IMG/VR virus record: IMGVR_UViG_3300030106_005909
Span: 1 to 48,970 of that record
Length of the DNA stretch: 48,970 nt
Direction: 5' to 3' (one strand)
DNA from: a virus
Below, piece after piece: positions 1 through 48,970 of the stretch. The notes below the pieces were generated by a model, which saw only the letters and a program-made list of their open reading frames with translations, was not told where the DNA came from and did no database searches. A program made the translations under genes and the position numbers. Position 1 is the first letter of the stretch, and each line of letters begins with the position of its first letter.

Positions 1-572
1 TGCGCCTCGGCAGTAGTGCTTCGCCGTAAATGGTCCCATGCTGCAAGCTCCGAAATGTGTATAAATGAGGGGTCGCCGCCCCGGTTAGCCTCTGTTGATC
101 CTTGTGTGATGCTGCGAAACTTTGAACCCCAGGTCACGCCCTCAACATCAGATGACCACTCAAGCGTGTTCCCCCGGCTTTTTGGCAATGAATGTGGAAA
201 CATTCGCGCAAACTGTGGGTCTAAGTTATTCTTAAAGTTACGCGCAATGCCTGCAATCTCCCTGGTGGCCTGGTCTAGCTGGGCTATTACCAGCGCAAAC
301 AGGTTTGGATTGAAGGTACACAGCCAGTAACCAATTGCCTCGATAGCTGTAGACATGCCGAGACGACGACATTTGTTAATAATCACCCGTACTGGCTTCT
401 TATGTTCTATGCAGTGCAGCACCCAATCAATAACAGCGCGCTGCTCCCGGTTGGGCTCAAACGGCAACATCTGTATTCCGCTGTCAGTTTTGACGCGAAT
501 CTTCAGGCAACGCTTAAAAAACAGATAGGGGTCTTTGCTAAGGGCCAGCCATATGTCGCCACGACGGCTCAT
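1..572 (-). CDS. terL: Terminase large subunit, N-terminal part (continues at 48970)
   Basis: This is the ATPase half of the DNA-packaging motor. The frame is open from the ATG at 572 to base 1 and continues without a break at the other end of the window, giving a joined protein of about 626 aa. The Walker A-like segment KCRRLGMST (residues about 67-75) is the non-canonical ARQLG-ST type seen in many phage terminases. A Walker B-like ISELAAWD follows further on. The start overlaps the stop of the upstream gene in ATGA, so the two are coupled, as is usual for TerS-TerL pairs. TerL docks on the portal and pumps DNA into the prohead. Identification is secure; only the split by the window edge is artificial. 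Confidence 0.93.
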   Translation of the reverse strand, partial: MSRRGDIWLALSKDPYLFFKRCLKIRVKTDSGIQMLPFEPNREQRAVIDWVLHCIEHKKPVRVIINKCRRLGMSTAIEAIGYWLCTFNPNLFALVIAQLDQATREIAGIARNFKNNLDPQFARMFPHSLPKSRGNTLEWSSDVEGVTWGSKFRSITQGSTEANRGGDPSFIHISELAAWDHLRRSTTAEA

Positions 573-1150
573 GCAGTGGCAGGGGTTGCCGTTTTCGCTT
601 TTTTGCGACTAACTTTTTTCTTTGCAGCCTTTTGCTCACGAGCAATCTCAGCGTCATCGATTGCATTTACAGTCGCAACCACTGAGTTACGAATACCACT
701 CATGCGTGCTGTAGTGCGAGATGGGGGTATCGCTCTCAAAAAAGTGCGGATACGATTAGTATGCATAGCAATCAGCATCATCGCAGACGGTGTTGTGCCT
801 ATTGCTTTGGCAATCCTTTCAAGACGACAGTAGACATGCCAGCTCATATCGTGGCTATATAGACCGTTTCCGTTGCTAAGAGTTACCGAATCCTGACGTT
901 CTGCCTTTGAAAGGCTGTAAGCGTCACTGGGGATTTGCGGCTCCCACCAGGAAATAAGCAACTCACCAACAAAATCCATGATAGCACGGCTATCTTTTAG
1001 CCCAGTTGCTCGCATTAAGTTGTTCAGCTCTCGCTGCAAAGCCGAATCAAGGGCAATGGGCCACGGTGAGCCACCCTCTGTCGTCTTGGGCGGCGATGGC
1101 CGGGCTGCAGTGAAAGGGAGATGTGTAGTGTGTTCAGCTGGTTTTGGCAT
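569..1150 (-). CDS. Candidate small terminase subunit
   Basis: A 193 aa protein directly upstream of terL with a 4-base ATGA overlap, the usual place of the DNA-recognition subunit TerS. The body is mostly helical in character and the last 25 residues are Lys/Ala-rich (AAKKKVSRKKAKTATP), a plausible DNA-contacting tail. No helix-turn-helix can be picked out with certainty, so the call rests on position, size and charge. Another DNA-binding late protein is possible. The ATG at 1150 is preceded by only a weak ribosome site (CGGGAT). Confidence 0.5.
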   Translation of the reverse strand: MPKPAEHTTHLPFTAARPSPPKTTEGGSPWPIALDSALQRELNNLMRATGLKDSRAIMDFVGELLISWWEPQIPSDAYSLSKAERQDSVTLSNGNGLYSHDMSWHVYCRLERIAKAIGTTPSAMMLIAMHTNRIRTFLRAIPPSRTTARMSGIRNSVVATVNAIDDAEIAREQKAAKKKVSRKKAKTATPATA

Positions 1151-1189
1151 ATCCCGACTGTATATACCCTAAAAAAAATGTCCAGCGAA

Positions 1190-1474
1190 TCACAAAAGTT
1201 TAGGATATTTTGACTTTTTCTTCTTCTTGCGAACTACCGCAGCAACAATTCCCTTGGGGTGCTCCAAAGAAACGGCGCTTTTTGGCAGGATAAGACGTAA
1301 TCGAGCCGCAGCCATATTAGACATTCCCTCAAGGAAGTCTTCTGCTTGGTCTCCACCATGCCGTAGCTGGTGAATAAACTCGCTGACAGTGACTCCATAG
1401 CCTGGTATTTCGGCGTCTGGCTGAAATTTGCTGCGTAAAATGCGATCAGCCATTTGGTTGCGTGTGCGGTCCAT
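1190..1474 (-). CDS. Small basic-tailed protein, unknown function
   Basis: A 94 aa protein, first recognisable gene of the late minus-strand run upstream of the TerS candidate. The N-terminal 75 residues look helical and the C-terminus carries a lysine run (RKKKKKSKYPKLL). Its stop is 39 bases before the next gene; that gap contains eight consecutive T on the minus strand but no convincing stem. No family is recognised. Lysine tails recur in this genome's late small proteins, so a nucleic-acid contact is possible but unproved. Confidence 0.6.
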   Translation of the reverse strand: MDRTRNQMADRILRSKFQPDAEIPGYGVTVSEFIHQLRHGGDQAEDFLEGMSNMAAARLRLILPKSAVSLEHPKGIVAAVVRKKKKKSKYPKLL

Positions 1475-1523
1475 GCGTCATATTACGCCGTGTAAGTCAT
1501 AAAACACAGAAAAGAGGCTGATA

Positions 1524-1745
1524 ATGAGTGAATGTGCAAATTGCAAGGCAATGGTAAAGAGGCTGCAGGACATGGAGCGCATGCAAGACGGCGAGCAAGA
1601 GCGTATGACATGCCTGATAGAGGACTTTCAGAGCGCCACATACACCACAAGTTGCAACTTTCTGGACGTACACACCGATATGGGGTGGGTATTTCGTTGG
1701 TTGTGGGTGGTGACCGGACTTTCAGTCCTCGGGTTGTTCCTCTGA
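1524..1745 (+). CDS. Small membrane-anchored protein, unknown
   Basis: A 73 aa protein with a cysteine-bearing, charged N-terminal part (CANCKAM near residue 4) and a hydrophobic C-terminal segment (about residues 55-73, FRWLWVVTGLSVLGLFL) that fits one membrane helix. AGAGG lies 6 bases before the ATG. It is a lone plus-strand gene between minus-strand genes, and its 3' end overlaps the opposing gene by 24 bases. Function is not recognised; the tail-anchor layout would place it in the inner membrane. Confidence 0.6.
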   Translation: MSECANCKAMVKRLQDMERMQDGEQERMTCLIEDFQSATYTTSCNFLDVHTDMGWVFRWLWVVTGLSVLGLFL

Positions 1746-2069
1746 ATCGAACATCTCCACTAGGCATTCCAGCAATCGCTCGGCATATTCTGCCCCTACC
1801 ATAAATTCTCCCCTGCCAAGATTTAGGGCAACCCAGTCACCGCCTGCCCGTCTGGCAGATACCGCGTCAAACCCCATTTCTTTGCTGCGACAAAAACGGT
1901 CACGGCGCGTTCTAGGACGTTTTGGCCCCCAGGCGGTGTTTGACACCATAATACGCTTCCCATTCCGAGGCCCAGCTCGCTCCATGCCGTGCTCAGTAAA
2001 CCCACAATCTTTGCAGGTTCGGGGGAAGTCCCCCCATTTTCGGTCAAAGCGGTGTCTCACGCCGCGCAC
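1722..2069 (-). CDS. Small protein with a CxxC pair, unknown
   Basis: A 115 aa reading frame, basic in its first two thirds and acidic at its end. CKDCG near residue 19 looks like half of a zinc knuckle, with a further C and H downstream. The start given is a GTG at 2069 with no good ribosome site; a GTG about 9 bases inside is also possible. It faces away from the plus-strand early genes across a 243-base gap. No HNH or other nuclease signature is visible. It may be real or a long chance frame. Confidence 0.5.
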   Translation of the reverse strand: MRGVRHRFDRKWGDFPRTCKDCGFTEHGMERAGPRNGKRIMVSNTAWGPKRPRTRRDRFCRSKEMGFDAVSARRAGGDWVALNLGRGEFMVGAEYAERLLECLVEMFDSEEQPED

Positions 2070-2312
2070 CGTAGTATATTGCCCCCGATATGGGTACCCT
2101 TCAGAAAAACAGGCACCCCATATTTACAGACTCTCTAAAATATGATACGCAAGGAGCCGTGAAACGGCCTCCCTCGTTTCCTCCCCCCTGAGAACCCCCC
2201 TCCATTCCAATCACCCTCCGCTTTCTAAAGCGCACAAACCCCGGCCCGCAAGGCCATCCGTCTATTTACCCACAAAGGTGTATAAATTTACGTACGGGGT
2301 TTAGCGCGGTTC
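2070..2312. other. Divergent intergenic region with candidate promoters
   Basis: This 243-base gap separates the minus-strand gene ending upstream from the plus-strand genes that begin near 2349. It has a strongly pyrimidine-rich plus strand around 2160-2225, an imperfect hairpin at about 2153-2172 (GGAGCCGT with ACGGCCTCC, one bulge), and a TATAAA at 2281-2286 that could be a plus-strand -10 box, though no good -35 box lies at the right distance. No open frame in it has coding character. It is the natural site for divergent promoters. Confidence 0.4.
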
Positions 2313-2348
2313 TTGCCAATAGTTCTCGATTATACCAATATCCATCGC

Positions 2349-2552
2349 ATGCCTATTACCCAAAAAGACCTGGAACCACAGCTTGTAGCTTGCGAGCTGG
2401 CTACACGTCTAATGCACGACCCCTGGTTGCCCGTTTTGGTGCAAATGCCCAACGGGGACTACAAATCCGCAGTTGTAGTACAGGAGCCAGTAGAGCTAAA
2501 AGGCGCAGATCACGACCAACCAGAGCACATCGAGGCGCTTATCCTAAAATGA
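2349..2552 (+). CDS. Small acidic protein, unknown
   Basis: A 67 aa protein from the ATG at 2349; a TTG at 2313 would add 12 residues but neither start has a clear ribosome site. The sequence is soluble in character and ends acidic (HDQPEHIEALILK). Its stop overlaps the next start in ATGA, which supports translation. It is the first gene of a three-gene plus-strand set that stops just before the repeat-rich control region. No family is recognised. Confidence 0.6.
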   Translation: MPITQKDLEPQLVACELATRLMHDPWLPVLVQMPNGDYKSAVVVQEPVELKGADHDQPEHIEALILK

Positions 2553-2791
2553 ATGCACCAACGCTTAGAATGGTCACAGACGATATCAACTTCACCGAAG
2601 TAATCGTGTACCCCATAGGGCAGAAGTCCGTGCGGTTAGTGCTGCATGGAGAGCCGTTTGGCACCTATGGAACTGAATCCAGCATGGTCGCCACCCTGCG
2701 TGATGATCAGGCTGACTTACTACTTACTGCAATCCAGGAGATTAGAGATGAAACACGAGATGGGCGGCAAATCAAAGCCAAAGCCCGGTAA
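2549..2791 (+). CDS. Small protein, unknown
   Basis: An 80 aa protein whose ATG overlaps the preceding stop (ATGA). It appears to be a compact beta-rich N-terminal part (INFTEVIVYPIGQKSVRLVL) followed by a helical C-terminus. The coupling to genes on both sides is the main support for it being translated. No family or motif is recognised. Confidence 0.6.
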   Translation: MNAPTLRMVTDDINFTEVIVYPIGQKSVRLVLHGEPFGTYGTESSMVATLRDDQADLLLTAIQEIRDETRDGRQIKAKAR

Positions 2792-2963
2792 AAAGTCCCC
2801 AAAGCGACCACCAAAGCCCAAAAAGGGCAGGGGTAAAAAGGGCTATTCAGGCAAAAAACCCATGACCGCCACAGAAAAGGCGCTCGCTAAGTTGGCAAAG
2901 CCTTATGACAAGGTGACATATGCCGATATTATCGCTGGGCGGAAGCAAAGTTCTAAATCCTAG
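2748..2963 (+). CDS. Lysine-rich small protein
   Basis: A 71 aa protein from the ATG at 2748, with CAGGAG 7-8 bases upstream. Residues 6-45 are an almost unbroken Lys/Pro/Gly-rich stretch of the kind found in disordered nucleic-acid-binding tails, followed by a short helical end (TEKALAKLAKPYDKVTYADI). It overlaps the previous gene by 44 bases and is the last gene before the long non-coding region. A role in DNA or RNA binding is inferred only from charge. Confidence 0.6.
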   Translation: MKHEMGGKSKPKPGKKSPKRPPKPKKGRGKKGYSGKKPMTATEKALAKLAKPYDKVTYADIIAGRKQSSKS

Positions 2964-3024
2964 ATTTTGTAGCGGAGTGGCTGCTTCGCGAAGGGTCTAT
3001 GGATACCTTGCGCGCGCGTCGAAG

Positions 3025-3050
3025 GTCACCCCCCCCCTACGGGGGGGGAC
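3025..3050. repeat. C-run/G-run hairpin
   Basis: Nine C (3029-3037), the spacer TAC and eight G (3041-3048) form a nearly pure G-C stem of eight pairs, extended by GT/AC on the outside across a CA bulge. It lies 60 bases after the last upstream stop. The fold is strong enough to pause a polymerase, but no T-run follows on either strand, so it is not a classical terminator. Confidence 0.65.
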
Positions 3051-3110
3051 TTGCCGATATTTGAATTTGGCATGGTTGGTGCAACCGCGCGCGATACCGC
3101 GTGAGCTATA

Positions 3111-3140
3111 GGGGGGGTCTGGGGGGGGTCTACCAGGGGG
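3111..3140 (+). promoter_or_regulatory. Potential G-quadruplex tract
   Basis: Runs of seven, eight and five G (3111-3117, 3121-3128, 3136-3140) are separated by TCT and a seven-base spacer. The longer runs can be split to provide four G3 tracts, so an intramolecular quadruplex on the plus strand is possible. The last run also forms the palindrome GGGGTACCCC with the following bases (3137-3146). Confidence 0.45.
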
Positions 3141-3155
3141 TACCCCTTCGGGACG

Positions 3156-3170
3156 TATGGCACCATATGT
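3156..3170. repeat. Palindromic repeat, copy 1
   Basis: The 15-mer TATGGCACCATATGT occurs here and again at 3315-3329. Its core is an inverted repeat, TATGG-CA-CCATA, the size and symmetry expected of a dimeric protein's binding site. Together the two copies bracket the 21-base repeats at 3215-3265. Confidence 0.6.
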
Positions 3171-3214
3171 GGCAAGTTCTGGGTCCGATAATCCAAATTT
3201 GCGGACGCTACCCT

Positions 3215-3265
3215 CGCGCGGTATCTGGCTCGTGCGGGGGCGCCCGCGCGGTATGTGGCTCGTGC
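3215..3265. repeat. Two 21-base direct repeats at 30-base spacing
   Basis: The first copy (3215-3235) and the second (3245-3265) differ at one position only and start exactly 30 bases apart, close to three helical turns, so both would present the same face of the DNA. Each contains GCGGTAT followed by TGGCTCGTGC. A related inverted stretch with CGCGGTATCGCG lies at about 3085-3100. This spacing is typical of iterons or cooperative operator sites. Confidence 0.6.
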
Positions 3266-3314
3266 CCCTTGTGCGCGTGCGCGTGCGTGCAGGCACTGCG
3301 CCAGGGTTGCCATA

Positions 3315-3329
3315 TATGGCACCATATGT
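3315..3329. repeat. Palindromic repeat, copy 2
   Basis: Second copy of TATGGCACCATATGT. Here the symmetry is fuller, ATATGG-CA-CCATAT (3314-3327), six bases each side of a two-base centre. Likely bound by the same factor as copy 1. Confidence 0.6.
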
Positions 3330-3554
3330 CGCGAGGCGTCCAGGCTTGGCCAAGGTGGTACCGACTCCCTCCCATTCCTGGGTGCCACTCTCCACCTATC
3401 GCTAGAAATTCTGCATCTTTTTTCCCAATGATTTCAACGCTTTGTGAAATAGTTGAAAAAAGTGTTTGACCTTGAGAGGAAGTTCTGGCGTCATTGGGAG
3501 GCCGAAAGGGTCTGACCCTGGATGGTCGGAGCTTCCCGCTGGGGGCGCTTCGGG

Positions 3555-4169
3555 TGCTCTGCCTTCGGGTGAAGCACTTGTTGGTTCTTTGAAAATTTCA
3601 CGTTGTGCACCGCGGTTGCAGATCCACACGTTCGGCCTTTGGTCGGTGAAACGCACAACGAGAATACATAGTGTGTATGTGAGACGATACGCGGCGAGTG
3701 TGTGAGCTTTCGGGCTCGAATCTTCGGATGCATGCGACCCGCCTTCTACTTACGGACTCGGAACGCGGATAAATTGGGTATGAAAAAGCCCACACTTCCA
3801 ATGATGACGCCTTCGGGCGTGTCGCCTTCGGGCAAGTACCGCAGCTACGTTGCGACGTAGCACCGTGCGAGGGGTTTTGGGTAAGCCAAAGTGTACAGGG
3901 TAACCTGTTCATGCAGTCCAGGCAGTGGAAAGCCAGCATTGCCGACATCTAGACAACGCGACTTGATCATGATTTGCACGGTCCGTTTTGACGCTAGATG
4001 AATCAACGTGCGACGGGAGGTAAACCGACGTACCGCACACCAACTCACGGTAAACGCCAGGAACCGCTTCGGCGGGTGTACTAGCGAGCCGTGGGGTGCA
4101 GCAGGCTTCAGCCTGTGTGCGTCGGTTAACTCCTGGTTTTTATACTGCATCCGGCATCACGTCGGGTGC
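3555..4169 (+). ncRNA. Candidate structured leader RNA with serial stem-loops
   Basis: At least eight short hairpins read on the plus strand: 3555-3576 (UUCG loop, one mismatch), 3704-3717 (GAGCU/GGCUC, UUCG), 3720-3729 (AUC/GAU, UUCG), 3807-3820 (ACGCC/GGCGU, UUCG), 3824-3833 (GCC/GGC, UUCG), 3844-3861 (seven-base stem, UGCG loop), 4064-4075 (CCGC/GCGG, UUCG), 4101-4116 (CAGGC/GCCUG, UUCA) and 4147-4169 (seven-base stem, nine-base loop). The last ends 11 bases before the ribosome site of the first early gene. The density of cUUCGg loops is far above chance and supports a transcribed, folded RNA. Whether it is a cis-acting leader or a separate RNA cannot be told, and no promoter was found with confidence. 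Confidence 0.5.
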
Positions 4170-4179
4170 GGTTAGAACT

Positions 4180-4193
4180 CAGGAGACTATCAA
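4180..4193 (+). promoter_or_regulatory. Repeated ribosome-site cassette, copy 1
   Basis: The 14-mer CAGGAGACTATCAA, with Shine-Dalgarno core AGGAG, precedes the ATG at 4193. The same 14 bases occur before the starts at 6299 and 6879, so this is a conserved translation-start cassette and not a chance match. Confidence 0.75.
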
Positions 4194-4261
4194 TGGATTT
4201 ATTCCTATCTATCTTCCTGCTCTCGTTCGTTGTCCTGCCCTGCCTACTAGCGGAGGGCTAG
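4193..4261 (+). CDS. 22-residue hydrophobic peptide
   Basis: A very short gene behind the strong ribosome-site cassette. The peptide is almost entirely hydrophobic (MDLFLSIFLLSFVVLPC and five more residues), enough for one membrane-spanning helix, and ends in TAG four bases before the next ATG. It is either a small membrane peptide or a leader peptide coupling ribosome entry to the early operon. No known family is claimed. Confidence 0.6.
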   Translation: MDLFLSIFLLSFVVLPCLLAEG

Positions 4262-4264
4262 ACC

Positions 4265-4543
4265 ATGAACAAAAAGCAGAGATTGTACCTATCTCGGATG
4301 CGTCGAGAGGCTGAACAGCGCGAGCTACAGCGGAAACTCGATGCACTTGACGAGTCAGCAAACATCGCGGACGTCATTTACGGTGCGTCTGTGAAACGTC
4401 CTGGCAAGGCCAAGACTAAGTGCGGTATCGGCGGTTTCGACCGTGGGTATACCGCTAACAGCAATATCCCTTCGGGGTCATGCAACTACGGCGCCCGCGA
4501 TATGCGGGACCGCATCACAGAAGCACGGGAGGCGGTATGCTAG
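4265..4543 (+). CDS. Early-region protein with basic helical N-terminus
   Basis: A 92 aa protein; GGAGGG stands before the ATG at 4265. Residues 1-35 are charged and heptad-like (RREAEQRELQRKLDALDE), fit for a short coiled coil or nucleic-acid contact, followed by a Gly/Lys-rich middle. Its stop lies within the next gene's start (ATGCTAG). First soluble protein of the early operon. Function not recognised. Confidence 0.7.
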   Translation: MNKKQRLYLSRMRREAEQRELQRKLDALDESANIADVIYGASVKRPGKAKTKCGIGGFDRGYTANSNIPSGSCNYGARDMRDRITEAREAVC

Positions 4544-4839
4544 ACCTTGTCTTATCAGACTACTTCCAACGGATGCTCAGCGAGTATCCCGACCATAAGC
4601 ACCTAAACGCTATGCATAAAAAGTTCATAGCTGATGCGCCATACCGCGAAGCGGGTGAGCGCGAATGGGCTTACTACGTGTGGGCTGAAGTTCACCGACA
4701 CCAACGAGCGTTACGCGCTGATCGACGCATCGAGGCTAGACAGCTCGAACGTGCGCGATGGCAGCGAATCGAGACCATATCCGCATGGGTAGCACTGCCG
4801 CTACTGGCAGTACTGACCGTGCTTTGCTTCGCACTCTAG
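4537..4839 (+). CDS. Tail-anchored small membrane protein
   Basis: A 100 aa protein. The ATG at 4537 follows GGAGG and overlaps the previous stop. Residues 1-78 are soluble, charged and aromatic-rich, and residues about 80-100 (SAWVALPLLAVLTVLCFAL) form one C-terminal membrane helix, giving an N-in/C-out tail anchor. Early phage proteins of this shape often act on host membrane processes, but nothing specific is recognisable. Confidence 0.7.
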   Translation: MLDLVLSDYFQRMLSEYPDHKHLNAMHKKFIADAPYREAGEREWAYYVWAEVHRHQRALRADRRIEARQLERARWQRIETISAWVALPLLAVLTVLCFAL

Positions 4840-4849
4840 GAGGTGAGTG

Positions 4850-5245
4850 ATGGATGAGTACACGGACGAGCAATGCGCGCAGTTGCGCGAATACGAGCGC
4901 AAAATGCTGCAAGAGCTAGCGGGTGTCGAGCCCATGCGCGCAATGATACAAATACAGGATGCGCTGCGACTCGTCGGAGATCACGAGCTAATTGTTGACT
5001 TCCTAGCAGGGGAGTACGGCGCACAGGCATTCTACTGCAAGATTAAGTACGGCACCAAGCTAAGCCATGAATTATTCGATGCATTCTGGAAACACGCTTA
5101 CGACCCCTGGGAGGACGATGACTACAAACACAGCGTGTGGCTCACATGCGCCGAGGCCTACCGCCAAACCGAAGACTACTGGGAACAGGAGCAAAAACCA
5201 CAGCGCGGATACAGTGTCCGTGGCTATGACTGGGAGTATAAATAA
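4850..5245 (+). CDS. Acidic aromatic-rich early protein
   Basis: A 131 aa protein behind AGGAGG; a GTG three bases earlier is the alternative start. It is acidic and rich in Tyr and Trp, notably in the last 60 residues (YDPWEDDDYK, YWEQEQKPQ). Stop and next start overlap in ATAATG. No family is recognised. Confidence 0.7.
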   Translation: MDEYTDEQCAQLREYERKMLQELAGVEPMRAMIQIQDALRLVGDHELIVDFLAGEYGAQAFYCKIKYGTKLSHELFDAFWKHAYDPWEDDDYKHSVWLTCAEAYRQTEDYWEQEQKPQRGYSVRGYDWEYK

Positions 5246-5436
5246 TGGACTATCTCAACTTTGATGAACCTGGATTCGACCACCCATGCATGTGGGAGGA
5301 ATTCGCAGCACCAACCGACGACGAGCCAACACTGGACTCGTTTGCAGACGAGGATCGCGCACTACGGCGCCTGGAATCACCAACCTATGAACTGCCCGAC
5401 TACAACGATGACGGCAGCTGGCAATGGAGGGACTAG
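5245..5436 (+). CDS. Highly acidic 63-residue protein
   Basis: By count about 19 of 63 residues are Asp or Glu and only four are Arg or Lys, a net charge near -15. The start overlaps the previous stop (TAATG). Small, strongly acidic early phage proteins are sometimes DNA mimics that block restriction or other DNA-binding enzymes; here that is inference from charge only. The next ATG follows three bases after the stop. Confidence 0.65.
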   Translation: MDYLNFDEPGFDHPCMWEEFAAPTDDEPTLDSFADEDRALRRLESPTYELPDYNDDGSWQWRD

Positions 5437-5438
5437 TA

Positions 5439-5645
5439 ATGACTAAGTTAGCAGAATTTCTAACACTGACCGAGGCGCAAGCCTGGGTAGCGAAGCACGA
5501 TGGTAAACACCGTGACTTCCTGATTCAGCAGGACATTTTCAGCAGTAAGTATCAAATCTTCGAGCCAATCCTACGCTCACAACGCAAAGAGGGCACACGC
5601 TGCGCCTTCAATGGCAAGCGCAACCGCTACTGGAGAAGCATATGA
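5439..5645 (+). CDS. Small basic-tailed early protein
   Basis: A 68 aa protein; GGAGGG lies 11 bases ahead of the ATG at 5439. The C-terminal third is basic (RSQRKEGTRCAFNGKRNRYW). The stop overlaps the next start in ATGA. It may bind nucleic acid through its tail; no family is recognised. Confidence 0.65.
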   Translation: MTKLAEFLTLTEAQAWVAKHDGKHRDFLIQQDIFSSKYQIFEPILRSQRKEGTRCAFNGKRNRYWRSI

Positions 5646-5863
5646 GACTCGACAAGCATGACCGGCTAATGATGTCCAAAGGCTACCGATACCGAATGGA
5701 GTTCGCATTGGGGCCTGAGCCGCTCTACACAAAAACGATAGGGGCAATGCGCGAGCTACTGAAGAGCTACCCCGAATCCAAGCACGGCCCAATCAAGATA
5801 CGACCTTTGTACAGCAAGCCGTGTGGTTGCGTATCAATTTTTCTACACCCGGAGCTAGACTAA
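5642..5863 (+). CDS. Small early protein, unknown
   Basis: A 73 aa protein in a tight chain: it starts in the previous stop (ATGA) and its own stop TAA shares its last base with the next ATG. Two cysteines sit in a CGC near the end (SKPCGCVSIFL). No recognised domain. Confidence 0.65.
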   Translation: MRLDKHDRLMMSKGYRYRMEFALGPEPLYTKTIGAMRELLKSYPESKHGPIKIRPLYSKPCGCVSIFLHPELD

Positions 5864-6267
5864 TGATTTACAAAGTATGGCGCGACGAGTGCAACAAAAA
5901 CGAAAACGCAGACACGTACGAGTTCGGAACTGACAACGCAGCGCCGTGTCTACCATGCGAGGAACGACTGCGAAAAATCAATCCTGAGAGCACAGGTGAG
6001 TCAACATGCATGTACTACCGCGCGGTACCAGGACGCAAGACGGTGTACACGCTGTGCTGCTCGTGTCACGCCACAAGTAGCTTCACGCTCACCGACGACT
6101 ACGACGAGCACAGCATGACAGCTGCAGCGTTATCCGCAGAGCACCGCGCGAACCGCGCCACGTATGGCAAAGATTACGACGCCGAGCAGGAAGCCTACGA
6201 ACGCAGCATGGATGCCCGTGCGGAGCGCAGCTACTTCGCAGCCGCAAACTACAATCTCAACTACTAG
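5863..6267 (+). CDS. Cysteine-rich, probably zinc-binding early protein
   Basis: A 134 aa protein. Cysteines are arranged as CLPC near residue 28 and CCSC near residue 65, with a further CM between, the pattern of a small zinc ribbon. The C-terminal third is a charged helix rich in Ala, Glu and Arg. The zinc site suggests DNA, RNA or protein contacts. A 31-base spacer with a ribosome-site cassette separates it from the next gene. No named family. Confidence 0.7.
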   Translation: MIYKVWRDECNKNENADTYEFGTDNAAPCLPCEERLRKINPESTGESTCMYYRAVPGRKTVYTLCCSCHATSSFTLTDDYDEHSMTAAALSAEHRANRATYGKDYDAEQEAYERSMDARAERSYFAAANYNLNY

Positions 6268-6283
6268 CCGCCGCACACCGGCA

Positions 6284-6297
6284 CAGGAGACTATCAA
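6284..6297 (+). promoter_or_regulatory. Repeated ribosome-site cassette, copy 2
   Basis: CAGGAGACTATCAA again, preceded by GCA so that 17 bases are shared with copy 3. It serves the ATG at 6299. Confidence 0.75.
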
Positions 6298-6298
6298 A

Positions 6299-6613
6299 AT
6301 GACTCGACGAAAATTCTACGCAGCAATGCGCAAGCTGGGGTTTAGCTCGAAGGGCATGCAGATGACTCGCGGATGCCTGACATACCATCGAGACATAAAC
6401 GGCTCGCGAGTATGGGTCACGGTACCCAAAAAGCACATGGACACTTTCCACATCACTGGGAACATCCCATGCCACGGAATATACGTCATAGCTAACGACC
6501 GCACGCAGTGGGGTGAACATATAAACCCAGCCGAGTTTGGCGCGTCCAACATGTTTGAAATATGCCTATGGCTACTCGAGCCATTCATCCCAGCACAGGA
6601 GGAGGCAGCATGA
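6299..6613 (+). CDS. Small early protein, basic N-terminus
   Basis: A 104 aa protein from the ATG at 6299, placed by the ribosome-site cassette. The N-terminal 50 residues are basic (TRRKFYAAMRKLGFSSKG) and resemble a small type II toxin-like or dsRNA-binding-like fold start, but no key residues confirm this. The stop TGA overlaps the next ATG (ATGA), which follows AGGAGG. Confidence 0.7.
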   Translation: MTRRKFYAAMRKLGFSSKGMQMTRGCLTYHRDINGSRVWVTVPKKHMDTFHITGNIPCHGIYVIANDRTQWGEHINPAEFGASNMFEICLWLLEPFIPAQEEAA

Positions 6614-6855
6614 AAACGAAGCATCGACTAAGCGAGGCGCAAGTATGGACGCCTGAAGGCATGACAAATCACCGCATTATGAATGGTCCGCGTGTGGTGA
6701 AACGCGCCGGAGGCCCTAAAGGATCTGTAGGTTGCGGCAACGCTCTTATGCTTATCCAAGAGCTACACGCAGAGCTAAGAGCGGTACACCTTGAACTTGA
6801 AAAGCTATCGCCCGGTCACTCTGTAAATCTAAATGAAATGTTGGCGAGAAGGTAA
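6610..6855 (+). CDS. Small early protein, unknown
   Basis: An 81 aa protein starting in the previous stop with AGGAGG upstream. The first half is basic and Gly-rich, and the second half (ALMLIQELHAELRAVHLELE) is a clear amphipathic helix that could mediate dimerisation. Not recognised. Confidence 0.65.
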   Translation: MKTKHRLSEAQVWTPEGMTNHRIMNGPRVVKRAGGPKGSVGCGNALMLIQELHAELRAVHLELEKLSPGHSVNLNEMLARR

Positions 6856-6865
6856 ACCCAAAGCA

Positions 6866-6879
6866 CAGGAGACTATCAA
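6866..6879 (+). promoter_or_regulatory. Repeated ribosome-site cassette, copy 3
   Basis: Third exact copy of CAGGAGACTATCAA, directly joined to the ATG whose A is its last base. Related but shorter forms, GGAGACTAGACAT before 16127 and GGAGGAGACT before 17339, stand before two recombination genes. Confidence 0.75.
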
Positions 6880-7649
6880 TGGCAATCTATCGCACCTGGG
6901 CTGACAAGTCCGAGCTGCCTACCGAGCTACGCAAATCCAGCTGGATGACCGTAAACAAAATGCCGAACCTTCGAGACGGCGACACCATCACCATCGACAC
7001 GCAGCATATGTTCACGGACCAGTGCAACGTCGGTAACATGCGCCTGTTTGACTCTGCAGAAATGCTGTACGCCAACGGGGAACGGTCGGGCAGCGGATAC
7101 TACCTTGAGCTAGAACCGCATGACATAGCAGCGCGGAACGAAACGCTCAAATGTGGGTTCTGCGGTCAGCACTACGGCGAGCACCACGAATCACACTTAG
7201 ACATTGACCCGGATGGCGACACGTTCTGCCGCAAATGCGTGGGTAGCGAGTACCTAACGCTGGACAACGTCAAGCAAGGCCTTAATCAGCTGTACCGCGT
7301 GGCCGAAATGCGTGGCGACTACATCCGTAAGCCTACGCAGCAAGAATTTGAAAAGTTCCTGCCGCTGTATGACCACGCACAGGCTGAAGCGCGCAAGCTT
7401 CGGATCGAAAAACGCAAACAGCTCGAGCGCGAGCGCATAGAAAAGGACCTGCGCAATGCGAAATGGGAGCACGACGGGAAAATGTGGCTACTCGACAGAG
7501 ACTACGAGATAGACAATGTGATCGCCTACTCGCACACTGGAAAATTCTGCTTCGGATGGCGCAATGCGCTAACGCATGAAGAAGAATTGCATTTGCTAGA
7601 CACCGTACTTGTCAACGCGCCATTCGAGTTTGAACTCAAGGTGCGATAG
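6879..7649 (+). CDS. Early protein with central zinc-finger-like cluster
   Basis: At 256 aa, the longest unknown of the left early block. CGFCGQHYGEHHESH (about residues 88-102) and CRKC (about 112-115) supply four cysteines and several histidines, a plausible zinc site. Residues about 160-195 form a long charged helix (AEARKLRIEKRKQLERERIE). The C-terminus is beta-rich. The layout, metal site plus coiled segment, suggests a nucleic-acid-associated protein; the family is unknown. Confidence 0.75.
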   Translation: MAIYRTWADKSELPTELRKSSWMTVNKMPNLRDGDTITIDTQHMFTDQCNVGNMRLFDSAEMLYANGERSGSGYYLELEPHDIAARNETLKCGFCGQHYGEHHESHLDIDPDGDTFCRKCVGSEYLTLDNVKQGLNQLYRVAEMRGDYIRKPTQQEFEKFLPLYDHAQAEARKLRIEKRKQLERERIEKDLRNAKWEHDGKMWLLDRDYEIDNVIAYSHTGKFCFGWRNALTHEEELHLLDTVLVNAPFEFELKVR

Positions 7650-7660
7650 GAGGTTGTTAT

Positions 7661-7906
7661 ATGAGTGAGAAAATTACAAATGTAGCCTTAGTGGCGGAAA
7701 GTACACACGATTTCAAACTGAAAGATTCGTACTACGCATGTTGGATAACTGTGAAAAACATCAGTGTCTACATACAGCAGACCGACGAAGGTGTAGCAGT
7801 AGACCTGTGGCCACGCGGCCTGGAGGACAAAGACTCGTCTATTTCTGGGGCATGGCTTACTTACAAAGAGGCTCAAGAGTACCTAGACGAACAGGAGGCA
7901 GCATGA
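7661..7906 (+). CDS. Small early protein, unknown
   Basis: An 81 aa protein with AGGAGG 9 bases ahead of the ATG. It appears as one compact beta-rich domain (YYACWITVKNISVYIQQ) with an acidic helical end. The stop overlaps the next start (ATGA). No recognised family. Confidence 0.65.
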   Translation: MSEKITNVALVAESTHDFKLKDSYYACWITVKNISVYIQQTDEGVAVDLWPRGLEDKDSSISGAWLTYKEAQEYLDEQEAA

Positions 7907-8103
7907 AAACTCTACTCAAACAAACACCGATCTCATTCACTCGCGAACAGGCCGAGCAAGTGGCAAACGCCATGCAAGGTGACGACTACGAAGACTTTGT
8001 ATTCAAAGCAATACCGGCTCCGGTCGGCAATCAATTCTGGGTTCAAGTAACCGAAGCAGACACCGGTATTTTTGTCAGCTTAGTGTGCACACCTACTCAC
8101 TAA
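7903..8103 (+). CDS. Small early protein, unknown
   Basis: A 66 aa protein; AGGAGG precedes its ATG, which lies in the preceding stop. A helical N-terminus (SFTREQAEQVANAMQ) leads into a beta-rich C-terminus. It resembles its upstream neighbour in size and layout but not clearly in sequence. Confidence 0.65.
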   Translation: MKTLLKQTPISFTREQAEQVANAMQGDDYEDFVFKAIPAPVGNQFWVQVTEADTGIFVSLVCTPTH

Positions 8104-8125
8104 TCACTCGCACTGGAGTAAAACA

Positions 8126-8293
8126 ATGAGCGACAGTTTTGTATTAGTCAGCGAAGTATTACATACACTCACTTACCTGCTTGGCGTCCTTGATGACATG
8201 GGCCTAAGCGCAATGCCTGGAGACACCAACAGAGACCTGCGGGAAGCCTGCGCAGATGCCAGAGATATCCTGCACAGACTCAATCAGCATTAA
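8126..8293 (+). CDS. 55-residue helical protein, unknown
   Basis: A short frame 22 bases after the previous stop, with TGGAG before the ATG. The sequence is a pair of amphipathic helices (SEVLHTLTYLLGVLDDMG and LREACADARDILHRLNQ). No family is recognised; the ribosome site and the gap it fills support it. Confidence 0.6.
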   Translation: MSDSFVLVSEVLHTLTYLLGVLDDMGLSAMPGDTNRDLREACADARDILHRLNQH

Positions 8294-8373
8294 AAACAAA
8301 GGCCACTTGACCTGGAGGTTATTTACTGTAGCATCAGCCCATAAACACTTCGTAGCCAAGGGAGGGCCACGCT

Positions 8374-9318
8374 GTGAACATAAGACTATCAAACGAAGCA
8401 CTGGTATTATCTACGATCAACAACCTAGTATCCAAGTCCGAGGTAGACTGCCCGACACCAAAAATGTCCGAGCAGTGCGGTATGCAGCCGCTCGAGGCGG
8501 TATCGTGGCAGGTTGCCGCATACATTCGGACAATACGAAACCGCAGGACCACGCTCAGACCGCGCAAGCTGCTGACATACAGCTCGTACAAGCTGCAGAA
8601 GGCCGATGGGGTGTACAAAAACGTTGGATTGACCCTGTCTAGCGCATCGGAAGGTCAAAAACTGCTCAATGTGAAGGGTACTAACTGCGCCTTTGCTACG
8701 GTGGCGTGCAAACAGGTGTGCGTAGGCGCAAACACGGGCCAGGGGCGCCTACCCAGCAGCAAAATTGCGCGCATCGGGCGCTGGATTATGCTGCAGTACT
8801 ACCCAATTATGTTTTGGACCGGTCTGGATGCAGAGTTCAAAGCATTACAGCGTACATGCAGAAAAAACACGCTCAACCTGATGTTTAGACCGAACGTCGC
8901 GAGCGATTTGCCAGAGCTTTCCGCCACCATACGCAAGCGGTACCCCTGGGTACATACAGTGTACGACTACACTGCAATACCGTCTGCGGTACGACGTGAT
9001 GATGGCGTTCGTCGTGTGTACTCGCGCAAAGACCGTGGACCACTGGCTATCAGCGGTAAACGTATTGACTCGGAGCGAATAGCGATACGCACACTGCAGC
9101 AGGGCTATGGGGTCGCAGTTGTAGCAAACATAGGCAAGTACGACGTGAAGCCAGCATCATGGCGCGGATATCCTGTGGTTGATGGTGACGTAGATGACCT
9201 GTGGGTGCTACGAGCGCCTGAGTCTGGGCCATTCGTAGTGATGCTGTATGCCAAGGGAACTAATGCACAGAAACGCGAAGCAATCGACAGCGAATTTGCT
9301 GTCACACTGGGAGGCTAG
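8374..9318 (+). CDS. GP88-like cysteine-motif protein, unknown function
   Basis: A 314 aa protein starting at a GTG behind GGGAGGG. The centre carries CAFATVACKQVC (residues 105-116), followed by conserved-looking text ending in MFRPNVASDLPE and a C-terminal GYPVVDGDVDDLW. This Cys arrangement inside an otherwise alpha/beta protein matches what is known of the phage GP88 family (named for a mycobacteriophage gene product), whose function is not established; the three cysteines could bind a metal or an iron-sulphur cluster. It is the largest protein of the early block. The family call is from memory of the motif and is moderate. Confidence 0.6.
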   Translation: MNIRLSNEALVLSTINNLVSKSEVDCPTPKMSEQCGMQPLEAVSWQVAAYIRTIRNRRTTLRPRKLLTYSSYKLQKADGVYKNVGLTLSSASEGQKLLNVKGTNCAFATVACKQVCVGANTGQGRLPSSKIARIGRWIMLQYYPIMFWTGLDAEFKALQRTCRKNTLNLMFRPNVASDLPELSATIRKRYPWVHTVYDYTAIPSAVRRDDGVRRVYSRKDRGPLAISGKRIDSERIAIRTLQQGYGVAVVANIGKYDVKPASWRGYPVVDGDVDDLWVLRAPESGPFVVMLYAKGTNAQKREAIDSEFAVTLGG

Positions 9319-9319
9319 A

Positions 9320-9493
9320 ATGGATGAGCTAAAAATGGATGACGTTATAGAGCAGTTGCGTGAGCTAGTCGATGCGCTTGGAGGCCAAGTGGACCCACAG
9401 CGGATACTCAAGGCCTACTGGGATTCTGTGGCTCTGCTAGACAAAAACGACCGCTGGAGTGAGTCGGACGGCCAGCAGCAGGAGGTGGACTGA
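9320..9493 (+). CDS. 57-residue acidic helical protein
   Basis: GGGAGG stands 5 bases before the ATG and the stop TGA shares its last base with the next ATG. The product is acidic, with one long helix (MDDVIEQLRELVDALGGQ). Unknown. Confidence 0.65.
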   Translation: MDELKMDDVIEQLRELVDALGGQVDPQRILKAYWDSVALLDKNDRWSESDGQQQEVD

Positions 9494-10014
9494 TGGAAGC
9501 AATTGCAACTAAAGGGTGTCGCCGTGGGCCGCACGGCAAATTTACAGAGGCGGAACTCGACGGCATACACCTGGTGCTGTGTAACAACGCCGAGTACCTG
9601 ATTCATACGTGTCACTGGGAAGAGAAGTACCACTACGAGTTCGACAAGTCCGAACTTCGAGAGTACGTCAGCGAGTGGCAAGACGCAGTGCTCCGCAACC
9701 TAGAGGCGCGAGGCATCGACGCGGACCACATCACCGTAGAGTACCGCGACAGAGGGTACCACTACTGGAACGGCTACCGTAATGGAAGCGGCGGTGGGAT
9801 TCACGCTGCAACCGGTCTTACAGTGGTACTGCCTGAGTGGGAATCGAAGTCTCCCCACTACAGCAAACAACGTGAGCCGCTCATGCGAGCGATGATACAC
9901 GCAACGTGCGATGCTCACGATTGGATTACTGATCGCATCGAGCGGGACTTGCGTTTCAGCCTTGGTCAGATAGCGGCGCAAGCAATTGGTGAGTTTTTGC
10001 AGGAGGTGCAGTGA
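9493..10014 (+). CDS. Early protein, unknown, aromatic-rich
   Basis: A 173 aa protein following an AGGAGG. The centre is rich in Tyr, Arg and Gly (YRDRGYHYWNGYRNGSGGG, about residues 78-96), which looks like a flexible loop, flanked by acidic helical parts. Stop and next start overlap. No known family. Confidence 0.7.
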   Translation: MEAIATKGCRRGPHGKFTEAELDGIHLVLCNNAEYLIHTCHWEEKYHYEFDKSELREYVSEWQDAVLRNLEARGIDADHITVEYRDRGYHYWNGYRNGSGGGIHAATGLTVVLPEWESKSPHYSKQREPLMRAMIHATCDAHDWITDRIERDLRFSLGQIAAQAIGEFLQEVQ

Positions 10015-10235
10015 TGGAAAACATTACGATAGAAGACGAAATGAAAGTAACTAATTACTGCCCGTCCATGGACTCAATTGCCATCGAGGTCGGGGACTTC
10101 TACATATCTGTGTACCTAGATTGGCAGACCAGAGATGTTCATACTCATGTGGACATACACAACAGCAAGACAAATGACACAAAGTATCTCATTCTGGGGA
10201 GGGAAGGCCACAGCAGTTGGAAGGTGGGCATATGA
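10014..10235 (+). CDS. Small early protein, unknown
   Basis: A 73 aa beta-rich protein; the ATG at 10014 follows AGGAGG (a GTG three bases earlier is the alternative). It ends in an overlap with the next ATG (ATATGA). Not recognised. Confidence 0.65.
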   Translation: MENITIEDEMKVTNYCPSMDSIAIEVGDFYISVYLDWQTRDVHTHVDIHNSKTNDTKYLILGREGHSSWKVGI

Positions 10236-10561
10236 ACCGGCAAGACTTCAGGCCAACTAACGATCCGCATGTTGTCCAAGACTGGCACACTACAACCGAC
10301 AACCCAGGCAAGTACATCTGTCATGTGCTCCTGTTCTGCAGCAAACCAGAGCATGGTCGGACTGACTACGCACAGCTGCCGGAGGGATGGGACCAGTTCG
10401 ACACTCCAAACGGCTACCAGGTGCCAACAGTAGCCAAGGTCAGCTACGAAGTTCACGAAGATGGCGAGCGAATATGGGTTGGCGGGACGCTTGATCACAT
10501 GACACACGACGAGGCGCGCGAGCTATGTTTCGCTGCGCTTGCAAACAAGTACAAGTTCTAA
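10232..10561 (+). CDS. Small early protein, unknown
   Basis: A 109 aa protein starting in the previous stop. Two cysteines lie near residue 31-37 and a HMTHDEAREL helix near the end. The middle (LPEGWDQFDTPNGYQVPTV) reads like a loop-rich beta domain. No family. Confidence 0.65.
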   Translation: MNRQDFRPTNDPHVVQDWHTTTDNPGKYICHVLLFCSKPEHGRTDYAQLPEGWDQFDTPNGYQVPTVAKVSYEVHEDGERIWVGGTLDHMTHDEARELCFAALANKYKF

Positions 10562-10579
10562 GCAAGGGAGGCCAAAGTA

Positions 10580-10819
10580 ATGAAACATCCAAAGCTAACA
10601 GTCACTGCTGTGGAACGGGCGCTAGCGATACGAACACAGCTGAACGACATAGTAAACGAGCTAGTGCAGGACTACTTCGCCGCGAAGCTATCACGTCGGG
10701 ACTTGGAAGGGGCCACGTCCATATTCAACCAACCTCGCGAGCAGATTGCAAATATGGCGCGCGACCTGGCGTCTCGGGCCGTGGGCATTATCGAGGAAGA
10801 AGAGCAACGCAGCGCATAA
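10580..10819 (+). CDS. Small helical early protein
   Basis: A 79 aa protein; GGGAGG lies 9-10 bases ahead of the ATG. It is nearly all helix with an acidic end (VGIIEEEEQRSA). Probably an oligomeric helical protein; unknown function. Confidence 0.65.
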   Translation: MKHPKLTVTAVERALAIRTQLNDIVNELVQDYFAAKLSRRDLEGATSIFNQPREQIANMARDLASRAVGIIEEEEQRSA

Positions 10820-10829
10820 GGAGGAAGTT

Positions 10830-11021
10830 ATGTACACAGTAATCGGACGCACCGACATCGACGAGCCAGAAGAGATCATCGAGTACTTTGAGACCCAACA
10901 GCAGGCAGAGGACTACGTCGAAACCATATGGCCCTCTTGGTACAAGGTGTGGATTGAGCCGCCAAACCGCAAGCCTAACCCGGACTACGAGCGGTGGCTT
11001 ACGTTTGAGCAAGGCCGATGA
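10830..11021 (+). CDS. Small acidic protein, unknown
   Basis: A 63 aa protein behind AAGGAGG. It is acidic in the first half (DIDEPEEIIEYFETQQQAED) with several Trp/Pro afterwards. Its stop overlaps the next ATG. Unknown. Confidence 0.65.
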   Translation: MYTVIGRTDIDEPEEIIEYFETQQQAEDYVETIWPSWYKVWIEPPNRKPNPDYERWLTFEQGR

Positions 11022-11197
11022 ACTACGACCACTGGAAATCAACGGAGCCACAGTGGGAGGACTACGACATCTGCTGTGGCGAACCTATCGCCGTGGGCGA
11101 CGAGTGCCCACTCTGCTGTGAACAGCAGCTAGACATGCAAAAGGAATTAGAATGCGAAGCAACAAAAGATACGCAGACAATGCTCTGCAGCGACTAA
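11018..11197 (+). CDS. Cysteine-rich 59-residue protein
   Basis: A short gene starting in the preceding stop (GATGA). CCGEP at residue 19 and CPLCC at 30 give a zinc-ribbon-like CC-x9-CxxCC pattern, followed by a short acidic helix. Its 3' 46 bases overlap the next gene in another frame, so the two may be translated together. Function unknown. Confidence 0.55.
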   Translation: MNYDHWKSTEPQWEDYDICCGEPIAVGDECPLCCEQQLDMQKELECEATKDTQTMLCSD

Positions 11198-11667
11198 CCA
11201 AGGCCCTCGACAATGCAGGCTTCTTAAACGACGATGGTACGTGGAAGCGATGGACCGGAGGCAAGGTTGCCAAGGCCGCTGGGTCTGGCTACCAGTCTGT
11301 ATACCGGTGGCGTAATTCAATGTACGCTGGCGAACAGCCCAGGATAAACGAAAAATTTCTCACAGCCATTGAAGCAAACATAGGTTCGGTATCTAGCAAA
11401 TCAAAGTGGATGCCACCTAACAAAGAGACAGGCAGGTTCGACCTATCTCAGCTGCCTGAGGGCGCCGTAGGTTACTTCGTAGTCTGGGGCAAGCTGGCTA
11501 AAGACGAGGATGGAAACAGCCTGCACCTAAAGACTGCGGTTTACGATGCATCAGATGCCTTCAGGCCCATGAACAAAAATATACTCAGGTGGGCTGTGGC
11601 AAATCACCCAATCATTGATGAAGGCATATACGTTGAAGAGACCAGGGCCATACATCGCAGGGCGTAG
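11152..11667 (+). CDS. Putative helix-turn-helix DNA-binding protein next to integrase
   Basis: A 171 aa protein ending 10 bases before the integrase start. Residues 36-70 (GGKVAKAAGSGYQSVYRWRN) read as a helix-turn-helix: an alanine-rich first helix, a Gly turn and a Ser/Tyr/Arg recognition helix. The C-terminal half looks like a separate beta-rich domain. The place beside int and the HTH make it the best visible candidate for an excisionase or lysogeny regulator, but it has no classical repressor cleavage motif. Regulation role is inference. Confidence 0.6.
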   Translation: MRSNKRYADNALQRLTKALDNAGFLNDDGTWKRWTGGKVAKAAGSGYQSVYRWRNSMYAGEQPRINEKFLTAIEANIGSVSSKSKWMPPNKETGRFDLSQLPEGAVGYFVVWGKLAKDEDGNSLHLKTAVYDASDAFRPMNKNILRWAVANHPIIDEGIYVEETRAIHRRA

Positions 11668-11677
11668 GAGGTAAGCA

Positions 11678-12577
11678 ATGGAACTAATAAGACTATCGGG
11701 GCTGCAGGTTGACGAAAAACTAGAACCGTTGATAAGGGAGTGGGTATCTCGCACAAATGACCACACAAAACGTGCATACGCGCAAGACATGCAGTCTTTG
11801 GCTCGATGGGACGCCGACGCATTGAAAAAAATTGTGCTGGGTGATGCTCGTGATGCAAATTTAGCCGTCATTCGCTACAAAAAACACCTTGAGAGCATAT
11901 CCGTAGCGCCGAAAACAATAAACAGGCGTTTGTCCTCGACCAGATCGCTTGTGAGCCTGGCAAAAACGCTTGGCATATGCAATCACACCGTGACTATAAA
12001 GAATGTACGGTCTACACCGTATCTTGATACCAGGGGACCGGGGACAGAAGCAGTCAAGGCCATGCTGCGACTCGCAACAGAGCCCAGAGATAGGGCCATG
12101 GTGTGTTTGCTGTACAATAATGCGCTTCGCTGCGGAGAGGTGCTCGCTATGAACGTGGGCGATGTCAACCTGGATCGTCAATCGCTGGCAATCGTTGGCA
12201 AAGGACAAAGAGAGCGCAAAAAAATCAGCGCAAGCTCCCAAACTATCAATGCTTTGAGGGCCTGGCTCCGATGTCACCCAAACCCAGTGGACAGTAGCCC
12301 GTTATTTGTGTCTCGTGATAACCGCTCGAGAGGCACGCGGCTATCTAGCCGAAGCATGCGCCGAATAATCAACAAGCTGGGGCGCAAAGCTAACACCAAG
12401 GCTACGCCACACGGCCTGCGCCACACCGCTATTACTGATGCGCTAGAAGCAACGGGCGGTGACATTCGCAGGGTACGCCTGTTTAGTCGGCACAAAGACA
12501 TCAACACGGTGCTTATATACGATGACGCCAGACAAAACTGGCACCGGCAAATCAGTGAAAAAATTAGTATTGGTTGA
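11678..12577 (+). CDS. int: Tyrosine recombinase (phage integrase)
   Basis: A 299 aa protein, AGGAGG before the ATG. Residues 15-110 form the SAM-like core-binding domain. The catalytic domain shows every expected residue: R151 in LLYNNALRCGEVL, K175 in VGKGQRER, H245xxR248 in PHGLRHT, H272 in FSRHKDINT, and the nucleophile Y281 in VLIYDD. It would join the phage attP to a bacterial attB and make the phage temperate. It lacks a long N-terminal arm-binding domain, so it is nearer XerC/D in size than lambda Int. It ends 70 bases before a strong terminator. Confidence 0.93.
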   Translation: MELIRLSGLQVDEKLEPLIREWVSRTNDHTKRAYAQDMQSLARWDADALKKIVLGDARDANLAVIRYKKHLESISVAPKTINRRLSSTRSLVSLAKTLGICNHTVTIKNVRSTPYLDTRGPGTEAVKAMLRLATEPRDRAMVCLLYNNALRCGEVLAMNVGDVNLDRQSLAIVGKGQRERKKISASSQTINALRAWLRCHPNPVDSSPLFVSRDNRSRGTRLSSRSMRRIINKLGRKANTKATPHGLRHTAITDALEATGGDIRRVRLFSRHKDINTVLIYDDARQNWHRQISEKISIG

Positions 12578-12620
12578 CGTTGGGCGCTGAACCAGCGAGT
12601 ATACCTATTGATAGTCTTTT

Positions 12621-12650
12621 GGGGCACTCCCTGCCCCGCCAGTGTGCCCC
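12621..12650 (+). repeat. Alternative hairpins upstream of terminator
   Basis: GGGGCA (12621-12626) pairs with TGCCCC (12632-12637) over a five-base loop, or GGGGCAC (12621-12627) pairs with GTGCCCC (12644-12650) over a sixteen-base loop. The second choice uses the first three bases of the terminator's left arm. Confidence 0.5.
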
Positions 12651-12691
12651 AGTCACTCAACCTCCTTGTGTACGAGTGGCTGGGGTTTTTT
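12647..12691 (+). terminator. Rho-independent terminator after int
   Basis: CCCAGTCACTC (12648-12658) pairs with GAGTGGCTGGG (12674-12684) in eleven pairs including one G-U, followed by six T (12686-12691). This is the clearest terminator in the window and separates the early/int transcript from the replication operon. Confidence 0.85.
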
Positions 12692-12725
12692 ATTTTCCAC
12701 AGAGCTGGATCGCAAAAGCTGCTGC

Positions 12726-12747
12726 ATAACAGGTTGTAATAACAGGT
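12726..12747. repeat. 9-base direct repeat near int
   Basis: ATAACAGGT occurs at 12726-12734 and 12739-12747, with 13-base spacing. It could be a pair of arm-type or operator sites. Confidence 0.4.
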
Positions 12748-12772
12748 GTTTTAATTTTATTATGCCGAGTTG

Positions 12773-12800
12773 TTGACGTGAGCGCATGTGTCAGAATAAC
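12773..12800 (+). promoter_or_regulatory. Candidate promoter of the replication operon
   Basis: TTGACG (five of six with the sigma-70 -35 box) is followed after 16 bases by AATAAC (four of six with the -10 box). It lies 50 bases before the organizer gene and after the terminator, where a promoter is expected. Confidence 0.4.
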
Positions 12801-12853
12801 AATGGCTGCACACTTGGATGGCTGAAAAGCCAAAGACTTTCGTTGGAGAACAT

Positions 12854-13759
12854 ATGGCAACCTACCGCAAAACGCTGGTAGATAAGTGGTCAGGTACGAC
12901 CTATCAGTGCCTGGGCAATGACTTGCCAGCCAAGGTGCTGGCCGACTACCTGATTAGCTGTGCGCGCAGCAATGCGATTGGCTTATACTTCTTGCCCATC
13001 TACCAGATGGCAGGGGAAAGCGGGTTAACGATCAAGCAGGCAGAGGCTGCGCTAAAGCGACTGTCGAAGTGCGACTATGCGACGTACTGCTACGACACGC
13101 AGTGGGTTTACGTTCATCGCATGGGCGAGGTCCAGATTGGCCCGGCCTTGTCAAAATCTGACAAGCGGAGAACGATGGTCTTAGGCTTGATCAAGACTGC
13201 AGAGAAACGCTCACCACACCTCTTAGGAAAATGGGCTCAAACATATTGCCAAAAATGGGGGATTACACTAGTTATTCCAAAGGCTTCTGATGCCCCTTCG
13301 ATGGGGTATCCTACAGTAACAGTAGCAGAAGCAGTAACAGAAGCAGTAGAGAGAACGGATTTTGTTGGGATTGTTTCTCGATGGAATGAGGTTACTGGTC
13401 AGAAGCTAAAGCCCGGCACAAAGGGCACGAGGGATAAGATACGAACGCGATTGAACGAGGGGCACACGCCAGACGAGCTGCTGCTGGTTGTGGAGTGGGC
13501 CTGCAAGTCAGGCGACAGCTGGGCGACCTACCTCAGAAAAGACAGCAACGGAAAGTGGCTAAGGCCGTCAACAGTTTGGAACGGCAAGTTTGAAGAGCGC
13601 CTTCAGTTGGCCAGACGCTGGAAGTCGGGCTCGCCCCAAGAGGTAAGGTGGTCGGACCATCCCAACTATGCTGCATGTCAGATGGCATGGCTCGATGCCA
13701 ACACCGACTATACCTTGGAAGAGTTTTGCGATAAGCACTGCGAGGATAGATCGTGGTAA
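12854..13759 (+). CDS. Replisome organizer / helicase-loader-type replication protein
   Basis: A 301 aa protein. The ATG at 12854 is preferred because TTGGAG stands in front and the protein then begins MATYRKT as in this family; an ATG at 12818 would add 12 residues. Residues 1-110 look like a winged-helix DNA-binding domain (YLISCARSNAIGLYFLP, then a helical part). Residues about 185-255 match the conserved phage C-terminal domain (WNEVTGQKLKPG, RLNEGH, then YLRPSTVW-like WLRPSTVWN and KFEERL). Such proteins bind the origin and recruit the replicative helicase, here encoded just downstream with a 7-base overlap. Confidence 0.85.
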   Translation: MATYRKTLVDKWSGTTYQCLGNDLPAKVLADYLISCARSNAIGLYFLPIYQMAGESGLTIKQAEAALKRLSKCDYATYCYDTQWVYVHRMGEVQIGPALSKSDKRRTMVLGLIKTAEKRSPHLLGKWAQTYCQKWGITLVIPKASDAPSMGYPTVTVAEAVTEAVERTDFVGIVSRWNEVTGQKLKPGTKGTRDKIRTRLNEGHTPDELLLVVEWACKSGDSWATYLRKDSNGKWLRPSTVWNGKFEERLQLARRWKSGSPQEVRWSDHPNYAACQMAWLDANTDYTLEEFCDKHCEDRSW

Positions 13760-15045
13760 GCCAACGGTGGGAAACTATACCTGTCACTCCAGAGCACACC
13801 GTCTTGGCCATGTGTTGGAAATACCCAGAGAGGGCATGGCCTATAGCCAGTGAGCATCTGAACAGCGATAGCTTCGCAGACACGCACTGCAGGATTTTGT
13901 GGGATGCAATGACAAGCTGCGTCAGGCACCATGAGCCTATCGACATAGTGAGTGTCGGCATGCGGATACCCGAGCCCGTCTTCCGGTCTATGGGAGGACC
14001 GCAGCAGGTATGGCAGTGGATGCAGTACAACACTCTGCCGTGGATTCAGGAGTCCTTTGAGCACCATCTAGGCAAGGTCGTGCAGGCAGCAAATAAACGG
14101 CGCTGCAAGGCCGCGCTGCAGCAAGCAATGCGGGCCTTGGAGAAAGACGAAGATGGCTGCATATCCCAAGTGCAAAGCATTGTTGCGGACGCCACGATGG
14201 AGTCCATCAAGACAGGGCTCGTGCCGTATCAGAAAATTGTAGCCGAGACAGCTGCTCGCCTGGAAGACATGGCAAAGGCCGGTAGACCACCGGCAATACC
14301 GCTAGGCATACGTTCATTCGACGAGCGATTTGCTTTGGTGCCAACTGAGCCAGACCTTGTGATTATCGCTGGGCGACCTGGCTGGGGTAAGTCTGCACTG
14401 AAACAGCAGATTGCAGAGGCGCACGCTAAGGACGGGCCTACGCTTATGTTTGAGCTTGAGATGGGCGCGCAGCAGTCGTGCCTTCGGATGGAAGCAGAAC
14501 GGGCGCGGCTAGCTGTTGGCTTTGAGAGAAAGCAGGATGTATCTCTGGTTCACGCTAAAAAGTTAGCACGGTCTGTCGGCTTTGCCGAGACTCTGCAGCT
14601 GTGGATGGATGATACTCCGAACCAGACTATTGAGTCGGTGACAGCGGCGGCGCTGGCCCATCAGATGAAACACGGCAAACTTAGCGGAGTGTTCGTCGAT
14701 TACATCGGCCTTATGAGACAGACAGACCGTCGATGGGACCGCCGTAGACACATCGGCCATGTCAGTCGGAACGCCAAGCTGCTGGCTAAGAAGCTGGGGT
14801 GTCCGGTGTACCTGCTTAGTCAGATGAACCGGGGCATTGAAGGTGTCGAGAGGCCTCCTCGTCTGTCCGATTTACGTGAGTCCGGTGACCTCGAGCAAGA
14901 CGCGGACACGGTTATTTTCCCGTACAGACCGAACCCTGACGATCAGGAATGCCAAATTATCGTATCTAAGTATCGACATGGACCACCGGGTTCGGTAAAA
15001 GTCGTTTGGGTGGGCCACTTTACGCGGTTTAAAGATGCAATTTGA
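13753..15045 (+). CDS. DnaB-like replicative helicase
   Basis: A 430 aa protein starting at a GTG inside the preceding gene's end. Residues 10-110 correspond to the DnaB N-terminal domain (TVLAMCWKYPERAWP, then SFADTHCRILWDAM). The RecA-like core has Walker A GRPGWGKSA (207-215), Walker B VFVDYIGLM around D316, LLSQMNRG (354-361) and LRESGDLEQDAD (374-385), all standard for hexameric 5'-3' helicases. It would unwind the fork, loaded by the upstream protein. No phage DNA polymerase or primase is seen, so host enzymes would be used. Confidence 0.92.
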   Translation: MVSQRWETIPVTPEHTVLAMCWKYPERAWPIASEHLNSDSFADTHCRILWDAMTSCVRHHEPIDIVSVGMRIPEPVFRSMGGPQQVWQWMQYNTLPWIQESFEHHLGKVVQAANKRRCKAALQQAMRALEKDEDGCISQVQSIVADATMESIKTGLVPYQKIVAETAARLEDMAKAGRPPAIPLGIRSFDERFALVPTEPDLVIIAGRPGWGKSALKQQIAEAHAKDGPTLMFELEMGAQQSCLRMEAERARLAVGFERKQDVSLVHAKKLARSVGFAETLQLWMDDTPNQTIESVTAAALAHQMKHGKLSGVFVDYIGLMRQTDRRWDRRRHIGHVSRNAKLLAKKLGCPVYLLSQMNRGIEGVERPPRLSDLRESGDLEQDADTVIFPYRPNPDDQECQIIVSKYRHGPPGSVKVVWVGHFTRFKDAI

Positions 15046-15463
15046 GTTCACAGTTCCTGGGGAGCCGGTCGCCAAGCAGCGACCAAAGGCTCGCATGGTT
15101 CGTATTGGTGGCGGCAGGATGACCGTCAAAATGCGAACGCCAAAGAAGACGCTCGACTATGAGGCTAAGGTCGCTGAGTCGTGTGCTGACATCCCTCGGT
15201 TTGAGCCTGGTCCCATACGGGTGGCAGTGGTGTTTGTTTTTGAGCGGCCAAAGCGTCTTATGCGAAAGAAAGACCCGCAAGGCAGGGTCTGGAAGACCAC
15301 CCGCAGCGACGTAGACAACTGTCTCAAAGCACTGCTCGATGGCATGGCCGGGTTGTGGTCTGACGATGCTGTGGTCTGCGATGTGCGAGCAGAAAAATAC
15401 TATGCAGCGAAAGGGGAAAAGCCTCACGCTGCGGTGATGATCGAGGCTATCAATGAAGGCTGA
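15035..15463 (+). CDS. rusA: RusA-like Holliday junction resolvase
   Basis: A 142 aa protein. It starts VPGEPVAKQRPKAR, the typical RusA opening, and carries the acidic residues of the active site in RSDVDNCLKALLDGM (D92, D94) and WSDDAVV (D110, D111). RusA dimers cut four-way junctions symmetrically, which would resolve branched replication and recombination intermediates before packaging. It overlaps both neighbours by about ten bases. Confidence 0.93.
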   Translation: MQFEFTVPGEPVAKQRPKARMVRIGGGRMTVKMRTPKKTLDYEAKVAESCADIPRFEPGPIRVAVVFVFERPKRLMRKKDPQGRVWKTTRSDVDNCLKALLDGMAGLWSDDAVVCDVRAEKYYAAKGEKPHAAVMIEAINEG

Positions 15464-15707
15464 ACTGGACCCAGAATCCATCCAGTGGATAGCCGTGTCG
15501 CTGAATGACCTTATATGGATTTGCGTTCATGACAGCCTTTACAACCACCTACGAAGCGAGGGGCTCGAGCCAACGTATCCGAACAGCCGTTCGTTTGTGA
15601 TGCCGATATGGCGAGCTTTCGATCTGCTGGCTGGTCGCGATGACTACGACTGCCGAGCGAGGGTGCAGTTGTACGGTCCTCACACGCTTGAGATGGACGA
15701 ACTTTGA
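15453..15707 (+). CDS. Small protein of the replication operon, unknown
   Basis: An 84 aa protein coupled to rusA by an 11-base overlap. It appears as one mixed domain with two helices and a Cys pair far apart. No recognised family. Its stop overlaps the TTG start of the next gene (TTGA). Confidence 0.7.
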   Translation: MKAELDPESIQWIAVSLNDLIWICVHDSLYNHLRSEGLEPTYPNSRSFVMPIWRAFDLLAGRDDYDCRARVQLYGPHTLEMDEL

Positions 15708-16084
15708 TATGTGGTCAGTGCCCAAGGGCACAGCGTAAAGGTGACTGGTTCGACCTGCTGCATAGAAAGCTGTATGTATGTGATATTACAGGGGAAACAA
15801 TGAAAGAAGACGACGACTGCATTGTTGAAAAGCCAAGCCATTATGTGCCAGAAGAAGGGGTCGAGTGCATAGACTACTTGCGGCAAGTGCTTACTCCCCA
15901 GGAGTTTCTCGGTTACTGTCGAGGCAACGTCATAAAGTATCAGCATAGAGCCAACCTGAAGGGTACGCCTGGTCTGGACCTGAAGAAGTCGGCTAATTAC
16001 GCATTGCTCGCTGCAGGTTATGACTTTCGCAAAGACCTTGTTAAAAACAGTCAAAAAAATGGTAACGTTGAAAAAACAACATAA
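15704..16084 (+). CDS. DUF3310 protein with Cys-rich N-terminus
   Basis: 126 aa if translated from the TTG at 15704. The core from about residue 42 matches DUF3310 (T7 gp1.7-like): PSHYVPEEGVECIDYL, then LTPQEFLGYCRGNVIKYQHR and LKKSANYALLAAGY. Members of this family are linked to nucleotide metabolism in phages. Residues 1-30 add CGQC and a later C that look like a small zinc-binding piece. An ATG at 15800 with GGGGAAAC before it would give only the DUF3310 part (94 aa), so the start is open. Confidence 0.82.
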   Translation: MICGQCPRAQRKGDWFDLLHRKLYVCDITGETMKEDDDCIVEKPSHYVPEEGVECIDYLRQVLTPQEFLGYCRGNVIKYQHRANLKGTPGLDLKKSANYALLAAGYDFRKDLVKNSQKNGNVEKTT

Positions 16085-16126
16085 AGTTTCGCCGCACGGT
16101 GCGGCCACACACTGGAGACTAGACAT

Positions 16127-17143
16127 ATGAATTCAGATGCTCTTGCGACACCTGCTTTGGGTGGCCGCGCTCGTGTAGTTCAATATCAAGACAGAGATGA
16201 ATGGAAGCGGAGTCGTAATACCTATATCGGCGGTAGCGAGGTTGGTGCTGTCGTTCACAGGCAAGATGATGAGTGGCCTGCTGCCGGGGTAAAGGCTGGA
16301 AGCTATGATAGCCCACTCGATGTCTACCTTAGAAAGGTTAGCCCAGACGACCAGGCAGAAGAAGATGCGGAGTCTGAGGCCAGAATGTGGCTGGGCCGAG
16401 AGCTTGAGTCATCAGTAATCGACCTTGTGAATAAGCGATGGGGCATGGGCTTTCAGGGCACGCAGCTCATAACATGCTTTGACCCAGAGAACGAAGCATT
16501 TGGATGCACTCTGGATGGGTGGTCTCCAAAGTTAGATGCCAATCTGGAGGTGAAGACGACAGGCAATAAGTGGAAGTATCCTCGCCCTGCTGATGACATA
16601 CACGAGATTATGACCGTAACCGGAGAGGACGTGGCCGATGGCAAGTTTCCCAGCAACACCTATTGGCAAGTACAGTGGGGAATGTCGATTACTGGCAGAA
16701 AGAAGTGCTACGTTGCTGTGCTCGGCGGCGGTAGCGGTGGCCTTGAACTTAATCTCTACTTGGTTCGCAGAGACGATGCTGATATCTCTCATGCTCGCAA
16801 GACTGTGGGCACCTTCTGGTCGTACCACGTAAACGGCAAGCTGCCCCCGGCGCCCCAGCTATCGCAGGACTATCGAACTGCACAGGAGCAGTGGCCTAAC
16901 GATGGAGGAGAAATGCACTGCCCACACCAGGTAGTACCCACCATGTTGAAGGCGTTACGCTTCTACGACTACTGGGCAAAGCTTGCCGATGGGCACAAGG
17001 CTCAACGAGATTTGACCAAAGCCCTGGTTCGATTCTACGGACGCGGGAAAGCTTTGCGGATTGTTGACCCAGACACAGGTTCAACGTGGACAGCAACATT
17101 CCAAAAGAACAATGCGCTCAAAGTTAGGGAGCTAAAATTATGA
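16127..17143 (+). CDS. YqaJ-type phage exonuclease
   Basis: A 338 aa protein with GGAGACTAG before the ATG. It has the lambda-exonuclease/YqaJ core: IGGSEVGAVV (34-43), LGRELESSVIDLV with E93 (89-101), CTLDGW with D130, LEVKTTG with E141 and K143, and WQVQWGMSITG. This PD-(D/E)XK nuclease would resect double-strand ends 5' to 3', giving single strands for the RecT protein encoded two genes on. The pair forms a RecE/T-like recombination system. Confidence 0.92.
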   Translation: MNSDALATPALGGRARVVQYQDRDEWKRSRNTYIGGSEVGAVVHRQDDEWPAAGVKAGSYDSPLDVYLRKVSPDDQAEEDAESEARMWLGRELESSVIDLVNKRWGMGFQGTQLITCFDPENEAFGCTLDGWSPKLDANLEVKTTGNKWKYPRPADDIHEIMTVTGEDVADGKFPSNTYWQVQWGMSITGRKKCYVAVLGGGSGGLELNLYLVRRDDADISHARKTVGTFWSYHVNGKLPPAPQLSQDYRTAQEQWPNDGGEMHCPHQVVPTMLKALRFYDYWAKLADGHKAQRDLTKALVRFYGRGKALRIVDPDTGSTWTATFQKNNALKVRELKL

Positions 17144-17355
17144 AAGCGTTGCCGTGGTGGAGCGGTGGTCCAAAGGGACAGGTGCAGCTTCGAGAGGGAG
17201 ACAGCGGATTCGAGCTGGTTGTAACCGATGATGGCGAAGATAAGTTGGCAGTGGTGCTTACCACAATAGAGCTTATGTTCCTGGGCGATGCCCTGGGAGT
17301 AATCAAAGACCGCTGGATAAACGCGATGGGAGGAGACTATGAGTTCGCTGACTAA
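17140..17355 (+). CDS. Small protein between exonuclease and RecT
   Basis: A 71 aa protein overlapping the exonuclease stop (ATGA) and the recT start (17 bases). It is beta-rich in the first half and helical in the second. Its constant company with the two recombination genes suggests an accessory role, but nothing in the sequence identifies it. Confidence 0.7.
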   Translation: MKALPWWSGGPKGQVQLREGDSGFELVVTDDGEDKLAVVLTTIELMFLGDALGVIKDRWINAMGGDYEFAD

Positions 17356-18088
17356 AATAAACCCGGTAGCAGCGGCTAAAAACCGCGATGCTTATGGGGT
17401 GATTGAGGGCCTAAAGGGACAGCTGATGGCAGCATTGCCTAAGCAGCTAGGCCCAACTAGATACGCACGGATACTGGTGACTGAGCTGCGGCGCAATCCT
17501 AAGCTTATGCAGTGCGACCCTGTCACCTTGTTGGGCTCGCTTATGCTGTCAGCACAGCTAGGGCTAGAGCCGGGCACAGGCCAGGTATATCTGCTGCCGT
17601 TCAAACGCCAGGTGCAGATGATTATCGGATATCAGGGGCTCATCAAACTAGCTAACCAGGCTGGCGTGACGATACACCCACCACGCATTGTGCGAGAGGG
17701 TGATACCTTCGATGTGGACTATGGAAACATAGACCAGCCAGTGGTTCATAAACCGGCGCTGACCGACAACCCTATGACCCATGTTTGGTGTGCGGCTACA
17801 GGGGAAAACATGATGCCGGTGGTTGAAGTAATGAGCAAGGCGCAGATCGACCTGGTGATGCGCTCGTCTCAAAGCAAAGGTAAGTTTGGCCCATGGAAGG
17901 ACCACTACGAGGAAATGGCACGCAAGACGGTAGTTCGCAGGCTGGCTAAGTTTTTGCCAAAGAGTTCCGAGATGCATACCGCAGACCGTGTTGACGGCAA
18001 CGTCGTCACCGCAGAGGACTTCGATGACACCAGCGGTGAGTGGGAGGGCGAAGTGCAGATGATAGAGGGAGAGGGAGCTAATGAATAA
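17339..18088 (+). CDS. recT: RecT-family single-strand annealing protein
   Basis: A 249 aa protein with GGAGGAGACT before the ATG. Diagnostic segments include LTELRRNPKLMQCDPVTLLGSLMLSAQLGLEPG, here about residues 49-77, QMIIGYQGLIKLA, IVREGDTFDVDYG and the C-terminal GPWKDHYEEMARKTVVRRLAKFLP. RecT coats single strands and anneals complementary ends. It works with the nuclease upstream and the SSB downstream, whose start lies in its last codons. Confidence 0.95.
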   Translation: MSSLTKINPVAAAKNRDAYGVIEGLKGQLMAALPKQLGPTRYARILVTELRRNPKLMQCDPVTLLGSLMLSAQLGLEPGTGQVYLLPFKRQVQMIIGYQGLIKLANQAGVTIHPPRIVREGDTFDVDYGNIDQPVVHKPALTDNPMTHVWCAATGENMMPVVEVMSKAQIDLVMRSSQSKGKFGPWKDHYEEMARKTVVRRLAKFLPKSSEMHTADRVDGNVVTAEDFDDTSGEWEGEVQMIEGEGANE

Positions 18089-18479
18089 GAACATTGTATT
18101 GCTGGCCGGTCGCATCGGCCAAGACCCAGAGGTGAGAGAGACGGCCAGTGGGAAGCTGGCAAAGTTCAGCCTAGCCACATCCGAGACGTGGAAGGGTCGC
18201 GACGGAGAGAAAAAAGAGAAGACACAGTGGCATAGATGCGTTGCATTTGGCCGCACGGCTGACTTTATCGCAGAGCGCATGGCGAAGGGCGCAGGCGTGT
18301 TCATCGAGGGCACCATAGAGTACGGCGAGTACACAACAAAGGATGGCGAGGTCAAAAAGACCACAGACATCAAGGTTCACCGTCTGGACGTGTGGAAGTG
18401 GCCTGACACTGCAGGCGCTGGGCCACGTCCTGCACAAGCACACAAGGCTCAGTACGCAGACGACGACATCCCATTCTGA
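18081..18479 (+). CDS. ssb: Single-stranded DNA-binding protein
   Basis: A 132 aa protein of normal OB-fold SSB length: MNKNIVLLAGRIGQDPEVR, then FSLATSETWK, WHRCVAFGRTADF, and GVFIEGTIEYGEY. The end DDDIPF is the classical interaction tip that contacts host replication and repair proteins, a hallmark shared with proteobacterial SSBs. GGGAG precedes the ATG, and the stop overlaps the next ATG (TGATG). Confidence 0.96.
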   Translation: MNKNIVLLAGRIGQDPEVRETASGKLAKFSLATSETWKGRDGEKKEKTQWHRCVAFGRTADFIAERMAKGAGVFIEGTIEYGEYTTKDGEVKKTTDIKVHRLDVWKWPDTAGAGPRPAQAHKAQYADDDIPF

Positions 18480-19288
18480 TGAATGCCAACAAGGAAGCAA
18501 AAGAGCTGTTGGGCATGACGCCTGACGCTCTTGAGGACTATATAGCAGACGAGCTTTCTGCGATTGACACTACAGGTGATCGCAAGCGAAGTGCCTACTT
18601 GGGTATGGCCCTCAGGGTACTGCGTGAGATCAAAGATGGCGGCGTGAGAGATGCTAAGGAGCTAGCCACGGCTTTTTCTAAAGTGGCTAGCGACCTAATT
18701 GAACGCGCTGCTCCGATGGTTGCTGCGACCGAAGTTGAAGCCGAAGAGTCGTTCTGGCAATCAATCGCAGAAGACGTACCTCAAAAGTCAGCGGCAGCTA
18801 AGGACCAAACGTTTCTTGGCGCAGTCGAGGCAAGGGCAAAGCATCTTGAACTGGACCCCGTAGATCATCAGGTTGCCATAAACGAAAAGGCAAAAGAGCT
18901 TGCCAAGCAAGTGCTGCAAGAGGTGCCTGGACAAGCAGCTAAACCTGTGAGGGGTGAGTCCGCACAGTCGCCGGGATACAAAAGAGAAAAGCGCAGATAC
19001 GAAAAGGCCTCTAAGTACTTCGACTGCAGGCGCAGAGGAATGAGTCGTGAGGACTCGGCTAAGCTAGCAAAGATAGCCATATCAACGGCAATGAACTACG
19101 ACCACGCCGGTCCTGCTGGGTACAGAGTTCAGCCCAGGTATGTGAACCACGAGAATATCAACATACGAATCCCTCCAATGAACACAGACAAATGGCCACC
19201 TAGAGATGTAGTTGACCGATGCATCTTAGACCGGGCAGAGGCAGAGAAAAGGCAGGCTCGTAAAACCAAGGCCAAATCTCGGTTGTAG
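18479..19288 (+). CDS. Charged helical protein after ssb, unknown
   Basis: A 269 aa protein. Mostly helical and charged, it has a basic segment around residues 160-185 (GYKREKRRYEKASKYFDCRR) and a basic end (KRQARKTKAKSRL). The stretch MSREDSAKLAKIAISTAMNY looks like a short helix-turn-helix. Translational coupling to ssb and the basic patches suggest a DNA-associated role in replication or recombination. No family is recognised. Confidence 0.75.
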   Translation: MNANKEAKELLGMTPDALEDYIADELSAIDTTGDRKRSAYLGMALRVLREIKDGGVRDAKELATAFSKVASDLIERAAPMVAATEVEAEESFWQSIAEDVPQKSAAAKDQTFLGAVEARAKHLELDPVDHQVAINEKAKELAKQVLQEVPGQAAKPVRGESAQSPGYKREKRRYEKASKYFDCRRRGMSREDSAKLAKIAISTAMNYDHAGPAGYRVQPRYVNHENINIRIPPMNTDKWPPRDVVDRCILDRAEAEKRQARKTKAKSRL

Positions 19289-19348
19289 AAACTTGCTTTG
19301 ATTGCAGGTTGAGAGTATACGGCGCGCTCTTAACAAAGGGGGCAGCAA

Positions 19349-19510
19349 ATGGATTTGTTTACTAGCACGTATTTTATCGGGATGGCCGCAACCGGAGGCG
19401 TTGTTTACGCCAGCAACCGGGCAACGGGAATGCCATGGAAGTACCTAATTACCGCCGCAGCAGGTTGGCCTGCATGGTGGATACTACTAGCACTGGGAGA
19501 CCACACATGA
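19349..19510 (+). CDS. 53-residue membrane protein
   Basis: A small protein starting behind GGGGGC. Two hydrophobic segments (about residues 7-21 and 32-49, the second KYLITAAAGWPAWWILLALG) with a short basic link give a hairpin membrane topology like that of small holins. It lies two genes before the lytic transglycosylase. A holin role is inference. The stop overlaps the next ATG (ATGA). Confidence 0.6.
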   Translation: MDLFTSTYFIGMAATGGVVYASNRATGMPWKYLITAAAGWPAWWILLALGDHT

Positions 19511-19731
19511 TTATCAAGACTACACCGAAGTTTGGAACACAAAAGATGACGACCAGCTACTGTTTCTGGCCCCGCACGGTCACCCAAAACGGAGGTCAGT
19601 CAGTGACGTACTGGCTGCACAAAACCAAAGTTCTGTACGCATATGAGCCAATAAAAAACAACGAGATGCGACGGCCCGACCAGGACCGCAGTAAAGGCCA
19701 GTGGGTTGTAAAGTCCGTGAGGCCGGTATGA
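19507..19731 (+). CDS. Small basic protein, unknown
   Basis: A 74 aa protein coupled by ATGA to the membrane gene upstream and to the transglycosylase downstream. It is basic and beta-rich. Not recognised. Confidence 0.6.
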   Translation: MIIKTTPKFGTQKMTTSYCFWPRTVTQNGGQSVTYWLHKTKVLYAYEPIKNNEMRRPDQDRSKGQWVVKSVRPV

Positions 19732-20288
19732 GTATCGCGGCAATGGCTTTGTGGCATGCAGCAATTGTGGAGTACGTGTACTCCACGCCGACAATCGCAG
19801 AGAGCGAGCGGGACAAAGCCGTCGCAACAGCCATGCATATGCTGCAAATTGAACAAGAGCTTGGGGTGCCCGACTACATGCTCGGGATGTCAGTGGCTGC
19901 TGCGTCCGTAGAGAGCGGGTTCAACGCCAACGCTAAAGGCGACCACCGATTTAGTCGCCGTGGCAAGCCAAAGGCTATCGGCGTGCTGCAGCTATGGCCA
20001 TGGGTAGAAAGATACGATGTGGATCGGAATGATGTTGATAGCTCCACGAGGTTTTGGATCAGCCATATACAACGCATCAAGGCTAAGACCGACAGGCGCT
20101 GCTATGCACGTCGCTCGAGGACTGCCTGGAGGCAGGCGTGGGTAACGGCAGTGCGCTACCCCAAGCCGGGTGGCCGTTGCCGCGAAAGACCAAAGCATTG
20201 GCGGCACTTTTTGAGGCTACGAAAGATTTACTCGCGCCTTCTGCCGACAGCAAAACCGCACCTTCCAAACTCCACCGCCGCCTCGTAA
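19728..20288 (+). CDS. SLT-type lytic transglycosylase
   Basis: A 186 aa protein. The soluble lytic transglycosylase motif is clear: SVAAASVESGFNANAKGD with catalytic Glu62, followed by AIGVLQLWPW, and a helical C-terminal part ending in a basic, Trp/Arg-rich stretch. These enzymes cut the glycan strands of peptidoglycan with anhydro-product formation. Being on the early-strand operon, it may serve cell-wall passage or lysis in addition to the late GH25 enzyme. Its last 61 bases overlap the converging gene on the other strand. Confidence 0.82.
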   Translation: MSIAAMALWHAAIVEYVYSTPTIAESERDKAVATAMHMLQIEQELGVPDYMLGMSVAAASVESGFNANAKGDHRFSRRGKPKAIGVLQLWPWVERYDVDRNDVDSSTRFWISHIQRIKAKTDRRCYARRSRTAWRQAWVTAVRYPKPGGRCRERPKHWRHFLRLRKIYSRLLPTAKPHLPNSTAAS

Positions 20289-20833
20289 GTCCAGTCAAGC
20301 GTATCGTCATGCCATATTGGGATGATGACCTCTTCGCCGTTCTGGAAGTCGGGGTTATGGCGCAAATGGACCTCGATGACCCTACCATCCACAAACTCTA
20401 AGTTGAGGGTGCCATCGTGCGCTAATCCTGATAGCCACCCCGGCGCTGAAATGGCCTCGTCTAGGGGTAGCTTAGTCCAACGCTCAAAGCGGTGCATAGG
20501 CGCGTTTCTGGGCTTGTCTCCGCGCACCACGAGTGTTGGTATCCACTGACCATGCTTGCGCTCGTAATCAACGGATATCTGGTGGTCATCATTGCCACGT
20601 AAGCACCAGAAGTAGCCAGGAGCTTCGTGGAAGTCGCCTTCCTCAAGATGCTCTGCCCAGGCACCTCTGCCCATGCCGTGAACATTCATTACGGGCCGGA
20701 TAATATACTCGCCATCCTGGGGTACAGCTTCGCCGCAGGGTCCGCATATCCACCCAGCTCGCATGCCAACTTCTAGCTTGTTGAATGTCCACCGGTCTTC
20801 GCGATGGGCAGAGCGATACGCGATGTCATCCAC
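20228..20833 (-). CDS. Late-strand protein, unknown
   Basis: A 201 aa protein, last gene of the minus-strand run, starting at a GTG that overlaps the previous stop (TAGTG). CGPCGE near residue 30 is a possible zinc pair. The rest is Trp/Asp-rich and soluble in character. The 3' end overlaps the converging transglycosylase by 61 bases, so one transcript end runs into the other. No family is recognised. Confidence 0.65.
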   Translation of the reverse strand: MDDIAYRSAHREDRWTFNKLEVGMRAGWICGPCGEAVPQDGEYIIRPVMNVHGMGRGAWAEHLEEGDFHEAPGYFWCLRGNDDHQISVDYERKHGQWIPTLVVRGDKPRNAPMHRFERWTKLPLDEAISAPGWLSGLAHDGTLNLEFVDGRVIEVHLRHNPDFQNGEEVIIPIWHDDTLDWTYEAAVEFGRCGFAVGRRRE

Positions 20834-21207
20834 TACCGTTTCTTGCCCTTGTGTAAGCCGTGTTTAGCGTACTGCTTGCCAGCCTTAGTTGCTGCCTTCT
20901 TCTTCTTGTTAGCAGCGGCTAGCTTCTTGGTGCCCTTCAAAGCAGCGATGGTCTTCTTAGGGGCGTAGACCTCACCAGTCTTGCGAGACTTTTTGCCTGA
21001 CTCGGTGCGCCACTCTTGCTTGGTCCACTTGTCGAGAGCCTTGGCAGACTTCTTTTTTGGGCCGGTGTACCCGCCGCCAGCCTTCTTGTACTCGGCTGCA
21101 AGCATTTGGCTCTTGCGAGCTGACCATTGGCCGCTCTTGCCGCCCTTGGTGCTAGCCATAATTTTCTTTTTTATCCGCTCTCTCAGAGCAGGCTTTGTGT
21201 AACCCAT
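20833..21207 (-). CDS. Lysine-rich DUF5872-like protein
   Basis: A 124 aa protein. The N-terminal 80 residues (LRERIKKKIMASTKGGKSG, QWSARKSQMLAAEYKKAGGG, then KALDKWTKQEWRTESGKK) fit the DUF5872 family found in phages and large viruses; the last 40 residues are almost pure Lys/Ala (KKLAAANKKKKAATKAGKQY), resembling a histone tail. It likely binds nucleic acid, either in the virion or in the infected cell. The family is from memory of the motif, and no function is known. Confidence 0.65.
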   Translation of the reverse strand: MGYTKPALRERIKKKIMASTKGGKSGQWSARKSQMLAAEYKKAGGGYTGPKKKSAKALDKWTKQEWRTESGKKSRKTGEVYAPKKTIAALKGTKKLAAANKKKKAATKAGKQYAKHGLHKGKKR

Positions 21208-21208
21208 C

Positions 21209-21391
21209 TTACTTACCCTTCTCCATGCGCTTCAGAATAGCAGAGAGACGCTCGTGCTGTGAGCGGTGAGCAATTACAGCGCCCTTTAGCTCTTCGATGA
21301 CCTCTTTCATTGTCTCGTGGTCTTCGTTCTTGCCTTCGCCATTCATCTTGTCTTTGAGCCGACCTCGAAGGTCGCTTGTCTTGTGTCCCAT
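21209..21391 (-). CDS. 60-residue charged helical protein
   Basis: The ATG at 21391 is chosen because GGAGAG lies just upstream; an earlier in-frame ATG at 21457 has none. The product is a single long charged helix with basic N-terminal (KTSDLRGRLKDKM) and heptad-like C-terminal halves, possibly a small coiled coil. Unknown function. Confidence 0.6.
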   Translation of the reverse strand: MGHKTSDLRGRLKDKMNGEGKNEDHETMKEVIEELKGAVIAHRSQHERLSAILKRMEKGK

Positions 21392-21404
21392 TATGCTCTC
21401 CTTG

Positions 21405-21683
21405 CTACCATTTAGTTTTGTCAGCCCAATAGGCTGCGCTTTTAGGGCCTTTCGCAATGTTCTTTGCGTGGCGATTTTTGAAGCTCTCTCGACGTCGCTT
21501 GGCTGCTGCGCTTTCGCCCTTCTTTTTTGGGCTTCCGCTCACACCCTGCTGGCCAAAGCGAATCAGCTTTACTTTATCACCGTCTTTGACGACAACTGCA
21601 TGGCTCTTGGTCTTGTGCTTAGGGGTTCTGATGGGCTTGTTCAAGCCATCAAACTCGTGTCCACCGCGCTTAATCTTTGGCAT
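21405..21683 (-). CDS. Basic protein, conserved-looking, unknown
   Basis: A 92 aa protein behind a perfect AGGAGG; the ATG at 21683 is preferred over a GTG three bases upstream. The sequence has a SHAVVVKDGDKVKLIRFGQQ core and a basic, Arg/Lys-rich C-terminus with AAYWADKTKW at the end. Text of this kind is familiar from marine phage genomes, where the role is not known. With its two neighbours it forms a set of three small basic proteins. Confidence 0.65.
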   Translation of the reverse strand: MPKIKRGGHEFDGLNKPIRTPKHKTKSHAVVVKDGDKVKLIRFGQQGVSGSPKKKGESAAAKRRRESFKNRHAKNIAKGPKSAAYWADKTKW

Positions 21684-21693
21684 CACTGGCCTC

Positions 21694-22935
21694 CTAGAAC
21701 GGGTAGCCTGTCTGCTCCCGTAAGTCTTTGGTGTAATCCTCTCCCTGGATTTCTACCCCATTGAGCATGCAACGTCCATCAGGACGTACACGAACCAAGG
21801 TGGGCTCAACCCAGCCATCTGGAGCTAACCATAGCACTGCGAACCCGTTTGCCCAATTAAGACGCGAGGCAGCACTTGGAACACGGTCCCCGTCTATATG
21901 CGATGTGCAGCCGGGAGTTAGATAAAAACAGTCGCGCTCAACGCCATCGCGCTCTACCCTGCGCGTCCAGCAAAGCTCGGCCCTATGAACATGGCCAACG
22001 CAGCGAGAAGTACGGCCATCGGCCATTTTAGACACAGTAGTGCCACTCTTTGCGCCAACCTTGTCGCCGTGGTCGAAGCGCACCCCCCATTGCCAGTACT
22101 CGCCTTTTGGTGAGCCGTATGGGCCTCGATAATCAACGTCGATAGACTTTAGGTCTAGTATCCGTTCCAAGCTCAACATCGGTGGTCCATCGGGGTCGTC
22201 AACGGGCGGTATCCACGCCCACTCACTGGCTGACTCCACCATGACCTTGTGTAGCCTAGCCTCGTGATTACCCTCTAACCACACGATATTGCTATGCTTT
22301 CCGCACTCTCGCAGCTTCTCAAGTAACCATCGCACCTCCAGCAGTGCAGGCCATGTGGTAGCCGAGAATGACTCTGGCCTCGGAAAGCGCCGGGTGCTCT
22401 GGTTTAAGTCCAACATGTCACCCTGTAGCAGTATGGTGTCTAGCTGTGGTCCAAGCATTTTTGCTGCCTTTAGGCATGCGTCCAGAACCGCACGGTTATG
22501 AAACGGAACGAGCGTTCCATCAAGCTGCCGGTGAAAGCCGCACTGACTGTCGGGTATAACCAAGATGCACTTAGTAGCAGGCTCAGTCTCAAATGGCTTA
22601 CGGGGTATAGTCTTCCACTTAATGTCCTTGAAAGCTTCGACAACCGGGTCTTTGCGCCGCAGCTCAGTAGAGCACAGATTTTGTATTCCGCTTTTGGTCT
22701 GGGCTTCCCAGTCTTTTACTTTAACTGCATGCCAGTGCTCGGGGTCGAGCCCATGACGAGCCATCACCTCTTTCGGTGTGCCGTTGCCCTCGACGTACTG
22801 TGACTCAGCCTTCCCTAGATGTATGCGTCTAACCTGATTTCGGTGAATCCCGTAATGCCTGCCGATGGCAGAGTAACTTTCGCCATCCTGTAAACGCCGC
22901 AACACGTCATCACGTATATCGGCGTACTTGCTCAC
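21694..22935 (-). CDS. HTH-metallophosphoesterase fusion
   Basis: A 413 aa protein. Residues 3-42 (DVLRRLQDGESYSAIGRHYG, IHRNQVRRIHLG) form a helix-turn-helix of the resolvase/sigma type. The calcineurin-like domain has IPDSQ at 127-131 (a Gln where His is usual), GDMLD (172-176), GNHE (222-225), a His in FDHGD (289) and GHVH (314-317). The enzyme would hydrolyse phosphodiesters with two metal ions; the HTH suggests DNA as partner. It sits downstream of the lysis genes. Confidence 0.82.
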   Translation of the reverse strand: MSKYADIRDDVLRRLQDGESYSAIGRHYGIHRNQVRRIHLGKAESQYVEGNGTPKEVMARHGLDPEHWHAVKVKDWEAQTKSGIQNLCSTELRRKDPVVEAFKDIKWKTIPRKPFETEPATKCILVIPDSQCGFHRQLDGTLVPFHNRAVLDACLKAAKMLGPQLDTILLQGDMLDLNQSTRRFPRPESFSATTWPALLEVRWLLEKLRECGKHSNIVWLEGNHEARLHKVMVESASEWAWIPPVDDPDGPPMLSLERILDLKSIDVDYRGPYGSPKGEYWQWGVRFDHGDKVGAKSGTTVSKMADGRTSRCVGHVHRAELCWTRRVERDGVERDCFYLTPGCTSHIDGDRVPSAASRLNWANGFAVLWLAPDGWVEPTLVRVRPDGRCMLNGVEIQGEDYTKDLREQTGYPF

Positions 22936-23144
22936 TCCCAGTCCTGCCAGTCGTGAACAGAAATGCCCTGTTTTTCCAGGTACTTGTGGACGGTTTCGGC
23001 CATTTCGTGAACCATACCCACCATTGCGGCCTCGTCAAGAATTTTGACCAGCTCTTTCATGCCTCTGGCCTTCGCGAACTTTATCTGACGATCTACGACT
23101 CTTTGAGATAAAGTAACCGGGTCAGCTATCACTCTTGTCGCCAT
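22932..23144 (-). CDS. Small helical protein, unknown
   Basis: A 70 aa protein; the ATG at 23144 is chosen over one at 23171 because of the smaller overlap, though the ribosome site is weak for both. Helical throughout (RQIKFAKARGMKELVKILDE), it ends in WQDWE. Its stop overlaps the phosphoesterase start. Unknown. Confidence 0.6.
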   Translation of the reverse strand: MATRVIADPVTLSQRVVDRQIKFAKARGMKELVKILDEAAMVGMVHEMAETVHKYLEKQGISVHDWQDWE

Positions 23145-23325
23145 CGACGAACTCAATTTCGTCCGATTCAAACTTATCTACAAAGGCCTCGGTGAAGCCC
23201 ATGGACAAAAGTTCTGCAAGTAATGTCCATGCGGCATCAGGTATAGGCAGAGCTTGCTTGTTAGCCCAGTCTTGAGCGGCGTCAAGCGCCACTCCAGTGG
23301 CTAGCTTCAAAGTGTCTTCGTTCAC
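23122..23325 (-). CDS. Small acidic helical protein
   Basis: A 67 aa protein starting at a GTG behind GGAGG and inside the previous stop (GTGA). It is helical and acidic at the end (DKFESDEIEFVDGDK). Unknown. Confidence 0.6.
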   Translation of the reverse strand: MNEDTLKLATGVALDAAQDWANKQALPIPDAAWTLLAELLSMGFTEAFVDKFESDEIEFVDGDKSDS

Positions 23326-23555
23326 GGAGCCTCCGCCGCATCAAAGCACTTTTCTAGGCACGCTGGCAGTTTTTTAACAAGGTGCTCAACGCTCTTCCCG
23401 CCACACTTGTAGGTAAGCTTTACCTTGCCATCTGGCTGGGTGTCTCGCCGCATCTGGAGCGTGTCGCAAGTCGTCACACATCCGACAGAAAAAAGCACCA
23501 AAATCGCCCAAAATACCGCGACCGCTAGGTGCAGTAGCAAGTTTCGTTTACGCAT
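23322..23555 (-). CDS. Putative small lipoprotein (spanin candidate)
   Basis: A 77 aa protein; GGAGGG precedes the ATG at 23555. It begins with a basic tip (MRKRNLL), a hydrophobic stretch and FSVGC, a lipobox, followed by a soluble tail with three further cysteines (CDTL, CGGK, CLEKC). A lipid-anchored small protein in a lysis cassette suggests an outer-membrane spanin like Rz1, though it is not proline-rich and no inner-membrane partner is certain. It is also the main hint of a Gram-negative host. Confidence 0.6.
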   Translation of the reverse strand: MRKRNLLLHLAVAVFWAILVLFSVGCVTTCDTLQMRRDTQPDGKVKLTYKCGGKSVEHLVKKLPACLEKCFDAAEAP

Positions 23556-23808
23556 CGTCGCCCTCCACAATAACCTTTACCTCTTCGACCGGACCCTCGT
23601 GATACCGAGGTGATACCGAGATGCCTTCGGAGGCGACCGGCTCAGCCGACTTCGGCGCAGGTACAAATAATGCAATCAAGGCCGCTACCACAGTAGTAAT
23701 GGCACTGCCGATCGCTTGGGTGTCATCAAGGTCTACCAGGTAACTAAGTGCGAACGTAGCTAACGTGCCGATGGCTGCTGCTAGCGTGGCTGCTTTTGTT
23801 GGTGTCAT
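23548..23808 (-). CDS. Holin-like membrane protein
   Basis: An 86 aa protein behind CGGAG. Two hydrophobic segments (residues about 6-24 and 32-48, TLAAAIGTLATFALSYLV and AIGSAITTVVAALIALFV) are split by DLDDTQ, a hairpin as in class II holins. The tail is acidic. It lies between an XhlA-like gene and the lipoprotein gene, within the lysis cassette. Confidence 0.65.
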   Translation of the reverse strand: MTPTKAATLAAAIGTLATFALSYLVDLDDTQAIGSAITTVVAALIALFVPAPKSAEPVASEGISVSPRYHEGPVEEVKVIVEGDDA

Positions 23809-23810
23809 GT

Positions 23811-24044
23811 CTATGCTCCGTTTATGAGTGATGCGACAACAGCAGTTAGCACGACACCAGTCGCTAGCCAAAGAAATCGTACCCAGCCGCTCGAGGTGCG
23901 CTCAAGCCGGTCGATTCGGACCAGCAGCCCAACCTTGTCTTGGTCTGTTGGGTCGCCAATCAAAATCTGCTCAATACGGCGCTGACATTCCAGCACCTGG
24001 TCAACCTTGACCTCAAGTGCCTGTATTCTCATCTCGTCGCTCAT
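23811..24044 (-). CDS. XhlA/holin-accessory-like protein
   Basis: A 77 aa protein; GGAG stands before the ATG at 24044. It has a helical coiled-coil part with heptads (ALEVKVDQVLECQRRIEQIL, then KVGLLVRIDRLE) and a single C-terminal membrane helix (WVRFLWLATGVVLTAVVASL). This is the layout of XhlA-type proteins that work with holins and lysins. The call rests on shape and place. Confidence 0.6.
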   Translation of the reverse strand: MSDEMRIQALEVKVDQVLECQRRIEQILIGDPTDQDKVGLLVRIDRLERTSSGWVRFLWLATGVVLTAVVASLINGA

Positions 24045-24192
24045 ACCACGTATCTCCGACTGGGCACCGGTCGTGTGTGTGATGCCACCAGGGCCGTCCG
24101 CAATGTTTGCATCGCGGCTTGTAGCCGTCGAGCACTTTTTCCAGCAAAGCATCGCCCATATTCGTGAGCCATATGTGGATTAGCGTCCACAT
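24013..24192 (-). CDS. Small protein with zinc-knuckle-like motif
   Basis: A 59 aa protein from the ATG at 24192 that overlaps the previous stop; its end overlaps the next gene by 32 bases. It contains CKHCGRPWWHHTHDRCP, a Cys/His set fit for one zinc. The N-terminus is hydrophobic. Unknown. Confidence 0.55.
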   Translation of the reverse strand: MWTLIHIWLTNMGDALLEKVLDGYKPRCKHCGRPWWHHTHDRCPVGDTWYERRDENTGT

Positions 24193-24446
24193 CAATGCAC
24201 AAGCTGGTCATCGTCTTCTTCCTCGCCTGGGTAGTCGCCGGTCAACAGACTAAACTCAAGCCGACGTAGCTCGCCAATAAGCGTAGGCATGTTGCCTCTG
24301 CCGCCAGCCCCACGCATTGTTAGTTCTTTACCGCACGCGACCCAGCACACGCTGTCCAAATCGCCGCTCTCAACGAGGCGCAAAGTCTCCTCAAGGCTTT
24401 CAATCAGGGCCTGTCGTTCGCTTTGCAAGTGCAGTAGGTTTTTCAT
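24192..24446 (-). CDS. Small acidic-tailed protein, unknown
   Basis: An 84 aa protein whose ATG overlaps the endolysin stop (ATGA). Helical start (SERQALIESLEETLRLVESG) and strongly acidic end (YPGEEEDDDQLV). Coupled to the endolysin; possibly a lysis accessory protein, but not recognised. Confidence 0.6.
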   Translation of the reverse strand: MKNLLHLQSERQALIESLEETLRLVESGDLDSVCWVACGKELTMRGAGGRGNMPTLIGELRRLEFSLLTGDYPGEEEDDDQLVH

Positions 24447-25309
24447 TCTGCACACCCAGTAAGACGCTCAATCCAGCCACCGGCAGACCAGTTTACGTCG
24501 CAGTTGCCTTTCACGCCAGGAATAGAACCTGTTCCAGTAAACTGGTGCACAGAGTACTCGTCCCAAATGCGAGTCTCATTATCGGGCTTGCCGTCGTAGT
24601 CTGCGAGCCACAATGGTCGTCGCTTGATGTACTCTATTAGGGCAGGGTCAGCGCCTTTTAGGTACAGGTCGTATGCCCATGACGCCGTATAAATTACGCA
24701 TCGCCTGTGGAACGACTGTTCGACGATGTCGCAAAATTTCACAAGCCACTTAGCGTTGTAGTTTGGGTCGTTCTTACGACCTTTTTCCAAGTCAACTACT
24801 GGCGGTAAATCCGAAAGGTCAGCAAACACCCATCGCAGAAAATGCCTTGCCTCTGCGTGTGCGTCTTTCTCTGGGTTAGAGCTGCCAGTATCTGGTCGGC
24901 CAAAGTGATAGAAGCCGGTCAGGATACCCTGATTCTGGGCCCGTACTGCGTCACGAGCAAATGCGATGCCGTCACCGGGGTCATCGCCGCGCTCAGAGTT
25001 TACATGGGTTTGGCCTTCGGTAGCCTTTCGCCACATAAACTTTACGCCTGCGCTGGCTACCGCTTTCCAGTCGGTGTCTAGCTGGTAGGCCGATACGTCG
25101 ATGCCCATATGGACAGGCATCCCTAGAGACTCCATCATGGGCTGGTCAATGTACTTGCGGTCCACGCCCAACACATCAGACTGGTATTGCTTTACAGCGG
25201 CCTCGGTGGCTGGTCCAAAAAGGCCGTCAGAGTCAATGCCAAGTGCGGCCTGAACTCTTGCAACTTCTTGGTCCTTCGGGGCTCCCCTCTTTCGACTCCA
25301 GACATACAT
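24443..25309 (-). CDS. GH25 muramidase endolysin with peptidoglycan-binding domain
   Basis: A 288 aa protein. Residues 10-62 match the PG_binding_1 fold (VARVQAALGIDSDGLFGPAT). The GH25 domain follows: GIDVSAYQ with D71, FMWRKATEG, GFYHFGRP, and VVDLE with D173 and E175 as the catalytic acids, then WLADYDG and VHQFTGTGSIPGV. It hydrolyses the bond between N-acetylmuramic acid and N-acetylglucosamine. No signal peptide is visible, so it would need a holin; candidates lie just downstream. Confidence 0.93.
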   Translation of the reverse strand: MYVWSRKRGAPKDQEVARVQAALGIDSDGLFGPATEAAVKQYQSDVLGVDRKYIDQPMMESLGMPVHMGIDVSAYQLDTDWKAVASAGVKFMWRKATEGQTHVNSERGDDPGDGIAFARDAVRAQNQGILTGFYHFGRPDTGSSNPEKDAHAEARHFLRWVFADLSDLPPVVDLEKGRKNDPNYNAKWLVKFCDIVEQSFHRRCVIYTASWAYDLYLKGADPALIEYIKRRPLWLADYDGKPDNETRIWDEYSVHQFTGTGSIPGVKGNCDVNWSAGGWIERLTGCAE

Positions 25310-25316
25310 GTATCAC

Positions 25317-26243
25317 CTAGCTCAAGTCTTTGAAGCGCACTCGGCAGCTTCCTTGGTTGCTTGATGATGTCTGACTGTTGTTTCTACCAACTGCCACAAT
25401 CACACAGTGAGGGCCACCGGCTGCATACCTGTTATACATGCCACCAACATTGCTGTCTTTAGTGTGCATCTGAAAGAAACCAGTGCCGCCAGTCACGCCG
25501 CCAGGGTGAGTTGTAGAGCCACCATCTTCCAGCGTTGTGTAAGCACTACCATGGTTAGTTTGGTAGTAAGCTTTGTATCCGCTGTCAGCGTTTGAATGCT
25601 GGATACGAAGCCGTACATATGTTGGTGGCGAGCTGGCATCAAACGATGTCAGGCCCTCATCCATCGAATCAATGTAACCGCCAGTCCATTGCTCCTGGTA
25701 GCTTGGCTTTATTACACGGGCGCAGGTCCAGTCACCGCCTTTGTTTTCCAAACGAGCAGCAAACATTGAGTTGTGTCGGAATGAACTACCAACACACACA
25801 GCTAGGTGAACATGCCATTCGTCAGAGTGGTAGCTGGTTTGATTTGCGATTTGGTCGATGTCAATGGCGATATCGAAATTTGGCGAGTGTATCATTCGCC
25901 AAAAACCGACCGGCTTGGCAACGCCACTGCCATTGAACTTAGTGTCTGCGTGCGAAGTGACCATCGTAAGGCCGTTGCTGCTAGGCGTGTAAGTAGTCAC
26001 CGCATGTGAGGCACCAGTGCGCTGCTTGTCTGGTATACCAAACTGCCAGTAGTTATTTAGCGTCCCGGTAAAGTCGGTGATATCGCCTAGCGATACGTTA
26101 TTTAGCGCAGCTGTCTGGTCCGCAGATAAGCTGCTGGCGTTTGCAGTTATAAGCTGAAGCACTCGCGTTTCTGATGTAGCGTTTGCCGCAATCTCTGTTC
26201 TCACGCTACGACGGCTCAAGCCACGGCCAAATCCACTTTTCAT
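25317..26243 (-). CDS. Fibre- or receptor-type virion protein
   Basis: A 308 aa protein behind CGGAG. After a basic start the body is beta-rich with a lectin-like jelly-roll feel (TLNNYWQFG, GFWRMIHSPNFDIAIDID, VRLRIQHSNADSGYKAYYQT). The pattern of a mild concanavalin-like or DUF1349-like domain is suggested but not certain. Its place after the internal virion genes fits a tail fibre or appendage. Confidence 0.55.
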   Translation of the reverse strand: MKSGFGRGLSRRSVRTEIAANATSETRVLQLITANASSLSADQTAALNNVSLGDITDFTGTLNNYWQFGIPDKQRTGASHAVTTYTPSSNGLTMVTSHADTKFNGSGVAKPVGFWRMIHSPNFDIAIDIDQIANQTSYHSDEWHVHLAVCVGSSFRHNSMFAARLENKGGDWTCARVIKPSYQEQWTGGYIDSMDEGLTSFDASSPPTYVRLRIQHSNADSGYKAYYQTNHGSAYTTLEDGGSTTHPGGVTGGTGFFQMHTKDSNVGGMYNRYAAGGPHCVIVAVGRNNSQTSSSNQGSCRVRFKDLS

Positions 26244-26274
26244 CAGTCTGCGCTCCGTTTAGGTGGCATAGCCA

Positions 26275-26601
26275 CTACTTTGAAAGTCCCAAAAGTCGCC
26301 GGTCGTAAGCATAGTGCTTGATTGTGGTGGCAGTTCCATCGCATTGAAGCCAAAGGCTTCCGCCTTGCGGAGCCACGCCATCATGTATAATGCAACTTTG
26401 GTTGTCACCAGACTTGGTAAACACATCTCCAAACGGAAAAAGCGTGGTAGCAGTATCGTCGGCGGAAAAATTTATTTCTGCGTTGTTGGCACCGTTTAGG
26501 TCCAAGAAAATCACATGCCTGTGATACTTAGTCCCACCGGGCAGCTTTACCCTGTTGTTCACATCCAGCGTTAGCGTTGTTACTGCGCTTGTAATAGCCA
26601 T
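26275..26601 (-). CDS. Small beta-rich virion-region protein
   Basis: A 108 aa protein with AAGGAGG 6 bases before the ATG. All-beta character (TTLTLDVNNRVKLPGG, WLQCDGTATTIKHYAYD). Probably a structural appendage or decoration protein next to the fibre gene. No family named. Confidence 0.6.
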   Translation of the reverse strand: MAITSAVTTLTLDVNNRVKLPGGTKYHRHVIFLDLNGANNAEINFSADDTATTLFPFGDVFTKSGDNQSCIIHDGVAPQGGSLWLQCDGTATTIKHYAYDRRLLGLSK

Positions 26602-26669
26602 ACGTGGCCTCCTTGATTCGGACTTTAGCCCAAGTAAAAACTTGAGCCAAAATTTCAGTTAGTTTTGAC

Positions 26670-29600
26670 TTACTCACCACTAAGCAGCTCGTCAAGAATG
26701 GCCTGCTGCTCTGGGCTTAGTTTTTCTGGCCCTGCGGCCTTGGGCTCTTTGCGAAGCTCCTGCGCTGTTCTGACTCTTTTGCCAGTGTACTTTCTGTACT
26801 TCTTTTTCTCGCGCCGTATGCTTTTTTGCAATTGCTCAAGAAGCAGAAACGGTCGCCGCAGAGCACGCTTTTGCTCGTCCATGGTCATGTCCTGCAAGCC
26901 TTTTTTTCTCTTTCCGCTGCCCTTGAGGGTGCTTTTGTATGCACTGTCAAACCTCTTTGCGGCCCGTAGCACTCGCGCCGCCTCGGGGTACATGCGGACG
27001 CCTTTCTTGTTTTCAGCGGAGGCAAACTTGGTCAACTGCTCCATAAAATCTTTCATAAGCGTAGCTGACCGTATAACCTGCTGTACATCAGCCTCCCTCA
27101 TGGCCTCTCTCTCGCCCTCGCTCTTACTAACTAATGACTTAGGCACACCCATGATTCTAGCGGCAGATGTTCGGATGCTTCCAATTTGAGAATTCATGTC
27201 GCTGATAAGAACATTAAGGCTTTGGCGACCTGTCCGACCCAAGATCCTAGTTCCCGTAGCAACTTCAAGCTCCCTCTGCTCTGGGGTTAGGACGTCTCCT
27301 GCGGAAGTAACCCTTCCTCGCTCTGCCATCAAGTCTCTATTTGTCTCACTGCCACCAGTAAGACGCGGGGCATTTACACCGGGCACTCTCTGAAAGCCTT
27401 GCGCCTCTTCTCCAAACTCACCCTCGGGGCGAGTCTCTTTTTCAAAAATGTAGTCAATTACATCAGTCAGGCCTGGAACACCCTCTAGCTCTCCTATAAA
27501 GTTAGGTGCCAGGTTCCTAACTAAAGTGTTGATTATTTCTACTAGGCTGTTTGCAACAGGGGCGCTTTTGGAACCCTCAAACACCTGCCGCTGCCTGTAT
27601 TCATCGTAGTTTTTCGCAATCTCTATAATCTCTGCGATAAGAAACGGCTTGTCGAGCCACCTTTTTGCAATAAACGTGCTCACAGCCCCAAGCGCATTAG
27701 CATCAGCAGGCGCACCCATTTGGTACACAAACATTGGTTGAGGCATGTGTGTTATGACATTGCTAAATTGCATCACCGGGTCCATTTGACCGCTTATCGT
27801 TTTATGAGTCCTCAGGCTCTTTTCTTTGAGCCACCTTTGATATTCTTCTGTGTCAATCGGAGGCGGTGGCCCAATGTCTGGAGGTGTAGCCGTGGCGTAC
27901 TCTGGACCAAACACCGCATGCGACAAGGCTGAGTTTTGCATGCTGTCTGGCAGCGTGGTTAGCATAGCATCTGAAGCGTCCACAGAGGCGCCAGTTTCTA
28001 CTAGGTTTTTTCTGTTTAGAAAATCTAAAAAATGCTGGTACATCGCGTACCTAACCGGATGGTTGCCGCGAAACCTTGCCTCTTGCTGCATTGCTTGTAT
28101 GGGATAAACAAAAAAAGGCTTTGCCAAAAAAGCGTGGCCGATGGCGCCATATGGCTTGCCCTTTTCTAACAACGCGCCAACCTGACTGCCTACATTGCGA
28201 CGATACTTTGACCCTGTTTTTAACAAAAAAGGCACCACAGGCGCCCTTAAGACCTGTGCGTACCCTGGGATATCGCCATAGTCTATTGTTTGATACCTGG
28301 TTTTTGCCATCGCATCACGCAACGTTTGTTCGTTAAGGTTGCCCGATTTTCTTAGCAAGTCTATCTGCTTATATGCATGAACTGCTCGCATTAGGTTGTC
28401 AGCGCCAGCATACGCACCCCTTAGCGTTTCTCGAGTTGTGCGAAAAGCAGCGCCAGGCGTAGCAGCTAATTTCGCTGCAGCGGCTTTACCCGCAGCCTTA
28501 GTTTTACCGCTACCGCGCGCCACGTCAGTTTGGTAATCCTCAAGAAAGCTATACCAAGCCTTATTCAAAGCCTGAACTGAGCCAAATGCACCACGGAACG
28601 GCTCTAACTGACTGGCTAACGTGTTAAGCTCGCTGACATTAGTGCCATCAAACGCACCAGCCCCATATGCTAGCTCAAAGTCAGGAGATCGCGATTTTAA
28701 ATTTGGCGCAGTAAGGTCTTCAAACGCCTGTTTCCAGTACTTTAAATTATTTGGATTAAAAGTACTTACCCCAGACATGGTGCTCAGATAAAGCCACATT
28801 CCTATAGCGTTACGCCTGTGAGTAGATGGAGAGCCAATGGTATACACTTCTTTCATTGCATTGTAGGCACTGCCATACCCGGCAGACATTTGCTTTTTAA
28901 ACTCTTGGATGTTTATCATCTCAAGCATAATGTCACCCTGGACAAAGAGACGCTCATCACCTTTTCTTGGTCGCCAGGTTTTGTTCCCAAACTTATCTAC
29001 CTCGAGAATTCCGTTTAGATAGAAGTAATCGGGAACGCCGCCCTCTTTGCCAAGGTTGAGCATATCTGCCTTAGGCGCTTGCACATAGGTATTCACCAGC
29101 TCATTAAGGCTGTCTGCTTGTCTTTTAAGGTCTTTTGCTAAGGCGCTTTGTCCGCCCCTCTGGGCCTCTGCTGATTGCCTTCTAAGACGAGTTATCTGGT
29201 CGCCCATAGCTTTCATCTGAGCAGCGGTGAGCACGTAATCGCTTTCAACCAACTGCTTACTGAACTCTGCCTCGTGAATTACGTTTATTAGGCCATTAAC
29301 CCTTCCGTTGATCAAAGTGTGCATGTCCGTAATCATGCCCATCTCGGAAATTCTTCTGTCTATGCTGAACGGGTTTTGGCTTGGGTCCAGAGGGTTCTTG
29401 CTCTGTTCATTCTTTTTTGCCCAGTCAATAGCAGCTTGCCGCAGGGTGTTTCGCTGCAATGACGCCAAGTCTTTACCATACCCAACAGAAACAGCATCAT
29501 CCAGCTGAGTACTTGCTAGGTTTAACTGCTTCTGTATTTTTCTGGCAGCTCTCTTGCCTTCTGGGTATTGCTGCGGAAACCAAATTTTCAACGAGTTTTC

Positions 29601-32027
29601 AGTGAGTAATCCGTGCTCCTTTGCTCTTTTTGAATACTCGCCAATGGTGTCAGCCAAAGGCCTACTGTACCTATTTGCTAGGTCTAGCTCATTGTTTAGA
29701 TGGTTGGCGTTTGCGGCGCTTTTTGCTGCCGCTTGCTTGCCTTTTTCTGAAAGCACAAATTGCCCTGGCATGCCCCCAGACGGCTCCTCATATCGTATAA
29801 GGCTTGTCTGCAGGTTAGGGTTTGCCCTCCTGTCCGCTGAAAGGTCTAAGACATCGTATATCGGAGTGCCGTCAGGCAACTTTGTCTGGGGAGAGTCTAC
29901 GTGCTCCATGTACATATGCACGAGAGCAGAAGGTCTTTCTGATACCGGTATTCCTTGCAAAGCATCATTGACCGCATACTCTGACCTGCGAGCCATGGTA
30001 ATTCGGTCCCGCATCATATTTACAAACGGCAAAGGCAAGCGTTCTGTTGGGCTTTCAATCCACCAGCGTTTATTAACGCCTTTTGGCCCTGCCGCATGAG
30101 TGTTAGCCCAATACTTCAGCAATGAAACAGACATATCGTATATGCCCAGCGGGTTATTACCCATCACAGCCTGTAACCCATCTAAAGCCGCAAAATACTT
30201 ATACTCGCCTCGCGCATTTTTAAGTTGTTGCACCAGGTTATTGTGGTTAATCAGGGCCGCATTAACAGCTCTTTGCGCTGCAGATTCAGCGGTGTACCTT
30301 CCAGACCCGTGGGCCTCCGCAACCTCAAGAGCTTTCTTGGCTAGCTCTTGCTGGTTGTAATTAATAGTCTCTCTGATGACATAAATGTCGTCCGCAATCT
30401 GCTGTTTGCGTTGCCTGGTTTTCTTTGCAAAAGGCATTGTGACAGTGCTGAACCACATAAGAGTGCCATCTTCGACAGCATTGGCAGGCTCTACATATGC
30501 ACGAGCAAATTCTGTCCCCATAAATCGCCCGACGTCAACACCACGATCTATCGTCTCTTCAAGACTTCGACCCGAACCTATGCCTCGCACAGCCTCAATA
30601 AACATAAGCGGTAAGCCCAAAGCTATCGCTGTTGCGTCTCGGCCAAAATGCTTTAGACCCCTGGCGCTAGCATCGCGAAACCTTTTAAACTTACCGAGCG
30701 CAGAGTCTTCGTATTTAGTAATTTCGCCCGTCCCAGGCTCTTGATCGCGGTACCTATCGCCCATCTTGTAGAGCTTGATGTCTTCATCAAAAATCTTGTA
30801 TGGGTTTCTTATCCGGTCAAGTAGGCCAAGTGCTAACTGAGATATGTCCTTGCCCTGTAGCGCCTCGACAGACTTGCGCCCTGCGCCAACTGCAAATGAT
30901 CCGGCCCCGCCTTCTGTTGATATTCCAGGGGTTATGTCAAGACCTTCCCTAGCAAACTGTCTCGTTGGCTTTGAGCGGACACTTGCAGCCGTTTCATTGA
31001 GAAATGACAGCGCATAAATAAACGGATTCAATTGTATGGTCAGGCTGTCCATTTTAGGGTTTTCCATAAAAGGAACTTCGACCTCTTCGTCCATCAGCCC
31101 GATAAAAGCGGGATCTTCTCCTTTGGCTTGGGACTCTTCGATTTGCTCTGGAGTCACTTCTTCGCCTACGGTTGGCATGCCCGGCAAAACATCTAATTCT
31201 TCTTGGGGCAAGCCACCAGGAACAGCGAGCGGCTTTTGAGACTCTGGCCTGGCAGCATCCCTCATTCTTTTCTGTATGCGGCGGCTTACTAGCTCTTCGC
31301 CGCCAAGAACTGGTTGGTCTTGCTCATCAAGCAACGGCAACCCAGACTCATCGACCGGAGGTTTAGTCTTAATAACAGGGGGAGCAACTCTTACGCCTGC
31401 CCTATAAGCCTCCATTGCTGTGGCTGGTATGACCCTAGTGCCCTCAGGTGTTTCTACAGGTTTCGCAACTTGAATAGGGTCAAGGCCTGCCTGCTCTCTA
31501 AAAGGGTTTATGCGCCGTTCAAACTCACGAGCCTCTGCTGCTTGCGCGCCACCAAAAACCACAGCCTCGGCGTCCATTTTCTTTGGAGGCTTGCCTGACG
31601 GCTTTTTGCCATATTCAGCGAGGGCTTCTTGATACTGCTTTTCTGCCTGACTCCGTACGCCCTTGAGAATGCCAGCCATCGCGCTTGGCACTGGCTCAGA
31701 CTCGTAAAACCTATCGGTTATTGCTCCTACAGCACCGCCAAGCATACTTATTGGGTCAGTAAACCCGCCAGGTTCTTGCCTGCGCCTTGGCGCATCAATG
31801 TTTGTTCTGCCCAGCCCTAAATCATAACTTCGCTTGCGCTTCTTCTTGGGCACCCCAGCTAGAGGGTCAGCTGACATCTCTCTATCAATTTCGCCTTTGA
31901 ACCCTATGACTGGCAGTGGATCTGGCGTTCTTGATGTCGCTGGTCCACCGGCTTCTGGAAAAAAGAAGCTGCCTGCATCTGATATAGAATCCAGATAATC
32001 AAAAAAGCTGTCATCTTGATTAGACAC
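26670..32027 (-). CDS. Giant internal virion / ejection-type protein
   Basis: At 1785 aa this is the largest gene, starting at a GTG behind AAAAGGT. The first 330 residues are low-complexity (Pro/Glu/Lys-rich, with KKKRKR), the middle is long helical text with repeated charged helices, and the end is basic (RREKKKYRKYTGKRVR). Some parts recall large polyvalent virion proteins of other phages. No catalytic motif (for example a transglycosylase Glu) could be found. With the 904 and 612 aa proteins upstream it fits the three ejected core proteins of podoviruses that form a channel into the cell. The role is inference from size, order and place. Confidence 0.65.
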   Translation of the reverse strand: MSNQDDSFFDYLDSISDAGSFFFPEAGGPATSRTPDPLPVIGFKGEIDREMSADPLAGVPKKKRKRSYDLGLGRTNIDAPRRRQEPGGFTDPISMLGGAVGAITDRFYESEPVPSAMAGILKGVRSQAEKQYQEALAEYGKKPSGKPPKKMDAEAVVFGGAQAAEAREFERRINPFREQAGLDPIQVAKPVETPEGTRVIPATAMEAYRAGVRVAPPVIKTKPPVDESGLPLLDEQDQPVLGGEELVSRRIQKRMRDAARPESQKPLAVPGGLPQEELDVLPGMPTVGEEVTPEQIEESQAKGEDPAFIGLMDEEVEVPFMENPKMDSLTIQLNPFIYALSFLNETAASVRSKPTRQFAREGLDITPGISTEGGAGSFAVGAGRKSVEALQGKDISQLALGLLDRIRNPYKIFDEDIKLYKMGDRYRDQEPGTGEITKYEDSALGKFKRFRDASARGLKHFGRDATAIALGLPLMFIEAVRGIGSGRSLEETIDRGVDVGRFMGTEFARAYVEPANAVEDGTLMWFSTVTMPFAKKTRQRKQQIADDIYVIRETINYNQQELAKKALEVAEAHGSGRYTAESAAQRAVNAALINHNNLVQQLKNARGEYKYFAALDGLQAVMGNNPLGIYDMSVSLLKYWANTHAAGPKGVNKRWWIESPTERLPLPFVNMMRDRITMARRSEYAVNDALQGIPVSERPSALVHMYMEHVDSPQTKLPDGTPIYDVLDLSADRRANPNLQTSLIRYEEPSGGMPGQFVLSEKGKQAAAKSAANANHLNNELDLANRYSRPLADTIGEYSKRAKEHGLLTENSLKIWFPQQYPEGKRAARKIQKQLNLASTQLDDAVSVGYGKDLASLQRNTLRQAAIDWAKKNEQSKNPLDPSQNPFSIDRRISEMGMITDMHTLINGRVNGLINVIHEAEFSKQLVESDYVLTAAQMKAMGDQITRLRRQSAEAQRGGQSALAKDLKRQADSLNELVNTYVQAPKADMLNLGKEGGVPDYFYLNGILEVDKFGNKTWRPRKGDERLFVQGDIMLEMINIQEFKKQMSAGYGSAYNAMKEVYTIGSPSTHRRNAIGMWLYLSTMSGVSTFNPNNLKYWKQAFEDLTAPNLKSRSPDFELAYGAGAFDGTNVSELNTLASQLEPFRGAFGSVQALNKAWYSFLEDYQTDVARGSGKTKAAGKAAAAKLAATPGAAFRTTRETLRGAYAGADNLMRAVHAYKQIDLLRKSGNLNEQTLRDAMAKTRYQTIDYGDIPGYAQVLRAPVVPFLLKTGSKYRRNVGSQVGALLEKGKPYGAIGHAFLAKPFFVYPIQAMQQEARFRGNHPVRYAMYQHFLDFLNRKNLVETGASVDASDAMLTTLPDSMQNSALSHAVFGPEYATATPPDIGPPPPIDTEEYQRWLKEKSLRTHKTISGQMDPVMQFSNVITHMPQPMFVYQMGAPADANALGAVSTFIAKRWLDKPFLIAEIIEIAKNYDEYRQRQVFEGSKSAPVANSLVEIINTLVRNLAPNFIGELEGVPGLTDVIDYIFEKETRPEGEFGEEAQGFQRVPGVNAPRLTGGSETNRDLMAERGRVTSAGDVLTPEQRELEVATGTRILGRTGRQSLNVLISDMNSQIGSIRTSAARIMGVPKSLVSKSEGEREAMREADVQQVIRSATLMKDFMEQLTKFASAENKKGVRMYPEAARVLRAAKRFDSAYKSTLKGSGKRKKGLQDMTMDEQKRALRRPFLLLEQLQKSIRREKKKYRKYTGKRVRTAQELRKEPKAAGPEKLSPEQQAILDELLSGE

Positions 32028-32042
32028 GGTGCTACCTTTTCC

Positions 32043-34757
32043 CTATGCCATCGACTGAGGGAATCTCTGCATAAAACCAATCTCAAGCTGTCGAATCATC
32101 TCAGACGGCAAATTCAAAGCTCTCGCTCTACGCAGAAGAGCGCGTGACGCAGCCTCCATCGAGGCACCGCCAGCAACCTGCTGTCTAGCCTGATCCGTGA
32201 TTGTACGCAGGCCGTCTCGCTGTGCCTTTGTTAGCTTGGTCGGCATTCCAGAGGGGTCCACTGGCGGCGTTGGCAGTTTGGGTAGCGCCTTTTGGTCTTC
32301 TTCGGTTATTCTAGGCCGCAAGCTTTGCATTGTTTTAAATGCTGCCCCGCCTCGCTCTAAAGCTGACTGCCTTGCGTTTTTAGCGGCTTCAAGCTTTTCG
32401 TCCCTTACCTCTGCGGCAGCTTCATTTGCAGCCTCTTGAGCCGCCCGCGAGGCCACTGCTTTTGCTGTGGACAAAGCGGTTAAATCGTCTGTAGTGATGC
32501 CAAGACTTTCAGCTTCCTTAACTATAGCCTTAGGATTTGTAATTGCCTTTCTTAAATTTGTACCAAATCGATCTTTGAGATCATCGTCTGCTAACAGCAT
32601 CTGATTACGTACTTTTTTGTCGCTTTGGGATAATACATTTTTCGGACTAATCGTTTCGTAAGGTACTTTCTGCAATCGCGCAATCTCGGCGTTAGCATCG
32701 TTAAAGGCTTTCTTTTGGATTGAGTACGTTGTAGCGGCACTGTTGTACCTTTGCAGTGCAGTCTGAGCGCCTCTTTCAGCAGCAGCCCTTTGGCCCTCAC
32801 GAAATTTCTGCTCGCCTTTTGGCGTAGTCAACCGAGTAAGATTAAAGTCAAAAAGCAACCCTTGTAGTTGTTTACCTTTCTTGTCGATTATATTGGCAAT
32901 ATCTTGGGCCTGAGCTTTGGTCCTTGCCCGCCTAAATCTTACCTGTAGCCCTTGTATCTCTCCAGCAAGTCGCATCGCAGTGTTCTGAACTCCCTTGCCG
33001 TTCTCAGCCTCGAGCATTGCCGCTTTCTTTGCTGAAATACGGCCATCCTTAATAGCGTCTTGAACATTCTTGCTGAAACCGTTTGGAAGAAAATTGCCAA
33101 CTTCTGGGCCATTAATTCTGGCCAGCATCTTACGGTCAAACACGTTAAATCTTTGTCCGTGAGAATTTGAATACTTTACCGGAGTAGTCGCATCAAGAGC
33201 GGTCACAAAAACGCCCTTGTTAGAATCGAAACCCTTACGAGAGGCAAGCGATCTTGCTTTTTTTGCCGCTTTCTTATCAAACCTTTCTAAGCCGGTAATA
33301 AGAGCATTGATCTCCGTAGGCGTCATATCTCTGTCAAAGGTTGCATCCCCACCGCGAAGCACTACTCGCCTTTGCGTTTCGGACGGAATAAGATTCAATA
33401 GACGCTCACGATTTTCTGGGCTCGGGTTTTCTGCAAGTTCCTCTCGAAAAGATGTAAGAATAACAAATTGCTCTTTTGATGCGACTCGCCGCATTAGGTT
33501 ATTCAAGCCAGTTCGAGTATAAAAACCATGTCGAGCTTTTGCGTCTTCAGCAATTTTGATTGAGGTTAATACCTGAGCATCGCTTGGCATGTTTCGATCT
33601 GCAAAACGGAACCTCGCCATCTGATATTCAGTTTGCGTTTTGACATAATTGTCTATCAGTTGATCTCGAGCAGCGCGACCAGCGACATACGCTCTTTTCT
33701 TATAATTCGGCAGCGCCTGATATTCTTCATCACCAAGCTCCCTAAGCTGAGGAAACATTTCCTCGGCCTCGGTTCTTGCGTCAGTGACAATCTTATCAAA
33801 AGCAGCCAATGCCTTCTTCGTTGGGTCTTTTATTAGATCCGTCGCATCTCCCGTGAAGTATGATCCTCGCGTAGCGATATCGCCAGTGCCTGTTGTTTTT
33901 GCAAGAACTTCTTTGGCCCTTTTGCTTAGCTTCAAAGATCCTGGAGCACGCTTTGCTACGAGCTCGCCGGGGTCTGCCGTAGGCTTGGCCTCAGGCCTCA
34001 ACGGGCTAGTCGGCGCAGTACCAGTATCTTTAGGAAGCTGCCTTGGGCTAGCCTTGACAACAGGGCGCCTACGACTTGCTTGGGTTTTTTTGCCAGCAAG
34101 TGGACGTGTGTCAGCATCTGCAAGTAACTTGTCAGCCTCAGCCATCGTGTCCGAAGTCGTCTGCTGCACTGGAGGCAGTGCGCCAGAAGGAACTAGAGGA
34201 GTCGGACGGCTTCGTTTCACTTCTAGCAATCGATCAAATGACGGACGTGCAGCAGACGACAGCGGAAACATTGTGGCAGCTGCTGTTTGCGCAGGCTTAG
34301 GAGCTACGCCTGCCGCAGGTGCAGGAGTCGTACCTGCTGGAGGTGCAGGAGTCGTATCTGCTGGAGGTGCAGGAGTCGTACCTGCCGCAGGTATTTGAGT
34401 ATCTAATATGTTGCCAAGCAATCCTTTGCTTTCTGTTGCAGGCGCTGGCTCTGGACCAAACTCTTGATAAGCAGCCTTGTAAAGACTTGGACCCTGCAGG
34501 CCTTTGAACGTGTCTTCCTCTGCAAAGGCGTCTTTTATGGCCTCCCCACTAGCAGCCCTCGCAACGTCTAAACCAAGGTCCAGAAACGCCATGCCTATAG
34601 CTTGGTTTCGACGATCCTTTGCCAGTTGCATTTCTTGACGCTGTTGCGCTGCAAATTGTTGATTTTGCGCTGCAATTCTTTGGTCTGCCTGGCGACGTTG
34701 CTCACTTAAGGCTCTCATCCGATTATAATGATCGGGCGCTATGTTTGTTATTGCCAT
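32043..34757 (-). CDS. Large internal virion-type protein with octapeptide repeats
   Basis: A 904 aa protein behind AGAGG. Residues 1-60 are Gln-rich coiled coil (RRQADQRIAAQNQQFAAQQR), then follows a Pro/Ala/Thr linker with the repeat TTPAPPAG, then a long helical body rich in Arg, Lys and Ala. Such text is typical of ejected core proteins. It lies 16 bases before the 1785 aa gene. No enzyme signature is seen. Confidence 0.65.
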   Translation of the reverse strand: MAITNIAPDHYNRMRALSEQRRQADQRIAAQNQQFAAQQRQEMQLAKDRRNQAIGMAFLDLGLDVARAASGEAIKDAFAEEDTFKGLQGPSLYKAAYQEFGPEPAPATESKGLLGNILDTQIPAAGTTPAPPADTTPAPPAGTTPAPAAGVAPKPAQTAAATMFPLSSAARPSFDRLLEVKRSRPTPLVPSGALPPVQQTTSDTMAEADKLLADADTRPLAGKKTQASRRRPVVKASPRQLPKDTGTAPTSPLRPEAKPTADPGELVAKRAPGSLKLSKRAKEVLAKTTGTGDIATRGSYFTGDATDLIKDPTKKALAAFDKIVTDARTEAEEMFPQLRELGDEEYQALPNYKKRAYVAGRAARDQLIDNYVKTQTEYQMARFRFADRNMPSDAQVLTSIKIAEDAKARHGFYTRTGLNNLMRRVASKEQFVILTSFREELAENPSPENRERLLNLIPSETQRRVVLRGGDATFDRDMTPTEINALITGLERFDKKAAKKARSLASRKGFDSNKGVFVTALDATTPVKYSNSHGQRFNVFDRKMLARINGPEVGNFLPNGFSKNVQDAIKDGRISAKKAAMLEAENGKGVQNTAMRLAGEIQGLQVRFRRARTKAQAQDIANIIDKKGKQLQGLLFDFNLTRLTTPKGEQKFREGQRAAAERGAQTALQRYNSAATTYSIQKKAFNDANAEIARLQKVPYETISPKNVLSQSDKKVRNQMLLADDDLKDRFGTNLRKAITNPKAIVKEAESLGITTDDLTALSTAKAVASRAAQEAANEAAAEVRDEKLEAAKNARQSALERGGAAFKTMQSLRPRITEEDQKALPKLPTPPVDPSGMPTKLTKAQRDGLRTITDQARQQVAGGASMEAASRALLRRARALNLPSEMIRQLEIGFMQRFPQSMA
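34318..34389. repeat. 24-base tandem repeat inside the 904 aa gene
   Basis: Three head-to-tail 24-base units (34318-34341, 34342-34365, 34366-34389) and a decayed one just before them (34294-34317). Unit 2 differs from unit 1 at one position and unit 3 at a few. They encode the octapeptide TTPAPPAG in the linker. Confidence 0.8.
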
Positions 34758-34770
34758 TTGCAGTGCCTCT

Positions 34771-36609
34771 TTAAGATTTCGTGCTTTTATTGCTTCCTAG
34801 GTTTTTCAGATACTGTTCGTAATCAGCCTGTTGGATTTGTGCGGACGTGAAATACACGTCGGATGGATCGCTTCCAAGGATGTCTTTGCCTTGATTAAAA
34901 TAAGACCAGTACGTCTGTTTCACCGCAGGACTTAGGTTGCTCCACGGAACAGGCTCTCCATCACCCATGTCCATGCCTTCAAATCCCGGTGGCGCAAATT
35001 CCTCAACGCCTTTGACGGAAATAAACGCCTTGCCTGCTGCTTTCCGCTCTTCAAAGTATTCTTTCAACTCATCAGGGTTCATAGAGGCAAGGTCTGCACC
35101 CTCTCCAAAGTAATAATCAAGCCAGTCTTCAGCATTGGAAAACTTCGTCGGGTTAGGTACCGACTGCTTCCAGTTGACCAACATTTGGTCCAGGCTTTCT
35201 TGCTCTTCAGCCAACAACTCTGGATCTCCAAGCACAGCACTTGTCCAATCCGATGCAGTCTCTTTCCCAAAACCACTTTCAGTGCCATCGTATTCTGATG
35301 GGTCAATGTCCCCATCATAAAACGCAGTACCGCCCTTTGATTTTGTTATATACTTTTTAATCTCCCAGGAAGGGACGCCCTCTGCCAATAGACGAGCGAC
35401 TTCAGCAGCCGATGCAGGATCCCACTTTTCAGCGCCAATCTCAGCCGCTATGTTGTTCAAGAATATGCTTTCATTAGACATCTTGTCTTGTTCTGCTTTG
35501 TAGTCAAATTCTCTTTCAGCAATCATCCTTCTTGTTTCGTCATTCAACAGGTTCGCCAGCAGCGGACCAGTTATGCCCAACTCCTTCAGGTCGCGCTCTA
35601 TACCTAAAGCCTTGTTTTGAATTGCAAGCTCGTTAATGGCGCCTATCAACTCAGCGTCAATATTACCAAATCCAGCACCTGCTAGACCCGATGCCCCCAT
35701 ACCTCGCATCGCCATTTTCATGGCCAAGTCTTGCTTTGCTGCTGCGGCGTCTTTTTTCAAAGCATCAACTTGGGCTTGGATTTCGTCTTCGGTATAAATG
35801 CCCTCTGACTCTCCACTGAGTAGGTCAGCTATCTTCTGCTCAAGCTGCTCTATCGTGCTCGTCTCCGATGCAAACTCTGCTGCCTGCTTCGCCGCTTCAA
35901 ACATTTCTGGAGTAATATCAAACGCCCCAAGAGCTGATGGATCAACAGCAGGCACTAAGGCCATAGCATTCATAACGTCTGACTTTTGTTTTTGCTCTAA
36001 TTGCTTCTCTAGGCCAGCAATTATTTCGCCCATATCTTTCTCTTCGGGGTCCGATCCAACTGCGCCAAGTTTTATTGTCGCCTGCTCAGGTACCATGCCT
36101 GCAATATCAAGAGCAGCCTGCTGGGCTGGGCTGAAGTCCTGGGGCTGCGAAGTCTGTTGTGGCTTTGGCGCTTTTTGCGGTGCCCGCTGCATAGCCGATT
36201 GCGCTGCTGGCTGCATCTGCCTTTGAGGCATGGCCGATGGCATCGCTGGCGGTGGTGTTTTTGGCTGCTGCGGCATGCTTGGCTGCATTGGCTTCGGGGC
36301 ACGGTCCATAAACATGGTAGCCGCTGCCTGTCGCGCTCGATCCATTCCAGCGCCCATTGGTCCTTGCATCGGGTTGAATCGGCCCTGTGCTCGTTCTGGT
36401 GCTCGCTGTGGTGCCCTTTGCTCCTGCTGCGGTGCCCGACCCATCGACCGAGCCGCTCCGCGCATAGGCGGCTGTTGCATCTGCGGCGCAGGGGCTGGGC
36501 TTGGCATGTTGGCCGGGGGAGTCGCAGGTACAGCAGGGGTGCCATTCTTACGCGGCTTGAACTCTCTTGCTGGTGCCTGTGGTGCTGCTTGTCGTTTGCG
36601 CGGTATCAC
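34771..36609 (-). CDS. Pro/Gln/Met-rich internal virion-type protein
   Basis: A 612 aa protein starting at a GTG behind GGGAG. The first 180 residues are a disordered Pro, Gln, Met and Ala-rich tract (PAPAPQMQQPPMRGAARS), and the remainder is acidic and helical with Ala-rich coils (ALDIAGMVPEQATIKLG, AAAAKQDLAMKMAMRG). It is the first of the three large late proteins presumed to be ejected. Function is inferred. Confidence 0.6.
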   Translation of the reverse strand: MIPRKRQAAPQAPAREFKPRKNGTPAVPATPPANMPSPAPAPQMQQPPMRGAARSMGRAPQQEQRAPQRAPERAQGRFNPMQGPMGAGMDRARQAAATMFMDRAPKPMQPSMPQQPKTPPPAMPSAMPQRQMQPAAQSAMQRAPQKAPKPQQTSQPQDFSPAQQAALDIAGMVPEQATIKLGAVGSDPEEKDMGEIIAGLEKQLEQKQKSDVMNAMALVPAVDPSALGAFDITPEMFEAAKQAAEFASETSTIEQLEQKIADLLSGESEGIYTEDEIQAQVDALKKDAAAAKQDLAMKMAMRGMGASGLAGAGFGNIDAELIGAINELAIQNKALGIERDLKELGITGPLLANLLNDETRRMIAEREFDYKAEQDKMSNESIFLNNIAAEIGAEKWDPASAAEVARLLAEGVPSWEIKKYITKSKGGTAFYDGDIDPSEYDGTESGFGKETASDWTSAVLGDPELLAEEQESLDQMLVNWKQSVPNPTKFSNAEDWLDYYFGEGADLASMNPDELKEYFEERKAAGKAFISVKGVEEFAPPGFEGMDMGDGEPVPWSNLSPAVKQTYWSYFNQGKDILGSDPSDVYFTSAQIQQADYEQYLKNLGSNKSTKS

Positions 36610-36619
36610 GTCCTACTCC

Positions 36620-37117
36620 CTAAACTACATGCTCTGATTTTACGGTAACTACAACGGTGACATCAGAAGCCGTGCCTGAGCCAGCTAGCCGCGAAACATC
36701 CAACTGTAAAAACCCACTGTTAACCGTAGCGGGCGTGAATGTTCCAGAGTATGTCACTGAACCAGCCGCACTCAACAGCTGAGTAACAGACAAAACCTCT
36801 GTGAATGTACCTGTGGCAGTAGGCCCATGCTTTAGCATTGCCCCAAAAATATCAGTGTTGCTCTTAGATACTATAGAAAACTCAAAACCGATGATGGTAA
36901 TTCCTGTAGATGGAACTTTAATCATTGGCTTCAGTGTCGTGCTGTCCACCAACGGAAAGTAAAACGGATAAGCAATAATTGAGTTTGGCTTAGATAAATT
37001 TGCTGGATCAAGCTTGGTAGTGTCTACAAGCGTCTTTATGTTTTGAAAAGCAGTGTTTAGGTTGGCTGCGGTAAGCACGTCTCCACTGTTAAAAGTCACT
37101 AAATCAAAAGTAGACAT
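36620..37117 (-). CDS. Beta-rich virion protein with fibre-type start
   Basis: A 165 aa protein behind AAGGG. The start FNSGDVLTAANLNTAFQNIK is a segment seen at the N-terminus of many phage fibre or head-fibre proteins, followed by an all-beta C-terminal domain. It probably builds or decorates the tail. It lies after the beta-helix protein. Confidence 0.65.
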   Translation of the reverse strand: MSTFDLVTFNSGDVLTAANLNTAFQNIKTLVDTTKLDPANLSKPNSIIAYPFYFPLVDSTTLKPMIKVPSTGITIIGFEFSIVSKSNTDIFGAMLKHGPTATGTFTEVLSVTQLLSAAGSVTYSGTFTPATVNSGFLQLDVSRLAGSGTASDVTVVVTVKSEHVV

Positions 37118-37130
37118 ATGATTTCCCTTA

Positions 37131-37886
37131 CTACCTTTCCGTTACCGTACCCACGTTTCCCGCGTTTACGTTGTTTTGTCCATTTTTGTAACTGATTGCT
37201 ACGGTTGATGCGCACACGTTTCCAACGAACGAGCTTTTAGAGATGCCGTTGTGCGCGTAAATAGAGGCTGATAAAGTTGCATCCTCTATAATGTTTCCGT
37301 GAACAGACGCAAAAGCTGTTGGCGAACTTAACAAAGTTGTGCCAAGCAGCTCAACTGCGTAGTCGGTTTGAGAAACGGCAACGATTCTATTGTTTCTTAT
37401 TGAAACATACTCGCCAGATACTGTTATTGCCGTTCTGCACGATGTAAATACGCAATTAAAAATTGAAAACCTGTCGCCATTAACTGCAACGGTAGCACCT
37501 CGGTGCCCTGCTGCTGTTGGGTTAGTATCCTCAAACGCAACCCCACTAATAGAGCAGTTGCTACCGGTAACAGAAAAAGCTGTTCGTATGTCAGAGTCGT
37601 CTACTCTGCGTATAATTGATTGACCTGGGCTAGCGGCGTAAATGTGGATGTTGTTGTTAGATATTTCCATAGGGCTTCTGCCTCGTATGTAATATTTGCC
37701 AGGAGCCAAGCAAATACGAGCCCCATCAGGGTCAGAGCCTCCCGCGCTCACCTCTCTGATGGCGCGGTCTAGAGACTCTCCTGGTGTAACCACCCTGTCC
37801 CTGAACCTCAGCCTTCTGTCTAGCCCATAAAAGGCGTTTAGCGAGCCGAGCCTTGTGTCCCAGCCGATTCTTGGCAGTAGCGTCAT
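37131..37886 (-). CDS. Right-handed beta-helix protein (tailspike-like)
   Basis: A 251 aa protein coupled to the nozzle gene by ATGA. It has the repeating short strands of a parallel beta-helix: ICLAPGKYYIRG, NNNIHIYAASPG, NCSISGVAFEDT, RFSIFNCVFTSC, YVSIRNNRIVAVS, ASVHGNIIEDA and SSFVGNVCAS. Such folds form tailspikes that bind or cut surface sugars. At 251 aa it is short for an enzyme, so a binding or structural role is also possible. Confidence 0.75.
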   Translation of the reverse strand: MTLLPRIGWDTRLGSLNAFYGLDRRLRFRDRVVTPGESLDRAIREVSAGGSDPDGARICLAPGKYYIRGRSPMEISNNNIHIYAASPGQSIIRRVDDSDIRTAFSVTGSNCSISGVAFEDTNPTAAGHRGATVAVNGDRFSIFNCVFTSCRTAITVSGEYVSIRNNRIVAVSQTDYAVELLGTTLLSSPTAFASVHGNIIEDATLSASIYAHNGISKSSFVGNVCASTVAISYKNGQNNVNAGNVGTVTER

Positions 37887-39826
37887 CTTGTGTCACCCCG
37901 ATCAATCTCAAACGACCAGGCGTTCATTCGTAACTTTGAGTCGCGCTGTTGAAAAGAGCTGCCAGTGCTATACAGTGCAACACGCAAGGAGCCATCTGTT
38001 GCCCGACACCCACCGGCCTTAGATTTAAAATAATCCACAGAGCCAATCTTCATTGTGTCTAGCGTGCCAAAGTTGAGCAACGGCGATGCGCTTGCAACGG
38101 TTGACAGCATAGACCCATCATCAAGCAGCTCAGGGGGGTACATTGATAATGGGCCTGAAAAGTCAGTCAAATCTATTTGGTGCTTCGTGGTTGCGTCAAA
38201 AACGGACCACCTTACGTCGTGGGTGTCTGCGCCTGCTGACGTGCCAACACCGCCAATAGGCTCTTCCTTTCCGCGAGCTAATATTGAAAAACGGACAGAC
38301 TGTACTCTCGCGGTGCCCATGACATTTTTATCAACCCTGCCCGTCATCCACAAAAACGGTATCCAGCTAACCATCATCGGTCCGCTGGAAACAGGCTTGT
38401 CAACAAAGCTGCCATACTTGCGTATCGTTCCAAAAGTGGCGCCGAACCCTGTGGTGAAAAGCGTCTCTTTGCCCTTATCCACCATGCTAAATCCGTCATA
38501 CATGCACGTTCCTGGTCTATACGCACCTAAATGCAATGCATCGTGCATAGCCCAAAAATAAAACCCCCCATGCTTGTAATCATAAACCAAAGTCACTGGC
38601 AGCGAGCTTGAGCCAAGGTACGTGCTATTGTCACGGCCTTCAGACGGAATAGACCACATAAGCAAGCTTCGCTCACGGTAGTGAACTGAGTTTACAAGAT
38701 TCAAGGAGTTCCTGGTCGCAGAAAAAGGCCAACCTAAAGACTTTGCTGCCGCCTTAAATGTATCTGGAACAAAATCTGGTCGCAATTCGTCAGACCAGAA
38801 CTGGTCTATCCCCACGGACACTTTCTGCGCCTTGGACCCATCAAATGCATAAATTCCGTCCCTTGCCATCCAATACAGCAAGCCGTTAGCCTGGACAATC
38901 GACCAGTGCGATACGCACCCAACACCACCATCAATCTTACGTAACTGAAAGTCTAACGCGGCGCTTCCCAAGAGGACGTACATAGACACGTCAGTAAATA
39001 TAACGAGAACGTCCTTGAAACTTGCAGCCCCCGTTATTTCCTCCCTGTCATCAGTTCTCTGAACGTGTGGAGCCTGAATATCTAACGAAGAAAACTCATC
39101 GCTAAACATAAACCAGTCAGACCCGAGTCGATAGCTACCGCCCCCTGGATCTAATACGACCCCTGGCACTAATATTTCCTCGTTGTCTACTGTGCTTGTA
39201 AAGTGAAACTGAGTGTCTTTGCCCCAGCCCATGTAGAACACCTTGTCCGCATGAGACACGGCTATAGGCCCCCTGGGCACGTTTTTTATGTAAGAAATGT
39301 TTTTTTCATTGTCTCTAAGGCAGTCCCCGCCATCTAATGCATCGTCCATGTTGGCCAGCCGAACAGTGCCATCCGGCAGCACGCAATAACAGAACCCAGG
39401 GGTAGCTATTAAGGTCGAGTCAAATGCAAACTCTGTCCCACCAGGCAATCTAATCGGCACGAAAGAACAACGGAATCCATCAAAATACCTTTCGCCCGAA
39501 AGGTCGGTCAGCACTGTGAATTTTGTTGTACCACTCCCTAAGTCATGTACGTGAGCTACCACCTTAGGTATTGAGCCAATAACAAGCTGCCCAACGGTAA
39601 TAATTCTTTTTGACTTGTCTGGGTGATCGGTAACGTGTATCTGAGCATGTTGAGGCGCAGCCGTTACAAGCTCAAACCCATCACGCTCCCGCAACTCGCC
39701 ATACGACGTGTCAACGTTAAGCATGCAGTCGGCGGTGATAGCCTCGCCCTCGGCATCTTGAAAAGCATCGCGCCACTCAAGACCCTTCAGGGGTGGGGGA
39801 AAGTGCCGGGGCCTCGCCTTTGCCAT
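37883..39826 (-). CDS. Podovirus tail nozzle / stabilisation-type protein
   Basis: A 647 aa protein following the adaptor with a TAATG overlap. It begins AKARPRHFPPPLKGLEWR and contains a beta-propeller-like series, including FKDVLVIFTDVSMYVLLG, ANGLLYWMARDGIYAFDG and KVSVGIDQFWSDEL, as in P22 gp10- and T7 gp12-like proteins that close the tail exit. Gene order (adaptor then nozzle) supports it. The family is assigned from pattern and position. Confidence 0.7.
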   Translation of the reverse strand: MAKARPRHFPPPLKGLEWRDAFQDAEGEAITADCMLNVDTSYGELRERDGFELVTAAPQHAQIHVTDHPDKSKRIITVGQLVIGSIPKVVAHVHDLGSGTTKFTVLTDLSGERYFDGFRCSFVPIRLPGGTEFAFDSTLIATPGFCYCVLPDGTVRLANMDDALDGGDCLRDNEKNISYIKNVPRGPIAVSHADKVFYMGWGKDTQFHFTSTVDNEEILVPGVVLDPGGGSYRLGSDWFMFSDEFSSLDIQAPHVQRTDDREEITGAASFKDVLVIFTDVSMYVLLGSAALDFQLRKIDGGVGCVSHWSIVQANGLLYWMARDGIYAFDGSKAQKVSVGIDQFWSDELRPDFVPDTFKAAAKSLGWPFSATRNSLNLVNSVHYRERSLLMWSIPSEGRDNSTYLGSSSLPVTLVYDYKHGGFYFWAMHDALHLGAYRPGTCMYDGFSMVDKGKETLFTTGFGATFGTIRKYGSFVDKPVSSGPMMVSWIPFLWMTGRVDKNVMGTARVQSVRFSILARGKEEPIGGVGTSAGADTHDVRWSVFDATTKHQIDLTDFSGPLSMYPPELLDDGSMLSTVASASPLLNFGTLDTMKIGSVDYFKSKAGGCRATDGSLRVALYSTGSSFQQRDSKLRMNAWSFEIDRGDTR

Positions 39827-40536
39827 TATTTTCTCCGGTAGCTTCGTACTCGGTTATTTCTTTGAGCTTGCTGAAAGTTGCCAAATGAAATCAGCTCAGA
39901 CTGTGCGGCGCTCCATAGCTGCGTGATGCTTGCTGCGTTCTGCCCTTCCTGTTTTGACAACAGCAAGTATGCACCACAGTAAGCAACAGCCTGATGCATG
40001 TGAGGGAACGTCCCGCTTAGAACCTCAACGCTGTCACTATTTAACGTAGTAGGATTCGCAGGCACGTACAGTATCTTCAGAAACCGCTCGTCATCAGGCA
40101 CAGGTGCTATGTCCATGAATTTGCCGCGCATCGAGTAGTACAACTGGCTCAAGCCACGGGCGCTGTGATATCCAGACCCATTGCAGTATGCATCGACTAG
40201 GGCAGTCTGGGATGTAGGGAGCACTTCCTGCGGCTCGTTATTAGTGCCTACTGCGCCGCTCTCATCCGTCTCCCAGACCCGTTGTATAACCATCGGCACC
40301 ACACCAAGGCCGTCTGGTGCAGACTGGCTAAGGTCTATTGACTTGGTATCGGCAGGCAAGGTGACCGAGCCTTCCGTAGAAAATATGCTTGGGTCGCGCT
40401 TTGCCAGCAAGTTGTAAACAATCTGGTTAGCGCGTGAGATTGCACGGTTGACTACGGCATCGCTAAAAAAGTCCTTGCGTGGATCATCCAGCAAGTCTCG
40501 GATCGTAGTTCTTACGTCAGCCCGCGTCTCACCCAC
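39826..40536 (-). CDS. Head-tail adaptor protein
   Basis: 236 aa if started at the GTG at 40536 (GETRADVRTTIRDLLDD), with AAAGGG upstream; a TTG at 40542 or an ATG at 40620 is possible, but the latter would overlap the previous gene by 92 bases. The N-terminal helical bundle (AVVNRAISRANQIVYNLLA) and beta middle resemble the adaptor that follows the coat region in podoviruses (P22 gp4 or T7 gp11 role). It would connect the portal to the nozzle. Confidence 0.6.
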   Translation of the reverse strand: MGETRADVRTTIRDLLDDPRKDFFSDAVVNRAISRANQIVYNLLAKRDPSIFSTEGSVTLPADTKSIDLSQSAPDGLGVVPMVIQRVWETDESGAVGTNNEPQEVLPTSQTALVDAYCNGSGYHSARGLSQLYYSMRGKFMDIAPVPDDERFLKILYVPANPTTLNSDSVEVLSGTFPHMHQAVAYCGAYLLLSKQEGQNAASITQLWSAAQSELISFGNFQQAQRNNRVRSYRRK

Positions 40537-41089
40537 GTGCAAAAACCCTTTGCGAAACTGGACGGTGATAAGAGATGCCCAGAGCGTTCGCAGCGCCCAC
40601 AGCCTTACCATGCAGGTCATACGCTAGTGCGCGGCGTTCCCTGCGTAGTGCAGCCTTAGCCATAGCGCGAGTCTTTTCTCGCTTCATCTTCAGCTCGGCT
40701 GCTGCCTGAGCACCTCCTTGGGTGCGGTCACAGGCAAGAATGTAAGTAGGCAAGCGAGGGTCGTTGATACACAGCGGAGTGTCGTACTCCCCTGGCCCAA
40801 CGTCTTCAAAAATCCCTCGCCGCCAGTGTGACCATATATTTGGCAGCTCCTCGATGTGCGACCGCTCTCGCGAACCAAAGTCGTCTTTTACCACGGTGGA
40901 CTGTACGTGAGCGATTGCCCACGCCTTGGCGTCACCGTCATAGCCAACGACCAACTTGGGATTACCGCAAAGCCGTTGAATGCGACGGCTGTGCGCTGTT
41001 TTCCAGTTGATGCCAGTGACCTTGCGATACATCTCCTGGTCGAGAGATGGCCGCAAGTCACCGCGTGTATCAAGGATAATGTTACCCAT
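40529..41089 (-). CDS. Late protein of the head-tail region, unknown
   Basis: A 186 aa protein, ATG in the TAATG overlap with the gene before. The middle is aromatic and acidic (HIEELPNIWSHWRRGIFEDV) and the end basic and Ala-rich (ALRRERRALAYDLHGKA). It sits between the coat-associated protein and the adaptor, so a head-completion role is likely. Not recognised. Confidence 0.65.
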   Translation of the reverse strand: MGNIILDTRGDLRPSLDQEMYRKVTGINWKTAHSRRIQRLCGNPKLVVGYDGDAKAWAIAHVQSTVVKDDFGSRERSHIEELPNIWSHWRRGIFEDVGPGEYDTPLCINDPRLPTYILACDRTQGGAQAAAELKMKREKTRAMAKAALRRERRALAYDLHGKAVGAANALGISYHRPVSQRVFARG

Positions 41090-41715
41090 TAGCTAGCAAC
41101 CACTACCTTTTGGGGAAGTGCAACCTTGGACTTCTGTGCGCCTGGGGTTAGTTTCGGCATAAACCAAAGTTCAAGACCAAGAAAACTAAAATCAGCGGCC
41201 CCGGAAAAGTTAGCCGCCTGTACTTGCAGCAACAATGCATCAAACTGACCGTCAGCGTCTTCAAGGCTTCCTGCGCTAATTGTGCCTGCGCTGGTTGCAT
41301 AAAATTGGCTGCTTGGGTTGCAGCTATCGCTAGGTATAGCAATGTTCAACGCAGTTTTAGAGTCTGTTTCTGCGGGCACAGCACCAAAATCACCGATTTG
41401 CTTATAAGTGACGACCGGCTGGAAGGTACCGCTGTTTGCAGTAGAAAACCAAAAGCAGCGAACAAAAATATCAGAGCTAGTGTCGATGTAGGTAGGCAAT
41501 GCCGCAAGCGTCTGTACCCGATCCCCATTATTGGCAAACTGAACACCAACTAACCCAGTGCTGCCTGCTGCATCCAGAGGCTTGTTGTTTGCTCCGGCTG
41601 CTACGATTTGTTCGGAGCCTTGTGATCCAGTAATCAGGCCGATGCCAGAAAATGAAGTAGCTGGTATAAATAGGCTCTGGTAGCCAAGCTCAATATTGTT
41701 ATTACGAATTCCCAT
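41089..41715 (-). CDS. Coat-associated (decoration-like) protein
   Basis: A 208 aa protein behind GGGAGGGG. All-beta text, with residues such as ATSFSGIGLITGSQG, SDIFVRCFWFSTAN and SFLGLELWFMP. Located just after the coat gene, it is probably a capsid decoration or cement protein. No family can be named. Confidence 0.6.
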   Translation of the reverse strand: MGIRNNNIELGYQSLFIPATSFSGIGLITGSQGSEQIVAAGANNKPLDAAGSTGLVGVQFANNGDRVQTLAALPTYIDTSSDIFVRCFWFSTANSGTFQPVVTYKQIGDFGAVPAETDSKTALNIAIPSDSCNPSSQFYATSAGTISAGSLEDADGQFDALLLQVQAANFSGAADFSFLGLELWFMPKLTPGAQKSKVALPQKVVVAS

Positions 41716-41744
41716 GTTTGCCCCTCCCAGGGTGCTGTATCTGC

Positions 41745-41797
41745 TGGAGTCAATCAGAGGGGTCGAACCTCTCCTGTAGCCCTGCCGCTAGACTGAC
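41745..41797 (-). ncRNA. tRNA-like element lacking an anticodon arm
   Basis: Read on the minus strand from 41797 to 41745: a seven-base acceptor strand GTCAGTC pairs with GATTGAC (one G-U), a four-base hairpin TAGC/GCTA with loop GGCAGG follows, then linker CAGG, then a perfect T-arm AGAGG-TTCGACC-CCTCT with canonical T-loop, then discriminator T and an encoded CCA. The D-like arm and T-arm are present but no anticodon arm exists between them. It lies between the coat stop (41836) and the next start (41715). A tRNA-end integration site is the main alternative, but the complete acceptor pairing favours a folded RNA. Confidence 0.65.
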
Positions 41798-41806
41798 TGA
41801 TGCCCA

Positions 41807-41822
41807 GGGGCCAAGCGGCCCC
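41807..41822 (-). promoter_or_regulatory. Hairpin between coat gene and tRNA-like element
   Basis: GGGGCC-GCTT-GGCCCC, a perfect six-pair stem read on the minus strand, just past the coat stop and upstream of the tRNA-like element. No T-run follows, so it is more likely an RNA-stabilising or processing stem than a terminator. Confidence 0.6.
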
Positions 41823-41835
41823 CAGACTACTTCAA

Positions 41836-43122
41836 TTATGAAGCAAATGCGAAGTTTGTCTCATCAAACTGCAAGTCTTCCAACACACCATGAGCGTTGC
41901 GCTGGTAGCAAACCAAGTTTCCGATAGTGCCGTATACAATTTCATAAGACACTCGATCAGAAACCCGCTGGAGAAGCGAGTCCGTCTCGTCGAATCCCAT
42001 AGGCACAGTCTCGCACATTGCCAAGCAATCCATGCTAAGGAATACAAGTTTACCAGGCTCGAACATATCGTCAGGTACGATAGGTACGTCGCGCTCACCA
42101 TTGTTCCAGGTTAGGAACGAACGCTCGTAGCCACCCTTGAACTTACAAGGCTCATACCGAACATCGCTAACGAGAGTGTTCGCGATTTCGTCAACCTGAG
42201 CATCGTGACCAGTTACGTAGTCAGGACGCTTGCCAGACTGAGTCTTAATGCTTCGGAAAGCCTTGTTCATAATGTCGTGCGACCACGGACGCGCTACATT
42301 GCTGTTGTCATCGACATACGCAGCCCACTGCGGGTGCGTAGAAGGGTTGATGCCGTAAATTTCCCCAACATCGTCAACAATGTGAGCAATCCCAGTGAAC
42401 TCTTGATTGTAAGCGTTTACGGTATTTGATGTACCACGAACAACAAAGTCGCCAGCCTGAATACCGCCACTGCCTGGAGCAGGTGTACCGTCAAGCGTAA
42501 TTGTGGTGGTAGTATCAATGCTCGAAATCTTGTGATTTGCCACATCGCCGGGAGTACTGCCGGTAAGGTCAGCTGCGCTACCTAGTGACACCGGCATGCC
42601 AACGCGAAGCTGAACATTTGACGAGTTGTCCTCAAGCGTAAGCTGGGGACCAGACTGACTGACAATTTTAGCCAAAAGCCCAGTGTTTAGATTACTGGTA
42701 ACCTTGTTTCCAACCAAAGCACGAGCAACTTCGTACTTTAGGTCTTCCTGCAGGTCGTCCATCTTATCGGCAAGCGCGTCAGCAAAAGCACCACGGTCAG
42801 TCTTAGATACTGCCATAAGTCGCTTAGTAAGCTGTGCGCGACCCCAAACGTCTTTTGGAAGAACCTCGCCTTTTTTGCGAGTGGCTTGTCCAGCTTGGGG
42901 TAGGGCTCCGTTTTCTCCAATAGCATGAGCGCCATAAGCGCGGCCAAGCTTTGTAGAGAAAACCAATTTCGAGCCCTCAAGCTTTACCTTCTTGGTGCCA
43001 CTCTGAAGCGCGTCGTACAGCACAACATCGCGGTTGAGCTGGTCCTTAATTCCGTCCTCATACGTCTCTTTAAGAGCTTCTGTGAACGTTGATACTGTTT
43101 CCATACCTTCTATGTTACTCAT
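41836..43122 (-). CDS. Major capsid protein
   Basis: A 428 aa protein behind AAGGAATGAAAG, right after the scaffold gene. The N-terminal helical arm (FTEALKETYEDGIKDQLNRD), the E-loop-like segment (ALPQAGQATRKKGEVLP), a long spine helix (ADALADKMDDLQEDLKYEVARALVG), an inserted beta region rich in Thr/Gly, and the C-terminal WNNGERDVPIVPDDMF fit an HK97-fold coat protein with an insertion. The order portal-scaffold-coat makes the call strong, although the exact family is not named. Confidence 0.85.
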   Translation of the reverse strand: MSNIEGMETVSTFTEALKETYEDGIKDQLNRDVVLYDALQSGTKKVKLEGSKLVFSTKLGRAYGAHAIGENGALPQAGQATRKKGEVLPKDVWGRAQLTKRLMAVSKTDRGAFADALADKMDDLQEDLKYEVARALVGNKVTSNLNTGLLAKIVSQSGPQLTLEDNSSNVQLRVGMPVSLGSAADLTGSTPGDVANHKISSIDTTTTITLDGTPAPGSGGIQAGDFVVRGTSNTVNAYNQEFTGIAHIVDDVGEIYGINPSTHPQWAAYVDDNSNVARPWSHDIMNKAFRSIKTQSGKRPDYVTGHDAQVDEIANTLVSDVRYEPCKFKGGYERSFLTWNNGERDVPIVPDDMFEPGKLVFLSMDCLAMCETVPMGFDETDSLLQRVSDRVSYEIVYGTIGNLVCYQRNAHGVLEDLQFDETNFAFAS

Positions 43123-43160
43123 CTTTCATTCCTTACTGCCCATCAACGGGCGTCAGCAGT

Positions 43161-43916
43161 TCAATCTATTCCCATGCGCTGAAGGAACGCCTCTCTAGCA
43201 TCGGCAATCGAGGTGATACGCTGCTTTTCGCCAACGCCGCCCATTCCGCTTTGTGGCAGAACGGGTGGGCTATTGGTGCCAGGGGCCGGAGCCGCTGAAG
43301 CAAACCGCCCTTTCCAGGTCGAAGTCTCTCGCTCGTGCGATTGACGAGCAATGTCGCGCACCTGTGATGCGGTGAGATTCGGGTTCTGGAAAAAGTGCAT
43401 TGCAATTTCATGCTTACTCGCATTTGGATAGTCCGCAAGCGCAGAATCTGCAAGTGACCGGTAGTGTGTACGCAGTCTAGCAGTCTCTGCCTCATGGACT
43501 TGGTTCGCCTTCCACTGAGATAATTCCGAAAGTTGTTTTTCAAGCTCTTGAGTTTTTTGCTCGAGAGGATCGATGTATTCGGGCTCAGGTTCCGGTTGCA
43601 ATGCTTTTCGCAAAGCCTCTACAGGATCTACCTGCTGCGGCTGTCGCGATTGGTGCTCAATGTACTGTTGTAACTGAGCTATTCTGGATTCGTATTCGCC
43701 TGCCTTTGTTTGAAAGTCGTTTTTCTGCGCTATTACTTGTTGAAATCGGTCATACGGCACCGGACCCGGACTAGACGAGGTATCGCCCTCGCTCGCTAAA
43801 CTAGTATCTGCCGATTCCGCAGCAACCTCCACACTTGGAGTGCTTGCTAAATCCTCACCACCTACGGCCTGCGATTCCGTACCGGAGTCTGTGCTCGTTA
43901 CGCCTTCTGCTGACAT
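43161..43916 (-). CDS. Scaffolding protein
   Basis: A 251 aa protein behind AGGGAG. Highly charged and helical: an acidic Ser/Glu-rich first 50 residues, a coiled coil (FQQVIAQKNDFQTKAGEYES, then LEKQLSELSQWKANQVHE), and a C-terminal helix (RFASAAPAPGTN to FLQRMGID). This is typical of scaffolding proteins that guide procapsid assembly and leave the head before packaging. It lies between portal and coat. Confidence 0.82.
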   Translation of the reverse strand: MSAEGVTSTDSGTESQAVGGEDLASTPSVEVAAESADTSLASEGDTSSSPGPVPYDRFQQVIAQKNDFQTKAGEYESRIAQLQQYIEHQSRQPQQVDPVEALRKALQPEPEPEYIDPLEQKTQELEKQLSELSQWKANQVHEAETARLRTHYRSLADSALADYPNASKHEIAMHFFQNPNLTASQVRDIARQSHERETSTWKGRFASAAPAPGTNSPPVLPQSGMGGVGEKQRITSIADAREAFLQRMGID

Positions 43917-43995
43917 GGTCTACTCCCTGCGCTTTGACGGAGCGCCACCCGATTAACTGGGATAACCACACACAGACCCACTGGCCTGCGTGCCT

Positions 43996-44025
43996 AAACT
44001 ACAAGGCGACAAATTTCGCTGTCAA
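43996..44025 (-). promoter_or_regulatory. Candidate late internal promoter ahead of the scaffold
   Basis: In the 144-base portal-scaffold gap, the minus strand reads TTGACA (44025-44020, perfect -35 box), an 18-base spacer, and TAGTTT (44001-43996), three of six with the -10 box. It would boost the highly expressed scaffold and coat. The same gap has the inverted repeat GACA/TGTC around 44009-44024. Confidence 0.4.
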
Positions 44026-44060
44026 AAAATTGTAAACTTATTTGCCGCCGTCGAACTGTA

Positions 44061-46274
44061 TTACATCCCTTCGGATGGCGCCATGTCAAACTCGCCAACC
44101 CCTGGACCCATAACTCCCGCGTCCTCTTCGGGTATAGCGATTTGAGTCCCGGTGTTACCGCGAGAAAGCGCAGCCATTTGCTCCATTAGCTCTGGCGGTA
44201 GTTGTGGGCCTGCTTCTGGCGGTAGGCCAAAGGCATCCATGGGTTCAGGCTGGGCCATTTGTTGTTGCGGCTGCTGAGGCTGCTGAGGCTGCTCCTGCAT
44301 AAATGGAGGCCACGCTTCAACTTGTATCGCGTCTTCATCTACGTGGGTCCACCAGGGAACACCCTGCTGCGATTGCGAGGCATAGTAATAACACCATGCA
44401 AGGTTTCGCATGAACATATTCTGTATCTCTGGGGAAAGGCGACGATATTCCGCCGACTGCATATAGTCAGTGCGCTCGTCAATCTGCACTTCCATAGAGT
44501 CAATTGCCGGATTCGGATGAATAAACGAGCCCATTTTCAGCATCTCGTTTACTTCCCTAGCATATCGCCGCTCACGACTATTATCGCCATCAATATTGTC
44601 GGTGTCGCCAAACTCTAGCATCTTGCGAAACTTAATTTGGTTCATCGGGTCTTGCGGATTACCAAATACTCCACGTTCCCACATCATAAGAAGCCGCTCT
44701 TGGCGGAATGAAAGCAGCTTGGGCAGCATAGAGCCACCCTGCATGCGGACGTCCGTAGAGGATATGTCGCTGTTAAAAAACCGAATTAGCTCACTAACAG
44801 AGTTTTTGCCCATAACCGGGATGGTGTATGGCACAGGCATCATATCGCGCCACATTGTGAGCAACATTGAGCCTACACCACATATTGCCTTTTCGACCTC
44901 TTTGACCAACGGTCCTAGCAAAGTCGCCTCGAGGTCTGTCGCCATTCCTATTGCACGGCCAGACATGTTTGATGGGATGCGACCACGAGTGAGCGAGGAC
45001 AGTCCAGATAGCTCAAAGATTGTTTCTACTGCACCATTCTTGATAACCAGATGCTCTTGAGGAAGAGGCGGGTTGACCATCGGGCGTGGAGCCGGGAAGC
45101 CTGGGTTGTATTCAACAATCTCGCCAGGCTCATTGCTAATGTAGTTGCCGTTTTTGAGCGAGCCCTCGGCTACAATCCACTTGGCCTGAGCCATCAGGTT
45201 CGCGTGCTCGCGGATATCTTTGTCTCGTTTGTTTACCTCATGCTGAGGGTCTAAAAGAGATACTGCGCGACCGTGGCCAATCATGCGGCCAGGTATCTTG
45301 CCATCTCGTATTGGGTAGAATGGCAACTTGCCAAATGGCAAATATTCCTGGTGAAACATAACCAGCCCACCAGCAATTACAGTAAACAAGCCGTTAGGAT
45401 GACGCTGTGAGGGCCTTTCATAATACTCAATGACCTCAACATGCTCAGTAAGACTTTGGGCGCTGTTTTGCGAATCTCCGCGCAGCTTGTCCATTAGCTG
45501 AACTTGAAAATGATCAAAGTTCATGCGTCGGTTGCTTTTGATGTACTTAGCCTTGCTGTACGTCTGACGTAGCACGTCGATATGTACTGTGTTGCGACTG
45601 TATGCCCAGCGGCATTTCGACCAACGCCGAGCCCCTGGGTCGAAGCCAAACTCCATGAGAGACAGCACATCCCAGTCGGGAATGCCTGTCATGCGTGGGC
45701 CTAGGTCGCCAACGGCTGTTTCTACCTGTGCTGCGACTTCCATCTCATCAAGAGTGGGTTGATACTGCTTGCCTCCTGATGCGTCCCAGTAGACCTTAAT
45801 TGCAGAAAGTCCCGTCAGCGTTGCGAGCTTTACTGCCTCTTCAATGCCATCACCAAAGTCCAGTTCCATCCACAAGTGGTCAAGCAGCTTTTCGCTTGCA
45901 CGGGCGGCCTCTTGATCATCCTCATCAGATGTGGCTGGAACTACAGTAACCGCAGGTCTGTTCTCTGTAACTTTTGCAGTTACATCATCAATGACCCGCT
46001 TCATATAATTTGTTACTGGCTGCTCTTCCCATTCCTCAAACTTAATTGAGTCATGCGTTTCTGAAGCACGGTCGTATCTTAGCCATTGCTGACCTAGGTA
46101 AAACGATATCGTGTAGTACGCCTTGCGAACATGCGGCTTTTTAAAACGCTCACACAGCTCAAACTGCTTAGTGACGTAATTTACAAGCTTGACCTCGTCC
46201 GCTGTCGGGGACCAGCTTTCGCCATTTTCGCTGTCGAAGCGAGTGTACTGATCTACAATGCCCGATGACGGCAT
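44061..46274 (-). CDS. Portal protein (P22-type)
   Basis: A 737 aa protein behind AGGAG. The N-terminus (VNYVTKQFELCERFKKPHVR, then FYLGQQWLRYD and PVTNYMKRVIDDVTAKVTEN) is characteristic of P22-type portals, as is the length. It has a helical stem region (IPSNMSGRAIGMATDLEATL) and a C-terminal Gln/Pro-rich tail (QPQQPQQPQQQMAQPEP). Twelve copies form the ring where TerL docks and to which adaptor and nozzle attach. Confidence 0.88.
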   Translation of the reverse strand: MPSSGIVDQYTRFDSENGESWSPTADEVKLVNYVTKQFELCERFKKPHVRKAYYTISFYLGQQWLRYDRASETHDSIKFEEWEEQPVTNYMKRVIDDVTAKVTENRPAVTVVPATSDEDDQEAARASEKLLDHLWMELDFGDGIEEAVKLATLTGLSAIKVYWDASGGKQYQPTLDEMEVAAQVETAVGDLGPRMTGIPDWDVLSLMEFGFDPGARRWSKCRWAYSRNTVHIDVLRQTYSKAKYIKSNRRMNFDHFQVQLMDKLRGDSQNSAQSLTEHVEVIEYYERPSQRHPNGLFTVIAGGLVMFHQEYLPFGKLPFYPIRDGKIPGRMIGHGRAVSLLDPQHEVNKRDKDIREHANLMAQAKWIVAEGSLKNGNYISNEPGEIVEYNPGFPAPRPMVNPPLPQEHLVIKNGAVETIFELSGLSSLTRGRIPSNMSGRAIGMATDLEATLLGPLVKEVEKAICGVGSMLLTMWRDMMPVPYTIPVMGKNSVSELIRFFNSDISSTDVRMQGGSMLPKLLSFRQERLLMMWERGVFGNPQDPMNQIKFRKMLEFGDTDNIDGDNSRERRYAREVNEMLKMGSFIHPNPAIDSMEVQIDERTDYMQSAEYRRLSPEIQNMFMRNLAWCYYYASQSQQGVPWWTHVDEDAIQVEAWPPFMQEQPQQPQQPQQQMAQPEPMDAFGLPPEAGPQLPPELMEQMAALSRGNTGTQIAIPEEDAGVMGPGVGEFDMAPSEGM

Positions 46275-46304
46275 AGGTCAATCTCCTAGTTTAAGTTCAA
46301 CAGC

Positions 46305-46595
46305 TTAACTTCGAGGACCAAACATTGTGAGTGCTGCACGGCCTTGGGGTGTTTGCACCCTTGCAAGAGACTGATTCATGCGTCGTGGGTCTAACTTAAA
46401 TCGACGGCTTAACTCAGCCTGAACCTTTTGTGCGAACTTTGGATTTTCAGACATAAGCTGTTCAGCCATATCTTCCATTTCATTCCGGCGCAGCTCCGCT
46501 TCAAACTGTGCATTGTCTAATTGCTCTTGGCTCATAAACCCTTTCATTTCTTCAGGGTCTTTTAATGGATTACCCATTCCATAGTGACTTGGCAT
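46305..46595 (-). CDS. Small helical late protein
   Basis: A 96 aa protein. Helical and Met/Glu-rich (EEMKGFMSQEQLDNAQFEAE), then basic (ELSRRFKLDPRRMNQSLAR). Position between terminase and portal points to a virion assembly role. Not recognised. Confidence 0.65.
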   Translation of the reverse strand: MPSHYGMGNPLKDPEEMKGFMSQEQLDNAQFEAELRRNEMEDMAEQLMSENPKFAQKVQAELSRRFKLDPRRMNQSLARVQTPQGRAALTMFGPRS

Positions 46596-46605
46596 GACTT
46601 AACTC

Positions 46606-46938
46606 CTAAACGTTTTGAATAAATTGATTTTTCTTTGGAAGCCCAGCACTTGCAACTAGCCCAATAGGATCGACAGACGCCTGCATAACAGCAATAGCCC
46701 CTGGGTCAGAAGACATGGGCGTAGATTGTTCTGCAAGTTGCATTTTCTTTTTACGCATTTCTGCTGCTTGAGCCTCTGCTTCTTCTTTCTGCAGGGCCAT
46801 CGCCTTTGCATGCTGTTCAGCCGCTTTACGACGCGCTCTTCCTGCTTGCTTTGCCTGCTCAGTCGCTGTGGCTGCTGTTGTAATACCACCAATAGCACCA
46901 GATACTAACGCACCAATTATTGCTTCTAAAATAGGCAT
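46606..46938 (-). CDS. Small protein with membrane-seeking N-terminus and coiled coil
   Basis: A 110 aa protein; its ATG overlaps the previous stop (TAATG). Residues 1-22 are a Gly/Ala-rich hydrophobic segment (LEAIIGALVSGAIGGITTAA), followed by a long charged coiled coil (QAGRARRKAAEQHAKAMALQ). Such Gly-zipper plus coiled-coil proteins are often small ejected virion proteins in podoviruses (compare T7 gp6.7/gp14 role); here inferred from shape. Confidence 0.6.
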   Translation of the reverse strand: MPILEAIIGALVSGAIGGITTAATATEQAKQAGRARRKAAEQHAKAMALQKEEAEAQAAEMRKKKMQLAEQSTPMSSDPGAIAVMQASVDPIGLVASAGLPKKNQFIQNV

Positions 46939-47339
46939 TACATGCCCCCTTTTTTCTTAAAATCTAAAAACTCGGGCATATCTTCAGGCATTCGCATGCG
47001 GTCCTTGCCTTGGTATAAAGACTTCATAGCAGGGTCTTCAAAAGACGGAGTAAAGCGAAACTTTTTTGTCATAATTGGGTTAAGCCTAGGGTCTGTCTTA
47101 TAATCCAAGAAATCTTCCTTGCTTCCAAGTCTTGGTATACGGTCCTTGCCTTGATATAGGTCTTTTTTGCTACGTGCTGTTGCCTCTGCAGCAGCTAAAC
47201 CAAATGGGTCAGTAGATATAATTAACATCAACTCTTTGGCGAAGTCAGGATTTTGCAATTCCTGAGACTTCCGTTCTAGCATTTCCTTAATGCGCCGAGC
47301 TTCCTCTTGACCAGACCTTTCCTTCTTGCCGTAATCCAT
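46938..47339 (-). CDS. Small late protein with internal duplication
   Basis: A 133 aa protein from the ATG at 47339 (GAGGG upstream); one at 47351 would overlap the gene before. It contains LYQGKDR twice about 46 residues apart, each followed by a similar DFLDYK or EFLDFK segment. It has a helical start and a basic end. Unknown function; a repeat-bearing structural peptide is possible. Confidence 0.6.
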   Translation of the reverse strand: MDYGKKERSGQEEARRIKEMLERKSQELQNPDFAKELMLIISTDPFGLAAAEATARSKKDLYQGKDRIPRLGSKEDFLDYKTDPRLNPIMTKKFRFTPSFEDPAMKSLYQGKDRMRMPEDMPEFLDFKKKGGM

Positions 47340-47340
47340 A

Positions 47341-47565
47341 CTAGCCCTCACCGTTCTGCTTATCGCGCTTTGCCAAGGCGATAGAAAGCTGTCGCTTCTG
47401 ATGCACTGGCACCTGCGACCAATATAGCCGATTTGATTCTTCAGGTGCGTCTGGAAAATCAGGCAGTTCGCTGTATTTCACAAGTAAATCGTGCATCCAA
47501 TCTCTCGCTGTCCAGCCAATCCAAATGCCTACAACCAAAGCCGCAGCGATAATTGCAATCGTCAT
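47341..47565 (-). CDS. Small membrane-anchored late protein
   Basis: A 74 aa protein starting in the terL stop (ATGA). Residues 1-18 (TIAIIAAALVVGIWIGW) form one N-terminal membrane helix, followed by a charged cytoplasmic or periplasmic part. The shape fits an inner-membrane spanin or Rz-like start, but it is short and not in the lysis cassette. Unknown. Confidence 0.65.
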   Translation of the reverse strand: MTIAIIAAALVVGIWIGWTARDWMHDLLVKYSELPDFPDAPEESNRLYWSQVPVHQKRQLSIALAKRDKQNGEG

Positions 47566-48970
47566 CGGCCACCTCCACGGTAAAATCGCTTCTGAGGACG
47601 AACACCCCGCCTGCGACCGCCGCGTGCTGCAATGTCGTTCATCTCTTTAGCCTTAGTCAAATTATCAGACACTTCTAGCACAGGGCGCATCCTATTATCC
47701 GCCTCAAATATAAGAGCCGTGCAGTCAATCAGGTCATCATGCTCTCCTGGCATATGGTCATAGCGTCCAGATTGAGTGCGAACATAGGTCGTACACTCAT
47801 GGCAGAAGCGTCGAGAGTGCTCGGTATATGCCTTTTCTCGTATTCTTCGGCGCAGCTCGTCAATAATCCTGGCCTTATTATACGAGCCAATAATTGTGCC
47901 ATATATCTGAGAGGCATCTTTGCCAGGACGTATCGCTTTTCCAGGGCGGCGCAACTGCATCTGGCGATATCCCATAGTATTAACAATGTGGCTGATGGTT
48001 GAATAGCCGTGATTGTTAGCTTCTGGTGAGATAAACGCCCTGTTATAATACTTCGCAGCCAGCACCGCTTGCTCCCCAAGGAACTCTGGAGAGTACTTAG
48101 AGTACAGCTCTGCCACTATCTCTTTGGCGTGTCGGTCGTAAACCCGTGCTGCTGACCAGTCGCCGTCCTTTGAACCCATCGCGGAGTCCGTTCCAATGAT
48201 GTATTCATGGCCCGGTACCGGCTTTTTGTACATCTGCCACTCGAGACCAGTGCCACCAGGCTGTATATCTCCGTCTACATCAATAAACTCTCTGAACTGT
48301 TTGAACTCATCGGGCAATGGCTTCGCTGCCCACTCAGCAATAACACGCTGGTCTATGGCTCTTGAGCCTGATGCTATAAACGACATCTGCCAAGACAACG
48401 GAAACTCTTGGTCAAACTCGTCTAAGTCACCGAATTCTTGGCGTTTATTTAACCCCCACCGCATTTCACTAGGGGTAAGGCCGTACTCGAAACACCTGTC
48501 AAACCATGCCCATCCGTCTGTCCGGTGCCAATATCGCAGCTCATCCTTAGCAATAAGACGGGCTTTGTTGTGAAACGTGTTCTCTTTTTTGCTTTTGCTG
48601 GTGGAGCGCAAGATATCGCCTTGCTCCCACAGGGCCAGCATCTCGTCATGCAATCTTGCTTCGTCTTCGGTAATACCTGTGGTATACTTGGGGACTCCTT
48701 GCCAGCTGAAAAAGAAAGGCCTCCATATGGCGTGGTCAGGGCTTTCCGTCCAATCCCTCCAGGCAGACTTAAAACGATTGTAGTGACTTCCGCTTGCCCC
48801 TTTCGCTGTAGACTCAATTAACACAAATGTAAATGATTCCGATAACATAGAGGCCAGCGTTGATGTAAGCTGCGCCTCGGCAGTAGTGCTTCGCCGTAAA
48901 TGGTCCCATGCTGCAAGCTCCGAAATGTGTATAAATGAGGGGTCGCCGCCCCGGTTAGCCTCTGTTGAGC
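47562..48970 (-). CDS. terL: Terminase large subunit, C-terminal part (starts at 572)
   Basis: The remainder of the 626 aa protein, read through the window edge. It shows LIESTAKG (motif III-like coupling segment near the ATPase end), then the RNase H-like nuclease triad: GTDSA with its Asp, SPEANNHG with its Glu, and HDDLID with its Asp. The nuclease trims DNA concatemers to head length. Bases 48871-48970 duplicate 1-100. A methionine codon at 48848 is internal, not the start. Confidence 0.93.
   Translation of the reverse strand, partial: STEANRGGDPSFIHISELAAWDHLRRSTTAEAQLTSTLASMLSESFTFVLIESTAKGASGSHYNRFKSAWRDWTESPDHAIWRPFFFSWQGVPKYTTGITEDEARLHDEMLALWEQGDILRSTSKSKKENTFHNKARLIAKDELRYWHRTDGWAWFDRCFEYGLTPSEMRWGLNKRQEFGDLDEFDQEFPLSWQMSFIASGSRAIDQRVIAEWAAKPLPDEFKQFREFIDVDGDIQPGGTGLEWQMYKKPVPGHEYIIGTDSAMGSKDGDWSAARVYDRHAKEIVAELYSKYSPEFLGEQAVLAAKYYNRAFISPEANNHGYSTISHIVNTMGYRQMQLRRPGKAIRPGKDASQIYGTIIGSYNKARIIDELRRRIREKAYTEHSRRFCHECTTYVRTQSGRYDHMPGEHDDLIDCTALIFEADNRMRPVLEVSDNLTKAKEMNDIAARGGRRRGVRPQKRFYRGGGR
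48871..48970. repeat. End-to-start duplication (circular overlap)
   Basis: These 100 bases equal 1-100 except that base 48969 is G where base 99 is T. The joined reading frame of terL is intact, so the repeat most likely reflects the closing of a circular or circularly permuted map and not a packaged terminal repeat. The mismatch is synonymous (GGA to GGC, Gly). Confidence 0.9.

Follow-up and report, generated by a model that had tools for sequence, protein, structure and literature searches.

Why should a phage carry, directly behind the gene for its coat protein, an RNA that resembles a tRNA from which the anticodon arm has been left out? The question is raised by a stretch of 48,970 nucleotides, positions 1 to 48,970 of IMG/VR virus record IMGVR_UViG_3300030106_005909, called here the window. 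An earlier note on this DNA had described a 7-bp acceptor stem, a D-like hairpin and a textbook T-arm packed into 53 minus-strand bases just 3' of the major capsid protein (MCP) gene. All of these parts lie where they had been placed (Table 1), and the 18 bases that separate the acceptor strand from the T-arm indeed leave no space for an anticodon arm. Judged by its conservation, the element is real and under selection as an RNA structure, a tRNA mimic in which the acceptor/T-arm domain is retained together with a D-like hairpin, and by comparison with annotated families it is a previously unannotated kind of tRNA mimicry. It probably marks or protects the end of the coat-protein message.

The element and its fold

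Table 1. Positions of the tRNA-like element, its neighbours and comparable folds in other phage sequences (window coordinates unless a contig is given).
Feature	Position	Strand	Remarks
Major capsid protein (MCP) gene, 428 aa	41836..43122	minus	phrog_14242 major head protein, E 1.3e-54
11-bp GC hairpin GTCTGGGGGCC-GCTT-GGCCCCTGGGC	41802..41827	minus	27/28 columns invariant; just upstream of the element
tRNA-like element without anticodon arm (whole)	41745..41797	minus	GTCAGTC TAGC GGCAGG GCTA CAGG AGAGG TTCGACC CCTCT GATTGAC T CCA; geometry and conservation in L002-L009, L011
Acceptor stem, 5' strand GTCAGTC	41797-41791	minus	pairs with GATTGAC, 7 bp
D-like hairpin TAGC-GGCAGG-GCTA, 4 bp	41790-41777	minus	stem invariant in clade; loop GGCRGG
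Linker CAGG	41776-41773	minus	joins D-like hairpin and T-arm
T-arm AGAGG-TTCGACC-CCTCT	41772-41756	minus	canonical; GGTTCGA invariant in clade
Acceptor stem, 3' strand GATTGAC	41755-41749	minus	one G-U pair; GATTGGC in L006/L007
3' tail, U73 and CCA	41748 and 41747-41745	minus	UCC invariant; UCCG in half of relatives
Probable ribosome-binding site GGGAGGGG of the 208-aa gene	41721..41728	minus	sequence inspection
Next co-directional gene, 208 aa	41089..41715	minus	no family match
phi9 leader fold, gene 8/gene 9 gap	L212:200-290; L213; L198:552-640; L205-L211; L233; L261		
Candidate AGAAATCACG/TGCGGCTGGGCACTAG/GTTGG-TTCGATC-CCAAC/CGTGATTTTT	L159:6367-6420		near ordinary tRNA genes
Candidates with acceptor GGTCAGCGGG	L136; L154:5827-5880		D-like AGC-GGCGGG-GCT
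Candidates GGCGGCG..CGCCGCC-ACCA	L177:5297-5350; L187		single GC hairpin in middle
Candidate with canonical D-loop AAATGGT	L132, near 241	minus	no anticodon arm; near ordinary tRNA genes

Could such an arrangement arise by chance? In 14.4 Mb of mononucleotide-shuffled sequence, scanned on both strands, the geometry of the element (acceptor, T-stem and T-loop with a short middle) was matched once, so that about 0.003 chance matches are expected in the window; a scan with a looser geometry gave 3 matches in 7.7 Mb. This low rate and the strong conservation described below together rule out a chance origin, and they agree with the earlier judgement that chance was unlikely when all pairs fit, one of them as G-U. 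The folding energy of the 53-mer is unremarkable relative to shuffled sequence (z -0.45), and for this reason conservation was used as the decisive evidence. Two folds are about equally stable in the window sequence, the tRNA-like one at -16.5 kcal/mol and a rival at -17.0 kcal/mol; the former is the energy minimum only in the relative L006. RNAalifold, applied to nine sequences over the whole gap between the MCP gene and its downstream neighbour, recovers the upstream hairpin and three tRNA-like helices.

Like a tRNA gene, the element possesses a 7-bp acceptor and a 5-bp T-arm with a UUCRANN loop. The full cloverleaf is absent, and a tRNA gene or tmRNA was rejected on this ground and on the lack of any ARAGORN or Rfam match; with cmscan no Rfam family rose above its gathering threshold for the window element, and among the relatives and analogues only an ordinary tRNA in L159 did so. 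Indels of 1-5 bases between relatives and in-frame stop codons argue against a coding sequence in the gap, and a promoter was dismissed for want of a sigma-70-type site within the element. Among isolated phages no noteworthy DNA match to the element was seen, and neither the window element nor the T7-family fold treated below was found described in the open-licence papers searched, which is weak evidence of novelty.

Conservation and genomic neighbourhood

A scan of IMG/VR with the MCP gave ten loci of close relatives, whose MCPs show about 72-83% identity. All nine of the loci that include the gap between the MCP and the next gene (L002-L009, L011) have the element in it; L007 and L008 are the same in the gap, and the distinct gap sequences are hence those of eight relatives plus the window. 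Invariant columns number 43 of 52 in the element, as against 22 of 126 four-fold degenerate sites in the adjacent MCP gene, and by this measure the element is under strong selection, conserved far above neutral. Each of the whole relatives (47-50 kb) has exactly one copy, always at the MCP junction, and no tRNA genes were found in them; a second copy is likewise absent from the window, where the best other match reaches 12 bits.

The A at 41798, A(-1), is invariant in the clade and could form an extra pair with U73. Counted with the acceptor this makes 8 pairs, and none of them is lost in any of the element's five distinct versions; the only acceptor change in the clade is one from U-A to U-G in L006 and L007. 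Over the whole element, pairing in these five versions is 100%, and it falls to 24-42% when the partners are slid by 1-3 columns. The concern that relatives might lack compensatory changes is answered by L006, whose T-stem (GCAGG/CCTGT vs AGAGG/CCTCT) has one compensatory pair and one A-U replaced by G-U. Within the clade there is little covariation (a single pair changed on both sides, a result that 93 of 500 shuffles reach) because the element hardly varies, and the D-like stem, being invariant, contributes none; this hairpin and the T-loop are the most invariant parts of the element. The encoded CCA that the earlier note had pointed to is present in the window, but its A is not conserved: the window, L003, L009 and L011 have TCCA, L002 and L004-L007 have TCCG, and only the CC is kept.

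The gap, 120 bases long, holds first the GC hairpin and then the element. No intrinsic terminator is present at the hairpin, which is followed by no T tract (2 T in the next 8 bases). It is nearly without variation in the relatives, its GCTT loop included, and because such conservation exceeds the needs of a plain hairpin it may be bound in a sequence-specific manner. In distant MCP relatives (25-30% identity) the element was not found. Among the 42 of these with a readable junction, a strong perfect hairpin directly follows the MCP stop codon in 21, and in 18 of these 21 it makes an intrinsic terminator (a hairpin with at least 4 T in the next 8 bases), Arthrobacter phage Jasmine (L015) being an example. 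At that same junction the window clade has a terminator-like hairpin without the T tract and then the tRNA mimic. The comparison suggests that the MCP junction is often a transcript boundary, which would favour a role for the element in making or protecting an mRNA end.

Elsewhere in the window, a tyrosine integrase gene (11678-12577, plus strand) makes it probable that the phage is temperate. No tRNA 3' half was seen beside this gene.

Comparable folds in other phages

By way of a fortuitous T-arm match in phage EG1, the analysis reached T7 and its relatives. The phi9 transcript of these phages, Klebsiella and Citrobacter relatives among them, opens with an acceptor-like stem enclosing a middle hairpin and a T-arm, with no anticodon arm; the T7 sequence reads GGGAGAC C TCATC-TTTGAAATGAGC-GATGA CA AGAGG-TTGGAGT-CCTCG GTCTTCC. 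Folding alone yields the three-way fold for most of the sequences. In a covariation set of ten (T7, EG1, Sibilus, Citrobacter YSYH, KP32-type and others), 92% of pair cells are standard and 28 show changes on both sides, where shuffling gives a mean of 10. The set scores 0.484 for covariation and shuffled sequences score 0.178; the former value is reached by 0 of 500 shuffles and approached by no slid register. Loops ending in GAGG accompany the T-loop TTCGAGT, and those ending in GAGC (GCGC in one) accompany TTGGAGT; the co-change would amount to exchanging the tertiary pair 19-56 of tRNA, and may be a single event. In some T7-type relatives the place of the fold is taken by a plain stem-loop.

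The phi9 leader resembles the window element in its acceptor-like stem, middle hairpin and T-arm and in its placement in a gap among the structural genes of a tailed phage, and differs from it in that its acceptor starts at promoter +1, its D-like loop is another one and a 3' CC is lacking. When the window-family model R1 was run on the T7-type L198 and L199, the T-arm alone scored, and weakly (11 bits). By these likenesses the phi9 leader fold is analogous to the window element, with strong covariation of its own, and it is unannotated in T7 and the relatives of T7.

A pattern scan that combined the D-loop core with the T-arm returned the clade and also unrelated contigs with similar candidates (Table 1). 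Their model E-values are biased, as the contigs were fetched by sequence; the L136/L154 and L177/L187 pairs are the only candidates backed by more than one contig, and some of the candidates may be decaying tRNAs. Several matches were dropped from consideration as ordinary tRNAs (L142 Tyr, the L115 array and a second site in L132), plain hairpins (L155 and phiBT1) or coding sequence. Two further structures were observed. In L180:9084-9145 (IMG/VR 3300049165_000014), a tRNA-like cloverleaf with a UACG tetraloop in place of the anticodon loop lies directly upstream of an Lsr2-like gene, so named by sequence inspection, in a gap bounded on its other side by a 106-aa gene. In Streptomyces phage Anedea (L200:380-535), a tRNA-like acceptor (GCCGGGG/CCCCGGC), a D-arm and a T-arm, not found by ARAGORN, flank an anticodon region replaced by about 80 bases with promoter-like TTGACA..TAGGAT.

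Possible functions and relation to known systems

RNase P needs little in its substrates beyond an acceptor/T-stem stack of about 12 bp, a T-loop and a 3' RCC-type motif, of which N73-C74-C75 pair with the P15 loop of RNase P RNA; known substrates are phage M3 RNA, phage C4 RNA and T4 gene 32 mRNA (PMC11143913). The element offers a 12-bp acceptor/T-stem stack (7+5), the T-loop UUCGANN and an invariant CC, with U rather than R as discriminator. We tentatively read it as a punctuation mark in the mRNA, of which RNase P or a related tRNA enzyme would read the acceptor/T-arm domain. Transcribed inside the late structural polycistronic RNA, in the gap between MCP and the next gene, the element would be recognised in the nascent RNA by host RNase P, which would cut beside the acceptor stem at 41797/41798, or one base upstream if A(-1) pairs with U73. 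The MCP mRNA would then end a few bases past the GC hairpin, which would shield the new 3' end from exonucleases, while the downstream RNA would start with the tRNA-like piece or be trimmed past it, its gene having a ribosome-binding site of its own for translation. In this manner the MCP message could be more stable than the downstream message, without a terminator blocking downstream transcription. Structure, conservation, position and the terminators of distant relatives form the basis from which we infer recognition, cleavage and the difference in stability.

Punctuation is favoured because the structure is kept in nine loci, the gap is conserved beyond synonymous sites and the junction is often a transcript boundary. 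The tail on the coat mRNA processed by RNase P and CCA enzymes that had been suggested earlier survives in part: an RNase P-type end is the best reading, but the CCA-dependent steps lose weight, as roughly half of the relatives have G in place of the final A and CC alone is conserved. An invariant CC with a variable A76 would fit the RCC:GGU contact better than a requirement for CCA. Several observations speak against punctuation. No arm is more conserved than the D-like hairpin, which RNase P does not need, and this suggests that another factor, or several, reads the full elbow; cleavage at +1 is not best served by A(-1):U73 pairing; the T7-family element, with no 3' CC and an acceptor that starts at promoter +1, makes a shared RNase P role less than obvious; and the fold is energetically no stronger than shuffled sequence, has a rival that ties with it and shows thin covariation in the clade.

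That the D-like hairpin and T-loop are so invariant would be expected of a tRNA-shaped module that is not cleaved at all, and whose D/T elbow binds a host factor or blocks exonucleases, stabilising the transcript or recruiting to it; PNPase or an Rsr/Y-RNA type complex, TruB, EF-Tu and a ring exonuclease are possible partners. YrlA, with its D, T and acceptor arms, does bind PNPase via its tRNA-like domain (PMC8394870), and the T7-type fold at the very start of the phi9 transcript, replaced in other relatives by a plain stem-loop, fits end protection. An uncleaved module leaves the conserved CC and the separate invariant hairpin unexplained, and there is no match to YrlA or any other Rfam family; we regard it, and its proposed partners, as somewhat unlikely. 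It nonetheless stays close to punctuation because of the invariant D-like hairpin and the T7-type element without CC. As part of the late capsid transcript the element should be abundant, and it has the recognition features of T-loop and acceptor, as would suit a decoy or substrate, an anticodon-less mimic that late in infection occupies tRNA-modifying, -cleaving or -aminoacylating enzymes or a tRNA-sensing defence. This is improbable, given that the encoded CCA is not conserved, that the acceptor sequence is almost frozen though a decoy could drift, and that the element is always fixed at one junction, which points to a role in cis.

One such role, translational control by a fold that gates GGGAGGGG, the ribosome-binding site of the downstream gene, we consider quite improbable. 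That site does begin 17 bases 3' of the element, with the start codon 29 bases past the element's end, and in most members its AGGGGC matches GCCCCU in the 3' arm of the hairpin and could pair with it; but this match is missing in L006 and L007, and the hairpin arm is invariant where its would-be partner is variable. A degenerate tRNA gene or a tRNA-derived attachment site, both proposed in the earlier note, must be called very improbable and is disfavoured. In its favour are the tyrosine integrase gene of the phage and the likeness of T-arm and acceptor to a tRNA 3' half; that gene, however, is 29 kb away, the relatives have no tRNA genes, and the acceptor 5' strand and D arm are also conserved, far above the neutral level that a decaying tRNA would show. 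Nor was an exact match to a host tRNA 3' half found: the pattern GGTTCGANYCCTSTGATTGRCTCC, which covers the clade variants, is absent from the GTDB genome contigs scanned, a set in which the true host may be missing. An MCP profile search of the genome contigs also gave no match.

Taking the window clade, the T7-type phages and the actinophage-like and other contigs as groups with several origins, unannotated even in T7, we suggest, with less than even confidence, that tailed phages use undescribed anticodon-less tRNA mimics as late-mRNA junction signals, reached several times and reading the host tRNA machinery via elbow and acceptor. Were this so, it would be the shape of tRNA rather than its decoding that phages exploit to cut, cap or protect structural mRNAs, and RNase P and similar tRNA-processing enzymes of the host would be tied to late-gene stoichiometry (much coat protein, little else). 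Through the T7-family counterpart the idea can be put to direct test in T7, among the most thoroughly studied of laboratory phages.

Among known systems, mascRNA of MALAT1 is a tRNA-like RNA at a transcript 3' end, where an RNase P cut leaves a structure-protected upstream RNA; unlike the element it is eukaryotic, about 61 nt long, has a small anticodon-like arm and belongs to a long non-coding rather than a polycistronic RNA. The Mu-gpT-DE motif is, as is the window element, a structured RNA downstream of a phage head gene. This motif, RF03012 (PMC7657543), was not matched by cmscan on the window element. With minimal RNase P substrates, which are hairpins of acceptor stem and T-arm, the element shares the 7+5 bp stack, the T-loop and the CC after the discriminator; in contrast to them it is natural, conserved and located in a phage late mRNA, and has an extra, invariant D-like hairpin. 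The tRNA-like domain of YrlA (PMC8394870) likewise combines D, T and acceptor arms, lacks an anticodon arm and mimics the elbow. The element differs from YrlA in its length (53 nt vs 90-150 nt), its place between two protein genes, its lack of an Rfam match and of a long basal Rsr-binding stem that would join the 5' and 3' ends; RNAalifold shows no pairing between its flanks, and the hairpin upstream of it pairs only within itself. Without a tag reading frame, away from any genome end and with no pseudoknot found, it also departs from tmRNA and from the tRNA-like structures that plant viruses have at their RNA ends; with the former it shares tRNA mimicry without a decoding anticodon arm and with the latter tRNA mimicry in a viral RNA, and it would add a bacterial-virus example to the tRNA mimicry of plant viruses, tmRNA and Y RNA.
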